DNA of 55,444 nt from contig CAMAQH010000024.1 in assembly GCA_945860295.1 (NCBI GenBank), forward strand, positions 1 through 55,444. Reading direction: 5' to 3'. The translations under genes were made by a program, and so were the position numbers. Positions 1-55,444 of the stretch are shown here, in pieces. Every line of letters begins with the position of its first letter. Position 1 is the first letter of the stretch. The notes beneath the pieces are model-generated. The model saw only the letters and a list, made by a program, of their open reading frames with translations. It did no database searches and had not been told where the DNA came from. Source of the DNA: Prosthecobacter debontii. Its GTDB lineage: Bacteria; Verrucomicrobiota; Verrucomicrobiia; Verrucomicrobiales; Verrucomicrobiaceae.

Positions 1-97
1 CGCCCATGATCGCCTCCGGTGAATGGCCGCTTTTGGCGATTAACACGTCCAGCGCTTCATCGAGCGCTTTGTCTTCCTTCGTTTTGGGTCTTCTCAT
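1..97 (-). CDS. Transposase, IS256-family-like, N-terminal fragment (partial at window edge)
   Basis: An ATG at 97-95 opens a frame of 32 codons that runs off the left edge. It is rich in charged residues (starts MRRPKTKED) and contains ALDVLIAKSGHSPEAIMG, which resembles the region just before the conserved LTK-rich block of mutator/IS256 transposases. A ribosome-binding sequence (GAGGACAGGA on the minus strand) lies 5-10 bases upstream. The family call rests on this short N-terminus and on the inverted-repeat-like sequence next to it. The catalytic DDE residues are not in the window. Confidence 0.45.
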   Translation of the reverse strand, partial: MRRPKTKEDKALDEALDVLIAKSGHSPEAIMG

Positions 98-147
98 GTC
101 TTCCTGTCCTCGGATTTGACCCTCCACACAAACTTTCTGACAGGCTC
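1..147 (-). mobile_element. End of an IS256-family-like insertion sequence, cut by the window edge
   Basis: The stretch contains the first codons of a transposase-like gene on the minus strand (1-97). Outside it, at about 118-147, is sequence that on the minus strand reads CTGTCAGAAAGTTTGTGTGG, resembling the terminal inverted repeats of IS256-family elements. Genus-like chromosomal sequence resumes just before the methyltransferase gene at 212. The other end of the element is outside the window, so no target duplication can be checked. Confidence 0.5.
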
Positions 148-211
148 ACATACGGCGGACTAAAGTCCACCCTACATTTGATCTCAGGCTCCAGGCTGCT
201 ACAGGGCAGGG

Positions 212-1414
212 ATGCAGCCACGGAAGTTTGTCCCTCACCCATTCACTTACCACCAAGAGCTGGAGGTGCGTATCGAAAACCTGACCAATGAAGGCAGCGG
301 TGTGGCGCGGGTGGATGGTTGGGTTATCTTCGTGCCCTTTGCTCTGCCGGGTGAGTTGGTGAAGTGCCGCGTCTTCCGCAATCACAAGAACTACAGCAAT
401 GCGGATCTGGTCGAGGTGCTGGAGCCTTCCTCTGAGCGGGTGCAAACGGTGTGTCCGCTCTTTGGCACCTGCGGCGGCTGTCAGTATCAGCATCTAGCGT
501 ATGACAAACAGATCGCGTGGAAGCAGCGGCAGGTGGAGGAGCTACTGCTGCACATGGCCAAGATCGTACACCCGGTGCTGCCGGTGATCGCCTCGCCGAA
601 GCAGTATGGCTATCGGTCAAAGATCACGCCGCATTTCCATAAACCCAAGGATGGTGAAGTCGCCGCTATCGGCTTTCTCCGTGTCGGCACACGCAATGCC
701 ATGGTCGATGTCGAGCAGTGTCCCATCGCCATGCCGGCGCTGAATGAGCAACTGGTCCAGGTGCGTGAGGCAGCGCGTGCAGGCAGCTTTAAGAATGGTG
801 CCACGCTGTTGATGCGCGCCACCGCTGCGGGTGTGCTGACACGAGCAGATGCCATCGCGGTCGAGCAGGTGGGTGATGTGAAGTTCGAGTTCCAGGCGGG
901 TGACTTCTTCCAGAATAATCCCTTCATTCTGCCCGACTTTGTGGCTTATGCCGTGAGTGAAGCCAAAGCCAGCGGTGCTAGTTTTCTCGTGGATGCGTAT
1001 TGCGGCAGCGGATTGTTTGGCATCAGCGCGGCCAGGGAATTTCAGGAAGTCATTGGCGTGGAGCTTTCGGAAAGTGCTGTCAAAAAAGCGGCGCACAATG
1101 CGAAGATCAATCACCTCACGAACTGCCAATTCATCGCGGCTGATGCGCGTGAGATCTTCGCCCAAGTGCCACACGCTGGGAGCGACACGGTCGTCATCAT
1201 CGACCCGCCGCGTGCGGGTTGTAGCGCAGAGTTTCTGGAGCAACTCTTCACCTTTGCCCCGAAGCGCGTCGTCTATATCTCCTGCAATCCGGCCACGCAG
1301 ATGCGTGATCTCGCGCTTTTCACCACCGCCGGATACAGCCTGCACAAGGTGCAACCTTTCGATCTCTTCCCGCAGACCAAGCATCTCGAATGCGTGATGA
1401 CGCTATCCAAGTAA
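212..1414 (+). CDS. 23S rRNA (uracil-5-)-methyltransferase, RlmD/RumA-type, with TRAM domain and Fe-S cluster
   Basis: This 400-residue protein has the full layout of the TrmA/RlmD m5U methyltransferase family. An N-terminal TRAM domain (about 13-70) is followed by iron-sulfur cysteines C81, C87, C90 and a likely fourth, C170. The SAM-binding site reads [10 protein letters not shown] (261-270), motif IV reads DPPRAG (331-336), and the catalytic nucleophile lies in YISCNPAT (C358). FFQNNP (232-237) is the family's FxQxN element. The enzyme methylates a specific uridine of 23S rRNA (or another structured RNA) using S-adenosylmethionine. Which uridine cannot be read from sequence, so RlmC, RlmD or TrmA-like activity remain possible. 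The ATG at 212 follows a purine-rich GGGCAGGG. The gene stands alone between an IS end and an SDR gene 67 bases downstream. Confidence 0.9.
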
Positions 1415-1481
1415 GACCGTCTTTTCTTCATTCGACACGCTCGCTTCCCGCATACAAAATCTGCGCCTCCCCCACCCAACT

Positions 1482-2261
1482 ATGTCCTCCATTTTTGAAC
1501 TCTTTTCTCTCCAAGGTAAAACCGCTGTCGTCATCGGCGGCACAGGTGAGCTCTGTGGAGCCATCGCCAGCGGTTTTGCCAATGCCGGTGCTGAAGTCGT
1601 GCTTGTGGGGCGTGATCCTGCAAAGGCTGAGAAGGGCCTGGAAGCCATTCATGCCGCTGGTAGCCAGGGTTATTTCGTCAGTGCTGATGCCTCACGCAAA
1701 GCCGATCTGCAATTGCTGCTCGATCAGGTTCTGGAGCGCTCGGGCGGCTGCCAGATTTTGGTCAATGGCGCGGGTGTGAACTCCGCCACGCCGTTCCTCG
1801 ACATCTCTGAAGACGAGTATGACCGGATCATGAACATCAACACCAAGGGCGTGTTTTTGGCCTGTCAGGTATTCGGTAAATACTTTGTCGAGAGCAAGGT
1901 GCCAGCCTCGATCATCAATCTCGGCTCCATGTCCGGGCTGCTGCCGCTGAGTCGCGTCTTCACCTACAGCATGTCGAAAGGTGCGGTGCATAATCTCAGC
2001 AAAAATCTGGCCCGCGAGTGGGCACCGTTCGGCATCCGCGTGAACACATTGGTCCCCGGCTTCTTCCCCGCTGAGCAGAACCGCAAAGTGCTCACACCCG
2101 AGCGTGTGGAAAAGATCATGGGACACACGCCGATTGGCCGTTTCGGTTTATCCAATGAACTCATCGGCGCAGCGCTCATGCTGGCCTCCAATGGTGCCAG
2201 TTCCTTCATCACCGGCCATGAGATGGTGGTGGATGGCGGTTACAGTTCGATGACCATTTAA
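1482..2261 (+). CDS. SDR-family oxidoreductase, classical type (fructuronate/mannonate-reductase-like)
   Basis: A 259-residue classical short-chain dehydrogenase/reductase. The cofactor loop is GGTGELCG (19-26) in place of the common TGxxxGxG, a variant seen in SDRs annotated as D-mannonate oxidoreductases. The active-site triad is S149, Y162 and K166 (YSMSK), and NGAG (95-98) replaces the usual NNAG. The C-terminus DGGYS is typical. The reaction is NAD(P)-dependent reduction or oxidation of a hydroxyl or keto group; the substrate is not determinable, and the uronate link is only a similarity of the glycine loop. No uronate-pathway genes lie nearby. It is followed after 11 bases by a small unknown gene, with which it is probably co-transcribed. 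Confidence 0.85.
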
Positions 2262-2272
2262 CACTCACGGCC

Positions 2273-2551
2273 ATGCCTGACTGGACCCCTCCTCAAAGTG
2301 TGAATCTCGTGGACCTCGGGTTCATGGATGCGCGCAGTAAGCTCATCGATCTAGCCGCTTTTCTCGATCGCGTGCAGCGCGCTGATCAGACAACCGACTT
2401 TCGCGTGCAAGCGCTGAAGAACGCCATCGCCCTTCTGTCTCTCGATGAACCCAAGCGTGCCCAAGAAGTACTGCTGAGCTTCAGCGATCCAAGCACGGAA
2501 CCCATCGCCAAGGCCACCATGCAGGGAGCCATTGGAGCGCATCGGGGATGA
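2273..2551 (+). CDS. Small conserved-looking protein of unknown function (92 residues)
   Basis: It begins 11 bases after the SDR stop and is probably translated from the same message. The product is soluble and mostly helical by composition, with a central segment of about residues 20-65 (KLIDLAAFLDRVQRA) and a C-terminal SDPSTEPIAKATMQGAIG. There is no signal peptide, membrane helix or cysteine cluster. I do not recognise the family. The next gene downstream is a TatD hydrolase, separated by a repeat-rich spacer, so a shared role is possible but not shown. Confidence 0.65.
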   Translation: MPDWTPPQSVNLVDLGFMDARSKLIDLAAFLDRVQRADQTTDFRVQALKNAIALLSLDEPKRAQEVLLSFSDPSTEPIAKATMQGAIGAHRG

Positions 2552-2697
2552 AGAAGTTCACGGTAGTTTACAGTGGTTGACGATTGTTTAGCCAATCCGC
2601 TGACGCTTGAGCGTCTCAGTCTCTGCCAAAAACCACTGTCAACCATCGTCAACGGCGCGCATCGCCCTCAATCACCGTCAACTTCCCCTACCTCCCC
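2552..2697 (+). repeat. Intergenic repeat with inverted arms and a central hairpin
   Basis: The spacer carries degenerate copies of a GGTTGACGATTG-like word on the left (about 2571-2590) and their complement on the right (AACCACTGT at 2631-2639 and ATCGTCAAC at 2645-2653). ACAGTGGTT at 2570-2578 pairs exactly with AACCACTGT. In the middle a perfect hairpin, GACGCT-TG-AGCGTC, spans 2602-2615. A related arrangement occurs at 30875-30981. It may be a REP or small MITE-like element, and it could form an mRNA structure ahead of the TatD gene. Confidence 0.5.
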
Positions 2698-3498
2698 ATG
2701 AACTACATCGAACCCCACGGACACATGGTCAGCCGCACCACGGATGACTATGAGCGCATGGCGCTGGCGGGCTGTCAGGCGATCTGTGAGCCGGCCTTCT
2801 GGGCTGGGTTTGACCGCGCTTCAGCGGATGGCTTCTATGATTACTTCCGGCAGATCACTGAGTATGAGCCGAAGCGCGCCGCTCGGTTTGGCATCAAGCA
2901 TTTCTGCTGGCTCTGCATCAACCCAAAGGAAGCTGAGGACATGAAGCTGGCTGAGGATGTGATGGCGCTCATCCCGCAGTTCATCGACAAACCCGGCGTG
3001 CTCGGCATCGGCGAGATCGGGTTGAACAAGAACAGTCGCAATGAGCTGAAAATCTTTGAGCAGCATGTGCAGATCGCTCAGGATTATGATCAGCTCGTGC
3101 TCATCCACACGCCGCATTTGGAGGACAAACTGAAAGGCACACGCCTCATCGTCGAGGCGCTGAAGAACTTCCCCAAGATCACGCCGGAGCGGGTGATCAT
3201 CGACCACGTTGAAGAGCACACAATTGATCATGTGCTCGACCACGGTTTTTGGGCGGGCATCACGCTCTATCCTGAGAGTAAATGCACGCCGCATCGCGCG
3301 ATCGACATGCTTGAGCAGCGCCAGGCAGAGCGCATCTGGATGAACAGCGCCTGTGACTGGGGCATTAGCGATCCACTGGCTGTGCCAAAAACCATGCAGG
3401 CCATGCGCCAGCGGGGTTGGACGCCTGAGATGATCCAGCGCGTCTCCTTCGACAATCCATGCGCTTTCATGGGCCAGAGTAGCAAATTTGCGCTCTGA
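2698..3498 (+). CDS. TatD-family metal-dependent hydrolase
   Basis: 266 residues with the TatD amidohydrolase fold signature. The HxH pair is H7/H9 (EPHGHM), the bridging glutamate E106 sits in GIGEIGL, and H137 in LIHTPH, H170 in IIDHVEEH and D220 in SACDWG complete the expected metal site. The family includes nucleases and uncharacterised phosphodiesterases acting through two divalent metals; no substrate can be assigned. The protein has no signal peptide, so it is cytoplasmic. It converges with the LptF/G gene, whose stop lies 3 bases away. The ATG at 2698 follows a pyrimidine-rich leader without a clear Shine-Dalgarno sequence. Confidence 0.8.
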   Translation: MNYIEPHGHMVSRTTDDYERMALAGCQAICEPAFWAGFDRASADGFYDYFRQITEYEPKRAARFGIKHFCWLCINPKEAEDMKLAEDVMALIPQFIDKPGVLGIGEIGLNKNSRNELKIFEQHVQIAQDYDQLVLIHTPHLEDKLKGTRLIVEALKNFPKITPERVIIDHVEEHTIDHVLDHGFWAGITLYPESKCTPHRAIDMLEQRQAERIWMNSACDWGISDPLAVPKTMQAMRQRGWTPEMIQRVSFDNPCAFMGQSSKFAL

Positions 3499-3501
3499 TT
3501 T

Positions 3502-4632
3502 TTATTTCCGGCTCAGCTTATAAAACAGCCAACCACCGATGCTGATGAAGAGCACGTTTGGCAGCCACATGACGAGGTGCGGCATGGCGTTGGGCTTGTC
3601 ATTGAGGGTATCTCCCAGAATGATGAAGACGATATAAACAACGGCAGTGATGAGGCTGAGGGCAAAGCCCGTCGAAGTCTCACGACGCTGAGCCGTGACG
3701 CCGAGCGGGATGCCGACGAGGGCAAAGGTGAAGCAGGCGAGAGAGAAGCTGTATCGCTTGCTCAGCTCGGTGCGTGAGAGGCAAACCTGAATGTTATCCA
3801 TCGGCTTGGTGGTCACGGTATCCACGTGCTTGTTGACCTCCTGCCACAAGGCATCGGTCGTCTTCATGCTGGCATTCACGCGCACAGTCTGATCACGCAA
3901 ACGTGAAAGTGGAAAGCTCAGGGCCGTTTCGGCAGCTTTGAGGAACTCGATCTTGTCCACCTTCTTGTCGGGCGTGTGGCTGATCGCCTCGATCTCGGCA
4001 TCGTAGAGATGCATGGTGAAGTCGAGCACGCCGGGCTGAGTTTCCAAAACGGCACGCTTCGCCCGCACGACACGTTTAGCCATCGTGCCCTCCAACTCGA
4101 TGATCTCCAAGTTCTCGAGATTACGCCCGTCGCGCTTGCCAGTGTGAATGCGGAAACCGGGCACTTTTTCCAGCACGCGACCTTCCTGAAAGAGTGCCTC
4201 GGGATTCTCCAGAGCGACCTCATAAAAGAGCATCTTCATGCGGTTTTTTGCCATCGGTGCCAGATCCACATTCACCCAGAAGCAGATGCCGGAGAGAGCG
4301 ATGGCTAGGGCAAAAATGGCCGCACTTATGCGTGGCATGGACCAGCCCGTCATGCGCATGGAGACGAGTTCATTGTCCGCTGAAAGCCTGCCAAACACGA
4401 GCAGGATACTAGTGAGAAAGGCCCAGGGAATGGTGAAAATGAGCGAGAACGGAATGATCAGCACGATGAACTCCGCGATGACTGAAAAGGGCAGTTGGGT
4501 GTCTCCCAAAAGTTCATCCAGCTTTTTGTAAACATTCCCCAGAACCATCACACCACTGAGTAGCAGCACCCCCATCAGCGTAGCTGATAGGACTTGCTTA
4601 CCGAGATAGCGGTCAAAGATGCGGATGAACAT
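3502..4632 (-). CDS. LptF/LptG-family LPS export permease (YjgP/YjgQ)
   Basis: A 376-residue inner-membrane protein of the YjgP/YjgQ family, the permease half of the LptB2FG ABC machine that extracts lipopolysaccharide toward the outer membrane. It has the expected layout: three or so N-terminal helices (FDRYLGKQVL start, then IIPFSLIFTIPWAFL), a large periplasmic jellyroll-like domain with DGRNLENLEI and the following strands, and three C-terminal helices ending YKLSRK. I start it at the ATG at 4632 (MFIRIFDRYL), the usual family N-terminus. An in-frame extension to 4704 exists but adds residues unlike the family. Only one permease gene is present here, so LptF cannot be told from LptG. Upstream on the same strand are the heptose-nucleotide/PurN fusion and an epimerase, consistent with envelope work. 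Confidence 0.85.
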   Translation of the reverse strand: MFIRIFDRYLGKQVLSATLMGVLLLSGVMVLGNVYKKLDELLGDTQLPFSVIAEFIVLIIPFSLIFTIPWAFLTSILLVFGRLSADNELVSMRMTGWSMPRISAAIFALAIALSGICFWVNVDLAPMAKNRMKMLFYEVALENPEALFQEGRVLEKVPGFRIHTGKRDGRNLENLEIIELEGTMAKRVVRAKRAVLETQPGVLDFTMHLYDAEIEAISHTPDKKVDKIEFLKAAETALSFPLSRLRDQTVRVNASMKTTDALWQEVNKHVDTVTTKPMDNIQVCLSRTELSKRYSFSLACFTFALVGIPLGVTAQRRETSTGFALSLITAVVYIVFIILGDTLNDKPNAMPHLVMWLPNVLFISIGGWLFYKLSRK

Positions 4633-4723
4633 GCAGGGCAGGGGATGTTTGCGGAGGTTTGAGTCGTTGGCAATTCTTTGCGGTGGTTTACCAAACAGCA
4701 GCAAACCTTTGTTAATCTCTTCC

Positions 4724-5800
4724 TTATATCCGCTTCCACTCGGCTAGGACTTGCGGCAAGAGCTTGTGCTCGGCCTGCTTGATGCGCTGGTGCAAGATCT
4801 CGGCGGAGTCGCCGACGAGGATGGGAACTTTGGCTTGAGCGAGGATGCGCCCGGCGTCGATCTCGGGGGTGACGAGGTGCACGGTGCAGCCGGTTTCGAG
4901 TTCGCCCTCATCGAGCGCCATTTGCACGGCGTTAGCTCCTTTAAATTTGGGTAGCAGGGAAGGATGCACGTTGACCAGCCGATCCGCATACAGGCTGAGC
5001 ACAGGCTCTTTGAGGATGCGCATGAAACCGATGAGCACGACGACGTCCACCTCTGCCTGCTGCAAATGCTCGGCGATAGCTTGCTGACCTGCGTTATCGA
5101 AGCGACGCGGATTCGCACCGCCCTGCACATGCTGCGTGGGGATGCCTTCGGCCTTGGCCAGTTTCAAAAAGCGTGAGTCGGATTGATCCGAAATGGCGAT
5201 GACGATTTCGGCCTCCAAGGTTTCATGGCTGATGGCATCGACGATGGCGCGTAGATTTGATCCTTCTCCTGAGCCGAGCACACCAAGACGCAGGTGTTTG
5301 GGCTGATCTCCCGTCGCGGTCATTCGCTCGATGGTTTTCGTCGTGGAGCGTCCGGCGACGAGCGACAGGATCTTGATCTCGGCACCGACTTTGTCCAAAG
5401 CTGCGCGCTCCTCGGGATTCAAGGAATCTGCGGTGTAGTCGCCGCCTTTGGCATAAACGTGGGGGCGGATCGCTTCGATGAGTGCTGTGGCGCGTTTGTC
5501 ACCGAAGACGACGACGGCATCCACCGCGCGCAGAGCGGCCATGACTTCAGCACGGTCACGCTCGCGATTGATAGGGCGGGTAGGTCCTTTGAGTTCACGC
5601 ACAGAGGCGTCTGAATTCAGTGCCACGACCATAGCATCACCGAGTGCGCGGGCTTGGTTGAGATAGCGCACATGGCCAGCGTGCAGGAGATCAAAGCAGC
5701 CGTTGGTGAAGACGAGTTTCTTACCCTGCTGATCCAACGTGTCACGCAGCTCACCCACTTCAGCGGGCGTCATCGGAGTGTAGGAATGGTCTGGCTGCAT
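4724..5800 (-). CDS. purN: Fusion protein: D-glycero-beta-D-manno-heptose 1-phosphate adenylyltransferase (RfaE2) + phosphoribosylglycinamide formyltransferase (PurN)
   Basis: One uninterrupted 358-codon frame carries two enzymes. Residues about 13-160 are a RfaE domain II cytidylyltransferase-fold enzyme with NGCFDLLHAGH (HxGH at 40-43) and the family's closing GRSTTKTIERM. It makes ADP-heptose from heptose 1-phosphate for LPS core. Residues about 169-358 are PurN, glycinamide ribonucleotide transformylase, with N277 and H279 in NVHPSLLPK and D315 in EIDAGR matching the catalytic Asn-His-Asp set. The join is only about ten residues (TGDQPKHLRL). The two activities belong to unrelated pathways, LPS heptose and purine synthesis. 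The frame shows no stop or frameshift. Its neighbours on the same strand are envelope genes. A native gene with both functions is the simplest reading; see findings. Confidence 0.88.
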   Translation of the reverse strand: MQPDHSYTPMTPAEVGELRDTLDQQGKKLVFTNGCFDLLHAGHVRYLNQARALGDAMVVALNSDASVRELKGPTRPINRERDRAEVMAALRAVDAVVVFGDKRATALIEAIRPHVYAKGGDYTADSLNPEERAALDKVGAEIKILSLVAGRSTTKTIERMTATGDQPKHLRLGVLGSGEGSNLRAIVDAISHETLEAEIVIAISDQSDSRFLKLAKAEGIPTQHVQGGANPRRFDNAGQQAIAEHLQQAEVDVVVLIGFMRILKEPVLSLYADRLVNVHPSLLPKFKGANAVQMALDEGELETGCTVHLVTPEIDAGRILAQAKVPILVGDSAEILHQRIKQAEHKLLPQVLAEWKRI

Positions 5801-5807
5801 GATGGGA

Positions 5808-6779
5808 TTAGCAGACGGTTACGCCTTCAGCGCGCATTTTGCGGAACCACTCGACATAAGCTGGCACGCCTTGGGCGATGGTGGTCTTGGAGCGGAAGTC
5901 GAGTAGCTGCTGGGCCTTGCTCACGTCTGCTGAGGTCAGCGGCACGTCACCCGGCTGCTCGGGGAGCTGGTGAATGATTGCCTTTTTACCGACAGCGGCC
6001 TCGATGGTGGCGATCAGAACATTCAGCGTCACGGTCTGCGAGCCGCCGAGATTGAAGATGTCACAAATGGGGCCTGTGCGGTAATTCAGCGCGCCGATGA
6101 TGCCGGAAACAATGTCGCTAACGAAGGTGTAATCGCGCGCCGTGTTGCCATCGCCATATTTGTCGATTGGCTTGCCATCTTCAATCAGGCGGCTGAATTT
6201 TGAGATGGCGAGATCAGGTCTCTGACGCGGGCCATAGACGGTGAAGAAGCGCAGGCTGATGGTCTTGATACCGTAAAGGTGGCTGTAGTTTGAGCACATC
6301 TGCTCGCCCGCCATTTTGGTCATGGCGTAGGGGCTGATTGTTTGCAAAATCGGGTCAATCTCGGCAAAGGGCACTTTCTTGTTCACGCCATAAACGGAGG
6401 AACTGCTGGCGAAGACGAAGTGCTTGCAGCTGGTGCGCCGCGCGGCTTCCAACAAGTTGAAGGTGCCTTTGATATTGGTGTCGATGTAGAGCTCAGGCTG
6501 CTCGATGGAGGGCCGCACGCCGGCGCGCGCAGCTAGATGGATGACGGCATCAAAGCGGCCCTCTTCAAAGACGCGTTGGACTCTGGCGGCGTCTGTCAGA
6601 TCCCCCTCATGCACGGTGACTTGATCGGCAAAGCTGCGCACGTTGGCGCGTTTGATGGCTGGATTGTAGTAGTCGTTGAAGCTGTCCAAAATGGACACTT
6701 TTCCAGCCCCGCTTTGCAGCAGATGTTCGACGGTATGCGAGCCAATGAAACCGGCTCCGCCGGTGACGAGGATATTCAT
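5808..6779 (-). CDS. NAD-dependent nucleotide-sugar epimerase/dehydratase, UDP-glucuronate 4-epimerase-like
   Basis: A 323-residue extended SDR. The Rossmann glycine loop is GGAGFIG (7-13), and the catalytic YxxxK is Y151/K155 with a serine-rich strand (ASSSSVYG, 124-131) before it. SFNDYYNP (33-40), RFFTVYGPRQRPD and the C-terminal region resemble UDP-glucuronate 4-epimerases that supply galacturonate for capsule or LPS. GDP-mannose dehydratase-like or UDP-glucose epimerase activity is less likely but cannot be excluded. I start at the ATG at 6779 (MNILVTGG), because the nine extra codons to 6806 are not family-like. It lies 7 bases upstream of the RfaE2-PurN gene on the same strand, so they are probably an operon with envelope-sugar functions. 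Confidence 0.85.
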   Translation of the reverse strand: MNILVTGGAGFIGSHTVEHLLQSGAGKVSILDSFNDYYNPAIKRANVRSFADQVTVHEGDLTDAARVQRVFEEGRFDAVIHLAARAGVRPSIEQPELYIDTNIKGTFNLLEAARRTSCKHFVFASSSSVYGVNKKVPFAEIDPILQTISPYAMTKMAGEQMCSNYSHLYGIKTISLRFFTVYGPRQRPDLAISKFSRLIEDGKPIDKYGDGNTARDYTFVSDIVSGIIGALNYRTGPICDIFNLGGSQTVTLNVLIATIEAAVGKKAIIHQLPEQPGDVPLTSADVSKAQQLLDFRSKTTIAQGVPAYVEWFRKMRAEGVTVC

Positions 6780-6865
6780 GAGAGAGTACGATTCAGGCGG
6801 TGCCACCTATTTGCAAGTAGTGGGTGGATTTGTTAGCTTTGATGACGGCACGCTGACGCCTGCCG

Positions 6866-7807
6866 CTACAAGTCCTTCACTTGGCGGTGATGGCGAACGC
6901 GGTAGCCGCGATTTTTGAGGAGCTGGATGAGGCCGTCGTCGGAGGTGAGGTGCCCGGTCCCGACTAGAATCATCGCGTTCTCACCTTTCTTCAGCATGGC
7001 GTCCAGGCGGTCGATCCAGGCGTGGTTGCGGTCTTTGAGAAAGAGATCCATGAGCTCGGGGTAGCGCTCGGCTTCACGAAAGAGCATCTCATGCAAGGCA
7101 TCGAGCTCGCCATTCTTCCAGGCGCTGATCATCTTTTCATACTCGCGTGAAAGCGTGCTCACCTCGGCCATGGTTTGCTCGATCATGTCTTTCTGCTGAG
7201 CCTGAGTCAGCTTCGAGAAAAGCTGGAGTTGAAACTCCACGGTCTCCAGTCCCTCCCCTGGTTTGCCATCGCGCTCAGCTCTGGTTTCAAAATACTGATC
7301 CACGCCCATATCTGGCTTCGCACCCAAGGCTGCGTATTCGGTGGAGGTGATGATCAGTGACACGAACCAGGGCCGAGAGCGATTGAGCGATGAGGCCTCG
7401 ATCCCGTGAGTGGAGGCCCATTGACGCACCGTTTGCCATGTTTCCTGGGTGATATTCGCCTCCAGGGAAGTGTCAGCCGCATAGGTCCCGAGTTGGCGCA
7501 TGCGCGAGGCCATCGCAGGTCCATTGCCGGAGCCGGGCGGCAGTTCGAGGACGATTTTATCTGAGCGATTGTAGGCTGCCTCATAGCCTGGTGAGAGTGG
7601 GTAATCGCTGTCCCTCAGGACATGAATCGTTCCGCAGAGGAAAAGCCGTCCAGGTTGGCCTTCACGATCCACCACCCAGATTGAGCCTGCTTCTTCAGCT
7701 AGATCGAGATTTTCTGCCTGCGCGGCTTCCACCGACACAGGCTCACGTTGGCAAACCGTGAGAAGGGTCAGGAAAAAGAGTGAAAGCAGACAACGGACAA
7801 GAAACAC
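6866..7807 (-). CDS. TraB/GumN-family protein, secreted
   Basis: 313 residues with an N-terminal hydrophobic signal (LLSLFFLTLL, about 7-18) ending at a cysteine that is a poor lipobox (LTVC). The two GxxH-type motifs of the TraB/GumN/PrgY family are present: GTIH (59-62) near the start of the mature protein and VGTGH close to the C-terminus. A conserved glutamate region follows (LETVEFQLQLFSKL). Family members are proposed metal-dependent peptidase-like proteins, but the role of bacterial GumN homologues is not settled. It sits between the class A PBP and the epimerase on the same strand, so an envelope or periplasmic role is likely. Confidence 0.78.
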   Translation of the reverse strand: MFLVRCLLSLFFLTLLTVCQREPVSVEAAQAENLDLAEEAGSIWVVDREGQPGRLFLCGTIHVLRDSDYPLSPGYEAAYNRSDKIVLELPPGSGNGPAMASRMRQLGTYAADTSLEANITQETWQTVRQWASTHGIEASSLNRSRPWFVSLIITSTEYAALGAKPDMGVDQYFETRAERDGKPGEGLETVEFQLQLFSKLTQAQQKDMIEQTMAEVSTLSREYEKMISAWKNGELDALHEMLFREAERYPELMDLFLKDRNHAWIDRLDAMLKKGENAMILVGTGHLTSDDGLIQLLKNRGYRVRHHRQVKDL

Positions 7808-7875
7808 AGGGATCCAAACACCCAGCAGGATGGCAGAGCAACCGGGAAGTCACGTGTTTTGCCAGGGTGCCCTTA

Positions 7876-10398
7876 TTAAAGCTCGATCTTCACCGGCGGC
7901 GGTGGCTTGAGCTTGATGGCGGGCTGCTCACCCGTGTCTCCGCCGTCTTCTGGACCGATGGGTACGGCTCGGCGGATGGGGCTGCCGTCATCATTGACAG
8001 GCCGCGCGCGTAGCACGGGTTGCTCGGAGTTGTAGGGATCTGCTCCGACGACGATGGGGTCCTGAATATGCACGGCTTCCAGGTGAGCAAATTTATTTAG
8101 ATCGGCAGGCAGGACGGTTTCGCCGAGAGTCGTGATCTGGTGGTGAAAAGCCGCGAGATCAGCCGGCAGCCCATCTCCCGTATGGACAGGACATGTGGCA
8201 TTGAAAGGTGTGCCAGGGCGCAGGTACTCGTAGTAGGTGTTGCGGACGGATTTGGAGACGCCGTCAGGGCCTTTGATCTTCTCATAACAGAAGTCCGTGG
8301 CGCGCAGTCCGCTGCTGCGACAGACCTCGACTCGGTCGGCTGACTCAGGCGGAGTGAAGTCCTGCGCGGTGTGGCCTTTGACTGAGGCATTGATGATGTC
8401 AGTCCAGATGGGCAGGGCGACTTTGTTGGAGAAGGCTTCAGGATAAATGGTTTTCTGCTTATCAAATCCGACCCACACGCCGCAGGTGACTGAGGAGGTA
8501 TAGCCGAGGAACCAGAGGTCTTTGTATTCGTGATGCGTGCCGGTTTTGCCAGCGGCTGGGAAATCCCCAAGACCATATTCAATGGAGGGTGAGCCGGTGC
8601 CACGATGCAGGGCTTCATCCAAACAAGTGTGGGTCTGCCATGCGGCGATTTCGTCCATAGCGCGCACGCTTTGCAGCGTGGCTTCATCGAGCTGGAAGAC
8701 GGTCTTGTCGTTGGCGTCTGAGATGCGCTGGATCAGGTGCTGCCTGGCTGGGCGTTTACCGCCGGTGGCAAAGCAGGAGTAGGCCAGGCACATCTCATCA
8801 AGTTTGGCTTCACTGGCTCCGAGACAGGCAGAGGCGGCATCACGCAGCGGTGAGGTGATGCCTGCTTTAGTGACGAAATCTTTGAAGCTGGCTTTGAGCA
8901 GTCCGCGCTCCAGAGCCACATTTTCCCCGAGGCGCACGGTGGCGGAGTTACGCGAGGCGGCGAGTGCCTCGCGGACGGTGATTTGTGTGCGCGACCATCT
9001 AGGATTCGGCACCTCCAGGCCATACTCACCGAGGATGCCAGTGAAACCGCCGATCATGACGCGGTCATTGCCGAGTGGCTCGTCGGGCAACGTCGTCATC
9101 GGGAAAATGTTCGGCTGATTAAAGGCCGCCGCATAGACGAATGGGATGAAAGCTGTGCCGGTGGGGCGGAGGCTGTCAGTGGCGCGGTTGTATTGGCTGT
9201 CGTTAAAATCACGTCCGCCGACCAGGGCCAGGATGGAGCCATCTTTGTTATCCATGACGATGGCGGCACCCTGCAAGTACTCAGGTTTCGGGCGCGGTGT
9301 CGTAGCGTCGGGTCCACCAGCAGAGATCTTTTTGCGCCAGTCGGTGATCGTTCCACGAAACTGATCATAGGTCTGGTGGTCGTAGCCAGGGTGCTTCTCC
9401 ACCTCACTAAGGCGCTTCTTCATGACCTGCTCAGCCTTGGTCTGGAGTTCTTTGTCGATGCTGGTATAGATCTTGAATCCGCCACTCAGCGCGCGCTCTT
9501 CACCCACAAGCGCGACGACTTCTTCACGCACGGCATCAAAGGCATAACTCAGTCGTGGGTCTGTGCTTTGCGGTGTGGTAATGATGGGTGTCTTCTTGAT
9601 CTCATCTGCTTCTTCACGCGAGACGTGCTTTTCGATCACCATGCGTTCGAGCACCCAGTCACGCTCCTTTTTGGCACGCTCAGGATGGCGGATTGGCTCG
9701 ATGTTATTCGGACTCTTGATGAGGCCTGCAACGGTTGCGGACTCGCCGAGAGTCAGCTCTTTGGCATCTTTACCAAAGTAACCTCGAGCTGCGGCCTGGA
9801 TGCCGTGGAAGTTTTTGCCGAAGAAGATGCGGTTTAAATACAGCTCCAAGATCTCTGATTTCGAGAAAGCGCGCTCGATGCGCTGAGCCACGAAGGCCTC
9901 CATGAGTTTGCGTTTGTAGCTGCGCTCCATCAGCCCAAAGGTCTGGCGGGCGAGCTGCTGAGTGATGGTGCTGGCTCCCTGAGTGACTTCGCCAGCCTTG
10001 AAATTCAGATACACGGCTCGCACCAGCCCGATGTAATCCACTCCGTCATGCTGGAAAAAGCGGCTGTCTTCCTGTGAAACCAGCGCGTCGATAAAATGCT
10101 GTGGGATGTCCTTGATGGAAACTGGCGTTCGATTCAGCACATAGATGCGGGACAACTCCTCACCATTCCGGTCATAAATCAGACTGGCTGCCTCCAGCTT
10201 CTTGAGTTCATCGAGATCATACGTTTGCGCCTTCTGGCGCAGCGGACTCACAATCACGGCGTAAATGCCGAGCAAGGTCACACCCATGAGCAGAGTTAGC
10301 GCCATGAGCGCACTGAACCACACGCGGCGGTAAAAGGGCAGCTTCAGGCCGGATTCGCCGCGCCAGTTGGTATTAGGATTCGGTTCGAGACCAAACAT
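7876..10398 (-). CDS. Class A penicillin-binding protein (PBP1A-like), with altered transpeptidase SxxK box
   Basis: 840 residues: a short cytoplasmic N-terminus, one membrane helix (about 27-52), a GT51 glycosyltransferase domain with the catalytic glutamate at E110 (SQEDSRFFQHDGVD), then a transpeptidase domain. It polymerises lipid II and should cross-link peptidoglycan. SRN (482-484) and KTG (618-620) of the penicillin-binding fold are intact. The position of the nucleophile box, GSAFKPF in relatives, reads GTAFIPF: T415 replaces Ser and I418 replaces Lys. No other SxxK fits the spacing, so the transpeptidase may be inactive. The C-terminal tail is rich in proline and polar residues. I start at the ATG at 10398; an upstream start at 10482 would overlap the divergent gene and adds unlike residues. 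Confidence 0.9.
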   Translation of the reverse strand: MFGLEPNPNTNWRGESGLKLPFYRRVWFSALMALTLLMGVTLLGIYAVIVSPLRQKAQTYDLDELKKLEAASLIYDRNGEELSRIYVLNRTPVSIKDIPQHFIDALVSQEDSRFFQHDGVDYIGLVRAVYLNFKAGEVTQGASTITQQLARQTFGLMERSYKRKLMEAFVAQRIERAFSKSEILELYLNRIFFGKNFHGIQAAARGYFGKDAKELTLGESATVAGLIKSPNNIEPIRHPERAKKERDWVLERMVIEKHVSREEADEIKKTPIITTPQSTDPRLSYAFDAVREEVVALVGEERALSGGFKIYTSIDKELQTKAEQVMKKRLSEVEKHPGYDHQTYDQFRGTITDWRKKISAGGPDATTPRPKPEYLQGAAIVMDNKDGSILALVGGRDFNDSQYNRATDSLRPTGTAFIPFVYAAAFNQPNIFPMTTLPDEPLGNDRVMIGGFTGILGEYGLEVPNPRWSRTQITVREALAASRNSATVRLGENVALERGLLKASFKDFVTKAGITSPLRDAASACLGASEAKLDEMCLAYSCFATGGKRPARQHLIQRISDANDKTVFQLDEATLQSVRAMDEIAAWQTHTCLDEALHRGTGSPSIEYGLGDFPAAGKTGTHHEYKDLWFLGYTSSVTCGVWVGFDKQKTIYPEAFSNKVALPIWTDIINASVKGHTAQDFTPPESADRVEVCRSSGLRATDFCYEKIKGPDGVSKSVRNTYYEYLRPGTPFNATCPVHTGDGLPADLAAFHHQITTLGETVLPADLNKFAHLEAVHIQDPIVVGADPYNSEQPVLRARPVNDDGSPIRRAVPIGPEDGGDTGEQPAIKLKPPPPVKIEL

Positions 10399-10467
10399 AA
10401 GAGGTGGCTTGTGATAAAAAAGAAAACCTAAAGTAGCCATACCACGCCTGCCCGCTAGCTTTTTCCC

Positions 10468-11517
10468 GTGCCTCATCTTCATCAGCTCCTGCTCGACCGA
10501 CTCGCCTCAGCGCAGCGCCTCACTTTTGCTGAGGTCATGGAGCTAGCGCTCTATCATCCCGAGCACGGCTACTATGGATCCGCGCCGCGTCGCATCGGCC
10601 GCAGTGGTGACTTTTACACCGCCGTCAGCGTCGGACCACTCTATGGCCGACTGCTCGTAGCCCTGGCTCAACAAGTGCGTGCGGAGATGGGCAATCCATC
10701 CGAGTTCATCATTATCGAACAAGCCGCACATGACGGCCAACTCGCTGAGGATATCCTCACTGAAAGCACGCTGGACTACCTCATCGTCGAGCCAAACCCA
10801 CGCTACGAAGTCGTGCAGCGTGAGAAACTAGCGCGCTTTGCTCAGCGCGTCCGCTGGGTCAAATCACTCGCAGACATACCCGAGCTGCCCGCACTCTTTA
10901 TCTGCAATGAACTCCCCGATGCCATGCCCGTGCACCTCATCCGCTGGACTGGCTCTGAGTGGCAGGAGTTGCAGGTAAAGGCGGAGGCTACGGGCGCGTT
11001 GTCTTTCTCCCTCGGCCCCCTTTCATCCCTCGAACTCGCCGCTGAAGTAGCGCGCCTGCCGCTCGATCTGCCCACTGGCTACACCACCGAGATCGGACTC
11101 GCTTCGATCCAATGGATGCGTGAGCTGGCTGTCGCAAAGTTTCGCGGCACCGTGTTCATCGCCGACTACGGCTTCGATCACCACGAGCTGTATGCGCCAG
11201 AGCGCCACACCGGCACGCTACGCCGCTACCATGAGCATCAGACCGACGACCGCGTTCTAGAAAACCTCGGCGAATGCGACCTCACCACGCACATCAATTT
11301 CACCCGACTCAGTGAGATCGCCGAAGCCGCCGGCATGACCCAGCGCACCTATGAGCATCAGGGCCGCTTTCTGGGAAAACTCGGATTGCCCTGGCTAGCA
11401 ACCCTGGAAGGCCACACCCCAGATGCGGCCACACAAGCCCTCCTCCGCCAGTATCACTCACTCACGCATCCCGCTTTCCTCGGTCGTTCGTTTCGAGTGC
11501 TCTTGCTTGGCAAATGA
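10468..11517 (+). CDS. MidA/NDUFAF7-like (COG1565) SAM-dependent methyltransferase
   Basis: 349 residues starting at GTG, divergent from the PBP gene. The N-terminal YGSAPRRIGRSGDFYTAVSVGPLYG matches the signature of the COG1565/MidA family, whose mitochondrial member methylates an arginine of a complex I subunit. HEHQTDD, the INFTRLSE segment and a C-terminal leucine-rich end also fit. The SAM loop is degenerate: the family's glycine-rich ELGPGRG-like sequence reads IEQAAHDGQL here. Methyltransferase activity is therefore inferred and might be altered. The bacterial substrate is unknown. No respiratory complex I genes lie nearby. Confidence 0.75.
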   Translation: MPHLHQLLLDRLASAQRLTFAEVMELALYHPEHGYYGSAPRRIGRSGDFYTAVSVGPLYGRLLVALAQQVRAEMGNPSEFIIIEQAAHDGQLAEDILTESTLDYLIVEPNPRYEVVQREKLARFAQRVRWVKSLADIPELPALFICNELPDAMPVHLIRWTGSEWQELQVKAEATGALSFSLGPLSSLELAAEVARLPLDLPTGYTTEIGLASIQWMRELAVAKFRGTVFIADYGFDHHELYAPERHTGTLRRYHEHQTDDRVLENLGECDLTTHINFTRLSEIAEAAGMTQRTYEHQGRFLGKLGLPWLATLEGHTPDAATQALLRQYHSLTHPAFLGRSFRVLLLGK

Positions 11518-12000
11518 ACCGTTCTGGGCATTCTCATGCTAGCACTCGTCGATGAGCGGCTACTCAAAAAGATTTAAGCCCTCCAAGCTGCGAACTATCA
11601 CATGAGAAAGCACGCCTGGCACGCACTTAACAAGTGACCGCCTGCCGTCGATTCATCCCCTTTCCGCAATGCCATTTTCTCACATTATGATTCGGGCATG
11701 GCGCTACGTTGCATCCAATGGGACGAAAACAGACCCCAACGATGACCTTTTTGGCGGCTCGGAATTCCATGAGTTTGTCAAAACTCATACCTCACGAGCC
11801 CATCCTAGCACAATACGAGGGAAAGAATCAGCGCGGAGGGTAGGTATCGGGCCTTCAAATGGTCGTGTGGTTTTTGCAACTAACGCCCCGTATGCATCCA
11901 GCGACAGAAATTCTTTGCACCCCAATATTCAGAGGTGTAAATCCGACCAAGCGCATCCGTTTAGGCCAAACTTGTTCGATAAACGTTACCTATTCTAACC
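11518..12000. other. 483-base stretch with no convincing gene
   Basis: The region is lower in coding signal than its surroundings. The only frame of any length (11669-11998, plus strand) has no recognisable domain, no ribosome-binding site and an erratic composition, so I do not call it. There is no clear terminator for the MidA-like gene and no repeat above background. The last 60 bases before 12001 are AT-rich and may hold the promoter of the cytochrome gene, but I cannot fix a -35/-10 pair. It marks the left border of the light-related region. Confidence 0.4.
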
Positions 12001-12468
12001 ATGAAAAAAATCCTTTACATTGCTGTCCTCGGAACGCTCTCTACATCCCCACTGTTGGCTGAAGACAAGGTTGATTTTGAAAAGCAAGTTTTTCCCATTA
12101 TCAAAACAAGCTGCGTGACCTGCCATCGGCCCGCCTATGATGAGACCAAAGACGGTCAAACTCGGACCAAGAAACCAAAAGCAGGGATCATTTTTTCAAC
12201 CAAAGAGGGCATTCTAACCGCGAAGGATGAAGACGGAGAGTTAGTCTTAGTGCCGGGAGATGCTGATAAGTCGCGAATGTTGCAGGTCACACTGCTTCCT
12301 GTCGATGATGACATGCATTTCCCCCCGAAAGACAAAGCACCGCAGTGGACAAAAGTAGATCAGGAGCTTTTCGCGAAGTGGATCAAATCAGGCGCAGATT
12401 TTGGTTCATGGACCGCTGACCCTGCTCCCAACGAGGCTCTCGAATGGGATGGAAAAGAGAAGCCTTAG
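12001..12468 (+). CDS. Secreted c-type cytochrome-domain protein (planctomycete-type, monoheme)
   Basis: 155 residues with a signal peptide (MKKILYIAVLGTLSTSPLLA, cleavage near 20-21) and one heme c site, CVTCH (C38, C41, H42). A methionine in DDDMHFPP about 60 residues later is a plausible sixth ligand. The N-terminal DFEKQVFPIIKTSCVTCH resembles the small cytochrome domain found in planctomycete and verrucomicrobial secreted proteins, usually attached to larger domains. Here it stands alone. It should be periplasmic and could pass electrons or bind a small molecule; no partner oxidase or dehydrogenase is next to it. It precedes a BLUF photoreceptor gene by about 125 bases on the same strand. 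Confidence 0.8.
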   Translation: MKKILYIAVLGTLSTSPLLAEDKVDFEKQVFPIIKTSCVTCHRPAYDETKDGQTRTKKPKAGIIFSTKEGILTAKDEDGELVLVPGDADKSRMLQVTLLPVDDDMHFPPKDKAPQWTKVDQELFAKWIKSGADFGSWTADPAPNEALEWDGKEKP

Positions 12469-12593
12469 TTTTAGCGACCCTTCCTAAACCGACTATAGTG
12501 CCCCCATTGAGGACTGCGTCTTTCCGGTGAAGAAACCCTTTGGATGTCGGCCCATATTACCATTTCTTCAATGCCCACCCTCCTCACATCGGC

Positions 12594-13007
12594 ATGTATT
12601 TTTTAATCTACGTCAGTATCGCTGCAAAACGGTATAATGGCACAGAGCTCAAAGGCTTCTTGCAGGAGTGGAGAACCAATAATGAAAGAATGGATCTCAC
12701 GGGGATGCTGCTCTACAAAGACGGCAAGTTCATGCAAGTGCTCGAAGGGGAAGAGGAAGCGGTAAAAAAATTGTCGTCAAAAATCGACCGTGACCCAAGA
12801 CACACCCAAGTGAACCTGCTTTTGGAAGGACCCGCGACATATCGTGAGTTTCCGGACTGGTCGATGGGATTTACCGATCTCGACTCTTCTGAGATTACGA
12901 GTGTCGCCGGGTATTCAGAGTTCATGAACACTCCGCTCACCGCAGACGCCTACTCCACGAGCCCGACGCGCGCTCAACGATTGCTGCGCATTTTTAAACG
13001 GTCCTAG
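12594..13007 (+). CDS. BLUF-domain blue-light photoreceptor (stand-alone, FAD-binding)
   Basis: 137 residues from the ATG at 12594; a TTG at 12540 could add 18 residues that are not part of the domain. Residues 1-95 form a BLUF domain, which binds flavin and senses blue light. The flavin-site residues Y6, N30, Q48, W89 and M91 are all present, and their spacings (24, 18, 41 and 2) are the same as for Y21, N45, Q63, W104 and M106 of AppA. TGMLLYKDGKFMQVLEGE and DPRH are typical. A short basic tail (residues 96-137) carries no output domain, so this is a short BLUF that must signal through a partner. It lies about 1.1 kb upstream of the rhodopsin gene on the same strand. Confidence 0.93.
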   Translation: MYFLIYVSIAAKRYNGTELKGFLQEWRTNNERMDLTGMLLYKDGKFMQVLEGEEEAVKKLSSKIDRDPRHTQVNLLLEGPATYREFPDWSMGFTDLDSSEITSVAGYSEFMNTPLTADAYSTSPTRAQRLLRIFKRS

Positions 13008-13024
13008 CGCTCTCGCTAATCACC

Positions 13025-13183
13025 TCACTGGGTCTGCTCAGCCTCAAGCAGAATGTTCTTGTGTCGCAACACCTCCGTGAGTGCGGCCACCGTGGTTGCT
13101 CTGGCCTGCGCGGTCATCTGCTCCATTTTGGAGTGCACGGCAGCATCCTCTTGGTTCTGAGCCTCGCACTGTATACTATATCG
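13025..13183 (-). pseudogene. Coding-like fragment, minus strand, 3' end of an unknown gene
   Basis: Read on the minus strand, 13183 down to 13025 is open without a start codon. It encodes a helical, glutamine- and alanine-rich C-terminus (HSKMEQMTAQARATTVAAL then LRHKNILLEAEQTQ) ending in TGA. The composition looks like a real protein tail and not chance sequence, but the part upstream of it is broken by stops. I do not recognise the protein. It is probably debris of a gene disrupted by insertion or deletion next to the BLUF gene. Confidence 0.3.
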
Positions 13184-13281
13184 TCAGCACTTCTACTTGA
13201 AGACCGAGGAAAGGCGGGGACGTGGGTTCCATCACGGATTCTTTTTGATCTGCCGAAAAATCATTGATGCCCGCGGTTTGC

Positions 13282-13680
13282 TCACGTCTCTGCAAATGAG
13301 TTTAGCACACATTGAAACGTTTCCTCCTCATTCTCGTAAAATCCAATGATGATGCCTAAACCGGTGAATATCCAGAACGCACCGGAGGAGTCCAGTCTGT
13401 TGTTATCGTGTGTCCTCAACGTGGCGGAATAAATCGGACAAGCATCCGCCAGAGCAACTCGAACTCAATTTTGACGCGCCGCCTGCTCCGCTTCGAGCAT
13501 TCGAGCTCCTCGCAGATTGATCATAACAGCAATTTAGTCCGGCCCCTTGCGTAAGCTTTTCTCATTAATGCCCACGAGCTTCCACTCGATAATTGTGCGC
13601 CGCGCAAGACCGCGCTCCGAAGCACGCTTCACCATCTTGTCAAAGGCAACCGAGCCCAGACGCAACAAGCTGCTTCAGCG
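13282..13680 (-). pseudogene. Decayed transposase remnant, ISL3-family-like
   Basis: On the minus strand one frame reads VAFDKMVKRASERGLARR then VGINEKSLRKG, followed by a stop (13535-13533). It continues with IAVMINLRGARMLEAEQAAR to a second stop (13467-13465). The first part resembles the segment of ISL3-family transposases around GxDEKSxRKG, where the usual Asp is Asn here. The same frame then stays open to 13282 with sequence I do not recognise (includes GAFWIFTGLGIIIGFYENEE). There is no start codon. It is an inactive element relic next to the light genes. The family call rests on about 60 residues. Confidence 0.45.
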
Positions 13681-14116
13681 ACTAAACTCCTTGGCTCAAG
13701 ACGCCACGCCTATCTCTGTGGCACCGGCACGTGCATTGAGCAGACATGGCACTCGACCTCGATGTTCGTGTGACACTGCCAGAGGTTTAGAGACAACGCT
13801 AGCGTTGCTTCTCCCAACCATGCACATACTGCCTTTGACCGGAGGTATTGCTCCACTTCACGTCACACTGAAATGTTAAAATGATCAAAAAGAAGCCCAG
13901 TTGGCCTACACGGTCGTTATCAATTCCATGGGCAGTAATTTCACCTTCGGCTAACCTAGCGATAGTGAAAACATCTGCCTTGTCTGATCAACAACCTATT
14001 TCTAATTTCTAGCTTGCTGGATTGTCTAAATTAAGTTGTTGTAGAACTCTAACCAAAAAATAAAACCCTCAGCGCCGTCATATTAACACAACCCAACTCA
14101 ACAAAAACATTAGCCT
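13681..14116. other. Non-coding stretch upstream of the rhodopsin gene
   Basis: The first 200 bases may be further degraded transposon DNA. A plus-strand frame at 13547-13879 lies antisense to the transposase relic and is not credible as a gene. From about 13980 the sequence is AT-rich (ATTGTCTAAATTAAG, CCAAAAAATAAAAC), as expected for a promoter and untranslated leader of the rhodopsin gene. No Shine-Dalgarno sequence is present before the ATG at 14117, and I see no unambiguous -35/-10 pair. Confidence 0.4.
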
Positions 14117-14932
14117 ATGAACCTGACTCCAAAATCCCTAATCTCCAAAGCATCCGGGCTTGCTCTGCTTGGATTGCTATTCACCAGCAACACATTTGCC
14201 GCTAGCCCAGGTGGTGGTGACCTCAAATCTGACGATATTGTCGGAATCTCCTTCTGGATTATTTCGATGGCACTCGTGGCGGCGACTGCCTTCTTCTTTT
14301 TGGAGACACAGCGAGTCACCCCGAAGTGGAAGACTTCCCTCACGGTGTCAGGCTTGGTGACGATGGTAGCTGCCACGCACTACTTCTACATGCGTGATGT
14401 GTGGGTGGCCACAGGCAACACACCAACCGTTTTCCGCTATATTGACTGGTTGATCACGGTTCCTCTCCTGATGGTCGAATTTTACTTGATTCTCTCAGCA
14501 ATCACCAAAGTTCCTGGAGGTGTATTTTGGCGCTTGATGATCGGAACTATCGTGATGCTTGTTGGTGGTTATTTGGGCGAGGCCGGTTACATGAACGCCT
14601 TGTTCGCATTCATCATAGGAATGGCTGGCTGGGCATTTATCCTATGGGAAATCTTCCTCGGTGAGGCTGGAAAGATCAATGCGAAATCGTCACCTCCAGC
14701 GGTTCAGTCTGCTTTCACCCTCATGCGTTGGATCGTTGTGATTGGTTGGGCGATTTATCCGATCGGATATTTCCTCGGCTATCTCACCGGAGCGAGTCCA
14801 GAGAAAAGCATGGTACTCTTGAATGTGGTTTACAACCTTGCTGACGTGGTGAACAAAATCGCCTTCGGGGTGATCATTTGGACCGCTGCGACGAGCGAAA
14901 GCGATAAAGTCCTAAACTCTTCCAAAGCTTGA
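14117..14932 (+). CDS. Proteorhodopsin-type light-driven outward proton pump
   Basis: 271 residues: a signal peptide (about 1-29), then seven membrane helices. Retinal binds K247 in NLADVVNK. Helix C has R107, D110 (Schiff-base counterion), T114 and E121 (cytoplasmic proton donor), the DTE set of proton-pumping proteorhodopsins at exact spacing. H88, the partner of the counterion, is present. The spectral-tuning position (L105 of marine green proteorhodopsin) is L118, which predicts green absorption. F165 sits where xanthorhodopsin has the glycine that opens a window for a carotenoid antenna, so no antenna is expected. The protein should pump protons out of the cell in light. It is the first gene of a same-strand cluster whose next five genes make retinal. 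A hairpin 17 bases past the stop may set its mRNA level apart from theirs. Confidence 0.97.
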   Translation: MNLTPKSLISKASGLALLGLLFTSNTFAASPGGGDLKSDDIVGISFWIISMALVAATAFFFLETQRVTPKWKTSLTVSGLVTMVAATHYFYMRDVWVATGNTPTVFRYIDWLITVPLLMVEFYLILSAITKVPGGVFWRLMIGTIVMLVGGYLGEAGYMNALFAFIIGMAGWAFILWEIFLGEAGKINAKSSPPAVQSAFTLMRWIVVIGWAIYPIGYFLGYLTGASPEKSMVLLNVVYNLADVVNKIAFGVIIWTAATSESDKVLNSSKA

Positions 14933-14948
14933 TCGAGTTCGCAAGGAC

Positions 14949-14978
14949 GGGAGTTGGATGCTGGTTGCTACAACTCCC
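14949..14978 (+). terminator. Hairpin between rhodopsin and crtE
   Basis: GGGAGTTG at 14949-14956 pairs perfectly with CAACTCCC at 14971-14978 around a 14-base loop, 17 bases after the rhodopsin stop. There is no run of T after it, so it is not a classical intrinsic terminator. It could protect the 3' end of a rhodopsin transcript or partly attenuate transcription into crtE, which would give much more rhodopsin than pathway enzymes. Confidence 0.45.
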
Positions 14979-15049
14979 TAACCTTGACGAAACACAGATC
15001 ATTTTGTGCCGGCACCTGACGGTGTAGGGCAATTCATTGTTTCTCATTC

Positions 15050-15955
15050 ATGAACGCTCAGCCCCTAACATCTTCTGGTTTGTCGTCGGCAGTGGCAGAC
15101 GATTTACTCGATAAAGTGGAGGGGGTGATGCGTGGCTTGGTCACTCGCGGGGAGCCTGATGGAGGAGATATGTTGTCGGATTCCGCCCGGGCCGCCGTCG
15201 GCCATCTGGCCGCAGGTGGTCTACGGGTGCGTGCGCGTCTTGCTCTCGAAGCAAGCATCGCGCTCAGCCTTTCATCGCAGGACTCCATTAAACTCGCTGC
15301 AACTGCCGAGCTTTTGCACAACGCATCGCTTGTGCATGATGACTTGCAAGATCGCGAAAACCTCCGGCGAGGCATTCCGACAGTGTGGGTGGCCTATGGC
15401 GACGAAGTGGCGATTTGCGCAGGGGATCTACTCCTGTCTGCCGCTTATGGTGCGCTTGCAGCGGTTAGTAATACTCGGCTGTTGCCGGATTTGATCGCAC
15501 TCGTTCATGCCCGCACGGCGCTGGTGGTAAGCGGTCAATGCGCAGAGTTTGCTGCAAAGCGGCAACAGGTCACTGACATGGCGGTGTATGAGAAAATAGC
15601 TGTTGGGAAATCTGGCGCATTGCTTAGCCTGCCATTGGAGCTGGCCTTGGCAGCGGCTGGTAAAAAGGAGTGGATGGGCGAGGCGAGGCGGGCGGCGGAG
15701 GCTTTTGGCATTGGCTATCAGATCATGGACGACATCGAAGATGTTGAAAGTGATGCCGCTGGCAATAACGGGCCGCGTGCGGTCAATGCACTTTTGGTTT
15801 TGAGGGCTGCGGGCCATGGACTGAACGCCGAGAAGGTCGCTCGTGAGATCGGCCTGGGGCATCTGCGCACGGCGACTGCATTGGCGGATTGTCTGCCGAA
15901 CGGAGCGGGCGCATTCCTTCGAGGTCTAGCCTTGGCACTGTGCCAACGGCTTTAG
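15050..15955 (+). CDS. crtE: Geranylgeranyl diphosphate synthase (polyprenyl synthetase)
   Basis: 301 residues of the trans-isoprenyl diphosphate synthase fold. The first aspartate-rich motif is DDLQD (97-101, in LVHDDLQDRENLRRG) and the second is DDIED (227-231, in QIMDDIED), which together bind the magnesium-diphosphate. The residues 4-5 positions before the first motif are small (S93, L94) rather than the bulky aromatics of farnesyl diphosphate synthases, which fits a C20 product. It supplies GGPP to phytoene synthase encoded two genes downstream. It begins 117 bases after the rhodopsin stop and may have its own promoter in that gap. The start ATG at 15050 lacks a strong Shine-Dalgarno sequence. 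Confidence 0.92.
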   Translation: MNAQPLTSSGLSSAVADDLLDKVEGVMRGLVTRGEPDGGDMLSDSARAAVGHLAAGGLRVRARLALEASIALSLSSQDSIKLAATAELLHNASLVHDDLQDRENLRRGIPTVWVAYGDEVAICAGDLLLSAAYGALAAVSNTRLLPDLIALVHARTALVVSGQCAEFAAKRQQVTDMAVYEKIAVGKSGALLSLPLELALAAAGKKEWMGEARRAAEAFGIGYQIMDDIEDVESDAAGNNGPRAVNALLVLRAAGHGLNAEKVAREIGLGHLRTATALADCLPNGAGAFLRGLALALCQRL

Positions 15956-15974
15956 ATTTGAGGAAAGTATCTTT

Positions 15975-17450
15975 ATGCAGGCAATTGTCATTGGTGCAGG
16001 TTTTGGTGGAATTGCGGCAGCGATTCGGCTACGCGCAAAGGGCTATGAAGTCACGCTGATGGATCGCTGCGCAAATCTTGGGGGCCGTGCCCAAGTGTTT
16101 GAACGCGACGGGTTCCGTCATGACGCTGGGCCGACCGTCATCACTGCGCCCTTTTTGTTTGAGGAGCTGTTTGAACTCTTTGGCGAACGGTTCTCAGATC
16201 ATGTGAAGCTTGTTCCACTCAAACCGTGGTATCGTTTTCACTACGATGATGGCAGTCATTTTGACTACGGCGGCACGCTGGAGGAAACGCTTGCTGAGAT
16301 CGCTCGGATCGACCCGCAGGATTGTGCGGGCTACCTTGCCCTGCTGGCACATTCCAAGCGCATCTTCGAGGTCGGCTTCACGGAACTTTCCGCGCAGCCT
16401 TTCCATCGCTTCATGACGATGGTGCGCCAGATTCCAAAGCTGATCGGGCTGCGTAATTATGAAACCGTGTGGGGCCTAGTGTCTCGGCATCTCTCCAATC
16501 CAAAGCTCCAGCAAGCATTCTCAATCCAGCCACTCCTAGTCGGAGGCAATCCTTTCGACACAACCAGCATCTACGGCTTGATCCACTATCTTGAGCGGGA
16601 GTATGGCGTGCATTTCGCGATGGGCGGCACAGGAGCGATCACACGCGCGCTTGGAGATCTGATGGAGCGGCATGGCATTCAAATTGAGTTGGGCTTAACC
16701 ATAGAGAAGATTGATGTGCAAGGAGGCGTCGCAAAGGGTGTCATGCTGGCTGACGGTAGCGTACGCGCCGCAGATGTCATCGTTTCCAATGCCGATGCGG
16801 CGCATCTCTATCGGCACATGATCCAGCCGTCCGTCCAAGCCACCTTGTCTCGACTGAAACTTGCCGCAGCGCATTATTCGATGGGGCTATTTGTCCTCTA
16901 TTTTGGAACTACGCGGACCTACCCCGAAGTGGCGCACCACACCATCTGGATGGGTCCTCGCTACCGCGAACTTCTGGAAGACATCTTCAATCGCCAAGTG
17001 CTGGCAGACGATTTTTCCCTGTATCTGCATCGTCCCACCGCCACCGATCCGAGCTTTGCGCCGCTGGGTTGCGATAGCTTCTACGTCCTTTGTCCGGTGC
17101 CGAATTTGCAGGCAAAAGTGGATTGGGAAATTGAGGGGCCGCGACTGCGTAACCGCATTGTCGCCGCGCTGGATCGCACGATTCTGCCGGGTCTCGCCGA
17201 AAGTATCACCGCCGATTTTTACAAGACGCCAGAAGACTTTCGCAGCGATTACCTGAGCGTCCACGGCGCGGGATTTTCGGTGGCACCCTTGTTCCGGCAG
17301 TCGGCTTGGTTCCGCTTTCACAATCGGGCGGAGGGGATTAAAAACCTTTATCTCACGGGCGCGGGCACCCATCCGGGAGCCGGAATGCCCGGCGTGCTGT
17401 GCTCGGCAAAAGTCGTGGACGCACTCATCCCCGCTGCGAAGACGAAATGA
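15975..17450 (+). CDS. crtI: Phytoene desaturase (lycopene-forming)
   Basis: 491 residues, the usual length for CrtI. The N-terminal FAD-binding loop is VIGAGFGGIAAAIRL (5-19), and the C-terminal CrtI signature LTGAGTHPGAGMPGVL is complete. It converts phytoene to lycopene by four desaturations. The ATG at 15975 has a good ribosome-binding sequence, GAGGAAAG at 15960-15967, 19 bases after crtE. Its TGA overlaps the ATG of crtB (ATGA at 17447-17450), which indicates translational coupling. Confidence 0.95.
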   Translation: MQAIVIGAGFGGIAAAIRLRAKGYEVTLMDRCANLGGRAQVFERDGFRHDAGPTVITAPFLFEELFELFGERFSDHVKLVPLKPWYRFHYDDGSHFDYGGTLEETLAEIARIDPQDCAGYLALLAHSKRIFEVGFTELSAQPFHRFMTMVRQIPKLIGLRNYETVWGLVSRHLSNPKLQQAFSIQPLLVGGNPFDTTSIYGLIHYLEREYGVHFAMGGTGAITRALGDLMERHGIQIELGLTIEKIDVQGGVAKGVMLADGSVRAADVIVSNADAAHLYRHMIQPSVQATLSRLKLAAAHYSMGLFVLYFGTTRTYPEVAHHTIWMGPRYRELLEDIFNRQVLADDFSLYLHRPTATDPSFAPLGCDSFYVLCPVPNLQAKVDWEIEGPRLRNRIVAALDRTILPGLAESITADFYKTPEDFRSDYLSVHGAGFSVAPLFRQSAWFRFHNRAEGIKNLYLTGAGTHPGAGMPGVLCSAKVVDALIPAAKTK

Positions 17451-18391
17451 AGCCGCCAATCGATGCAACCGAAGCTCTCGCCGCTGCCAATGCGGCACTC
17501 GCTGCGAAAGGTCGTAGCTTCCACTGGGCGCGGCGACTTCTCGGAAAAACCCATGCTGAGAGAGCAACTCGCCTCTACGGATTCTGCCGCCACCTCGATG
17601 ATCTCGCTGACGAAAGCACGTCTGCGGCGGATGCGCGGGAGAAACTGGATGCGGCCAGCGTTTCTATCGTCACGGGTATATCTGCCGATCCTGTGATTCG
17701 CGATGGAATCCGCTTGATGAAGGAATGCCACATTTCTCCCGAGATCGCACTGGAACTGATCGCGGGAGTTCGCTCCGATCTTGATAGGGTGCGGATTGCG
17801 GATGAGGCAGAACTTTGCCGCTACTGCTACCGCGTGGCAGGCACGGTGGGCGTGATGATGTGTGGAGTTTTGGATGTACGCTCGCAGGTGGCTCATGCCC
17901 ATGCGGTCGATCTTGGCATTGCCATGCAGCTCACCAATATCTCCCGTGACATCGCGGAGGATGCTGCTGCGGGCCGTCGCTATTTGCCAGCATCCATGAT
18001 CGGCGAGCTGCTGCCGAGTGAGTTGATCTTTCCCTCGGAAATGCTGCGGCCGAAGCTTCGCGAATGCGTGGCGACGCTGCTGAGCCTAGCGGATCGGTAT
18101 TACGCGAGCGGGGAAAGCGGGCTGTCGTATTTGCCGGTCCGAGCGCGTTTTGGCATCCTCGTAGCAGCCCGCGTCTATCGGGCGATCGGCACGCGGCTTC
18201 GCACCGCCGACCACGCATTCTGGAATGGCCGAGTTATGGTGACTGATCGCGAGAAAGCGGCGCTCACCGCCCAAGCTCTGCTGAGTACGCCGTTGCGGAG
18301 CGCGTTTTGGAAATTTCCATCACATCACGATGCCAGCCTGCATGGTGCCTTGCTCGGCTTGCCCGGGATTGAAACCCGCCATGCAAACTGA
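17447..18391 (+). CDS. crtB: Phytoene synthase
   Basis: 314 residues of the squalene/phytoene synthase family. The two substrate-binding DxxxD motifs are D51-D55 (RHLDDLADE) and D168-D172 (NISRDIAED, followed by GRRYLP). It joins two GGPP molecules to phytoene, the substrate of the CrtI encoded just upstream. I start at 17447, where ATGA overlaps the crtI stop; a longer in-frame extension into crtI is not family-like. Its 3' end overlaps crtY by 11 bases. Confidence 0.95.
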   Translation: MKPPIDATEALAAANAALAAKGRSFHWARRLLGKTHAERATRLYGFCRHLDDLADESTSAADAREKLDAASVSIVTGISADPVIRDGIRLMKECHISPEIALELIAGVRSDLDRVRIADEAELCRYCYRVAGTVGVMMCGVLDVRSQVAHAHAVDLGIAMQLTNISRDIAEDAAAGRRYLPASMIGELLPSELIFPSEMLRPKLRECVATLLSLADRYYASGESGLSYLPVRARFGILVAARVYRAIGTRLRTADHAFWNGRVMVTDREKAALTAQALLSTPLRSAFWKFPSHHDASLHGALLGLPGIETRHAN

Positions 18392-19559
18392 GTCCGACAT
18401 TCTCATCCTAGGTGGTGGTTGCGCGGGACTGAGTCTCGCACTGAGACTCGCGGCTAACGGGAGTAATTGTCCGAGCACCATCATCCTCGAAAGCCGGTCA
18501 CACTATTCCAATGACCGGACCTGGTGCTTCTGGGACGATGGTTCAGCACATTTGCGCGAACTCGTGCAGCATCGCTGGCCAATGGTCACGCTCGCGCACG
18601 GCGAACACCGAATCAGCGTCGATTGCCACACCATCCCTTACGCAATGATTCCGGCGGAGAATTTTTACGCTCATGCTTCTGTGACTCTGGCAGAAACGGC
18701 GCGCGTTACCCTCGCGATGAATGAGCCAGTCATCGGCGAGCCACGCAAGGAAGGCGGGTTGTGGCGGGTCGAGACGCGCTGCGGCTCACGCTGGGCGAAG
18801 CGGCTCATCGACGCGCGGCCCCAGCGAATGCCGGAACGAGGTGCTGCGGTGTTGTGGCAGTCATTTTATGGCCATGAGATCCATTGCGATGCGGACTGTT
18901 TCGATCCCGGCGTGGCTCGGCTGATGGATTTTTCACCGAGCAAAAATAGGCGCATCGCTTTTCTTTACATGCTGCCCATTTCGCCGCGCCGTGCGTTGGT
19001 GGAAGTCACGGTTCTCGCGCCCGACCCGCTCGGCCCCGAAGATCTCGCGGAAGAACTCGCCGCCTTCATCCGGCAACAGGTCGGAGAATCGAGTCATGCA
19101 GTACTGCGCGCTGAGCATGGGGTGTTGCCAATGGGTCAGGCCGCCTTTGATCGCGGTGCGGATGTTTCCCACGTCCGGGTCGGCGTAGCGGCGGGTGGTG
19201 CCCGAGCAGCCTCGGGCTTTGCCTTTCAACGCATCCAACGCTGGGCAAACGCATGTGCCACCGAATTGATCGCAGGCCAGCCGCCGCTGTTGCATCCGTC
19301 CGACCCGTGGATCACCCGTGCGATGGATGCGCTCTTTCTCCGTGTCCTTCGCGCCCACCCGAAGCGGGCTCCCGAGCTTTTCTTGGCGCTATTCGCAATT
19401 CAAGATCCCCGCCGGATCATTCGTTTCATGAGCGATCATGCGGTGATGGCCGATTACGCCGCCATCATTTTGGCGCTGCCACCATGGCTTTTTCTGGGTG
19501 AAATCCCCCAAGCGCTATGGCCTCGACCGAGCTTACGGAAAGGAGATCTAGGCAAATGA
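18381..19559 (+). CDS. crtY: Lycopene beta-cyclase (CrtY type)
   Basis: 392 residues starting at the ATG at 18381 inside the end of crtB. The dinucleotide-binding loop is LGGGCAGLSLALRL (10-23). D45-W51 (DRTWCFW) is the CrtY signature, and later FLYMLPISPRRALVEVT and the ARAASGFAFQRIQRWA region fit the family. It closes both ends of lycopene to form beta-carotene, the substrate of the Blh oxygenase encoded next. Its stop overlaps the start of blh (ATGA at 19556-19559). The call is firm on motifs, although the protein is more divergent than the other Crt enzymes. Confidence 0.92.
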   Translation: MQTESDILILGGGCAGLSLALRLAANGSNCPSTIILESRSHYSNDRTWCFWDDGSAHLRELVQHRWPMVTLAHGEHRISVDCHTIPYAMIPAENFYAHASVTLAETARVTLAMNEPVIGEPRKEGGLWRVETRCGSRWAKRLIDARPQRMPERGAAVLWQSFYGHEIHCDADCFDPGVARLMDFSPSKNRRIAFLYMLPISPRRALVEVTVLAPDPLGPEDLAEELAAFIRQQVGESSHAVLRAEHGVLPMGQAAFDRGADVSHVRVGVAAGGARAASGFAFQRIQRWANACATELIAGQPPLLHPSDPWITRAMDALFLRVLRAHPKRAPELFLALFAIQDPRRIIRFMSDHAVMADYAAIILALPPWLFLGEIPQALWPRPSLRKGDLGK

Positions 19560-20455
19560 ACGCGCTGCGAATCCAAGGCCTTGCCTTCAGTGTCGGGGCA
19601 ATCGTGCTGGCGATCGTGGCCGTTACCGCTGCGCGTTTCGATCCGCAGGTCGAACTGATCGTCGTCGCGACACTCGTCCTTTTGCTAGGCGTTCCCCACG
19701 GCGCACTCGATACGGTTTTCGCGCGGCAGCTTTACGGCATTCAGACGCCAGGCGGCTGGTTGCGGTTTGCGGTGATCTACGTTCTTCTTGGCGCATCGGT
19801 CGTGGTTTTTTTTAGGCTCGCGCCCGCAGGATTCCTAATCGGTTTCTTGCTAATCTCGATGCTGCATTTTTCCGGCGACCCCGCCGCTGGCACGCCATGG
19901 TTGGCGCGTGCGCTCTATGGCGGTGCGATCATCGTTTTACCGACAGTGCTTCACGCCGGGGAGATTACGCGGCTTTTCGCGCTGCTTGTCGGCATCGATG
20001 CCGCGACGCTTGTTACGCCGTTTCTAGGTTTGCTCGCATGGCCCTGGTTGATCGGCCTCGCGCTGGCCGCATTCCAGCGTCTGCCAAAAGATTGGCTCAC
20101 GGCCCTGGAAATGGGTGCGGTCGCGGTGTTGGCAGTGCTCGCCCCGCCGCTGATTTCATTCACCGTATTTTTCTGCGCCATGCACAGCGCCCGCCACATT
20201 TTGAGGACGATCGCCTACTCGGGCCGCTCCTCGCCAGGACTCATCTTTGGGGCTACCTTGTTGCCCATGCTTGGTGTTCTGGTGGCATCGGCTGCTGCAT
20301 GGCACTTCCTCGGTGGCATGCCCATCAACGGGGCGGTCATGCAGCTGGTCTTTGTCGGCCTGGCTGCAGTCACCGTTCCGCACATGGCCCTCGTCGAGCG
20401 AGTCCGGCTGTCGGGCTGGTTAATGGGATCTGCATGTCAGGTGAGGGTCAGGTGA
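19556..20455 (+). CDS. blh: Beta-carotene 15,15'-dioxygenase, Brp/Blh family (retinal-forming)
   Basis: 299 residues, almost entirely membrane helices. The expected iron-binding histidines are H48 (GVPHGALD), H104 (LHFSGD), H210 and H214 (MHSARH), with spacings very close to those of the marine Blh enzyme; H276 in VPHMALVE is also conserved. It splits beta-carotene into two retinals, completing chromophore supply for the rhodopsin. The ATG at 19556 is preceded by a strong AAGGAG (19540-19545) and overlaps the crtY stop. A long plus-strand frame in another phase (19897-20733) is a shadow of this gene. Confidence 0.95.
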   Translation: MNALRIQGLAFSVGAIVLAIVAVTAARFDPQVELIVVATLVLLLGVPHGALDTVFARQLYGIQTPGGWLRFAVIYVLLGASVVVFFRLAPAGFLIGFLLISMLHFSGDPAAGTPWLARALYGGAIIVLPTVLHAGEITRLFALLVGIDAATLVTPFLGLLAWPWLIGLALAAFQRLPKDWLTALEMGAVAVLAVLAPPLISFTVFFCAMHSARHILRTIAYSGRSSPGLIFGATLLPMLGVLVASAAAWHFLGGMPINGAVMQLVFVGLAAVTVPHMALVERVRLSGWLMGSACQVRVR

Positions 20456-20562
20456 TTCATATTGCGCAATTCCAGAAAATAAGAACCTCATGCTTCGACT
20501 ATCTTTTGGTAAAGTTTGCTGAGCTTCTCCTCTCTAAGCATGAGCTTTGCCAAAGTCCCCAT

Positions 20563-20706
20563 CTAACGACTCACTGGGTCCCGCACGCGGCCACAGGCAG
20601 TCACGGCATTAGGCGTTGCCATGCCGGGCACTTTGGGAAAGCGAACTACGGCGGCGTGAAGAGCGGAGGTGGCGAAGAAGAGGCAGGCGATGAAAAGGAG
20701 TTTCAT
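20563..20706 (-). pseudogene. Truncated secreted-protein gene stub (signal peptide plus short tail)
   Basis: A minus-strand ATG at 20706-20704 opens 47 codons. A clean signal peptide (MKLLFIACLFFATSALHA) is followed by about 28 residues with no domain, then TAG at 20565-20563. It lies 33 bases downstream of the DUF1501 gene on the same strand, where a second operon gene would be expected. The abrupt end faces the retinal cluster. I read it as the 5' stub of a gene cut when the light cassette arrived, but a genuine 47-residue secreted peptide cannot be excluded. An inverted repeat (CTCATGCTT/AAGCATGAG, about 20492-20500 and 20536-20544) lies in the remaining gap to blh. Confidence 0.4.
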
Positions 20707-20739
20707 GCGAGTCTTACGGCACGAAACGTCTGAACTTGA

Positions 20740-22107
20740 TCAAATCAGCTCGCGGAGAGGCAGCGCGCCGCCTTCGACGAGGTAATGCGGTCGGCCTTTG
20801 GTGTCGGTGACGGTGGTGGTGGCCACATCAATGCCGAGATTGTGGTACAGCGTGGCAAAGACCTCGGCGAAGGTCACAGGGCGGCTGTCGGCTTCACCAC
20901 CGAGGCGATCCGTGGAGCCGATGACCTGCCCCATCGGCATACCACCACCAGCGAGCAGTGCCATGGCGACGCGCGGCCAGTGATCACGGCCGACTTGCTT
21001 GCTGATGATCGGCGTGCGGCCAAATTCACCCCACACCAGCACCGTGACGTCTTTATCGAGACCACGCTGATGCAGATCCTCGACTAGCGCGGTGATGCCT
21101 TTGTCGAAGACGGGGAAGTCCTCGCGTTCGCGGGAGAAAATGTCGTTATTGGCTCCGCCGTGCCAGTCCCACTTGCTGTAGTTCACCGTGACGACACGCG
21201 CGCCGGCTTCGACCAGCCGCCGCGCGGTGAGGAAACTCTGAGGCACGCGCGGCGCACCATTTTCGTCGATGCGCTTCACGGTGTCGCCCGTGCCGTAGCG
21301 CTCGACGAGGCGCGGGTCTTCTTTGGAAAGGTCGAGCGCGTCGGCCAGCTTCGATGACGTGAGCACGCCCATGGCCTGCTGCGTGAAGGTGTCCATCGCT
21401 CCCATTTGACCGCTGGCATCGATATCGCGCCGGAATTTGTCGAAGCTCGTGAGCAAGCGCGAGCGATCCGTGAGACGATCATAGGTGATGCCCTGCAATG
21501 TGAGATCGCTGCGACTCGGGCCGACGTGGCGGAAGGCGGCGCTGGCGGAGCCCAACATGCCAGGGCCGGGCTCGTTGTAGGGGCCGTGCGTGCAGTCGTA
21601 GCACATGCTCACGAACGGCGGCACGGCGGGATCAAAAGCGCCCTTCAGCTTGCCTACCACGCTGCCGAACTGCGGCCAACCGCCGGGCGGGACGGTGCCC
21701 GCACGATTTGGGAAGCCAGTGTAGCATTGGATCGCATCGTGTCCGGCCTGTGCGCCGACGAGTGAGCGAATGATGGTGAATTTGTCCATCATCTTCGCCA
21801 TGCGCGGGAAGAGTTCGCAGATCTGAATGCCATCGACATTCGTGCCGATGGGCTTGTGCGGTCCGGCGATCTCGCTCGGTGCATTCGGCTTCAAATCAAA
21901 CATGTCCTGATGTGGCGGACCGCCGACGAGATAGATCAGGATGACCGACTTGTGCGAGTTGCGGATGCCCGCCTGGTTTTCTAGCGCCAGCAGCTTCGGT
22001 AACGACAGGCCGAGTGAGCCCAGACCGCCGATTTTGATGAAGTTGCGACGCGACACACCATCACAGAAGGCGCTGCGTTTTTCGGCGGGAGCGAGAATCT
22101 TGAGCAT
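20740..22107 (-). CDS. DUF1501-family protein with Tat signal
   Basis: 455 residues from the ATG at 22107. The N-terminus has a twin-arginine motif (SRRNFIKIGGLG, about 19-30) and a hydrophobic stretch, so it should be exported folded. The rest matches the DUF1501 family, which has an alkaline-phosphatase/sulfatase-like fold and is abundant in planctomycetes and Verrucomicrobia. VLVWGEFGRTP, DHWPR and the PPHQDMFDLKP region near the start are family hallmarks. The biochemical role is unknown; genes of this family usually pair with DUF1549/DUF1553 cytochrome-type proteins, which are absent here. An upstream start at 22215 is possible but adds a non-family N-terminus ahead of the signal. Confidence 0.85.
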   Translation of the reverse strand: MLKILAPAEKRSAFCDGVSRRNFIKIGGLGSLGLSLPKLLALENQAGIRNSHKSVILIYLVGGPPHQDMFDLKPNAPSEIAGPHKPIGTNVDGIQICELFPRMAKMMDKFTIIRSLVGAQAGHDAIQCYTGFPNRAGTVPPGGWPQFGSVVGKLKGAFDPAVPPFVSMCYDCTHGPYNEPGPGMLGSASAAFRHVGPSRSDLTLQGITYDRLTDRSRLLTSFDKFRRDIDASGQMGAMDTFTQQAMGVLTSSKLADALDLSKEDPRLVERYGTGDTVKRIDENGAPRVPQSFLTARRLVEAGARVVTVNYSKWDWHGGANNDIFSREREDFPVFDKGITALVEDLHQRGLDKDVTVLVWGEFGRTPIISKQVGRDHWPRVAMALLAGGGMPMGQVIGSTDRLGGEADSRPVTFAEVFATLYHNLGIDVATTTVTDTKGRPHYLVEGGALPLRELI

Positions 22108-22332
22108 GGCAGGACGTCGATGGACGCCGAACAAGTATGGAACTCGCGCCTGCTTTCTTTCGTTTCTGTACGAATCGCTACTTGCCAAACTCACGCGCAG
22201 TGCGCTCCGGCTCATCGGTGAGCACTTGATAGTCGGGAGTAAGTTGTAGGTTTTTATTCAGACGCGGAGCGCTGCGTTTCAGACGTCATGGAACGCCTTC
22301 ACTAATTAGGGGATCATGTATGGGAATGAGAA

Positions 22333-22355
22333 AGCCGCACGCGACATGTGCGGCT
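22333..22355 (-). terminator. Probable intrinsic terminator of the MBL hydrolase gene
   Basis: AGCCGCAC (22333-22340) and GTGCGGCT (22348-22355) form a perfect 8-bp stem with a 7-base loop, 17 bases beyond the stop of the minus-strand gene ending at 22373. On the minus strand the stem is followed by TTCTCATTCC, a weak U tract, so termination may be partial. Confidence 0.55.
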
Positions 22356-22372
22356 ACTTCCCACCACGAATC

Positions 22373-23029
22373 TTAACGCCCACCCACGAAGGGATTCTGC
22401 GTGCGTTCGCGGCCGATGCTCGTTGCTGGGCCGTGGCCGGGATAGACTTTCGTGTCATCTGGCAGCGGCCAGAGCTTGGTTTTGATGCCGCTCTCCAATT
22501 GCTCAAATGAGCCACCAGGGAAGTCCGTGCGGCCCACGCCATCGAGAAAAAGCACGTCGCCACCAAAGAGGAGTTTTTGATCAGGCAGATAAAAGCATAG
22601 GCTGTCTGGCGAATGGCCTGGGACATGAAACAGCTCATAGAGTGAGTCGCAGACGCTGATCTCAGGCTTTCCGGCCAGAATTTCATCCACGGTAAACTCA
22701 GGTACAGAGAAGGCGCTGCCTGTCACTGCGCCGTAAAGCAGCTCAAGCGTGAGGTCTTTGGACAAGGGGGACCAGGCATGGACCTTGCAGCCGTGCTGCT
22801 CCCTGACGGCGGCAGCATCCTGCACATGATCAAAGTGCTGATGCGTCAGCAGTAGCGCGTCCACCTTAGATCCGCGCCGTTTCAGCCAATCGGCAATTCC
22901 TTCAGGTGCATCGACCAAAAAGGTGCCTCCTGGAAGGGTGAAAAGATAGCCATTGGTCTGGGCGATGCCGCCAGTGAATGTAGAAATAACAAGCATGGAA
23001 GAGACGATCTGCGGGAAAGCGTTGGACAT
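22373..23029 (-). CDS. MBL-fold metallohydrolase, glyoxalase II-like
   Basis: 218 residues from the ATG at 23029 (MSNAFP); a start at 22996 (MLVIST) is also possible. The metallo-beta-lactamase metal motif is THQHFDHV, followed by a histidine in HVPGHSPDS, the bridging aspartate in FGGDVLF and the last histidine in YPGHGP. GRTDFPGGS and the end TSIGRERTQNPF match small glyoxalase II-type hydrolases. It probably hydrolyses a thioester such as S-lactoylglutathione or a related thiol ester. It is divergent from the Prc gene, with 66 bases between the starts for both promoters. Confidence 0.85.
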   Translation of the reverse strand: MSNAFPQIVSSMLVISTFTGGIAQTNGYLFTLPGGTFLVDAPEGIADWLKRRGSKVDALLLTHQHFDHVQDAAAVREQHGCKVHAWSPLSKDLTLELLYGAVTGSAFSVPEFTVDEILAGKPEISVCDSLYELFHVPGHSPDSLCFYLPDQKLLFGGDVLFLDGVGRTDFPGGSFEQLESGIKTKLWPLPDDTKVYPGHGPATSIGRERTQNPFVGGR

Positions 23030-23095
23030 TTCAAGCCGCAAACCACAAAATCGTCAGCGATAATCCTCGCTTCATAGCGTAATAGTTAGCCCCTC

Positions 23096-25414
23096 ATGAT
23101 GATTCGCAAATCCTTGTCCATCCTGGCTGCCTCTCTGGCATCCGTCTCACTCGTCGCTGCTCAAGCAACCACAGAGACCAATTTTGGCCAGGTGGCCATG
23201 CATGTGGCTTACATGCTCCAGAGTCAGCATTATTCACACCGGGACTTCGATGACGAACTCTCCGGCAAATTGCTGCATAACTACCTGAACCTGCTGGACT
23301 TCAAGCATGTGTTCTTCACTCAGGAAGATGTGGATACCTTCAAGTCCAAGTATGACACGACGCTCGATGACCATGTTTTGATGCGCAACGTCACTCCAGC
23401 CATAGAGATTTACGACATCTACAAACAGCGTGTTCAGGAGCGCATCGCCTTCATCAAAAAAACAATGGAGAGCCATAAGTTTACTTTTGATTCCAAGCGC
23501 ACTGTTGAACTAAAGCGTGATAAGGCTCCCTACCCAAAGAACGGCGCGGATCAGGACAAACTCTGGATCGACATCTTGGAAGACAACATGCTCCAGGAAA
23601 AACTCTCGGATGAAGCCAAGGTCGTGGAGGCAAAAAAGAAAGCCGACAAAGCCGCAAAGAAGGCCGCTGAAAAACCAGCCGAAGCCACTGCGGCCAAGCC
23701 TGGTGAAGCCACTAAAGAAGTTGCTGTAAAGGAAGATAAAGACAAAGACCTTACCCCAGAGCAGCGCGTGCTTAAAGACTACGAGCGTCTGATCGAAACC
23801 ATCAATGAAAATGACCAGGAGGCCATTGTGGACTATTTCCTGTCCTGTCTGTCCTCCGCCTATGATCCGCACACCGAGTACATGAGTGTGCAGGAGACAG
23901 ACAGCTTCAATATTCAGATGAAGCACAAGCTCGTCGGCATCGGTGCTCTTCTAGGAGTCATCGACGACGTGGCCCAAATTCAAGGCATCGTCGTCGGTGG
24001 ACCTGCGGATAAGCAGGGTGAACTCACGCTTAATGACAAGATCACCGGAGTCGCTCAGGGTGAGGCCGAATTCGTGGAAACGAAATACATGAAGCTGCAA
24101 AAAATCGTGGATATGATCCGCGGTAAAGATGGCTCAACCGTGCGTCTGCGCGTCAATCCAGCTGCCGATCCTAGCGCGACAAAAATCGTCACCATTGTGC
24201 GCGGAGCCGTTGAACTGAAGGAAAAGTTAGCCAACGCCGAGCTGCTACTGACGCCCTCTGAAATGGGCGAGCCATTGAAGATCGGTTGGATCAATCTCTC
24301 GTCCTTCTATGCTGATATGGAAGAAGGAACGGTGAGCACCACGGATGATGTGCAGAAGCTGCTGGCCCGCCTGATCAAAGAAAAGATCGACGGACTCGTC
24401 CTCGATCTGCGTGGTAACGGCGGGGGTTCTTTGGAAGAAGCGATCCGCCTCACGGGCTTGTTTGTGCCTGCGGGTCCAGTGGTGCAGGCCAAAGACTGGC
24501 GCGGCTCCATTTCATTCCGCGAGTGCGAAAACGAGAAGGCTTTTTATGACGGCCCGATGATCGTCCTCACAGACAAAACCAGCGCCTCGGCCTCAGAAAT
24601 TCTTGCCGCTGCCCTCCAGGATTACCGACGCGCATTGATCGTGGGTGACAAGTCCACCTTTGGCAAAGGCACCGTGCAGACCATTCTGCCAGTCGAGCGC
24701 TTCATGCCTTTCTTCGCTAAAAAAGACCGTGCAGGAAATCTCAAAGTCACCATCCAAAAATTCTACCGCATCGCAGGCGGCTCGACTCAGCTCAAGGGTG
24801 TCGAACCTGAACTCGTGCTGCCATCCATTCGCGATGTGCTCGACATCGGTGAAGGCTCTGCTGACAATCCGCTGCCTTACGACACCATTCCTGCGCGCAA
24901 ATACAACCTCGTCACCAAGAACCCATTTCCGCTCGAAGAACTGCACAAACGCATGGATGAGCGCATGAAGACGAACCCAGAATTTCAGATCATTGTGAAC
25001 GAGTCCAAGCGCCTCAAAGAGCGCATCGACAGCAACACACTCAGTCTGAATCTTGCAGATCGTGAAAAGGATACGGCAGAGACAAAACTGCGTCGTGAGA
25101 AGCAGGATGCCGAGCGCGAAATCCGCAGCAAGGCTGTCACCGCTAAGCTCAAGGACGGCGGCTTCAAAACCTACCATTTGACGCTCGACAACGTGAACAA
25201 GCCAGAGCTCGTCATCGAGTCCGACTTCAGTCGTGAGCAGAGCACCGGCATGAGAATGGCCAAGAAAACTGACGACGAAGACGCAGAGCCTACCGGTTCC
25301 AAATTTCCCTATGGCCTTGAGCCGATGAAGCTCGAAACAGTCAATATTATGCGCGACTTCCTTGAGCTCACCACCAAGCAGCCCACCACAGCCAAGACCG
25401 AAGAGAAGAAGTAA
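23096..25414 (+). CDS. prc: Carboxy-terminal processing protease, tail-specific (Prc/Tsp, S41)
   Basis: 772 residues with a signal peptide (about 1-22). The N-terminal Prc domain is followed by a Lys/Ala-rich low-complexity insert (about 180-215, KKKADKAAKKAAEKPAEA). A PDZ domain (IVVGGPADKQG) comes next, then the S41 protease core and a C-terminal DUF3340-like region. The catalytic serine is S498 in SASASEI and the lysine is K524 in TFGKGTVQ; D509 in LQDY is conserved. It degrades or trims periplasmic proteins from their C-termini and often acts on envelope or cell-wall enzymes. The gene is monocistronic, ending in a clear terminator at 25435-25465. Confidence 0.93.
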   Translation: MMIRKSLSILAASLASVSLVAAQATTETNFGQVAMHVAYMLQSQHYSHRDFDDELSGKLLHNYLNLLDFKHVFFTQEDVDTFKSKYDTTLDDHVLMRNVTPAIEIYDIYKQRVQERIAFIKKTMESHKFTFDSKRTVELKRDKAPYPKNGADQDKLWIDILEDNMLQEKLSDEAKVVEAKKKADKAAKKAAEKPAEATAAKPGEATKEVAVKEDKDKDLTPEQRVLKDYERLIETINENDQEAIVDYFLSCLSSAYDPHTEYMSVQETDSFNIQMKHKLVGIGALLGVIDDVAQIQGIVVGGPADKQGELTLNDKITGVAQGEAEFVETKYMKLQKIVDMIRGKDGSTVRLRVNPAADPSATKIVTIVRGAVELKEKLANAELLLTPSEMGEPLKIGWINLSSFYADMEEGTVSTTDDVQKLLARLIKEKIDGLVLDLRGNGGGSLEEAIRLTGLFVPAGPVVQAKDWRGSISFRECENEKAFYDGPMIVLTDKTSASASEILAAALQDYRRALIVGDKSTFGKGTVQTILPVERFMPFFAKKDRAGNLKVTIQKFYRIAGGSTQLKGVEPELVLPSIRDVLDIGEGSADNPLPYDTIPARKYNLVTKNPFPLEELHKRMDERMKTNPEFQIIVNESKRLKERIDSNTLSLNLADREKDTAETKLRREKQDAEREIRSKAVTAKLKDGGFKTYHLTLDNVNKPELVIESDFSREQSTGMRMAKKTDDEDAEPTGSKFPYGLEPMKLETVNIMRDFLELTTKQPTTAKTEEKK

Positions 25415-25434
25415 GTCGGCTGATAAACACTGTG

Positions 25435-25465
25435 AAAAACCCAGGACGCTAAGTTTTGGGTTTTT
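25435..25465 (+). terminator. Intrinsic terminator of prc
   Basis: AAAAACCCA (25435-25443) pairs exactly with TGGGTTTTT (25457-25465) around a 13-base loop, 20 bases after the prc stop, and runs into TTTTTCTTTG. The stem's A-rich left arm and T-rich right arm suggest it could work in both directions. Confidence 0.75.
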
Positions 25466-25525
25466 CTTTGTCCGGTTGGCAGACAGGGTTTTGGAGTAGC
25501 TGGTTCCGCCCTGCACCACTCACCC

Positions 25526-26620
25526 ATGATTTCCGCCCCAGCCACGTTTACCCGCGAAAGCCGACTGAACGAGATGATGATCTGGGTCTGCGGCACCTTG
25601 CTCGGCGTGCTCGCGGCTGACGCCGTCATGGGTTCCTACAACGCGGGTATTTCTCCGCTTAAACCGATTCTCTTTGTCATGCTCGCCGTAGCGGCATGCA
25701 TCGGCTTATCCATGCTGAATAAGCCGCGCTTTGCACCCGTGGCACTTCTGGTTTTGCTATTGCCACTTGTGCGCATTTTTGACGCCGTTATTTTAGCTCG
25801 CACAGATGTTTCATCCATCGGGCAAGTGGGCATGGACATGATTACTGATCAGGGCCTGCGGGCTGCGCGCTGGGCGGCGATTTTGGCGATCTGCCTGACC
25901 ACAGGTTCTGAAATCTATGAGATGCTCGGGCTGGCAAAATTCTCCAGCATTCCTGGCCGCTTCTCGGGCTTCAATGGGCACCCAAATTTTCCGCCTCTGC
26001 TGCTGTTTGAAATGCTCGGCTTTGTCTTTGCATTCTCTCCGAATTTTCGACTCAACTGCGTGATCATGGGTGTCGCCTTTGTCGGTGTGGCTTTGACTTA
26101 TGGACGTAGCGGCTTCGTGGTGCTGGCGCTGATGGGTGGCTTTTATATCCTGATGAATGCGCGCAGAAATCTGGGCTTCCTGATCGTCATCGCGGCCATC
26201 GCGATCCCCTTGGTTGGCGTGGGCTTTGCTATTTTTCAGAGCCAGACTGAAAAGGGCGTCGTGAAGGATCGAAACATGTCGGAGCGACTTGAGGCCATCT
26301 ACAGTTTCGATCTTGATAAGCTAAAATCCCCTGAGCGAGTGAAGGATCTCTCAGATGCCTGGGAAGGAGTCATGGCAAAGCCCATCTTTGGTCACGGCAC
26401 AGGCGTGTCTGGCGCTCTATGGGCACCGCACAACGAGAACATTTAGATCTGGCTGGAGTTAGGCATCCCCGGCCTTCTGCTGTTTGTCGGCACTCTCGGT
26501 GCACTCGTCATTCGCAGTATCATGACAGGTGGTCGTGCAGGTTATCTTCTCTTTGCCATTCTTGCATACACACCCGCAGGTCAGGGCCGCATCAAGATGC
26601 CGCACTTCTGTCTAGCTTAG
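25526..26620 (+). pseudogene. O-antigen ligase/polymerase-like membrane protein, interrupted by an in-frame stop
   Basis: The frame from ATG 25526 encodes about nine membrane helices and a Wzy/WaaL-like end, FGHGTGVSGALWAPHNENI, then hits TAG at 26444-26446. Without a frame change the sequence continues as IWLELGIPGLLLFVGTLGALVIR, exactly the segment that follows HNxxL/Y in O-antigen ligase-family proteins, to a stop at 26618-26620. The stop is therefore inside a conserved motif and replaces a probable tyrosine or leucine codon. The C-terminus beyond about 26570 also looks degraded. Such proteins join or polymerise lipid-linked glycans at the outer face of the inner membrane. The gene is either recently broken or the stop is a sequencing error. 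Confidence 0.7.
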
Positions 26621-26652
26621 AGCACGGCGGCCGTGCTGCTCTGGCCTGAGCG

Positions 26653-27291
26653 CTACCGTTTTGTCCTGCGCCACCAAGCGTAAATGAGCGGCGATAAAAG
26701 CAGCAGCCACAGCGGGCTAAAGCCTGGCTCCTTAGCTTTGTTCGGTCCTGCCGGGATGGCAAAAGGGCGGCTGTTTTCACCGGGGAAAAGAACCTGCACT
26801 TTTGGTTCGGCCAGACCTGACTTTTTCAACAATAAGATCAGGCTGACTTGAGCCTCTGCTCCAAAACCGAGAACAAAATCCTGCGCTGTTGTGGGCACCG
26901 TTCCCTTGAGTGTAGCGAGCAAATGAGCCTCAGTCGTTTCAGCGGTCAGTGCCAGATTCGTCGCTCCATCCATCGCCTGCCAAGTGGTTTTGGGCAGCGG
27001 CAGCGCCTCATTGCCGAAAGTCAGTTTGAGGTTTTTCGCCAGATAGTCGGTGGCCTTTTTCAGACTTGCTTTCACCTGCTCTGGCGACTGCTCCAAATAC
27101 CAAGCAGCGGCAACGGGCGGCAAGGATGTGGGTTGCGTGGAAAGGATCACACGCGGGTCCACATTCACCTTCAGTTCAAAGCTGCCTGCCGCATCAAAGT
27201 CAGCCTCAATCGTCATGTTCGGCACCTGATGCGCCTGTGCTGTAGCGCAGACGATCAGGCTAAGAATGAAGCATCGAATAAAGGCAATCAT
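26653..27291 (-). CDS. Secreted, C-terminally membrane-anchored protein of unknown function
   Basis: 212 residues. An N-terminal signal peptide (about 1-20, ending ATAQAHQ) is followed by a beta-rich domain of about 150 residues, then PGFSPLWLLLLSPLIYAWW and a basic end WRRTKR. That last part is a single C-terminal membrane anchor like those of sorting or sortase-like tails. The mature protein begins HQVPNMTIEADFD, so an extracytoplasmic domain tethered to the inner membrane is likely. I do not recognise the family. It follows the sulfatase on the same strand with 76 bases between. Confidence 0.65.
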   Translation of the reverse strand: MIAFIRCFILSLIVCATAQAHQVPNMTIEADFDAAGSFELKVNVDPRVILSTQPTSLPPVAAAWYLEQSPEQVKASLKKATDYLAKNLKLTFGNEALPLPKTTWQAMDGATNLALTAETTEAHLLATLKGTVPTTAQDFVLGFGAEAQVSLILLLKKSGLAEPKVQVLFPGENSRPFAIPAGPNKAKEPGFSPLWLLLLSPLIYAWWRRTKR

Positions 27292-27309
27292 GCAGACAAG
27301 TTCGGAGCA

Positions 27310-27323
27310 CCGCCTCTAGGCGG
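27310..27323 (-). terminator. Small hairpin between the sulfatase and the anchored protein
   Basis: CCGCC-TCTA-GGCGG is a perfect 5-bp stem with a 4-base loop, in the 76-base gap after the sulfatase stop on the minus strand. There is no U tract, so a terminator role is weak. It may instead stabilise the upstream message. Confidence 0.25.
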
Positions 27324-27367
27324 CGCAGGTACATTCTCCAACACAATCTTGTGCATCTGCCGTGCCC

Positions 27368-28906
27368 TTACTTTTTTGCTTTCCGTGTCTCAAAGGTGAA
27401 GGCCTTTTCAGGATTCATGCGCGCATAGTCCGCAGGCGTCGGGCCACCACCAAACTGCTTCCAGTATTCTTCAGCGAATGGATTCAGCTTCGGTCCCACG
27501 GCCTTCTCATTCAGATCGATCTGACCTTTGAGCGAGTCCCACCAGGCGTCATAGCTCACGAGCATTTCTTTCATGACCTCAGGCTTTTCAGCGGCGATGT
27601 TTTTCGCCTCACCAGGATCAGCTTTTATATCAAAGAGCTGCCAGCCGACTTTTGCGTCGGGATTAGCTTTCGCTTTTCCTGGGCCTACAACTTCACTCAC
27701 CAGATGATACTGCGTGGTGCGTGCAGCAGCATTTTTGGTCTTGGCCGCATTGTAGTCCGTGCCCTTTGGCCAGCGTCCGGTGTGGGTAAAAAGAGTGCGA
27801 TCCTTCCACTCAGCCTTTGGATTCTCAAGCAGTGGCAGCAGACTGCGGCCTTCGACCTGCATCTCCATTTCAGGCGTGAGTTTGGCACCAGCAAAACCCG
27901 CCCAGGTGCGGAAGACATCCACATGCGCGGTCAGCGCCGAGCACTCAGCAGGCGCCAGCGTGCCAGGCATACGCCAGAAGGACAAAGCTCGTGTGCCGCC
28001 GACCCATGGTGTGCCCTTGGCTCCATGCATTCCTGCATTGAAAACCTTCACACCAGCTGTGCCGCCATTGTCATTCATGAAGACCACGAGCGTGTTCTTG
28101 GCGATGCCCCACTCGTCGAGCTTGGCCATCAGTTTGCCGACGTTTTGGTCGATATTATGCAGCATTCCAAAGAAGCTTTCCGTGTCTTCACCCAATCCCT
28201 TGCCTTCGTAGAGTTTCTTGTCCTCAGGCCGCGCGATGTAAGGGCCATGCGGCGCGTTCGTGGAGATGTGGCAGTAGAAAGGAGCATCGCCTTTGACCGA
28301 CTCGATCCATTTCGTCGCCTGGGCAAAGAAGACATCCGTGCAGTAGCCTTCCGTTTTCTCAAAATGGTCATTGTGCAGGATCGCTGGGTTGAAGTACTTG
28401 TTGTTTGGAGCATCTCCACAACTGCCGGGATAGGTTTGGCCAATGCCGCCGCCGCCATGGATGAATTGTTCATCAAAGCCACGACGATTCGGGCGATACT
28501 CGGTCTCATCACCAAGGTGCCATTTGCCAAAAATGCCGTTCGTGTAGCCAGCATCTTGCAGCACCTGGGCGATGGTGATAGCCTTCAGATTCATCCGCTC
28601 GCGCTCCAAGATGGTGTGGGTGATGCCATTGCGAAACTCATGCCGCCCGGTCTGGATCGCGCTGCGAGTCGGCGCACAGGTTGGACTCACCATGAAGTCA
28701 CTGAAGCGCACACTCTCACCGCGTAGCTTGTCGATATTCGGCGTTTTGAGAATCGGGTTTCCATTGGCCGAGAGATCGCCGAAACCTTGATCATCCGTCA
28801 AAATGAAAAGGATGTTTGGCTTCGATCCCGCCAGTTCAGCCGGGCTGAAAGAAGGCAGGGAGAGAAGGCACAAAACGGACAGGGCAATGGCTGAAGGGCG
28901 GCTCAT
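27368..28906 (-). CDS. Type I (formylglycine) sulfatase, secreted
   Basis: 512 residues with a signal peptide (about 1-23). The sulfatase core starts PNILFILTDDQGFGDL, where DDQ provides metal ligands. The C77-A-P-T-R81 box is the CxPxR motif whose cysteine is converted to formylglycine by a maturase; GKWHLGDE carries further active-site residues. It should hydrolyse a sulfate ester, possibly from algal or animal polysaccharides; the substrate is not predictable. No formylglycine-generating enzyme is in the window. It is divergent from the GTPase operon, with 186 bases of shared upstream DNA. Confidence 0.92.
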   Translation of the reverse strand: MSRPSAIALSVLCLLSLPSFSPAELAGSKPNILFILTDDQGFGDLSANGNPILKTPNIDKLRGESVRFSDFMVSPTCAPTRSAIQTGRHEFRNGITHTILERERMNLKAITIAQVLQDAGYTNGIFGKWHLGDETEYRPNRRGFDEQFIHGGGGIGQTYPGSCGDAPNNKYFNPAILHNDHFEKTEGYCTDVFFAQATKWIESVKGDAPFYCHISTNAPHGPYIARPEDKKLYEGKGLGEDTESFFGMLHNIDQNVGKLMAKLDEWGIAKNTLVVFMNDNGGTAGVKVFNAGMHGAKGTPWVGGTRALSFWRMPGTLAPAECSALTAHVDVFRTWAGFAGAKLTPEMEMQVEGRSLLPLLENPKAEWKDRTLFTHTGRWPKGTDYNAAKTKNAAARTTQYHLVSEVVGPGKAKANPDAKVGWQLFDIKADPGEAKNIAAEKPEVMKEMLVSYDAWWDSLKGQIDLNEKAVGPKLNPFAEEYWKQFGGGPTPADYARMNPEKAFTFETRKAKK

Positions 28907-29092
28907 GGGCGCTCTCTAACGATACTTTCTCAGTAAAGCTATCTCCTCTTTTACTCCTTCGTCTTCGTCAGCTTCACAAACACTTAACAAAGCCGCTAAG
29001 GACAGGTTTGACATCTAGCCTGTAAAGTATGAAACCGGAGGTTGTTATTTCTCTGCCAACAGCTCCACCCTTGAGCCAACGAGTCCATTATT

Positions 29093-30874
29093 ATGCTGAG
29101 TCCTAGACCACGCCCATTCGCGCCTCGAGTTTGCCTTCTCAATTGTGCCACTGGCGAGCGCTCCATCGTGGCCGCCACGCCCTTCATCATTGGGGCCAAT
29201 GCCGCCGCCGATTTCCGCACCAGTTCTCTCGATTGCCCGCCCGTGCTCGGCACGATCCAGCAGCGCGGTGATGAATTTGAAGTCACCATCAATAGTGATG
29301 GCACAGCACTCGTGGATGGCGCACCTGGTTCGCAATTCACGCTGCATTTGGGTGAAGAACACACGCTCACTGCCTGCGGTGAGGTGCTCGCTTTCAAATG
29401 CCTCGCCGATCCTCAGGAGTGGCTGGCTTATGAGCACGAAATGTTCTGGCACTTCTTCGATGCGGAAGCGCGCCAATGGTATGGCCCCTTCAGTCCCGAG
29501 GAATTGCGTGATCATCTGAAGAAGCAAACACCAGATCAAGCCGCTGAGAACTTGGTCATGCCCGCTGGCCTTCGTGATGTAGGATTCTTTGTCAAAGACG
29601 TGCTCCACGTCTTGCCCGAGCGCGTGGTGGCCGCTGCCACAGATGAACTCGTGCAAGCAGTCCACGCCGAGCCAGTAAACACCGAATACGGCGAGTTCAC
29701 CTGCCCGGTCTGCTGGTTCAAATTTGATCGTGGTGATGCCATGAACATCTCTGTCCACGCAGCCCTGCGCGGAGATCCACTTTTGGGTGAAGACGCCATG
29801 CAGCGCTTTCATGCCACACGCTTCACGGATCGCGGGCAGGCAATCGATGCTATGGGCATCGCTGCGCCTGATCTCGCCTGCCCGCACTGCCGCCGTAAGT
29901 TACCACCCGGTTTCATGGAAACGCCGCACCATATTTTCTCCATCGTCGGTGCGCCATCATCAGGAAAATCGTATTACCTCAGCGTGCTAACACGCACGCT
30001 TCAGACCAGCCTGTATCAGAATTTCGGCGTCACCTTCCGCGATGCTGATCCTTCGGAAAATGTCATCCTCACGCAGATGCGTACGCAACTCTTTTCCGCA
30101 TCGACACCAGAGGACGCCTTCCTCGCAAAGACCGAGTTGGAAGGCATGTTGTACGAAACGCTGCCGCGTCTCGGCAGAAAGGTGCGTTTGCCGAAACCCT
30201 TCGTCTTTAAACTCTCGCGCCGAAACGCTCACGACACGGATTTCTCCATCGTCTTTTACGACAACGCGGGTGAGCACTTTGAACCCACGCGCAACAGCGC
30301 CGATTCACCCGGTGCACAGCACATCGCTGTCGCCTCTGGCATCTTCTTCCTCTTTGATCCACTTCATAATACGGAGTTCCGCCAGCGGCTCAAAGGTGTG
30401 CGCGACCCACAGATTCAGAGCCGCCGACTCGATCAGCAGGATGTCATCCTCGCCGAAACCGAGGTGCGAATTAAGAACGTACTCGGTCTCGATTCGCGTC
30501 AGTGCATCGACACGCCTTTCGCTGTCATGGTCGGCAAAAGCGATACCTGGGAGCCGATGCTCGGCCCCGAGCCTTTACTGCCTAGCATCGAAAAAGGTGC
30601 GCTCTTGCCAGACAATATCCAGAGTAATTCCGAGCGCATACGCGAACTGCTTCTCGAGCTTTGCCCTGCCATCGTTTCAAACGCTGAAGCCATTTCCTCC
30701 AATGTCGCCTATTTCGCCATCAGCCCCCTTGGTTGCTCCCCGGTCCAGTTTACCGACATCGAAGGCCACATCCGTATCGGCCCCGATCCACAACAGATGA
30801 AACCCAAAAACGTCGAAGTGCCGACCCTCTGGGCCATCTCCCAAATCGCCCCTGAAGTCGTGCCCAGAAAATGA
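29093..30874 (+). CDS. Multidomain P-loop GTPase-like protein (FHA-like, GYF, zinc ribbon, DO-GTPase2-like)
   Basis: 593 residues, first gene of a seven-gene operon. Residues about 12-105 form a beta-rich domain resembling FHA (FIIGANAAADFR). Residues about 115-165 look like a GYF_2 domain (WYGPFSPEELRDH). C204/C207 (CPVC) and C263/C266 (CPHC) form a split zinc ribbon. A P-loop follows, GAPSSGKS (286-293), then DNAG (390-393) as the G3-type element and VGKSD (GKSD, 481-484) in the place of the base-recognition TKxD. This order matches the double-GTPase 2 group associated with GAP1 proteins. It has no signal or membrane helix, so it acts at the cytoplasmic face. I infer GTP-driven regulation of the downstream membrane complex; nucleotide choice is unproven. 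The next gene encodes the GAP1-N2 partner. Confidence 0.75.
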   Translation: MLSPRPRPFAPRVCLLNCATGERSIVAATPFIIGANAAADFRTSSLDCPPVLGTIQQRGDEFEVTINSDGTALVDGAPGSQFTLHLGEEHTLTACGEVLAFKCLADPQEWLAYEHEMFWHFFDAEARQWYGPFSPEELRDHLKKQTPDQAAENLVMPAGLRDVGFFVKDVLHVLPERVVAAATDELVQAVHAEPVNTEYGEFTCPVCWFKFDRGDAMNISVHAALRGDPLLGEDAMQRFHATRFTDRGQAIDAMGIAAPDLACPHCRRKLPPGFMETPHHIFSIVGAPSSGKSYYLSVLTRTLQTSLYQNFGVTFRDADPSENVILTQMRTQLFSASTPEDAFLAKTELEGMLYETLPRLGRKVRLPKPFVFKLSRRNAHDTDFSIVFYDNAGEHFEPTRNSADSPGAQHIAVASGIFFLFDPLHNTEFRQRLKGVRDPQIQSRRLDQQDVILAETEVRIKNVLGLDSRQCIDTPFAVMVGKSDTWEPMLGPEPLLPSIEKGALLPDNIQSNSERIRELLLELCPAIVSNAEAISSNVAYFAISPLGCSPVQFTDIEGHIRIGPDPQQMKPKNVEVPTLWAISQIAPEVVPRK

Positions 30875-30981
30875 AGTTGGCAATGGTTGGCTGTTGATTG
30901 CGATGGATTGACATTGTTTCCAAGTCACCAACAACTGCCAACTATGGCAAACCACAGACAACAACCGCAAACCTACCCACC
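30875..30981 (+). repeat. Intergenic repeat between the GTPase and GAP1 genes
   Basis: The 107-base gap holds degenerate GGTTGGCTGTTGATTG-like words followed by their inverted counterparts. AGTTGGCA (30875-30882) pairs with TGCCAACT (30936-30943), and ATTGACATTGTTT resembles GTTGACGATTGTTT in the 2552-2697 spacer. It is the largest gap inside the operon, and it could form an mRNA structure ahead of the GAP1 gene's ATG at 30982. Confidence 0.45.
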
Positions 30982-33657
30982 ATGGCCTGGCAACTTCTCT
31001 ACACTTCAGCCCCTCGCTTGCTCGAAGCCGGTCGCACCGGCTTTGGTACAGTGGCGCGGCATCGTGGTGTCGGTGAGTTAGTGGCTGGTGCGGTGGAGCG
31101 CGTGTCACAGTTTGCCCGGCAAGCTGGACTGGGCGCGCGGCGCGTGATCCACAGCCACCGCATCATCACGGCCGGAGCCACTCAGGTGCATGTGTTCAGT
31201 TGCATCCGCGATGCTGGCTCTGATTACACAGGTCGGACAAATCATCTCGCGCACCATCTCATCGCTGATCCGCGTGAAGTTCGTGCCGCCGCAGAAGTCG
31301 GCATCACGCCCGCAGACATTTTGATGCAGATGAAATGGCGCACGTCCTGGAGCGAGCCACCACGCTTCTTGGAGCCTTCAGAAGAGATCACTTTCACCAG
31401 CCTTCGCGCCCGTGCTTTTGGTTCGGCGTGGGAGCGTCTCACGGGGCACTCAGAACTCAGCGCTCTGCCATCTCAGACCACGCGCTGCTTTGTCATCCTG
31501 CCGGGTGAAACCGATGCCCTGACTCTGTTTCAGGAATCTCTGAGAACGATGGGCATTCAGGCCGCGCAGATTACTTTTACCACGCATCTAGAACCCACGG
31601 ATGATGCAGCCGATTTCCGCTGGGTGGCCATGAATGCAAGCTCACCCCTCAGGCACCAGGCAGATGGCATCGCGCGCACCGTTCTCGATCTCACGCAGCC
31701 ACAGTCTTTACCAAAACTAGGCGCAACAGCCGTCAGTGCACCTGCTCGCACCTCCCGTGAAAGCTTCACACCGCTCCATGTCACGGCGGAGCAAGATGCC
31801 GAAATGCGCCATGCGCCTCAGTCTTCCATGCCCGGCAGTTTCATGGAGTCATTGCATCCGCTTCCGCGCGCTCGCTCTGGCCGTTTTGCAGGTATCGCAC
31901 TGGCTGCCATTCTTGTGGTCGGGTTGGGCATCGCTTCCTATTGGTGGTTAGATCAGCAGACGCAAAACAGCCCGGCACGATCCGCTGTCGATCTCGCCAA
32001 GCGGGTGGATGACCTTTGGCAGAAGCACCACCTCAAACTACCCGCCACAGCCACATGGCTGAAAAGTCAGGCCAGTGTCGCGCTCACAAATTCACATGAG
32101 AAATCTCTGCGCCTTCTTGCTCAGGCCCTGCGTGAGCCACTTCATCCGCTAGAGATTCCGCGTCCCGAGTCCACCCAGGACGAGTTCATGGAGATGCTGC
32201 AAAGTTTCAGCCAATGGCAACAGGCTGTCGTTGAGTCCGTGCGCCGAGACACCTGGTCGCGTGATGCTCCGGCTGAGATCAAAATCGAAGCGCGTGTGCA
32301 ATTGGATGCTGAAGAGCGGCTGTGGAAAAGCTTCGCCAAAAACCTCCAACGCGCTCCAGCGAATACCGAGCTACTCAAGCAGGAGATCAGCACGCAAGCG
32401 TTGAAACAATTGAACAAGTCCGCACCACCTGCTGGTGCTGCGGAGGATTGGCGTGATGTGGTTTCCTTGACCACTCATCCCGCACCACAATGGCTAGATC
32501 TCTGGGTTGGCATTTCCCATCTGCCAGCAGTTCCCGCACCACTTCAGAAATCTGATCAAGCCCTACTCACTGCGGCTGCCGAAGACAAGAAATCTCCCTC
32601 ATGGTTGCAACAGCAAGCCACCAAGAGACTCACACAAATCAGTGTAATGAATCAGAGTGACACCGACGCACTTAAAGCGGCAGAGGACATGCTGAAGCCG
32701 ACCGCATCTCAGCTTCAGGTGCAGTCTGCTGATGGCCCTAAGTCATCACATTCGCGCTATATCGTCATTGTGACGGCAGAGGTCGATTTATCGAAGGCGT
32801 TGCAAACGCTGCCCATCCTGCCCGTGCAGGACGATATGCAAATCATCGTAGGCAGTGCCGGTTTTGCTGAGACCAATCTCGTCCGCTGGCGTCAGATCGG
32901 TAGTCCCGGCGTGTATCGGAAAAGCTTCACTGACTCCGCCACGCTTGAGATCAAAGATGGGCGTCTCATCAAAGCCCCCTCAGACAAAGACTCCTGGCGC
33001 ATCATCGGACGCTCATCTACTGGCGCTGATGTCCTCTTTGAGGTGCTGCTCATTACCCAAGAAAAAACACCAACGGAAGTCTGGCACGCTGACGCCTCAT
33101 TCACTTTTCAAAATCAACATCACAATCAGCGCACCGTTCTTGATGATGCCGCAGCGAGTTGGTTGGCTAAAATTTCCCTCAGCGGAGTTCAGCCGCATCT
33201 CCGCTTGCAGAGTGTCGATGATCCCGCACATCGATTCCGCGTCCGACTTGATGCACGAGCTGCCGTGGTCGAGATCGAAACCAAGCAGCAAAAAATCACC
33301 GCCACCACCGCCCGTGTCAGCAGCCTCAGCACTGAGATCGAGGACCTGAAGCAAGGCATCCGCATTGATCAGCAGCGGAAAGCTGAAGTCGCTGGGGGTA
33401 AGCTCGCGCGCCGAGAAAAAGAGGACAGCATCATCCGCTTAGAGACCGGCATTTCTAACAAAGAACTGCGCATCCTCGAGATGGAAGAAGAAATGCGCGG
33501 CCTCACAGTGGCGACAGCGAGTCCTGTCTCCCTCGTCGGAATCCCAGCGGGTCAATATGTCCTCGTCGCCGTTGTTTTCAGCTCAGATGGCAGCGAGACT
33601 GCCCTCCGACTCTGTGAGCTGACCATCACCTCTCAACAAGCCAAGAACGCCCCGTGA
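30982..33657 (+). CDS. GAP1-N2-domain protein with one membrane helix and C-terminal coiled coil
   Basis: 891 residues from the ATG at 30982. The first 150 residues match the GAP1-N2 domain (GTPase-associated protein 1): LLYTSAPRLLEAGRTGFGTVA, VIHSHRI, then DAGSDYTGRTNHLAHHL. This family is found with double-GTPase proteins in proposed NTP-dependent conflict systems. A single membrane helix lies at about 301-320 (AGIALAAILVVGLGIASYWW), followed by an extracytoplasmic helical and beta region and a coiled coil near residues 760-840. So the GAP1 domain is cytoplasmic and about 570 residues face the periplasm. Its last codon overlaps the GTG start of the next gene, a sign of coupled translation. 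The domain name is from memory of the family; the function is inferred from its company. Confidence 0.75.
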   Translation: MAWQLLYTSAPRLLEAGRTGFGTVARHRGVGELVAGAVERVSQFARQAGLGARRVIHSHRIITAGATQVHVFSCIRDAGSDYTGRTNHLAHHLIADPREVRAAAEVGITPADILMQMKWRTSWSEPPRFLEPSEEITFTSLRARAFGSAWERLTGHSELSALPSQTTRCFVILPGETDALTLFQESLRTMGIQAAQITFTTHLEPTDDAADFRWVAMNASSPLRHQADGIARTVLDLTQPQSLPKLGATAVSAPARTSRESFTPLHVTAEQDAEMRHAPQSSMPGSFMESLHPLPRARSGRFAGIALAAILVVGLGIASYWWLDQQTQNSPARSAVDLAKRVDDLWQKHHLKLPATATWLKSQASVALTNSHEKSLRLLAQALREPLHPLEIPRPESTQDEFMEMLQSFSQWQQAVVESVRRDTWSRDAPAEIKIEARVQLDAEERLWKSFAKNLQRAPANTELLKQEISTQALKQLNKSAPPAGAAEDWRDVVSLTTHPAPQWLDLWVGISHLPAVPAPLQKSDQALLTAAAEDKKSPSWLQQQATKRLTQISVMNQSDTDALKAAEDMLKPTASQLQVQSADGPKSSHSRYIVIVTAEVDLSKALQTLPILPVQDDMQIIVGSAGFAETNLVRWRQIGSPGVYRKSFTDSATLEIKDGRLIKAPSDKDSWRIIGRSSTGADVLFEVLLITQEKTPTEVWHADASFTFQNQHHNQRTVLDDAAASWLAKISLSGVQPHLRLQSVDDPAHRFRVRLDARAAVVEIETKQQKITATTARVSSLSTEIEDLKQGIRIDQQRKAEVAGGKLARREKEDSIIRLETGISNKELRILEMEEEMRGLTVATASPVSLVGIPAGQYVLVAVVFSSDGSETALRLCELTITSQQAKNAP

Positions 33658-36656
33658 AAGCCGCCTCTCAGACCATCGAAATCCTGCGTTCCTCTTTGCA
33701 GACAGGCCTGCTCTCAGGCGCTGTCGAATCAGCCGCCGCCTGTTACGCACGGCTTTGTGCTGATGCCGACCGCCGCTTGGAAATGATCGCCACCATGATC
33801 GAAAAAGGCAGCGATTACCAGGCGCTGCAAACCGCCGAGCAAGAGCCGCCACTGCTCGATCTCGTGGCCATTCTCAGCTTCGGTGGTGAAAAGGCGTGGA
33901 TGGACTTCTGTCAGGCTCATCAGCTCCCCATCGCTCAGCGGCTTGATGCTAAAACCGTGCAGGCACTCGACCGCCTTTATGCTCAAGGCGTCACCGCCAA
34001 CCACCCGTTGTATAAAGACTTCCGCGCCGCTGTTCTCTCCCGTGAAGATGAGAAAGCACTACGCATCGTGCGCACCATCTTGAAGCTGAACCCGAGTGAT
34101 GAGAATGCCAGATCAGAACTTCTACGTTTGGAGAATAAGCATCTCCAAGACCTGCTGGAGCAACTCCGTGCGGCGCTCAAAACTGATGACGAAGAGCGGA
34201 TCGCTAAGCTCGCCGAATCACTCACCCGCATCTCTCCCGAGGCGAAGCTTCGCAGCCTGCCCGAGTTCACGCAGGCAGATGCCATTCGCCGCGCCTTGCG
34301 CCGCCGCCAGACGGAAGAAAAAATCCCAGCTCTGCTTGATGAAGCCGCCGCGCTCCGTGATGCCAATGACTGGCGCGGAGCCGCACTCGCTTTGGAGATC
34401 GTCCGTGAACTCATTGAGACACACGACATCGATCTGCCATCAGGCAGTCTCAAAGATCAACTGGAGAGCCACACTGACTTCGTGCGCCGTGAGCGCGCCG
34501 CTGCGGAGCGGAAGCGAGCGTTTGAAAATGCCCTCAGTAGCTTCACCGCTTTTGCTGAAGAAGCCGACACGCGATTACTTACAGGCGCAGGAATCGCCTT
34601 TCGCGAGATCTCTGGCATGGACGAGGGCTTTATCCGGCGCTGGCGTGAGTTGGAGAACTTTCAAATGCCAGTGCCAGATGCCACGCTGAATCGCCTGCGC
34701 CAGACGGGTCAGTCGATCCGTGCGCGTCTGGATCAGATGCAAAGCCGACGCCGCACTCGCTCGCTGTTGTCCGCAGCTGCATTGATTGCCTTTTTGCTAG
34801 TGATTGCAGCCCTCGCTGCGCATGGCTGGCGTGCCCGTGCCTTTACTGATGAGCTTGTCAGCTATCGTGCCCGCCAGCTCTGTGAGCCTGCGGAAAAGCT
34901 GATCGCAAGTCTCCGGGCTGATGAAGCACCGATGCTGCGTTGGCCTTTTCTGAAAACGAAAATCGAGGAGATCGAAGTCTGGACTCGTCAGTCACGCGAC
35001 CTGAGCAAGCAGGCGGATCAAGCACTCACCCAACTCGAATCTGAAGCAGCTAAAGGCTTCAGTGACACCGCCCCGACAGAAGTGCTCAAGCGGCTCGAAA
35101 ACACCCGCACACTCGTCGGCCAACTTCCCGGAGATGTCGCCGCGATGGCGAACAATCGACTGACTGCTTTGAAGTCAAAGTCCGAGCTGATGCTCAGCAG
35201 CGTCAATCAAGAGCGCAGTGGCAGTGGCCGCAAAACGCTGGATGAAATCACGCTGCTGCTGGAAAAAGAATTCAACTATGAACGCCCTGCTGCGGCTGTG
35301 GCTGCTGCGGTTCAAAAGCTTGAACCGATGCTGGCCAACCTGGAGATCTGGATGAAGCCCGAGGTCGATTCATTGCAACTGCCCGCTGATCTCGAAGCCC
35401 GAGTCAAAGCCGTACGAGTGCGAGTGGCTGGTTTCAAAACCGAGCTGGATCGCTTTGCCAAAGTGCGTGAATCAAGCACCAGCGCACTCACACTCGCCGA
35501 ATACAAAAAGTCGCTGCTCGCTTGGCAGGACATCCGCTTTGCAGAGGCCGCGTCCGCTTCCTCCATGCTGAATGCAATCCCGACGGAAGAGCAGTTTCTC
35601 GCCAATCTCATGACAGGTGGCGACCTCTCTGTGTGGAAGGCCGCAGTTGATGATGTGGCAGGATTAAAGATGATGCCGGAGGCGCCCATGGATAGTGATT
35701 TGAAGATCCTACTGAGCTTACGTGATGACCGCTATTTGAATGGCGTCTGGGAGAATACAGTCGTCGATCACGCACGCGGTCAAGCCACGCGCAGCGTGTG
35801 GTCGCAGGGGCCGCTGGAAGAAAGCCGCGTCGGTGACACAACCCGGCGCTGGAGTGGCCTGTGCTATGATTCACACACTGAAGATACAGGAGCCGCCTTT
35901 GTGAAGAACGACTTCAAACGCATCTCCGTCGGCAGTAGTGATCAGGGCCAAAGCGTGCGCACCTCAAAGCTCAGCAGCACCACTCAGTTCATCGATAGCC
36001 TGCAACTTGATCGCATGACCGATTCCACGGGCGAGCACTGGCAGCGGAATGCCTTGGAGGTCTTTGATAAAATCATGCAGGACAAAGCGGCACCAGCCTT
36101 GGTCAAAGCTCACGTCTTGATCGAACTTGAACGCATCACCCGCACCCAGCCATTGGCTTGGGGCTTGCATCTCACGCCGACTTTGAGAACTGACCTTGCT
36201 GACCTGCAAAAAACTATCGGTGGTTATCCGTTGCGCAGTGAGGACTGGATGGTACAAAAAGTACGCGCAACGCTGGGTGCAGCATTGACAAAATTCTTTG
36301 AGTCTCATCAGGGTCGTCAGTATCAAAAAGAAGCGCAAGCTCGCCGCGAGTTGCTGCGGGACATTAGCCTAGTCGGATTAAAATTCGGCGGCTATATCGA
36401 GAGCGATCTCTCACTTCATCTCAACAATGCAGCACGCGCCCGCCCTGAGTTGTGGCTGCTTGGCAAAACTGGCCCTCTACACATCGCTACGGACAGCAAG
36501 ACCGCACCCATCAGCGCACTGGCATTGAGCCCAGTCTTTTTTATACCCGCAGATCGCGCAGCACTCATGCAGCGCTATCAACTAGTCCTGACCGGCACAG
36601 TCACTGCCGCCCCTGCACCAGCCTCTGCGGAGACACCCTTTTTTAATGCGCGGTAA
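33654..36656 (+). CDS. Large helical single-pass membrane protein of unknown function (1000 residues)
   Basis: It starts at GTG overlapping the GAP1 stop (GTGA at 33654-33657). The N-terminal 365 residues are helical and repeat-like, with TPR-style spacing of Leu/Ala and many charged residues. A membrane helix follows at about 369-392 (SLLSAAALIAFLLVIAALAA), and about 600 residues then lie outside the cytoplasm. That part begins with a coiled coil and ends with a mixed domain containing the YDSHTEDTGAAFVKNDFKR region. I find no known catalytic motif. In the operon it could be a scaffold that joins the cytoplasmic GTPase/GAP1 to the channel proteins encoded downstream. It is 2 bases from the next gene. 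Confidence 0.7.
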   Translation: MKAASQTIEILRSSLQTGLLSGAVESAAACYARLCADADRRLEMIATMIEKGSDYQALQTAEQEPPLLDLVAILSFGGEKAWMDFCQAHQLPIAQRLDAKTVQALDRLYAQGVTANHPLYKDFRAAVLSREDEKALRIVRTILKLNPSDENARSELLRLENKHLQDLLEQLRAALKTDDEERIAKLAESLTRISPEAKLRSLPEFTQADAIRRALRRRQTEEKIPALLDEAAALRDANDWRGAALALEIVRELIETHDIDLPSGSLKDQLESHTDFVRRERAAAERKRAFENALSSFTAFAEEADTRLLTGAGIAFREISGMDEGFIRRWRELENFQMPVPDATLNRLRQTGQSIRARLDQMQSRRRTRSLLSAAALIAFLLVIAALAAHGWRARAFTDELVSYRARQLCEPAEKLIASLRADEAPMLRWPFLKTKIEEIEVWTRQSRDLSKQADQALTQLESEAAKGFSDTAPTEVLKRLENTRTLVGQLPGDVAAMANNRLTALKSKSELMLSSVNQERSGSGRKTLDEITLLLEKEFNYERPAAAVAAAVQKLEPMLANLEIWMKPEVDSLQLPADLEARVKAVRVRVAGFKTELDRFAKVRESSTSALTLAEYKKSLLAWQDIRFAEAASASSMLNAIPTEEQFLANLMTGGDLSVWKAAVDDVAGLKMMPEAPMDSDLKILLSLRDDRYLNGVWENTVVDHARGQATRSVWSQGPLEESRVGDTTRRWSGLCYDSHTEDTGAAFVKNDFKRISVGSSDQGQSVRTSKLSSTTQFIDSLQLDRMTDSTGEHWQRNALEVFDKIMQDKAAPALVKAHVLIELERITRTQPLAWGLHLTPTLRTDLADLQKTIGGYPLRSEDWMVQKVRATLGAALTKFFESHQGRQYQKEAQARRELLRDISLVGLKFGGYIESDLSLHLNNAARARPELWLLGKTGPLHIATDSKTAPISALALSPVFFIPADRAALMQRYQLVLTGTVTAAPAPASAETPFFNAR

Positions 36657-36658
36657 TC

Positions 36659-37291
36659 ATGTCTGAAGAACTCCAGCTTCAACTTCAATGGCGTGGCAAG
36701 AGCCATGGCCCGTGGACTTATGCGGAGATCCAGACGCGACTGATCGAGGGCGAAATTCACTCTCTGTATCAGGTGCGTGTGGATGGCGTTTGGCTGCCGC
36801 TGCGGGAGCACATTGAGAAGGTCGAGTCCGCAGAGTTACAACGACGTGCGACTGAAAGGGCGGCGAGTATTCGCCAGCAACCCGTCGAGAAGATCGAACC
36901 CCTGCGTCAGCGTGTCAGCGGGCGAATCGGGGAGCAGGTGAAGCGCCCCGATCCTTTCTCCAATCCACCCCCCGTATTCGTGAAAGGCACTTCTTCGTTT
37001 CTGTCGCCTGCTTTCACCGCTTCAGAAATCGCCCCGACCTGTTGGTTAGCGGTGGCTGCCTTTGTGGTGAGCTGCTGCAGCTTCGTGCCTTATTTAAATC
37101 TCGTGAGCTGGCTGCCCAGTCTGGTGCTCGGTCATCTGGCACTCGCACAGATTCGCCGTGATCCCAATCTGGACGGTCGCGGACTCGCCATCGGCGCAAT
37201 CGTGATCGCGTATGCCATGCTTGCCTTTGCGGCTTTGTCATTCCTACTCTCACCCAATCTTTTCTACCGCGTCTTTCCAATCGCAGGCTGA
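36659..37291 (+). CDS. GYF_2- and DUF4190-domain membrane protein
   Basis: 210 residues. A GYF_2 domain occupies about 7-52 (LQWRGKSHGPWTYAEIQ, then GVWLPLREH), a fold that binds proline-rich peptides. A flexible, Pro/Arg-rich linker follows (about 60-120). Two hydrophobic blocks of a DUF4190-like unit lie at about 126-162 and 175-198 (LGHLALAQIRRDPNLDGRGLAIGAI). The combination is common in Verrucomicrobia and planctomycetes. Because the GTPase gene at the start of the operon also seems to have a GYF domain, the two could bind the same partner. The gene fits tightly between its neighbours. Confidence 0.8.
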   Translation: MSEELQLQLQWRGKSHGPWTYAEIQTRLIEGEIHSLYQVRVDGVWLPLREHIEKVESAELQRRATERAASIRQQPVEKIEPLRQRVSGRIGEQVKRPDPFSNPPPVFVKGTSSFLSPAFTASEIAPTCWLAVAAFVVSCCSFVPYLNLVSWLPSLVLGHLALAQIRRDPNLDGRGLAIGAIVIAYAMLAFAALSFLLSPNLFYRVFPIAG

Positions 37292-37315
37292 AGCTTGCTC
37301 CACATTACCTCTGCC

Positions 37316-38215
37316 ATGTCACCTGATTCAACCTCCTCACGCGAGTCCCTTCCGGGCGCTAATCCTTTTCAGACGTCCATGCTGATGCTCGACTGGTCGC
37401 GCTCTGACCCCGAACGTCGGCTTGGCTTCAAGCCGGGCCGCTTCACCTCGCCGAACAAACTTTTGTCTCTCATCGTCGGGCTAGTGGCGACGGTAATTTT
37501 TTACGCGGCGCTATATCTTGGGCTGGCTGTCACTTCTGACATGCAGTGGTTGTTCGACATGTTTACGAAACGTGGGCCGTGCCCTTACCCCACGATGTTT
37601 CTCTTCTTCTGGGCCTTGTCTTTGCTTCTCTTCAAATGGCGCAAATTGGCGCTGCAACAGAAGGCTCTCTTGCTGCCCGTAATGCCGCAGCAGTCGGACT
37701 TCGAGCTGACTCCAGCCACGGCGCGTGCAGTGCGTGAGCGCATGAGTGCCATCGTGGATAATCCGCATCACTTCATCCTGCTAAACCGCATCGACCTCGC
37801 ACTAGCGAATCTGCATAACATCGGCCAGACGGCTGATGTGGCAGCGATTTTAAAAATCCAAGCGGAGAATGACGAAGCGCAGATCGCCTCAAGCTATGCG
37901 ATGACGCAAGGCTTCCTCTGGGCCATTCCGGTGCTGGGGTTCATCGGCACGGTGCTGGGACTAGGTCAGGCCATCGCCGCTTTCGGAGCAACGCTGAGAG
38001 CTGGTGGTGACTTGGTGGCACTGCGACACTCGCTTGAGTCCGTCACCGCTGGTTTGGCCACCTCATTTGAGACCACTCTGGTGGCGCTGGTCTGTGCGCT
38101 CATTCTTCAGCTCATGATCAGTTGGCTACAAACTTTAGAGTCTGAGTTTCTCGACTCCTGCAATGAGATCTGCCACAAGAACGTAGCTGGCAGACTGCGA
38201 CTCAACGCCCATTGA
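37316..38215 (+). CDS. MotA/TolQ/ExbB-family proton-channel subunit
   Basis: 299 residues from the ATG at 37316; a TTG at 37295 would add seven unlike residues. Four membrane segments lie at about 48-72, 92-107, 198-224 and 244-272. The last two carry the family pattern: QGFLWAIPVLGFIGTVLGLGQAI, then VTAGLATSFETTLVALVCAL, with small and threonine residues that line the ion path in ExbB/TolQ/MotA. A large cytoplasmic loop (108-197) separates helices 2 and 3. Family members form pentamers around a dimer of a single-pass partner and turn proton or sodium flow into motion. The partners are very likely the two genes that follow. Confidence 0.88.
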   Translation: MSPDSTSSRESLPGANPFQTSMLMLDWSRSDPERRLGFKPGRFTSPNKLLSLIVGLVATVIFYAALYLGLAVTSDMQWLFDMFTKRGPCPYPTMFLFFWALSLLLFKWRKLALQQKALLLPVMPQQSDFELTPATARAVRERMSAIVDNPHHFILLNRIDLALANLHNIGQTADVAAILKIQAENDEAQIASSYAMTQGFLWAIPVLGFIGTVLGLGQAIAAFGATLRAGGDLVALRHSLESVTAGLATSFETTLVALVCALILQLMISWLQTLESEFLDSCNEICHKNVAGRLRLNAH

Positions 38216-38218
38216 TTC

Positions 38219-39070
38219 ATGAGACAACGCTTTGGCAACCATGGTGCGGGAGGCGTGAGCTTCTTCGGCTTTCAGTCTGTGATCACGGGCACTGTGGGCT
38301 TCATCATTGTGCTCACGTTGTTCTTAGCGCTGTGCGTAAAGGACATCATCCCGAGGCCGCATGCGGAAGGTCAGCCACTGGCGAAGCGTGAAGGTGATCT
38401 GCACTCCATGCAGTCGCGCATTCTCTCACTGAAGAAGCTCGTCGGTGATCTGCAAAAACGGCCCGCTGATGATGAAGCGACACTGAAGCGTATGATCGGT
38501 CAGCTTACCAGTACTGTGGCGCAATTGCAGACGCCGCCGACGCCCGGTCTGGGCCGTGATTTCGATGCCACGGCGATGGATCGTGAGCTGCGTGATGCGA
38601 AAAAGAAGCTGCTGACGAAGCTCGATAAGATGAACGCCTCCATGCATGACGCGGAGTTGCTTTCCTCAGGCATCAACAAGGACATCCCTGATCTGGAGAA
38701 GAAGGTGAAGGATGGGCAAAGCTCCCTGCAACGCATGCACAGTCGCCGCAATGTGATCAGCCTGGTGCCGGAGCGCATGGATACAAACAAGGAACCCGTG
38801 CTGGTGCTGGTGCAAGGCTCGCTGATTCGCTTTCAACGGGCTGATGGCGTGTCAGCTTCGGCAGGTTCTATTCCTGATTTTGTGAACTACTTGCGATCTG
38901 TCACGGCGGCGACTCACTACGTTGTCTTTTACTTCAAGCCATCTGGCGCAAATCACTTCGAGTCACTGACCAAACGTGCACGACAGGAAGGCTTTGAGAT
39001 TGGATACGATGTCATCCCTGAAGACATGGACGTGGAGTTTCACAACAACGTGCCGGTTTCAAAACCATGA
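38219..39070 (+). CDS. ExbD/MotB-like single-pass partner, paralog A (no acidic residue in the membrane helix)
   Basis: 283 residues, 3 bases after the channel gene. A short N-terminus, one membrane helix at about 19-41 (SVITGTVGFIIVLTLFLALCV), a long coiled coil (about 55-180) and a C-terminal domain (about 190-283). The C-terminal domain has the same strand-helix pattern as that of the next gene: VLVLVQGSLIRFQ here and [13 protein letters not shown] there, and later HYVVFYFKPS here versus [11 protein letters not shown] there. The membrane helix contains no Asp or Glu, unlike ExbD and MotB, whose helix carries the ion-binding aspartate. It overlaps the next gene by ATGA at 39067-39070. Confidence 0.7.
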   Translation: MRQRFGNHGAGGVSFFGFQSVITGTVGFIIVLTLFLALCVKDIIPRPHAEGQPLAKREGDLHSMQSRILSLKKLVGDLQKRPADDEATLKRMIGQLTSTVAQLQTPPTPGLGRDFDATAMDRELRDAKKKLLTKLDKMNASMHDAELLSSGINKDIPDLEKKVKDGQSSLQRMHSRRNVISLVPERMDTNKEPVLVLVQGSLIRFQRADGVSASAGSIPDFVNYLRSVTAATHYVVFYFKPSGANHFESLTKRARQEGFEIGYDVIPEDMDVEFHNNVPVSKP

Positions 39071-40008
39071 GGAAATTCCAACAGCCCAATTCGGAGAACA
39101 TGGATCTGCTGCTCGACACGCTGTGCGATCTGCTGGGAACGCTCGTGCTCATCGCCTGTCTGCTGGTCGTGACCATGCAGAATGAAGATGGATCCGAGCA
39201 GAAGAAACCAGCTATCGCCTCGGGCAAAGAAGCGGGCATCCTGGCGGAGAAGCGCATCGAGATGGCCCAGGCTGAGCTGGATGGTTTGCAGAAGCTGCGG
39301 GCTCAGTTGCAGAGTGAAGATGATCCTTCTCTGCTGCCGCTCATTAACGAGTTGGAGGCTTTAAAAAAGACGGCTGAAAAGCTGAGGCAGGACAAGGCAA
39401 AGCAGGATGAGATCGCTTCAGAGAAAGCGAAGCAGATGGCGCGTGATATCGGCATCGAGGTGGCCCGGTTGCGTGAGCAGGATCAAGAGATCGAGAAGAA
39501 GCTCGCCATCGCCAACAAGAACACTGAAGCGGCGAGGCAGGTGAAGTCTGCGCTGGAGAAACAGCTCGCTGATCTGCAACTGGAGCTGGAGAATGTGGAC
39601 GACCTCAAGATCGAAAAGCTGCGCTTTCCGCGTGAGCGAGCCATCAACAAAAACGCCGCGCCTATCATCGTGCAATACGGTCAGGTCTTTCCGCTCTTTG
39701 ATGGCGGTGGCAATCCCATGCCCATGGTGCGCCAGGTGCCTTCAGCGGATGGCAGTTTCACGGCGTTTGCCAATCAAGGTCAAGGCCTGAGTCCGAACCT
39801 GCAAGCCAAGCAGTTGCGTGAGATTTTAAAGCAACTCGGCAGTGGGAATCGTTACCTCACGCTCTACGTCTATCCCGACTCTTACGCGACGCTGCGTGAG
39901 TTGAAGAAGCTGATCTATGAAGTCGGTGTCGATTACGGCATGGATCTGCGCAAGGAGCAAAGCGTCCTCATCTTTGATCCCAAAGGCGCCAAGCCTGCGC
40001 CGCTCTGA
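39067..40008 (+). CDS. ExbD/MotB-like single-pass partner, paralog B (aspartates in the membrane helix)
   Basis: 313 residues. The membrane helix begins at about residue 13 ([23 protein letters not shown]) and holds D13, D17 and D21. One of these probably does the job of ExbD D25 or MotB D32, the residue that carries the proton. A coiled coil follows (about 45-190, [11 protein letters not shown] to VDDLKIEKL), then a C-terminal domain paralogous to that of the gene before it, ending [19 protein letters not shown]. It is the last gene of the operon; after its stop a 58-base gap leads to an unrelated Gfo/Idh/MocA gene on the same strand. Confidence 0.75.
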
Positions 40009-40066
40009 GCTGGAGCGCCGCTCCTGTCATCCGCAAGACATCACATCGGCTTCCCGTTCTCTGTCC

Positions 40067-41482
40067 ATGTCCCAGCCATCCATTCCACGTCGTCAGTTTC
40101 TTGCTCAGAGCACTCTTGCCGCCGCTGGTGCGTTAGGGTTTCCTGCCATTGTCAGTTCGCGTTCGCCGAATGCGAAACTGAACTTGGTTTTCATCGGTGT
40201 GGGCGGGCGTGGAGCTGCGAATGTGCAATCACTGGTGGGCGTGCCTTTGATGCGGCCGAAGAATACGAGGGCGGGTGAAAATCCCGCTCCGATGCCTGAA
40301 CCGACAGAGAACGTCACCGCGATCTGTGATGTGAATGGTGAGAACTTGGACCGTGCTTCTGTTGCTTTTAAAGGTGCCAAAGCCTTTCGCGACTTCCGTA
40401 AGCTCTATGACACGATCAAGGAATCAGAGATCGACGGTGTGGTGGTGAGCACGACTGAGCACACTCATGCGTATGCCACCATGCCTGCGCTGAAGATGAA
40501 GAAGCCGGTGTATTGTGAGAAGCCGCTCACACGCGATGTCGCTGAAGCGCGACTTATTACCCAAGCCGCCGCCGAGGCTGGCGTGGCCACGCAGATGGGC
40601 ACGCAGATTCATGGGATGCCGAACTATCGCCGTGTGGTTGAGCTGATCCAGAGCGGCGCCATCGGTAAAGTGAGTGAGGCGCATGTCTGTGTGTCACGTG
40701 CTTGGGGTTTGCAGAGCAAGGCGGATGCGGAAATGAACAAGGACATCGCCTTTGTCACAGAACGCCCGAAGGAAGAGCAGACACCGCCTCCGTATCTCGA
40801 CTGGGATTTGTGGCTGGGGCCAGCACCGTATCGCCCTTACAATGAGATCTATTTCCCAGGTCCGAAGTGGTATCGCTGGTGGGATTTCGGTAATGGCACC
40901 ATGTCCGATCTAGGCAGCCATTGGAACGACCTGCCCTTTTGGGCGCTCAAGCTGGATGCACCGCTCAGTATCGAAGCCTTCGGTCCCGAGCCACATCCAG
41001 AGATCGCCCCAGCCACGATGTCCGCCGTTTATGAATACGGCGCTCGTGGAGAGATGCCTGCCTGCAAGCTGCACTGGCATCAGGGCACAGATAAGCCCGA
41101 CGTGTGGAAGAACGATCCGCTCATCAGCCAATGGAACAGCGGCGTGCTCTTCATTGGAGACAAAGGCATGCTGCTGTCTGACTACAGCAAGCACGTGCTG
41201 CTGCCTGAGGCTTCCTTCAAAGACTTCCAACGCCCGAAGCCATTCATCGCCGACTCACCCGGCCAGCACATCGAGTGGCTAAATGCCATCCGCAACGGAA
41301 CGCCTACTGGCAGTCCTTTTAGTTATGGTGGGCCACTGAGCGAAGCGAATCATCTCGGCAACGTGGCCTTCCGTGTTGGCAGCAAAATCCTTTGGAATAC
41401 CAAGGCCATGAAGATCACCAATAATGAAGCAGCGAATCGCTTCCTCAGCCGCGAACCGCGTGCAGGCTGGAAGCTGGTTTAA
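40067..41482 (+). CDS. Gfo/Idh/MocA-family oxidoreductase with Tat signal
   Basis: 471 residues from the ATG at 40067. The N-terminus [20 protein letters not shown] is a twin-arginine export signal. The Rossmann start reads [25 protein letters not shown] is the family EKP motif, and the C-terminal domain is that of planctomycete/verrucomicrobial secreted members. It probably oxidises or isomerises a sugar with bound NAD(P), as in glycoside-oxidoreductases of the family; the substrate is unknown. It may be co-transcribed with the beta-propeller gene 26 bases downstream. Confidence 0.88.
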
Positions 41483-41508
41483 ACCTTTAACTCCATCACA
41501 TCAGTCAC

Positions 41509-42765
41509 ATGCGCCCCATCTATTCTCTCCTTCTGCTAGCTTCCTTTGCCTCAGCCGCCGACTGGCCTGAGTTTCGTGGCCCGGATAAACAAGGTCATAC
41601 TTCTGCTGTCGGACTGCCCACGGAATGGAGTCCGAACTTCAGTAAGAACGTCCTCTGGAAAGCTGCGCTGCCAGGCATCGGTTGGTCATCGCCCGTGGTC
41701 ATTGGAGATCGAGTTTATCTGACCTCTGCTGTCGCTGTGGGCGGTGAGGAGAAGCCTGTCGTGGACCGTAGTCTGCGGGCGCTTTGCGTTTCAGCGACCG
41801 ATGGAAAGGTGATCTGGAATAAGGAAGTCTTCGCTCAAATAGCCGCCACAGCGCCGAACATTCACAAGAAGAACAGCCACGCGAGTCCAACTGCGATCTT
41901 TGAGAATGACCGTCTGTTTGTCCACTTCGGACATCAGGGCACAGCCTGCTTAAATGCAATCGATGGCAGCACCGTGTGGAGCACCCGCGACTTTGCCTAC
42001 AAGCCTGTGCACGGTGCTGGTGGCAGCCCGGTGATCGAGGGTGATTTGCTCATTTTCAATGCGGATGCGGAGAGTGACCCAGCCGTGATCGCGCTCGACA
42101 AAGTGTCGGGCAAGCAGCGCTGGAAATTCGCGCGTGTCAGTGATGCGAAACGCAAGTTCTCCTTCTCCACGCCACTCGTGATTGAAGTGAATGGCAAGCG
42201 CCAGCTCATATCTGCTGGCAGCGGCGTGGTGAACGCGCTTGACCCAGTCAGCGGTGCCGAAGTCTGGAAGGCACGCTACGATCAGGGATACTCGGTGGTG
42301 CCCCGCCCAGTGTATGCGCACGGCATGGTTTTCATCGCTACGGGCTACGACAAGCCAACGGTGATCGCTGTCCGAGTGGCTGGCACTGGAGATGTGACGG
42401 ACACGCATGTGGCCTGGAAGCTGGAGAAGTATGCGCCGCACAATCCGAGCATGGTGGTGGTGGGTGATGAACTCTATCTGGTGGCCGACAACGGTATCCT
42501 CTCCTGTCTCGATGCAAAGACAGGTGCGGCACATTATCAAGAGCGCTGCACCGGCCCGATCAGTGCGTCCATTCTATCGGCAGATGGCAAATTGTATCTC
42601 CAGGATGAAAAAGGTCTGGGTGTGGTGGTGAAGCCAGGCAAGACCTTTACCGTGCTCGCCAAGAACGATCTCGCCGAGCGTTCACTCGCCTCCTACGGAG
42701 TAGTGGGAGACGACCTCCTCATCCGCACCGAGCAGCATCTCTGGCGCGTGGGGATGCAGAAGTGA
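41509..42765 (+). CDS. Secreted PQQ-type beta-propeller (BamB-like repeat) protein
   Basis: 418 residues with a signal peptide (about 1-17) followed by ADWPEFRGPDKQGHTSA, the standard N-terminus of the planctomycete/verrucomicrobial PQQ-like beta-propeller proteins. Repeats with the pattern A-x-D-xx-(T/S)-G-xx-x-W recur through the sequence: SATDGKVIWNKE, NAIDGSTVWS, ALDKVSGKQRWKF, ALDPVSGAEVWKA, CLDAKTGAAHY. No heme or quinone-dehydrogenase active-site residues are evident. It is probably a periplasmic binding or structural protein. It follows the Gfo/Idh/MocA gene closely. Confidence 0.85.
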   Translation: MRPIYSLLLLASFASAADWPEFRGPDKQGHTSAVGLPTEWSPNFSKNVLWKAALPGIGWSSPVVIGDRVYLTSAVAVGGEEKPVVDRSLRALCVSATDGKVIWNKEVFAQIAATAPNIHKKNSHASPTAIFENDRLFVHFGHQGTACLNAIDGSTVWSTRDFAYKPVHGAGGSPVIEGDLLIFNADAESDPAVIALDKVSGKQRWKFARVSDAKRKFSFSTPLVIEVNGKRQLISAGSGVVNALDPVSGAEVWKARYDQGYSVVPRPVYAHGMVFIATGYDKPTVIAVRVAGTGDVTDTHVAWKLEKYAPHNPSMVVVGDELYLVADNGILSCLDAKTGAAHYQERCTGPISASILSADGKLYLQDEKGLGVVVKPGKTFTVLAKNDLAERSLASYGVVGDDLLIRTEQHLWRVGMQK

Positions 42766-42879
42766 TCGGCTTTAATTCATTCAAAGGCCCAAGTTTCAGG
42801 CGCTCAACTTTGTTTCTAGGTTGATACACTTGGATATAGAACCACTCGGCCATGAATCACGCAGAGTCGTAATCTCTCC

Positions 42880-43548
42880 GTGATGAATGACCTCAATGCC
42901 CCAGAAATGCCGCCTCTTCGTCAGCGAATCGAGCAGGCCTATCTCCATGATCTAAAGGCTGAAGGGCGGCCTCCAGTCTCCATTTTTAAACTCTGTCAGA
43001 GTCTCGACATCACGGAGCGGGATTTCTTTTCCGAATACTCCACGTTGGAGGCTGTGGAGATGCACTGGTGGCGCGACATGATGGATAGGATCATCGTGTC
43101 TGTAGAAAGCGGTGCCGAGTGGTCTGACTTCAGCGCAAGGCATCGGATGCTGGCATTTCTTTTTGCCTTCACGACTGCCGCGCTCGATCACCGCAGCTTG
43201 CTATTACTCAGATTGGGTCATGCGGGACCTCTGAAGTGCATACCTGAATGGACCGCCTTAGAGCAGCGCTTTGAAGAGTTTTCAAAAGCTATCCTTATGC
43301 ACGGTCGGCAGCACGGTGAGATCGTCTCACGCGGACCCGTCAGCGCTGTATATCCGAAAGCGCTGCGACTACTGCTGCGTAGCGTCGTTGCTTTTAATCT
43401 CAAGGATGACAGCGCCAAGTTCGAGCGCACGGATGCGTTTATCGAAAAATCCGTGGCGGTGTTCTTTGATCTGATGGGGCGGCAGGTGCTGGACTCTGGT
43501 TTTGATCTCCTCCGTTTCCTGCTGCCAGGAGTTACCACGCGCGCCTAA
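42880..43548 (+). CDS. TetR-like transcriptional regulator
   Basis: 222 residues. The N-terminal third has the TetR helix-turn-helix pattern: PPVSIFKLCQSLDITERDFFSEYSTLEAVE, with the aromatic DFFSEY near the end of the recognition helix. The remainder is a helical ligand-binding domain. It precedes an AarF/UbiB kinase gene by 3 bases on the same strand, a pairing seen in other bacteria, and may regulate it. The HTH is divergent enough that the call is medium in strength. Confidence 0.65.
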   Translation: MMNDLNAPEMPPLRQRIEQAYLHDLKAEGRPPVSIFKLCQSLDITERDFFSEYSTLEAVEMHWWRDMMDRIIVSVESGAEWSDFSARHRMLAFLFAFTTAALDHRSLLLLRLGHAGPLKCIPEWTALEQRFEEFSKAILMHGRQHGEIVSRGPVSAVYPKALRLLLRSVVAFNLKDDSAKFERTDAFIEKSVAVFFDLMGRQVLDSGFDLLRFLLPGVTTRA

Positions 43549-43551
43549 TTC

Positions 43552-44865
43552 ATGGCCTCCGAAAAAAACACACAGGACAGCATACGCAGCACGCCCCTGA
43601 GCCGCATGGCGGAGCTAGCGGGAACTGGAGCACGAGTCGGGCTGAACTATCTGAAATACTACGGGCAGCGTGCCGTCACTCCAGAATCCGCAGCCACCTC
43701 TCTGCGCGCTGATTTAGACGAGGTCAATGCCCGCGCTGTGTATGCAAGTTTTAGCAAACTCAAAGGTGGGCCGCTGAAGCTGGCGCAGATGCTCAGCATT
43801 GATGAAAATTTGCTGCCTCCAGCCTATGCCGCGCAGTTTGCCCAGGCTCAATACTCAGCACCGCCACTTTCCTGGCCACTGGTGCGGCGGACTTTGGAGC
43901 GTGAGTTCGGTCAGCCTGTGGAGGCCCTGTATGATAGCTTCACGCACGAGGCCGCTCACGGAGCCTCCATCGGGCAAGTGCATGTCGCCACACGCGCTGG
44001 GAAAAAGCTGGCTGTCAAAGTGCAGTATCCTGGCGTCGCTGAGTCCATGCGCAGCGACCTCCGCGTGGTGAAGCCTGTCGCACTTCAAGTCTTGGGTTTA
44101 CGGGAAGAAGACATCGCTCATTACTTCACCGAGGTGGAAGCGCGGCTACTGGAGGAAACTGATTATGTCGCCGAATTGCATCGCTCGCAGGAAATCGCCG
44201 CCGCCTGCGCCTCCCTTACAGGCCTGCATTTCCCCGCGTTTTATGCTGACCGCTGCTCACGCCGCGTGCTGACCATGGACTGGCTCGAAGGACTTACGCT
44301 GGACCGCTACGCCGCCAGCGCTGCCACGCAGCCCGAGCGTGACCGCATTGGCCAGATCCTGTGGGACTTCTACATGTATCAGATTCATGTGCTCAAGCTC
44401 TTTCATGCTGATCCGCATCCGGGAAACTTCCTCGTCGGTGCCGACGGGCAGGTCTGCGTGCTCGACTTCGGCTGCACCCGGTCCATCACGCCTGAGTTCC
44501 ACGCCCTTCAGTTTACGTTTTTGAATCCAGCACTTTTGGAATCTCCCGCCGAGCTAGAGACCTCACTGTGCGCCATGGATGTCCTGCTACCTACTGATAG
44601 CGCCGCTCAGCGCAAGAAGCTCACCCATCTCGCCCGCGAATCCATCGAGCTGCTCACCCGCCCCTTTCGTGCAGGCCGCTTTGACTTTGCCGATCCGACC
44701 TTTCTCCGGGCTATGTACGAGATGGGCGAGGTGAACCGCCAAGACCGCGACCTGTTCAGCATGCGTGGTGCCCGTGGCCGAGCCGAATCTGTGTATATCA
44801 ACCGCGCTTTCTTCGGCCTCTTCAGCCTGCTGCACCGCCTGCGTGCTGTGGTGGAGACTCGCTAA
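43552..44865 (+). CDS. AarF/UbiB (ABC1) family atypical kinase
   Basis: 437 residues. The family motifs are present in order: KLKGGPLKLAQML (KxGQ region), HGASIGQVHVA (the alanine-rich nucleotide loop), LAVKVQYPG (the lysine), FHADPHPGNFLV (catalytic) and LDFG (metal-binding). Members such as UbiB are needed for quinone biosynthesis and use ATP, probably as ATPases acting on lipids. The menaquinone gene menD, convergent 22 bases away, makes a quinone link plausible. The preceding gene is a TetR-like regulator. Confidence 0.9.
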   Translation: MASEKNTQDSIRSTPLSRMAELAGTGARVGLNYLKYYGQRAVTPESAATSLRADLDEVNARAVYASFSKLKGGPLKLAQMLSIDENLLPPAYAAQFAQAQYSAPPLSWPLVRRTLEREFGQPVEALYDSFTHEAAHGASIGQVHVATRAGKKLAVKVQYPGVAESMRSDLRVVKPVALQVLGLREEDIAHYFTEVEARLLEETDYVAELHRSQEIAAACASLTGLHFPAFYADRCSRRVLTMDWLEGLTLDRYAASAATQPERDRIGQILWDFYMYQIHVLKLFHADPHPGNFLVGADGQVCVLDFGCTRSITPEFHALQFTFLNPALLESPAELETSLCAMDVLLPTDSAAQRKKLTHLARESIELLTRPFRAGRFDFADPTFLRAMYEMGEVNRQDRDLFSMRGARGRAESVYINRAFFGLFSLLHRLRAVVETR

Positions 44866-44887
44866 TGGCTTATAGGTGCAAAATGAA

Positions 44888-46432
44888 TCACGCGGCTAGT
44901 GCTGCGTAGAAAGCCTCTGTTTGTTCGGCGTTGGGGATGACTTCAATGAGGACGGGACCGCCGGGTAAGTTGTTGATGTGATCAGGTTCGGTAGCGCAAA
45001 TGTAGGCCATGCCCCACATCTGCGCCCAGGGTTCAAAGCTGACTCGGTGTTGGTTCTCGACGATCTGGCGTGCCTCCTCAGGCAGTGCACGAAGACTGGC
45101 AACTCGGGAGAAGATTTTGCCGCCGCCGTTGTTGATGACGACGAGGCGTCGATTACCCTGAGGCAACTGAGGCATGATCCACGGTGCAGCGAGATCATAC
45201 AGCGCGCTGAGATCACCGATGATGAGCCAGGAACTGCGCGAACTGGCGCTGACGCCTAACCAAGAGGAGACAATGCCGTCGATACCGTTCGCGCCGCGAT
45301 TAGCGTAGAATTCGACGCCCTGCTCAGAGCAGGACATGGTGAGATTCATTTCACGAATGGGCAGACTGTTGCCGATGAACACGCGATCAAAAGTGCTGAG
45401 TCTGGCGGTGATCTCACGCATCCAGGCTGGCTCGGAAAGTGGATGTTTTTTCAGTGCACGCGGGATGTCATTCTTCTCACGTCCAGGTTTGGCTGGCGGC
45501 AGCTTGCGTGTGGCGAGTGCGTCCAGGACATTCCACGGCAGGGTTTGCACGTTCTTGGTTCGAGCTAGGCCGGAAAAGGGCAGTCGTGAGATGCTGGTCA
45601 CCCACACTTCGGGTGCGTTTTCCAAATCCCGCCACCAACGTGATGAGGGGATGCAACCGATGCGAATGAGTTGCTTGATTTTGAGCGTGCGAAAAGTGGC
45701 CTCAGCGGATGGCAGGAGAAGGTGATCGAGCTTTGGCCGGTCTGGCCAGGTGCCCCAGAGATTTGATGTGGACTCAGCGATGACGGGCAGGCCGAGCTTG
45801 ACTAGCACCGGCGCGACCTCGCGTGCTTCGGCGGGATGCAGGCCACAGACGACGATGGCGGTAGCCTCACGCGAAAGCATGAATGTGGGTGCATTGGCAG
45901 TCTTGGCGAGGCGTTGCGGGTGATGAGCCAGGAAGTCGATGCCTTCCTGCATGGTATCGAGTGGCTCGTCGAGGCAGACATTGATGTGTAAGGGCTGCGA
46001 TCCTAGACGCGTGGGCCAAGATAGGCTGGCTCCATCTTCGACATCCAGACAAGCGCTGACATAGCTGCCGAAGAGATCCTTTTGCTCAATGGCCTGAGGC
46101 GCGCCACTGCCACGGTATCTGCGCGGTCGGTCAGCGGTGATGAGGACCAGCGGCAAGCCTTGATAATGGGCCTCGATCACGGCCGGCAGTAGCTCGGCGG
46201 CAGCAGTGCCTGAGGTGGTGAGCACGGCCACGGGCTGGCGATCTGCCTGGATGCGACCGAGTGCGAAAAAGGCGGCGCAGCGCTCCTCGAAGAAGCTCCA
46301 TATTTTGATGCCTTCACTCGCCATGAGAGCGGTGATGAGCGGCGCATTACGTGCTCCAGCAGCCACACAAACCTCAGCAACACCCATGCGCGCGAGCGCG
46401 GTCAGGGTGCTGCGGATGATGCGGGCATTCAT
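44888..46432 (-). CDS. menD: 2-succinyl-5-enolpyruvyl-6-hydroxy-3-cyclohexene-1-carboxylate synthase
   Basis: 514 residues of the thiamine-diphosphate enzyme family. The N-terminal GARNAPLI corresponds to the CPGSRSxPL site of MenD with its arginine kept (R28), and the catalytic glutamate E50 lies in FEERCAAFFALGR. ITADRP, the GANGIDGIVSSWLG segment and INNGGGKIF follow. It joins isochorismate and 2-oxoglutarate in menaquinone synthesis. The Ser before the arginine is Ala here. No other men genes are in the window. trpC lies 3 bases upstream on the same strand, so both may be in one transcript, both fed by chorismate. Confidence 0.92.
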   Translation of the reverse strand: MNARIIRSTLTALARMGVAEVCVAAGARNAPLITALMASEGIKIWSFFEERCAAFFALGRIQADRQPVAVLTTSGTAAAELLPAVIEAHYQGLPLVLITADRPRRYRGSGAPQAIEQKDLFGSYVSACLDVEDGASLSWPTRLGSQPLHINVCLDEPLDTMQEGIDFLAHHPQRLAKTANAPTFMLSREATAIVVCGLHPAEAREVAPVLVKLGLPVIAESTSNLWGTWPDRPKLDHLLLPSAEATFRTLKIKQLIRIGCIPSSRWWRDLENAPEVWVTSISRLPFSGLARTKNVQTLPWNVLDALATRKLPPAKPGREKNDIPRALKKHPLSEPAWMREITARLSTFDRVFIGNSLPIREMNLTMSCSEQGVEFYANRGANGIDGIVSSWLGVSASSRSSWLIIGDLSALYDLAAPWIMPQLPQGNRRLVVINNGGGKIFSRVASLRALPEEARQIVENQHRVSFEPWAQMWGMAYICATEPDHINNLPGGPVLIEVIPNAEQTEAFYAALAA

Positions 46433-46435
46433 GGT

Positions 46436-47233
46436 CTATTCCAGAATCGTCTGCGGCTTAAACACGCGTAGAGCTGGCAGGTCGTGGAGGATGTTGGAGC
46501 TACGCATCAAGGTCTCACCGACGAGCAATGCGTCCGCACCGCAGAGGGCGAGTCGCTCGGCATCGGCCACGGTTTTGATGCCGCTCTCTGCGACGAGAAT
46601 GATGTCGTCAGGCACTTCCTCCGCCAGTTCTTCGGTGGTGGATAGATCGACGGTGAAGGCTTTTAGATTGCGATTGTTCACGCCGATGATACGGGCATCG
46701 GTTTCGAGTGCGCGCTCGAGTTCGGCCATGTTGTGGACTTCGACCAAGACATCTAGCTGAAAGGTATGCGCGGTGTTTAGAAGATGAATGAGCGTTGGCT
46801 GATCCAATGCGGCGACGATGAGCAGGATGGCATCAGCACCGGCGACGACGGCTTCGAAAATCTGCGCTTCATGGATGATGAAGTCCTTTCGCAGGCAGGG
46901 AATATCGACCTGTTCGCGAATGAGCGTGAGATAGTTGAGGTGACCCTGGAAATACTTTTCATCCGTGAGGATCGATAGCGCAGTGGCACCGGCTTTTTCA
47001 TAACCGCGTGCGATGGTGAGTGGATCGAAGTCCTCGGAGATGGTGCCTGCGGAGGGTGATGCGCGTTTGATCTCGGCGATCATGCCCAGACGAGTGGGAT
47101 CGTTGCGCAGCGCATCAGCAAGCGAGCGGAAGTCGTTTCGGAGCGTGGCAGCGGCCCGCAGTTTTTCCATGCGCGGCAGGAGTTTTTCGACCTCGGTGCG
47201 CTTATGGGCGATGATTTCGTCCAGCTTATTCAT
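46436..47233 (-). CDS. trpC: Indole-3-glycerol-phosphate synthase
   Basis: 265 residues from the ATG at 47233 (MNKLDEIIAHKRTEVEKL), the standard TrpC start; an extension to 47353 is not family-like. The signature IAEIKRASPSAGTI, then LRKDFIIHEAQI, GVNNRNLKAFTVDL and ILVAESGI are all present. The enzyme closes the indole ring in tryptophan synthesis. It stands without other trp genes and is read toward menD. It is divergent from parB, with 151 bases between the starts. Confidence 0.95.
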   Translation of the reverse strand: MNKLDEIIAHKRTEVEKLLPRMEKLRAAATLRNDFRSLADALRNDPTRLGMIAEIKRASPSAGTISEDFDPLTIARGYEKAGATALSILTDEKYFQGHLNYLTLIREQVDIPCLRKDFIIHEAQIFEAVVAGADAILLIVAALDQPTLIHLLNTAHTFQLDVLVEVHNMAELERALETDARIIGVNNRNLKAFTVDLSTTEELAEEVPDDIILVAESGIKTVADAERLALCGADALLVGETLMRSSNILHDLPALRVFKPQTILE

Positions 47234-47384
47234 AGGGCGCGGAAGATGGGGCGCAAAGCTCTGGGTGCAAGCGGCCTGATGTGAAGCAGGATTTATCCTG
47301 TTTTTCAGGGAAGGCGTAGTGAAGTCCGCCTCATATGGCTTTGCGCCTTGCACCCAGCGCGCAACTCATTACGCTCGCGGCCTT

Positions 47385-48293
47385 ATGGCAAAACCTGCAC
47401 TTGGAAAAGGACTCGGCGCACTCATCTCGACCCCGCAAGGTGGGTCTGGGATGCCACGGTTTCCCGCATTGGCGCAGCCTGCGCCAGGAGATGTGGTGAA
47501 TCGTGTGTCGCTCGATCAAATCGTGCCCAGCCCTTTGCAGCCGAGAAAGCATTTCGTGCCGGAACAACTCACCGAGTTGATGGAGTCGATCCGTGAGCAT
47601 GGGATTATTCAGCCACTGATCGTCCGCCGTGTGGATGGCAAGTTAGAGTTGATCGCGGGTGAGCGTCGCTTCCGTGCTTCGCGTGAGCTCGGGCTGAAGG
47701 AAGTGCCAGTGATCGTGCGCGAAGCTGCCGACAAGGATGTATTGGAAATGGCGCTGATCGAGAACCTTCAGCGTGAGGATCTGAACCCCATCGAAGAAGC
47801 CAGGGCCTATGAGCGCTTGGCGCGGGAGTTCAGCATGAAGCAGGAGGACATCGCCAAGCGTGTCGGTAAAAACCGCGCGACTGTGGCCAATGCCATCCGT
47901 TTGTTGGACCTCGCCGTCTCCGTTCAGGACATGGTTTCTAGTGGCAAAATGACTGCTGGTCATGCGAAGGTATTGCTCACGCTAAAATCTGCAGATGCGC
48001 AGATGAAAGCTGCTGATGAAATCTTAAAGAAGGGCCTGACCGTTCGCGCCACGGAGAAGCTCACGCAGAGCATCCTAAAACCGCCTGTACCGAAGCCGCA
48101 GATCGATGACGCCGAGCTGACTCGTGCGATCGAAACGGTGGAGCAACGGCTGATGCAGCACTTGTCCACGAATGTCACCGTAAAGCATGGAGAAAAGAAG
48201 GGGCACATTGAGATCGATTACTATGGTGTCGAGGATCTGAATCGCCTACTCGATCTCATGGGCGCGCCGCCGGAAAAAATCGAAGAGGAATGA
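47385..48293 (+). CDS. parB: Chromosome partitioning protein ParB
   Basis: 302 residues from the ATG at 47385 (MAKPALGKGLGALI), the usual start; the N-terminal 22 codons of the longer frame are unlike ParB. The N-terminal CTPase/ParB domain has VPSPLQPRKHF and GERRFRAS, and a helix-turn-helix follows (MKQEDIAKRVGKNRATVANAIRLL). It binds parS sites and helps segregate chromosomes. No parA lies next to it and I see no parS palindrome in the window. It overlaps the next gene by ATGA (48290-48293). Confidence 0.95.
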   Translation: MAKPALGKGLGALISTPQGGSGMPRFPALAQPAPGDVVNRVSLDQIVPSPLQPRKHFVPEQLTELMESIREHGIIQPLIVRRVDGKLELIAGERRFRASRELGLKEVPVIVREAADKDVLEMALIENLQREDLNPIEEARAYERLAREFSMKQEDIAKRVGKNRATVANAIRLLDLAVSVQDMVSSGKMTAGHAKVLLTLKSADAQMKAADEILKKGLTVRATEKLTQSILKPPVPKPQIDDAELTRAIETVEQRLMQHLSTNVTVKHGEKKGHIEIDYYGVEDLNRLLDLMGAPPEKIEEE

Positions 48294-48757
48294 TGAAGCA
48301 GGTATCCAGTATGAAGATTGGATTCATAAAGGGCTTGTTCCTGTGGCTGTGCTTCACACTCGTTAGTTGCGAGCAGGCGGCGCATCCTGATCAGGCGGGT
48401 ATTGAGACGTTTTTGTATCGCTACTTCTCCACTTGGTCGGCCAAGGATATGGATGACTACGGCTCCTGCTTTCACCCCACAGCCCGCATCAGCTTTGTGG
48501 AAAAAGGCGGTCAGTGTGGTAGTCAGGGGCTCACGGACTTTTTACACGGTCAGAAGATTGGTCACGAGCGCTCGCCAGAGCCGATGACCGAGGTGCCAAC
48601 TAAGATGACGATCGCTGGAGATGCACTCGTCGCTCAGGCTCAAGTGCGATGGCAGCTGACCAAAGGCCGTGAGGTCATCACCGGCACAGATTTTTTCACG
48701 CTGCTGAAAACACCTGACGGCTGGCGCATCGCTGCGTTGGTTTTTTACAATGATTAA
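48290..48757 (+). CDS. SnoaL/NTF2-like lipoprotein
   Basis: 155 residues. The N-terminus ends in a lipobox (LVSC), so the mature protein is probably anchored as a lipoprotein at C27 or so. The rest looks like a SnoaL/NTF2-like cone fold (IETFLYRYFSTWSAKDMDDYGSCFHPTARI, then WRIAALVFYND) that often binds small hydrophobic molecules. No catalytic residues can be assigned. It is translationally coupled to parB by overlap, although a functional tie is not evident. Confidence 0.7.
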   Translation: MMKQVSSMKIGFIKGLFLWLCFTLVSCEQAAHPDQAGIETFLYRYFSTWSAKDMDDYGSCFHPTARISFVEKGGQCGSQGLTDFLHGQKIGHERSPEPMTEVPTKMTIAGDALVAQAQVRWQLTKGREVITGTDFFTLLKTPDGWRIAALVFYND

Positions 48758-48785
48758 ACTCTGACGGATCATTTGCCCTCCTGCC

Positions 48786-50324
48786 ATGTCCAAGACTACA
48801 CCCCAATCCAGCACGTCACTCACTCGCCTTTATCTCGGAGCAGCATGCTTTCTCGCCGGAGCGGTAATGATGGTTATCGAGATCTGCGCCTTTCGCCTGC
48901 TCGCGCCTTTGTTTGGAAACAGTGTCTATACCTGGACGGCGCTTATCGGTGTGATCCTCGTCGCCTTTAGTGTCGGCGGATTCATGGGCGGAAAACTCTC
49001 CGATAAATACTCCAGCATGAGCCTGCTTGGCTGGCTGCTGGCTGGGGCTGCGGTGTTGACATTTCTGATTCCGCCGCTGCATTTGGGGTTCGGCGAGAGC
49101 TTCACTTATGGGGGTCTCATTGGCGGATCAGTGATGGTGTCTCTGTTTCTGTTTGCTCTTCCGGGAGCGCTGCTAGGTGCCGTGTCACCGGCGGTAGTGC
49201 GTTTTTATAGCATGACCTTTAAAGATACGCATGTCGGTGCGGCGGCTGGTACGGTAAGCATGCTGGGATCTCTGGGCAGCTTTGTGGGCACGTTTCTCTC
49301 GGGCTTTGTGCTGCTCTCACACTTCGGTGTGCGCAGCATTTTTATCGGCTGTGGAGTGCTGCTCCTCGTGCTGGCTGTGCTGGCCTTTGTGCTGGCAAAG
49401 AGTGGGCTGAAAACGGCAGGTGCTGCCGCTGCTGTGGGTATCGTCGCCGCCATACTAGGAGCGCTGACGCAGGACAAACCGGGTAAGGGCGTGATCTACG
49501 CGCAGGAGTCGTTTTATCACCGCATCGAAGTTTCAGAAACTGGCATAAGCCCGCATCGCCAGAGATTGCTGAAACTGGACTCGACGGCTGAAGGTGCCAT
49601 GAACCCTGACTCAGGAGACCTAGTGATGGACTATCAGCACTACTGGCGGCTGCCACTGCTGAAGGACAACGCTCAGCTCGAAAGCGCGCTCTTCATCGGT
49701 GCTGGTGCGTTTGGGATGCCTGAGCAGCTTTCGCGTGAGTTTCCCAAAGCTCGTGTGGATGTAGCTGAGATCGACCCGCAGGTGATTGAAGTGGGCCGAA
49801 AGCTTTTCAAGCTAAGCGAGCATCCGCGCGTGCAGGCACACGCTGGAGATGCACGCCACTTTCTGCGCACGCAGCAGGATCAGCGCTGGGATCTGATCTT
49901 TGGTGATGCCTATGCCGGCGTACGCTCCATTCCATCACATCTCGTGACGAAGGAGTTCTTCCAGCTCGTCTCAAATCACCTGACTCCACAGGGCATCTTT
50001 GTCATGAATGCGATTACGGCAGTGCAAGGCGACAAAGCTGAGTTACTCAGCGGTCTACTGGTCACTCTGAAGACTGTCTTTCCGCATGTGGAAGCCTTTG
50101 CCGTGCAGGGGCCGCGTCAGATGACGCAGAACATCATCATCCTAGCCTCACGTCAGGACTGGAAGCCCTGGCTCACGGATCGTTTTCATGCGGCTGGTAC
50201 ATGGCAGAGTCGAATTCTCAGCAGCTATGTCGCGAGCAACCAACTGCCGCAGCAGGGACAGGTTTTCACGGACGATTTCAATCCCGTGGACCGCATCATC
50301 GCGCGTGGATTGATGGCGGAGTAG
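48786..50324 (+). CDS. Fused MFS-like membrane domain and spermidine-synthase-like domain
   Basis: 512 residues. Residues about 15-230 are seven or so membrane helices of the type found in fused MFS/spermidine synthase proteins (GAVMMVIEICAFRLLAPLFGNSVYTWTALIGVIL). Residues about 250-512 are a spermidine synthase-like Rossmann domain (YHRIEVSE, then ALFIGAGAFGMPEQLSREFPKARVDVAEIDP and DLIFGDAYAG). A true spermidine synthase would use decarboxylated SAM and putrescine; whether this fusion does so is unproven. It is a plus-strand gene beginning 28 bases after the lipoprotein gene. Confidence 0.85.
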   Translation: MSKTTPQSSTSLTRLYLGAACFLAGAVMMVIEICAFRLLAPLFGNSVYTWTALIGVILVAFSVGGFMGGKLSDKYSSMSLLGWLLAGAAVLTFLIPPLHLGFGESFTYGGLIGGSVMVSLFLFALPGALLGAVSPAVVRFYSMTFKDTHVGAAAGTVSMLGSLGSFVGTFLSGFVLLSHFGVRSIFIGCGVLLLVLAVLAFVLAKSGLKTAGAAAAVGIVAAILGALTQDKPGKGVIYAQESFYHRIEVSETGISPHRQRLLKLDSTAEGAMNPDSGDLVMDYQHYWRLPLLKDNAQLESALFIGAGAFGMPEQLSREFPKARVDVAEIDPQVIEVGRKLFKLSEHPRVQAHAGDARHFLRTQQDQRWDLIFGDAYAGVRSIPSHLVTKEFFQLVSNHLTPQGIFVMNAITAVQGDKAELLSGLLVTLKTVFPHVEAFAVQGPRQMTQNIIILASRQDWKPWLTDRFHAAGTWQSRILSSYVASNQLPQQGQVFTDDFNPVDRIIARGLMAE

Positions 50325-50372
50325 AAACGAGTCTTGTCATAGGCTGTGAGAGTCACTAGGCTCTACTCACCC

Positions 50373-51344
50373 ATGAAACGACTCCTTCTCTCACCTCTAC
50401 TATGCCTTGCCGCTTTTGCTGCCGAACCCTTGCCTGAGTTCAAAGGCAGCATCGAAAAACTAGACTCGGCACTGGATGCTCTGCTCGCACCTGAAACGAA
50501 AATCGAAGTGCTGGCCAGTGGCTTCAATTGGTCTGAAGGCCCTGTTTGGAAAGATGGTAAAATTCTCTTTTCCGACGTACCGGAGAACACGGTCTTTGCC
50601 TGGAGAGAAGGTGACGCGGCAGCATCCATCTCGCTTAAGCCCAGTGGTAGCCTCAGTGGCGAAGGCCAAGGCTCAAATGGTCTAGCCAAAGATGCAGCAG
50701 GGAATCTGATCCTCTGCCAGCACGGTGAGCGCCGCATCGCGCGCCTGGAGAAAGATGGTAGCTTCACCTCGCTGGCTGACAAGTATGATGGCAAGCGCTT
50801 CAACAGTCCGAATGATCTAGTGATCACGAGCAAGGGCACGATCTTCTTCACTGATCCGCCGTATGGGCTGAAGAAAGGCACTCCGCCAGATGCGCCCTAT
50901 CATGGGATTTATCGCGTCGATTCGGATGGCAAGGTGAGTCTTATTATCGAAGACATCAAATGGCCCAACGGCATCGCTTTGAGTCCTGATGAAAGGACCC
51001 TCTACATCGCCGTCTCCGACAAAGACGAGCCGCGTGTGATGGCTTATGACATGGAGCCGGAAGGCACCGCGAAGAGTGGGCGAGTCGTCTTCGCAGCACG
51101 CTCCCTCAAGTCACCCGAGCGCAAAGGCGGCTGCGATGGCATGAAGGTGGACTCGCTCGGAAATATCTGGACCACCGGTCCTGGCGGCGTGCTGATCATC
51201 AGCAAAGAGGGCAAACACCTCGGCTCTATTTTGACTGGCCAGGCCACGGCCAACTGCGCGTGGGGCGGTGATGACAAGAGCACGCTCTACATCACGGCGG
51301 ACATGTTCCTGCTGCGAGTGAAGACGAAAGTGAAAGGCTTCTAA
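50373..51344 (+). CDS. SMP-30/gluconolactonase-family protein, secreted
   Basis: 323 residues from the ATG at 50373, with a signal peptide (about 1-18). The SMP-30 beta-propeller follows: EGPVWKDGKILFSDVPEN, GLAKDAAGNLILCQHGERRI, NSPNDLVITSKGTIFFTDPPYGL and IKWPNGIALSPDERTLYIA, with metal-ligand positions E, N, N and D in the expected places. It should hydrolyse lactones such as gluconolactone with a divalent metal, in the periplasm. Its TAA overlaps the ATG of the next gene (51344). Confidence 0.88.
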   Translation: MKRLLLSPLLCLAAFAAEPLPEFKGSIEKLDSALDALLAPETKIEVLASGFNWSEGPVWKDGKILFSDVPENTVFAWREGDAAASISLKPSGSLSGEGQGSNGLAKDAAGNLILCQHGERRIARLEKDGSFTSLADKYDGKRFNSPNDLVITSKGTIFFTDPPYGLKKGTPPDAPYHGIYRVDSDGKVSLIIEDIKWPNGIALSPDERTLYIAVSDKDEPRVMAYDMEPEGTAKSGRVVFAARSLKSPERKGGCDGMKVDSLGNIWTTGPGGVLIISKEGKHLGSILTGQATANCAWGGDDKSTLYITADMFLLRVKTKVKGF

Positions 51345-52030
51345 TGATGCAAGTGGTGCTGGCGATGTGCCTTCTGCTGGCTGCTATCGAGTTGCCAGCA
51401 CTCGAGGTGCAGTCACACGGATTACTGTTTGAAAAATGGCTGCGAGACACCTTCTTCGGCGGCTATGAGCCGAACGGCTACTCGCAGAAGTGGGACATCC
51501 CGGCGGCGGCCAATCCTGATCATGGTGGCATCCCGGTGAATCCCAAGGCTATCAAATATGGCACGCCCATTGGACTCGGTGATGCGCTACGGCAGTTTGA
51601 AATTGAAGAGCCGTTTTTTTTGATCGCAGGCTTTTGGGAGCAGGTCACGCCCGAAGAAAAACGCTGGGTGAATGTGCAGGCTGTGCGGGTCGAGCCGGAG
51701 GTTTGGCGCGCACTTTGGGGCGATCTTAAACGCAGTGATTTGGACAGGCTCGTCGCGGTGATCAAAGACAAGTCTCTGACACTGGCGCAGGCGCGGGAAC
51801 GTGTGAAAAAAATCAAAGCCGAGGCTCCTTACACGACCTCGGTGATCGAGCTGAATCCCAAGATCGACAGCAGCCAACGACGGCTTCAATGCAGTCTGCG
51901 CTTTTCAGTCTTCTTTGATCATCTCGCGCCGAAGGCTGATCGTGCTGTGCAGGAACACCCGACTATCTTTGGTCAAAGTGTGCTGGGGCGATTTGAATCA
52001 GCGCCGCGTGTGATCACGCAGGAGAAGTAA
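51344..52030 (+). CDS. Secreted protein of unknown function
   Basis: 228 residues with a signal peptide (about 1-20, LAMCLLLAAIELPA). The mature part starts with SHGLLFEKWLRDTFFGG, then SQKWDIPAAANPDHGGIPVNPKAI, GDALRQFEIEEPFFLIAGFWEQ and KRWVNVQAVRVE. It shows no conventional PD-(D/E)XK or other catalytic set that I can name, although HGxxFEKWxRDTFF is reminiscent of the start of some nuclease-like or DUF domains. It overlaps the gluconolactonase gene by one base and is probably translated from the same message. It converges with the glycosyltransferase gene 3 bases away. Confidence 0.65.
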   Translation: MMQVVLAMCLLLAAIELPALEVQSHGLLFEKWLRDTFFGGYEPNGYSQKWDIPAAANPDHGGIPVNPKAIKYGTPIGLGDALRQFEIEEPFFLIAGFWEQVTPEEKRWVNVQAVRVEPEVWRALWGDLKRSDLDRLVAVIKDKSLTLAQARERVKKIKAEAPYTTSVIELNPKIDSSQRRLQCSLRFSVFFDHLAPKADRAVQEHPTIFGQSVLGRFESAPRVITQEK

Positions 52031-52033
52031 TCG

Positions 52034-53563
52034 TCACGCCGTCACGATTTCCGGTTCCCCTGTGCGTCCGTCGGCAGGCGGCTGCGGTGGGCTGAGGAAG
52101 GCCATGGAAAAGCGCTTGAAGACAGAGCACGCTGACACATACAAGAAACCCATGAAAAAGAGTCCAAGGAAAGGCAGCGAACCCCAGTCTTTTCGACCGA
52201 CAGCGAGCCATAGCAGATAGCCAAAGTAGCCCACAAGTAGAACCTCAATCCACAAGCATACTGACTTGCTGGCTTTGTAATGGAAGGGCTTTTTTGCGGG
52301 CTGCGTCCGCTTCACGACACCGTATTTCGGCGTACGAACAAAATCAGACTCCTGCCCCAGCAGTGCCTCGATGACTGCCTTGCTGTTGTTGATCGACATG
52401 CCGACGCCCAGAGCCATGAAAAAGGGGATGTAGGGGATCGTTTTCAGCCAGCCCCAGCGGGTTTGTGCGCCTTGAGCTGTCAGGTAGAAGGCAATCACTG
52501 TGACGGTGGCAAAGAAGAAGACGGGCAGGTCCACGAAGAGCGCCTTTTGCCATGAATGAGCGGGCAGAAAGTCCACGGGATACATGAGCACGAGGGAGGC
52601 CAGCGTGAGTAGGTTGGCGAAGTTGGCTCCGAGCTGAGCCGTGGCTTCGAGTTTCTTGTGAAGTGGAAAAGAGCCGCGCCAGACATGGCCGAGCATCTTT
52701 TTGCAGACCTGGATGGAGCCTTTGGTCCAGCGATGCTGCTGGGATTTGAATCCATCCATGTCCGGTGGCAGTTCGGCCGAGACGACGATGTCGTTGAGAT
52801 AAATGAAGCGCCAACCTTTCATCTGCGCGCGGTAGGTCAGGTCGAGATCTTCCGTGAGCGTGTCGTGCTTCCATCCGCCAGCGTCGTCAATCGTAGTGCG
52901 TCTCCACAAGCCTGCGGTGCCATTGAAATTACAAAACTCGCCCCAGCGGCTGCGTGAGGTCTGCTCCAGCATGAGGTGCCCGTCGAGCAGGATGGCCTGG
53001 AGACGTGTGAGTAGTGAAAACTCGCGATTCCGATGTCCCCAACGCGCCTGGACGATGCCCACCTGTGGATCGGTGAAGTGATGGATCATGCGGCGCAGGT
53101 AGTCAGGCTCAGGAGAAAAGTCGGCATCGAATATGCAGATGAACTCGCCCTTCACCGTCGCCATACCTTCATCCATCGCTCCGGCTTTGAAGCCGCGACG
53201 ATTCGTGCGGTGTCGATACTCGACATCGAAACCCCGAGCCCTCAGCTTTTCAGCGTGCGTCTCACCGATCTCTGCGGTTTCGTCGGTTGAGTCATCCAGG
53301 ATCTGGATTTGCAGTTTGTCCTTCGGGTAGTCCAGCGCGCTGATCGCGGCGGCGAGTTCGTCCATCACATCTGCCTCGTTGAAGATGGGCAGTTGGATAG
53401 TGACGGTGGGCAATTCTGTGAATTCACTGAGGGCCGTGGGGCGCTGTTTACGGTACTTCCAGTAGCCATACAGCACCTTGACTTTGTGCGCCCCAAAGGC
53501 GGACAAACCGAGGGATACAAGGATGTAGCTGGTGAACCAGAGAAGTGTTTCCCACCGAATCAT
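52034..53563 (-). CDS. Family 2 glycosyltransferase, processive, cellulose-synthase-like
   Basis: 509 residues from the ATG at 53563 (MIRWETLLWF). An N-terminal membrane helix precedes the GT2 core, which has the nucleotide-sugar region PIFNE, the DDSTD motif, the DAD of FDADFSP, the TEDLD general-base motif and QQHRW (Q-x-x-RW). Several C-terminal membrane helices follow. The order matches processive synthases (CESA/CsgD-type) or mannan/glucomannan synthases; a bacterial cellulose PilZ domain is absent. It probably makes a membrane-exported beta-glycan, which one is unknown. Confidence 0.88.
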   Translation of the reverse strand: MIRWETLLWFTSYILVSLGLSAFGAHKVKVLYGYWKYRKQRPTALSEFTELPTVTIQLPIFNEADVMDELAAAISALDYPKDKLQIQILDDSTDETAEIGETHAEKLRARGFDVEYRHRTNRRGFKAGAMDEGMATVKGEFICIFDADFSPEPDYLRRMIHHFTDPQVGIVQARWGHRNREFSLLTRLQAILLDGHLMLEQTSRSRWGEFCNFNGTAGLWRRTTIDDAGGWKHDTLTEDLDLTYRAQMKGWRFIYLNDIVVSAELPPDMDGFKSQQHRWTKGSIQVCKKMLGHVWRGSFPLHKKLEATAQLGANFANLLTLASLVLMYPVDFLPAHSWQKALFVDLPVFFFATVTVIAFYLTAQGAQTRWGWLKTIPYIPFFMALGVGMSINNSKAVIEALLGQESDFVRTPKYGVVKRTQPAKKPFHYKASKSVCLWIEVLLVGYFGYLLWLAVGRKDWGSLPFLGLFFMGFLYVSACSVFKRFSMAFLSPPQPPADGRTGEPEIVTA

Positions 53564-53662
53564 AGGGGCCCCAGTTGAGGGGATGGACCAATCAACGACG
53601 AACACTCCGCGTCAAGTTGCAATCCCGATGCCCCGATCACTCTCAAAGCTAAGTAGTACGAT

Positions 53663-55072
53663 TCAGGAAAAGGATTTTCTAAGATGGCTGGGAAGGCTGC
53701 CGAGCGCTTCACGATACTTGGCCACAGTGCGGCGAGCGACTTTGATCCCTTGCTTGTCGAGGATCTTCGCCAGCTTGTCGTCGCTGAGTGGCTTGGATTT
53801 GTGCTCGTTTTTGATGAGTTCAGCGATGGCGTTTTTGACGCTGGTATTGCTGAGATCCTCCCCAGAATCCGTTTTGACACCGTGGCTGAAGAAGAATTTC
53901 AGCTCAAATACCCCATGCGGACTGGCCATGTATTTGCCTGAGATCGCACGACTGACCGTGGTCTCATGCACACCTACTTCATCTGCCACCGTGGCCATAT
54001 TGAGTGGGCGCAGGAAGCTGGTGCCCTTTTCTAAAAACTCGCTCTGATGGGCGAGAATCTGAACCGCGATTTTGTGGATCGTCTGTTGTCTTTGATGGAT
54101 GCTGCGAATAAGAAACTTGCCGCTGCGAATCTTGTCGCGGATGTAATCCCTTACTTCACCGCTGCTGCTCGACTGAGTGAGCATGTCTTTGTAGGCGTTG
54201 CTAAGGCGCAGATGAGGTAATTCATCGTTGTTCATGACTGGCACCCACTCACCAACTTGGCGCTCCACGATGATGTCTGGGGTGACGTAGTTGTTCGAAC
54301 TGACATTGAAGCGCGAAGCTGGGCGCGGGTCCAGTGTGCTGATGAAGTCGGCAGCGCGTGAGATCTGCTCGATAGGCATGCCCATTTTACGAGTCAGGAT
54401 CGGGTAGCGCTTATTCGCCAAGTCATCGAGATGAATGTCCACAAGACGATAAGCCAAGCTTTGCCGCTTGCCGAGACGGTCCAGTTGGATCAGCAAACAC
54501 TCGCGAAGGTCATCAGCGCCTACACCGACTGGATCAAAACTGATCAGGAGCGCCTTGGCAGCATGCAAGTCATCCAGCGGGATACCGTGTTGAAGGCTAA
54601 GGTCCTCAACAGCAGTGTGCATAAAGCCTCGATCATCAAGACTGCCGATGAGAAACTCGACGTTCTTGATGAGAAGTGGATCTCTGATCTCAGAAGTGCG
54701 GAGTTGTGAGATCAGATGAGCTTGAAGAGTCATCGGAGCCACGATTGAATCCATCAAGAATTGCCAGCGCTCCTGGTCATCTGTGCGGCGGTTGGGGGAC
54801 TGCATCCGGCTTTGCGCCCAATACTCCCGCCATTCCTCATCCATCTGAGAAAGTGTGTTCAGTTCATCACGATCAACTGGGTCTTCGGGAGCAGTGTCTT
54901 GCAGAGAAACTTCCGGACTTTCAAGTTCTAGCACCGGATTGATGTTGATCTCCTGCTGGATGATCTGACGCAACTCCAAGGTTGGAGCTTGCAGAATCTG
55001 CAGGCTCTGCTGCATCTGCGGTCCGATAGCCAGTTTTTGAGTCTGGGTCTGATATAATCCTTGGTTTGCCAT
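53663..55072 (-). CDS. rpoN: RNA polymerase sigma-54 factor
   Basis: 469 residues. The N-terminal Gln/Leu-rich region I (QMQQSLQILQAPTLELRQIIQQEININPVLELE) is followed by an acidic linker, the core-binding region and a helix-turn-helix (MATVADEVGVHETTVSRAISGKY). The RpoN box near the C-terminus reads ARRTVAKYRE, the canonical sequence. Sigma-54 directs RNA polymerase to -24/-12 promoters with activator ATPases. No activator gene is in the window. Confidence 0.97.
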   Translation of the reverse strand: MANQGLYQTQTQKLAIGPQMQQSLQILQAPTLELRQIIQQEININPVLELESPEVSLQDTAPEDPVDRDELNTLSQMDEEWREYWAQSRMQSPNRRTDDQERWQFLMDSIVAPMTLQAHLISQLRTSEIRDPLLIKNVEFLIGSLDDRGFMHTAVEDLSLQHGIPLDDLHAAKALLISFDPVGVGADDLRECLLIQLDRLGKRQSLAYRLVDIHLDDLANKRYPILTRKMGMPIEQISRAADFISTLDPRPASRFNVSSNNYVTPDIIVERQVGEWVPVMNNDELPHLRLSNAYKDMLTQSSSSGEVRDYIRDKIRSGKFLIRSIHQRQQTIHKIAVQILAHQSEFLEKGTSFLRPLNMATVADEVGVHETTVSRAISGKYMASPHGVFELKFFFSHGVKTDSGEDLSNTSVKNAIAELIKNEHKSKPLSDDKLAKILDKQGIKVARRTVAKYREALGSLPSHLRKSFS

Positions 55073-55297
55073 TAGTGGTTAGCGGCATCCCTTTCACCGT
55101 CAAAAGGGATTAGCAAGCAAAGATCGGGCCACCGTGACCAAGTATTTTTTGAGATGGTCGCATCTATTCAACACAGAGCTCCAAAAGTATGGGAGAAGAG
55201 GGGAGATTTCGCGCTAACAATCATTGTTTCCAGCGAGCGAATTCCATATTCTGTTTGCCTATGGGATATGTATCTTGGATTATTCAAAATGCGCTAT

Positions 55298-55444
55298 TGA
55301 GGTGGACCCCGAAAATCGGGCCGGTAGTGAAGTTATGAGTTTATGGTGGTTACGGGTTGGGAGCGACAACCCAGACACCCAAAAACCAAGTGAAAGCCAA
55401 ACGTAAAAGACACGACCCGCAGTTCAAAGCCCGAGTGGCTTTGG
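55298..55444 (+). mobile_element. Left end of an IS3-family-like insertion sequence, cut by the window edge
   Basis: From about 55298 the sequence TGAGGTGGACCCCGAAAATC looks like an IS3-family terminal inverted repeat. Inside it CCCGA-AAA-TCGGG (55308-55320) is a small perfect palindrome. About 90 bases further a transposase OrfA-like frame begins (55390). The rest of the element is outside the window. Confidence 0.5.
55390..55444 (+). CDS. IS3-family OrfA-like transposase, N-terminal fragment (partial)
   Basis: From a GTG at 55390 (or an in-frame TTG about 33 bases upstream) the frame reads VKAKRKRHDPQFKARVAL and runs off the edge. This is close to the start of IS3/IS150-type OrfA proteins (KxKRxxxxxxFKAKVALEA). 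Only 18 codons are visible, so the exact subgroup cannot be named. Confidence 0.5.
   Translation, partial: MKAKRKRHDPQFKARVAL

Follow-up and report, generated by a model that had tools for sequence, protein, structure and literature searches.

A conserved seven-gene block joining a GTPase/GAP1-N2 pair to an ExbB-type channel in Prosthecobacter debontii: a candidate GTPase-switched inner-membrane motor

Systems combining DO-GTPase, GAP1-N2 and GYF proteins have been described as a predicted conflict system (Kaur 2020, PMC7159879). In the main text of that paper, an FNIII-repeat protein is a mark of GAP1-N2 systems, planctomycete cases are coupled to GYF proteins, and Verrucomicrobiae are named among the hosts. 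Motors that combine one TolQ-like protein with two dissimilar TolR-like ones were reported from PVC bacteria (Mol Biol Evol 2025, PMC12204202), where a vWA protein was proposed as a force transducer. The Myxococcus GTPase MglA binds AglR/Q/S, a motor of one MotA-like and two MotB-like proteins, and probably activates it (PMC9120999). The block studied here was initially taken to be undescribed. Its two halves are in fact separately published, as the main texts of PMC7159879 and PMC12204202 indicate, and our literature search found no paper that joins the GTPase/GAP1-N2/GYF half to the TolQ plus two-TolR half.

The block comprises seven plus-strand genes (g1 to g7) at positions 29093-40008 of Prosthecobacter debontii contig CAMAQH010000024.1; the window is the whole stretch analyzed, 55,444 nt long. 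All seven open reading frames were confirmed at their coordinates on the plus strand, as were the overlaps GTGA at 33654 and ATGA at 39067. The original prediction described overlaps or gaps of a few bases throughout, which does not hold between g1 and g2, where the gap is about 107 bases because GAP1-N2 begins at ATG 30982. The g2 reading frame opens at TTG 30898 and the domain begins at its residue 29, which is this ATG, and ATG 30982 is the more likely start. Similarly, g5 probably starts at ATG 37316 and not at the frame-opening TTG 37295, since a relative starts there. The region contained no excess of promoter-like sites (4 versus 3.5 in shuffles) or terminator-like sites (12 versus 11.4). 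None of the seven proteins gave a match over cut-off in PHROGs or NCBIfam, and a Pfam scan of the seven found no nuclease or toxin. The arrangement is not due to chance, as the same genes lie side by side in many genomes.

The first two genes form the putative switch. g1 (29093..30874, +) encodes a 593-aa cytoplasmic GTPase of the DO-GTPase2 kind. The window copy matches DO-GTPase2 weakly (22.5 bits, below the Pfam cut-off of 27), and 28 of 32 aligned g1 proteins, the window copy included, match it at E<=0.01. The same 32 proteins also matched GYF_2 (16), FHA (5), and Zn_ribbon_4 (4). In the window copy, FHA-like and GYF-like regions were seen by eye at the N-terminus; Pfam gave no GYF match in the window copies of g1 and g4. 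The GTPase motifs (P-loop G286-x4-G291-K292-S293, D390-x-x-G393-E394, and K482-x-D484) and the zinc ribbon cysteines C204/C207/C263/C266 are invariant in the 32 g1 proteins aligned out of 33 in channel-bearing loci. The predicted multidomain P-loop GTPase is upheld by its motifs and its relatives, with the window copy itself below the family cut-off. g2 (30982..33657, +) encodes a GAP1 protein with an N-terminal GAP1-N2 domain (PF20013, 69.5 bits versus a cut-off of 24, residues 29-156 of the open reading frame), a membrane helix, and a C-terminal part with a coiled coil by eye. GAP1-N2 had been predicted with one helix; a simple and crude hydropathy window, used for all helix counts, gave two in the window copy, whereas almost every long relative had one.

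g3 (33654..36656, +) encodes the expected 1000-residue helical membrane protein, with one membrane helix by hydropathy count (about residues 370-391 by eye) and no known family. No Pfam family occurred in more than one of 40 aligned relatives, and TPR was matched in 0 of 40 at E<=0.01. PDB hits were weak, the best at E 7e-4, and fell on coiled-coil or designed helical proteins; designed TPRs came at E 0.014 and worse. The predicted structure is of low confidence (pLDDT 51), with helices to about residue 630. g4 (36659..37291, +) encodes a GYF-like N-terminus, seen by eye, and a two-helix DUF4190 membrane tail. The DUF4190 half of the earlier GYF/DUF4190 assignment was recovered by Pfam (47.5 bits, cut-off 35) and the GYF half was not. 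g4 is the exchangeable member of the block. In 29 of 30 sequences, which were aligned, the domains at this place were GYF_2 (16), DUF4190 (6), Trypsin_2 (5), PrsW (3), DUF805 (2), RDD (1), and TM2 (1). The g4 model grew from 9 to 50 hits by iteration, driven by the GYF domain, and the label "g4" here covers any GYF-type protein at that position rather than a single orthologous family.

The last three genes form the putative motor. g5 (37316..38215, +) encodes a MotA/TolQ/ExbB-type channel subunit, as predicted (MotA_ExbB, PF01618, 31.6 bits, cut-off 22.9). Its threonines T219, T260, and T261 are invariant in 28 aligned sequences of 29, and we take them to be the pore positions where the TolQ/ExbB motor needs threonine. 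g6 (38219..39070, +) and g7 (39067..40008, +) encode the first and second of a pair of single-pass proteins that are homologous to each other and resemble ExbD in layout, g7 having a long coiled coil and a C-terminal domain. The g6 membrane motif is F-x-F-Q-[D]-I-I-T, and its Asp is kept in 28/29; the exception is the window copy, in which Ser replaces Asp. The g7 motif, L-L-L-D-T-[ML]-C-N with Asp17, retains its Asp in 29/29, invariantly across the 27 aligned (27 of 29 rows for each of g6 and g7). The window pair has a single Asp-bearing subunit, as do the pairs of some relatives that lack the GTPase and of the relatives on cyanobacterial plasmids. The earlier reading of g6 and g7 as ExbD/MotB-like stands for the single-pass layout. 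Pfam gave no ExbD match for either, and hhalign, run against 7 ExbDs and then 39, placed the C-terminal domains in the expected register at E 0.009-0.019 with probability <5%, which carries no significance. On these comparisons, their likeness to ExbD is one of layout. Structure prediction for g6/g7 was poor (pLDDT 56), and PDB searches returned nothing for g5 and coiled-coil matches only for g7.

Conservation of the block was assessed at 79 GAP1-N2 places in Verrucomicrobiota, namely the window and 78 fetched loci (80 were listed, and one weak place was left out). The GAP1 model fitted 76 of the 79. Among these 76 loci, g1 was present in 70, g3 in 63, and g5 in 30. Both g6 and g7 were found in all 30 g5-bearing loci, a count for which three edge-truncated stretches were fetched again, and the order g5-g6-g7 was kept in 29 of them. 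In three loci the block is permuted yet together. In six genomes the GAP1 locus was ended by the contig end, and genes of the g3-g7 part lay near the end of another contig. GAP1-N2 occurrence is patchy (72/387 genomes). A strong g7 profile match (E<1e-20) was found in 37/387 genomes, of which 34 carry GAP1-N2 versus 38 of the 350 others; this profile was built from GAP1-linked g7 and favors GAP1-positive hits. That the genes travel as one block is borne out by the partners present at every channel locus and by this genome-wide association. Distance matrices of g1, g2, g3, g5, g6, and g7 correlate at 0.79-0.90, a level that 0 of 999 permutations reached for any pair; they are not corrected for the species tree, and shared ancestry alone would give such correlations too. 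The tree mixes members of families f22 and f27 at highly supported nodes, and by this topology the block crosses taxonomic families.

The two halves are also found apart. GAP1 was at least 500 aa in all 30 g5-positive loci, and g5 was present in 0/16 of the short-GAP1 loci for which 3 kb of downstream sequence was available (Fisher p 2e-6). Of the 46 GAP1-N2 loci lacking g5, 16 had less than 3 kb seen downstream; the remainder, with at least 3 kb seen, comprised 14 long-GAP1 and 16 short-GAP1 loci. The occurrence of both types without g5 suggests that the switch works without the motor in some lineages. Conversely, the motor trio occurs without the GTPase in nine further loci and on two cyanobacterial plasmids; the neighbors of two more loci were left out of this comparison, as some antisense frames had been called there. 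In seven relatives, the gene after g7 encodes another single-pass protein; two of these proteins were tested, and both have a vWA domain. In 10 short-GAP1 loci, a gene of one cluster follows the switch genes, and two tested members match PilM_2 (48 and 42 bits).

Compared with the systems of PMC7159879, the block shares a zinc-ribbon DO-GTPase adjoining a GAP1-N2 protein with a membrane helix. The planctomycete theme given there, GYF fused to trypsin or to a membrane-rich region, recurs in relatives, and the window has DUF4190 with GYF by eye. Unlike those systems, the block carries a channel, and the main text of PMC7159879 contains no ExbB/TolQ/MotA channel and no "proton channel"; the FNIII repeat marking GAP1-N2 systems in that text was not matched by Pfam in the seven window proteins. 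With the PVC motors the block shares a TolQ-like gene followed by two unlike TolR-like genes, and some relatives share the vWA protein after g7. Neither GTPase nor GYF appears as a word in PMC12204202. Compared with the motors of that text, no vWA gene adjoins the block in the window and g3 has no TPR in Pfam.

The block resembles MglA/AglRQS in having a GTPase, one TolQ-like protein, and two unlike TolR-like proteins (PMC9120999, PMC9389320). Unlike MglA, the window GTPase matches DO-GTPase and not a small Ras-like family. AglQ and AglS match ExbD/TolR in Pfam, according to PMC3169522; g6 and g7 do not, and we did not assign the block to Agl/Glt. In the seven proteins, Pfam recognized no small Ras-like MglA, MglB, or Glt component, although some of the Glt proteins lack any Pfam domain. 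Like Zorya (PMC11890865), the block has a motor of the MotA/ExbB type, and its setting may be one of conflict. Unlike Zorya, no ZorC/D/E or OmpA-type domain was found among 17 proteins scanned (the seven and ten chosen flanking ones), and g5, at about 300 aa, lacks the long cytoplasmic tail of ZorA and is accompanied by a GTPase/GAP1 pair instead. Zorya membership was not assigned, since these 17 proteins include no ZorB with an OmpA-type domain and no ZorC/ZorD or ZorE, and g5 has no long ZorA tail. ExbBD-TonB and TolQRA have the same type of channel with invariant pore threonines; unlike them, the block has two unlike, long coiled-coil partners in place of one short ExbD and is linked to a GTPase.

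We consider it rather likely that the block specifies a GTPase-switched, ion-driven, presumably proton-driven, 5:2 motor of the ExbB/TolQ/MotA type spanning the inner membrane. A GTPase-regulated, proton-driven apparatus across the inner membrane was the original prediction; stated as ion-driven, it remains the best inference, because the genes co-travel and the channel keeps its invariant threonines. The reading draws on the gene set, domains, block conservation, correlated distances, GTPase motifs, pore threonines, and the g7 membrane Asp, and MglA acting on AglR/Q/S offers a precedent. One g6 helix and one g7 helix would sit inside a ring of five g5 subunits and form a heterodimeric rotor, which ion flow onto the g7 aspartate would turn or shift. 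The coiled-coil arms of g6/g7 would carry the force outward together with the distal regions of g2 and g3. The g1 DO-GTPase, paired with the GAP1 protein g2, would act as an on/off switch from the cytoplasm and may read a signal through its FHA/GYF/zinc-ribbon parts. g4, held by its GYF domain, would be an interchangeable module, a small membrane domain here and a trypsin or PrsW protease elsewhere. The whole may be an accessory machine of the envelope that moves from lineage to lineage, with a response to envelope attack or stress as our first guess at its role and surface movement as the second. Observations against the motor reading are the switch without motor, the motor trio without GTPase, the lost g6 Asp of the window, and the absence of an ExbD model match for g6/g7.

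If true, the motor reading ties together two separately described predictions, a GTPase conflict system without a known work stroke and PVC motors without a known regulator; the former would acquire an energy-driven output and the latter a switch. The putative rotor pair of the window, with one Asp lost, offers a natural case for the need of both protonation sites in a 5:2 motor. A bolder proposal, which we regard as doubtful and put forward tentatively, is a separate class of proton motors with a GTPase clutch, in which DO-GTPase/GAP1 gates an ExbB-type ring, the rotor is obligately heterodimeric, one ion-binding Asp is enough, and GYF-docked interchangeable modules use the force for immunity or envelope work.

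An anti-phage conflict system, following Kaur, is a real possibility, if short of probable. Here, the GTPase/GAP1 pair would be a threshold switch, the motor would sense or act at the envelope like ZorAB, and a GYF-fused effector would kill or contain the infected cell. The range of modules found at the g4 position, some of them proteases, fits this reading, and patchy occurrence and intermixed families are as expected of an exchanged accessory system. One cyanobacterial plasmid trio lies beside type III-B CRISPR genes and viperin, and the other beside a DNA methylase, SLATT, and a helicase, settings that speak for the reading; no annotated GTPase lies near either, which counts against it, as does the finding of no nuclease or toxin in the block by Pfam. 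PADLOC models matched the block weakly, g5 resembling ZorA/ZorA2 (23.1 bits over 101 residues), in keeping with this reading, and g7 resembling coiled-coil proteins such as LmuB (21.5 bits). Of ten proteins flanking the block in the window, two matched PADLOC, an ABC1 kinase to PD-T4-6 (28.7 bits) and a spermidine-synthase-like protein to mad2 (52.2 bits), and both matches look generic. In the flanks of 22 related loci, 52 proteins (of 66 listed) were scanned, and PDC-M72A, mad3, and mad2 had one member each at E<=1e-10, a raw count with no control. The suggested defense-island setting met with few matches, and the window as a defense island was not borne out in the proteins scanned.

By analogy with MglA-AglRQS-Glt, a polarized GTPase could place and activate a motor that pulls envelope components for surface movement, adhesion, or trafficking. 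We think this unlikely. MglA docks on GltJ via a GYF domain and a zinc ribbon. The same kinds of parts occur in AglRQS and MglA, and the PilM_2 matches downstream of the short-GAP1 switch and the vWA protein after g7, a proposed force transducer in PMC12204202, point the same way. However, Pfam recognized no adhesin or outer-membrane part in the block, and the GTPase is of the DO-GTPase kind, with no MglB-type domain matched. We know of no gliding in these Verrucomicrobia. Least probable in our judgment is the co-occurrence of two independent modules, a GAP1/GTPase signaling unit and a Tol/Ton-like motor, with no direct control. Each does exist without the other, but the strong genome-wide association, the adjacency kept through gene-order permutations, the correlated distances, and the fact that the motor accompanies GAP1 of the long type alone argue against it.

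A search of 12 proteins encoded downstream of g7 found no TonB-type S-x3-H-x6-L-x3-S pattern within their N-terminal 120 residues. Viral contigs searched with g7 gave 17 pattern matches and no relative, and phages searched with one g6-type protein gave no match. Among plasmids, the window g1 matched two records from Rhodococcus, with 25% identity across half of the protein, and the window g5 matched two records over one third of its length. An Anabaena g7-type protein matched itself and a Microcystis copy.

The seven plus-strand genes at 29093-40008 of the window (g1 to g7), together with their overlaps, were borne out where the original prediction had placed them in this 4.68 Mb assembly (75 contigs, 95% complete). 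Two starts should be moved: that of g2 to ATG 30982, because the GAP1-N2 domain begins there, and that of g5 to ATG 37316. The GTPase motifs of g1 (P-loop, D-x-x-G-E, K-x-D) are invariant among 32 aligned sequences, and a four-cysteine zinc ribbon is present in the same alignment. Pfam matches among these 32 sequences, the window copy included, were DO-GTPase2 (28), GYF_2 (16), FHA (5) and Zn_ribbon_4 (4). In the window copy of g1, the DO-GTPase2 score falls under the Pfam cut-off, and the GYF and FHA parts were recognized by eye only. g2 matches GAP1-N2 with 69.5 bits. For g3, no family rose above the cut-off in the window copy, and none matched more than one of 40 aligned sequences. The small membrane protein g4 carries DUF4190; in the set of proteins at its place, 16 of 29 match GYF_2, with trypsin, PrsW, DUF805, RDD and TM2 matches also found. 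The channel protein g5 passes the MotA_ExbB cut-off, and its residues T219, T260 and T261 are invariant across 28 sequences. Its partners g6 and g7 each have a single N-terminal membrane helix, and that of g7 is followed by a coiled coil, then by a C-terminal domain; g6 and g7 are judged mutually homologous because the model of either one finds the other. Elsewhere in the same genome (L007, 1-3309), two tandem genes, both above the ExbD cut-off, come after an ExbB-type gene.

GAP1-N2 was found in 72 of 387 Verrucomicrobiota genomes. From these, 78 of the 80 listed places were fetched, with the window as the 79th and a weak place in genome G283 omitted; 76 of the 79 fit the g2 model, leaving L045, L075 and L082 outside it. 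Among the 76 loci, g1 occurs in 70, g3 in 63 and g5 in 30. Three g5 loci had first stretches that stopped before g6, and longer stretches revealed the complete trio (g5-g6-g7) in all three. The co-occurrence survey upheld the seven genes as a set that travels together, the trio being complete in all 30 of the 76 loci with g5. The order g5-g6-g7 holds in 29 of the 30, and the remaining locus, L100, has g7 elsewhere within the block. Permuted sub-blocks, still lying together, are seen in L050, L100 and L111. Four loci hold close g2 relatives; two of them, L009 and L012, come from Verrucomicrobiaceae, and another, L010, ends inside g3. All 30 g5-positive loci carry a GAP1 protein of at least 500 aa. 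g5 was present in 0 of 16 loci with a shorter GAP1 and at least 3 kb seen downstream, versus 30 of 44 with a long one (p = 2e-6), the 30 positive loci being counted regardless of flank length.

Six genomes have a GAP1 locus cut by a contig end; in each, genes from the g3-g7 portion sit close to the end of a different contig. Genome G002 has g3 to g7 near one contig end (L158, 12923-19900) and g1-g2 at the end of another (L063), as if one block had been split by assembly. When only the g7 profile was searched against the same 387 genomes, 37 gave E < 1e-20; of these, 34 have GAP1-N2, versus 38 of the other 350; this profile favors the GAP1-linked clade because it was built from GAP1-linked g7. 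The three strong matches without GAP1-N2 were G343, where the contig breaks off shortly upstream of the trio; G385, where g3 to g7 are present with no g2 in the remaining 2 kb; and G261, whose trio is GTPase-free.

Distances of six shared proteins correlate at 0.79-0.90 across 29 loci, a correlation explained in part by shared ancestry. In the one concatenated tree, the taxonomic families f22 and f27 are intermixed and f27 appears in three places. The f22 locus L113 groups with Verrucomicrobiaceae with full support, nearer than L050 of the same class. Transfer of the whole block between families would be the simplest reading of these sequences.

The membrane aspartate of g7 is found in 29 of 29 sequences and is invariant in the 27 aligned. 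At the matching place, g6 has aspartate in 28 of 29 proteins (a pattern count recovered 26 of the 28). The sole exception is the window g6, with serine at codon 20 (tct, 38276-38278), while the window g7 retains its own aspartate. Aligned by eye, the GTPase-free loci L164, L165 and L167 and two cyanobacterial plasmid relatives likewise have serine in the g6-type and aspartate in the g7-type protein; L153-L156 have aspartate in both. From the serine/aspartate pairs of the window, the GTPase-free loci and the plasmids, a single aspartate per g6/g7 pair therefore seems to be tolerated.

The GTPase/GAP1 switch also occurs without the motor. No g5 is seen in 46 of the 76 loci, 16 of which have less than 3 kb seen downstream; the rest, with at least 3 kb, comprise 14 long-GAP1 and 16 short-GAP1 loci. 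In ten short-GAP1 loci (L070, L072, L085, L088, L090, L091, L095, L098, L099 and L105), the gene after g3 falls in a single sequence cluster, of which both tested members match PilM_2, with 48 and 42 bits. By eye, two genes resembling PilO and PilP may come after the PilM-like gene in some of the ten; Pfam gave no support in three tested, and further visual inspection of three genomes picked out neither a pilus secretin nor a pilus ATPase. L045 and L082 each combine two GTPase genes with genes judged by eye to be HSP70-like, an arrangement that resembles the second of the themes set out by Kaur et al. (PMC7159879). Conversely, trios without the switch occur in Verrucomicrobiota at L153-L156, L162 and L164-L167. 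By eye, those of L154-L156 share a setting of apparently housekeeping genes, and a small single-pass protein comes after the trio in L153-L156. A homologous ExbB-like gene with g6-type and g7-type genes also lies on a Microcystis plasmid (L178, 8536-11136), beside methylase, SLATT and helicase genes, and on an Anabaena plasmid (L179, 8536-11115), with type III-B CRISPR genes and a viperin gene alongside; neither plasmid trio has an annotated GTPase.

The block is real and conserved and combines two kinds of system already known as predictions. The switch half, along with GYF proteins, is described by Kaur et al. 2020 (PMC7159879), whose main text has zero mentions of ExbB, TolQ, MotA or "proton channel". 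Among the papers searched, one other names GAP1-N2, GAP1-N1 or DO-GTPase, once and in passing. For PVC bacteria, Mol Biol Evol 2025 (PMC12204202) describes the motor half, which there includes a vWA transducer and a pair of unlike TolR-like genes; this account has zero mentions of GTPase or GYF. The original label "undescribed" is therefore too strong, as both halves are in print separately; a search mostly outside subscription papers, preprints, figures and supplements found no paper on their union. A GTPase-switched motor would be the best reading, and a reasonably probable one, because of the membrane and GTPase anatomy and the precedent of the Myxococcus MglA-AglR/Q/S (PMC9120999). This claim covers how the block would work, not its purpose.

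As to purpose, a defence role is a tentative possibility. An accessory or conflict role is favored by the exchangeable g4 modules, by the patchy occurrence that crosses families and by the plasmid relatives beside CRISPR genes. A role in movement or trafficking appears unlikely, though somewhat less so than the idea that switch and motor are merely co-resident, which we consider improbable. The GTPase-free trios set among apparently housekeeping genes (L154-L156, by eye), the switch variant linked to PilM and the vWA protein that some relatives encode after g7 favor envelope mechanics. The estimates for defence, movement or trafficking and co-residence overlap with the claim of a GTPase-switched motor.

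In seven loci (L067, L079, L094, L107, L108, L109 and L112), g7 is followed by a protein that has one membrane pass and a Gly-rich linker. A vWA domain was found in both tested, which are like the force transducers described in PMC12204202. A conserved gene of ~358 aa, with no Pfam match in two tested, lies directly before g1 in ten loci (L064, L067, L079, L093, L094, L107, L108, L109, L112 and L114).
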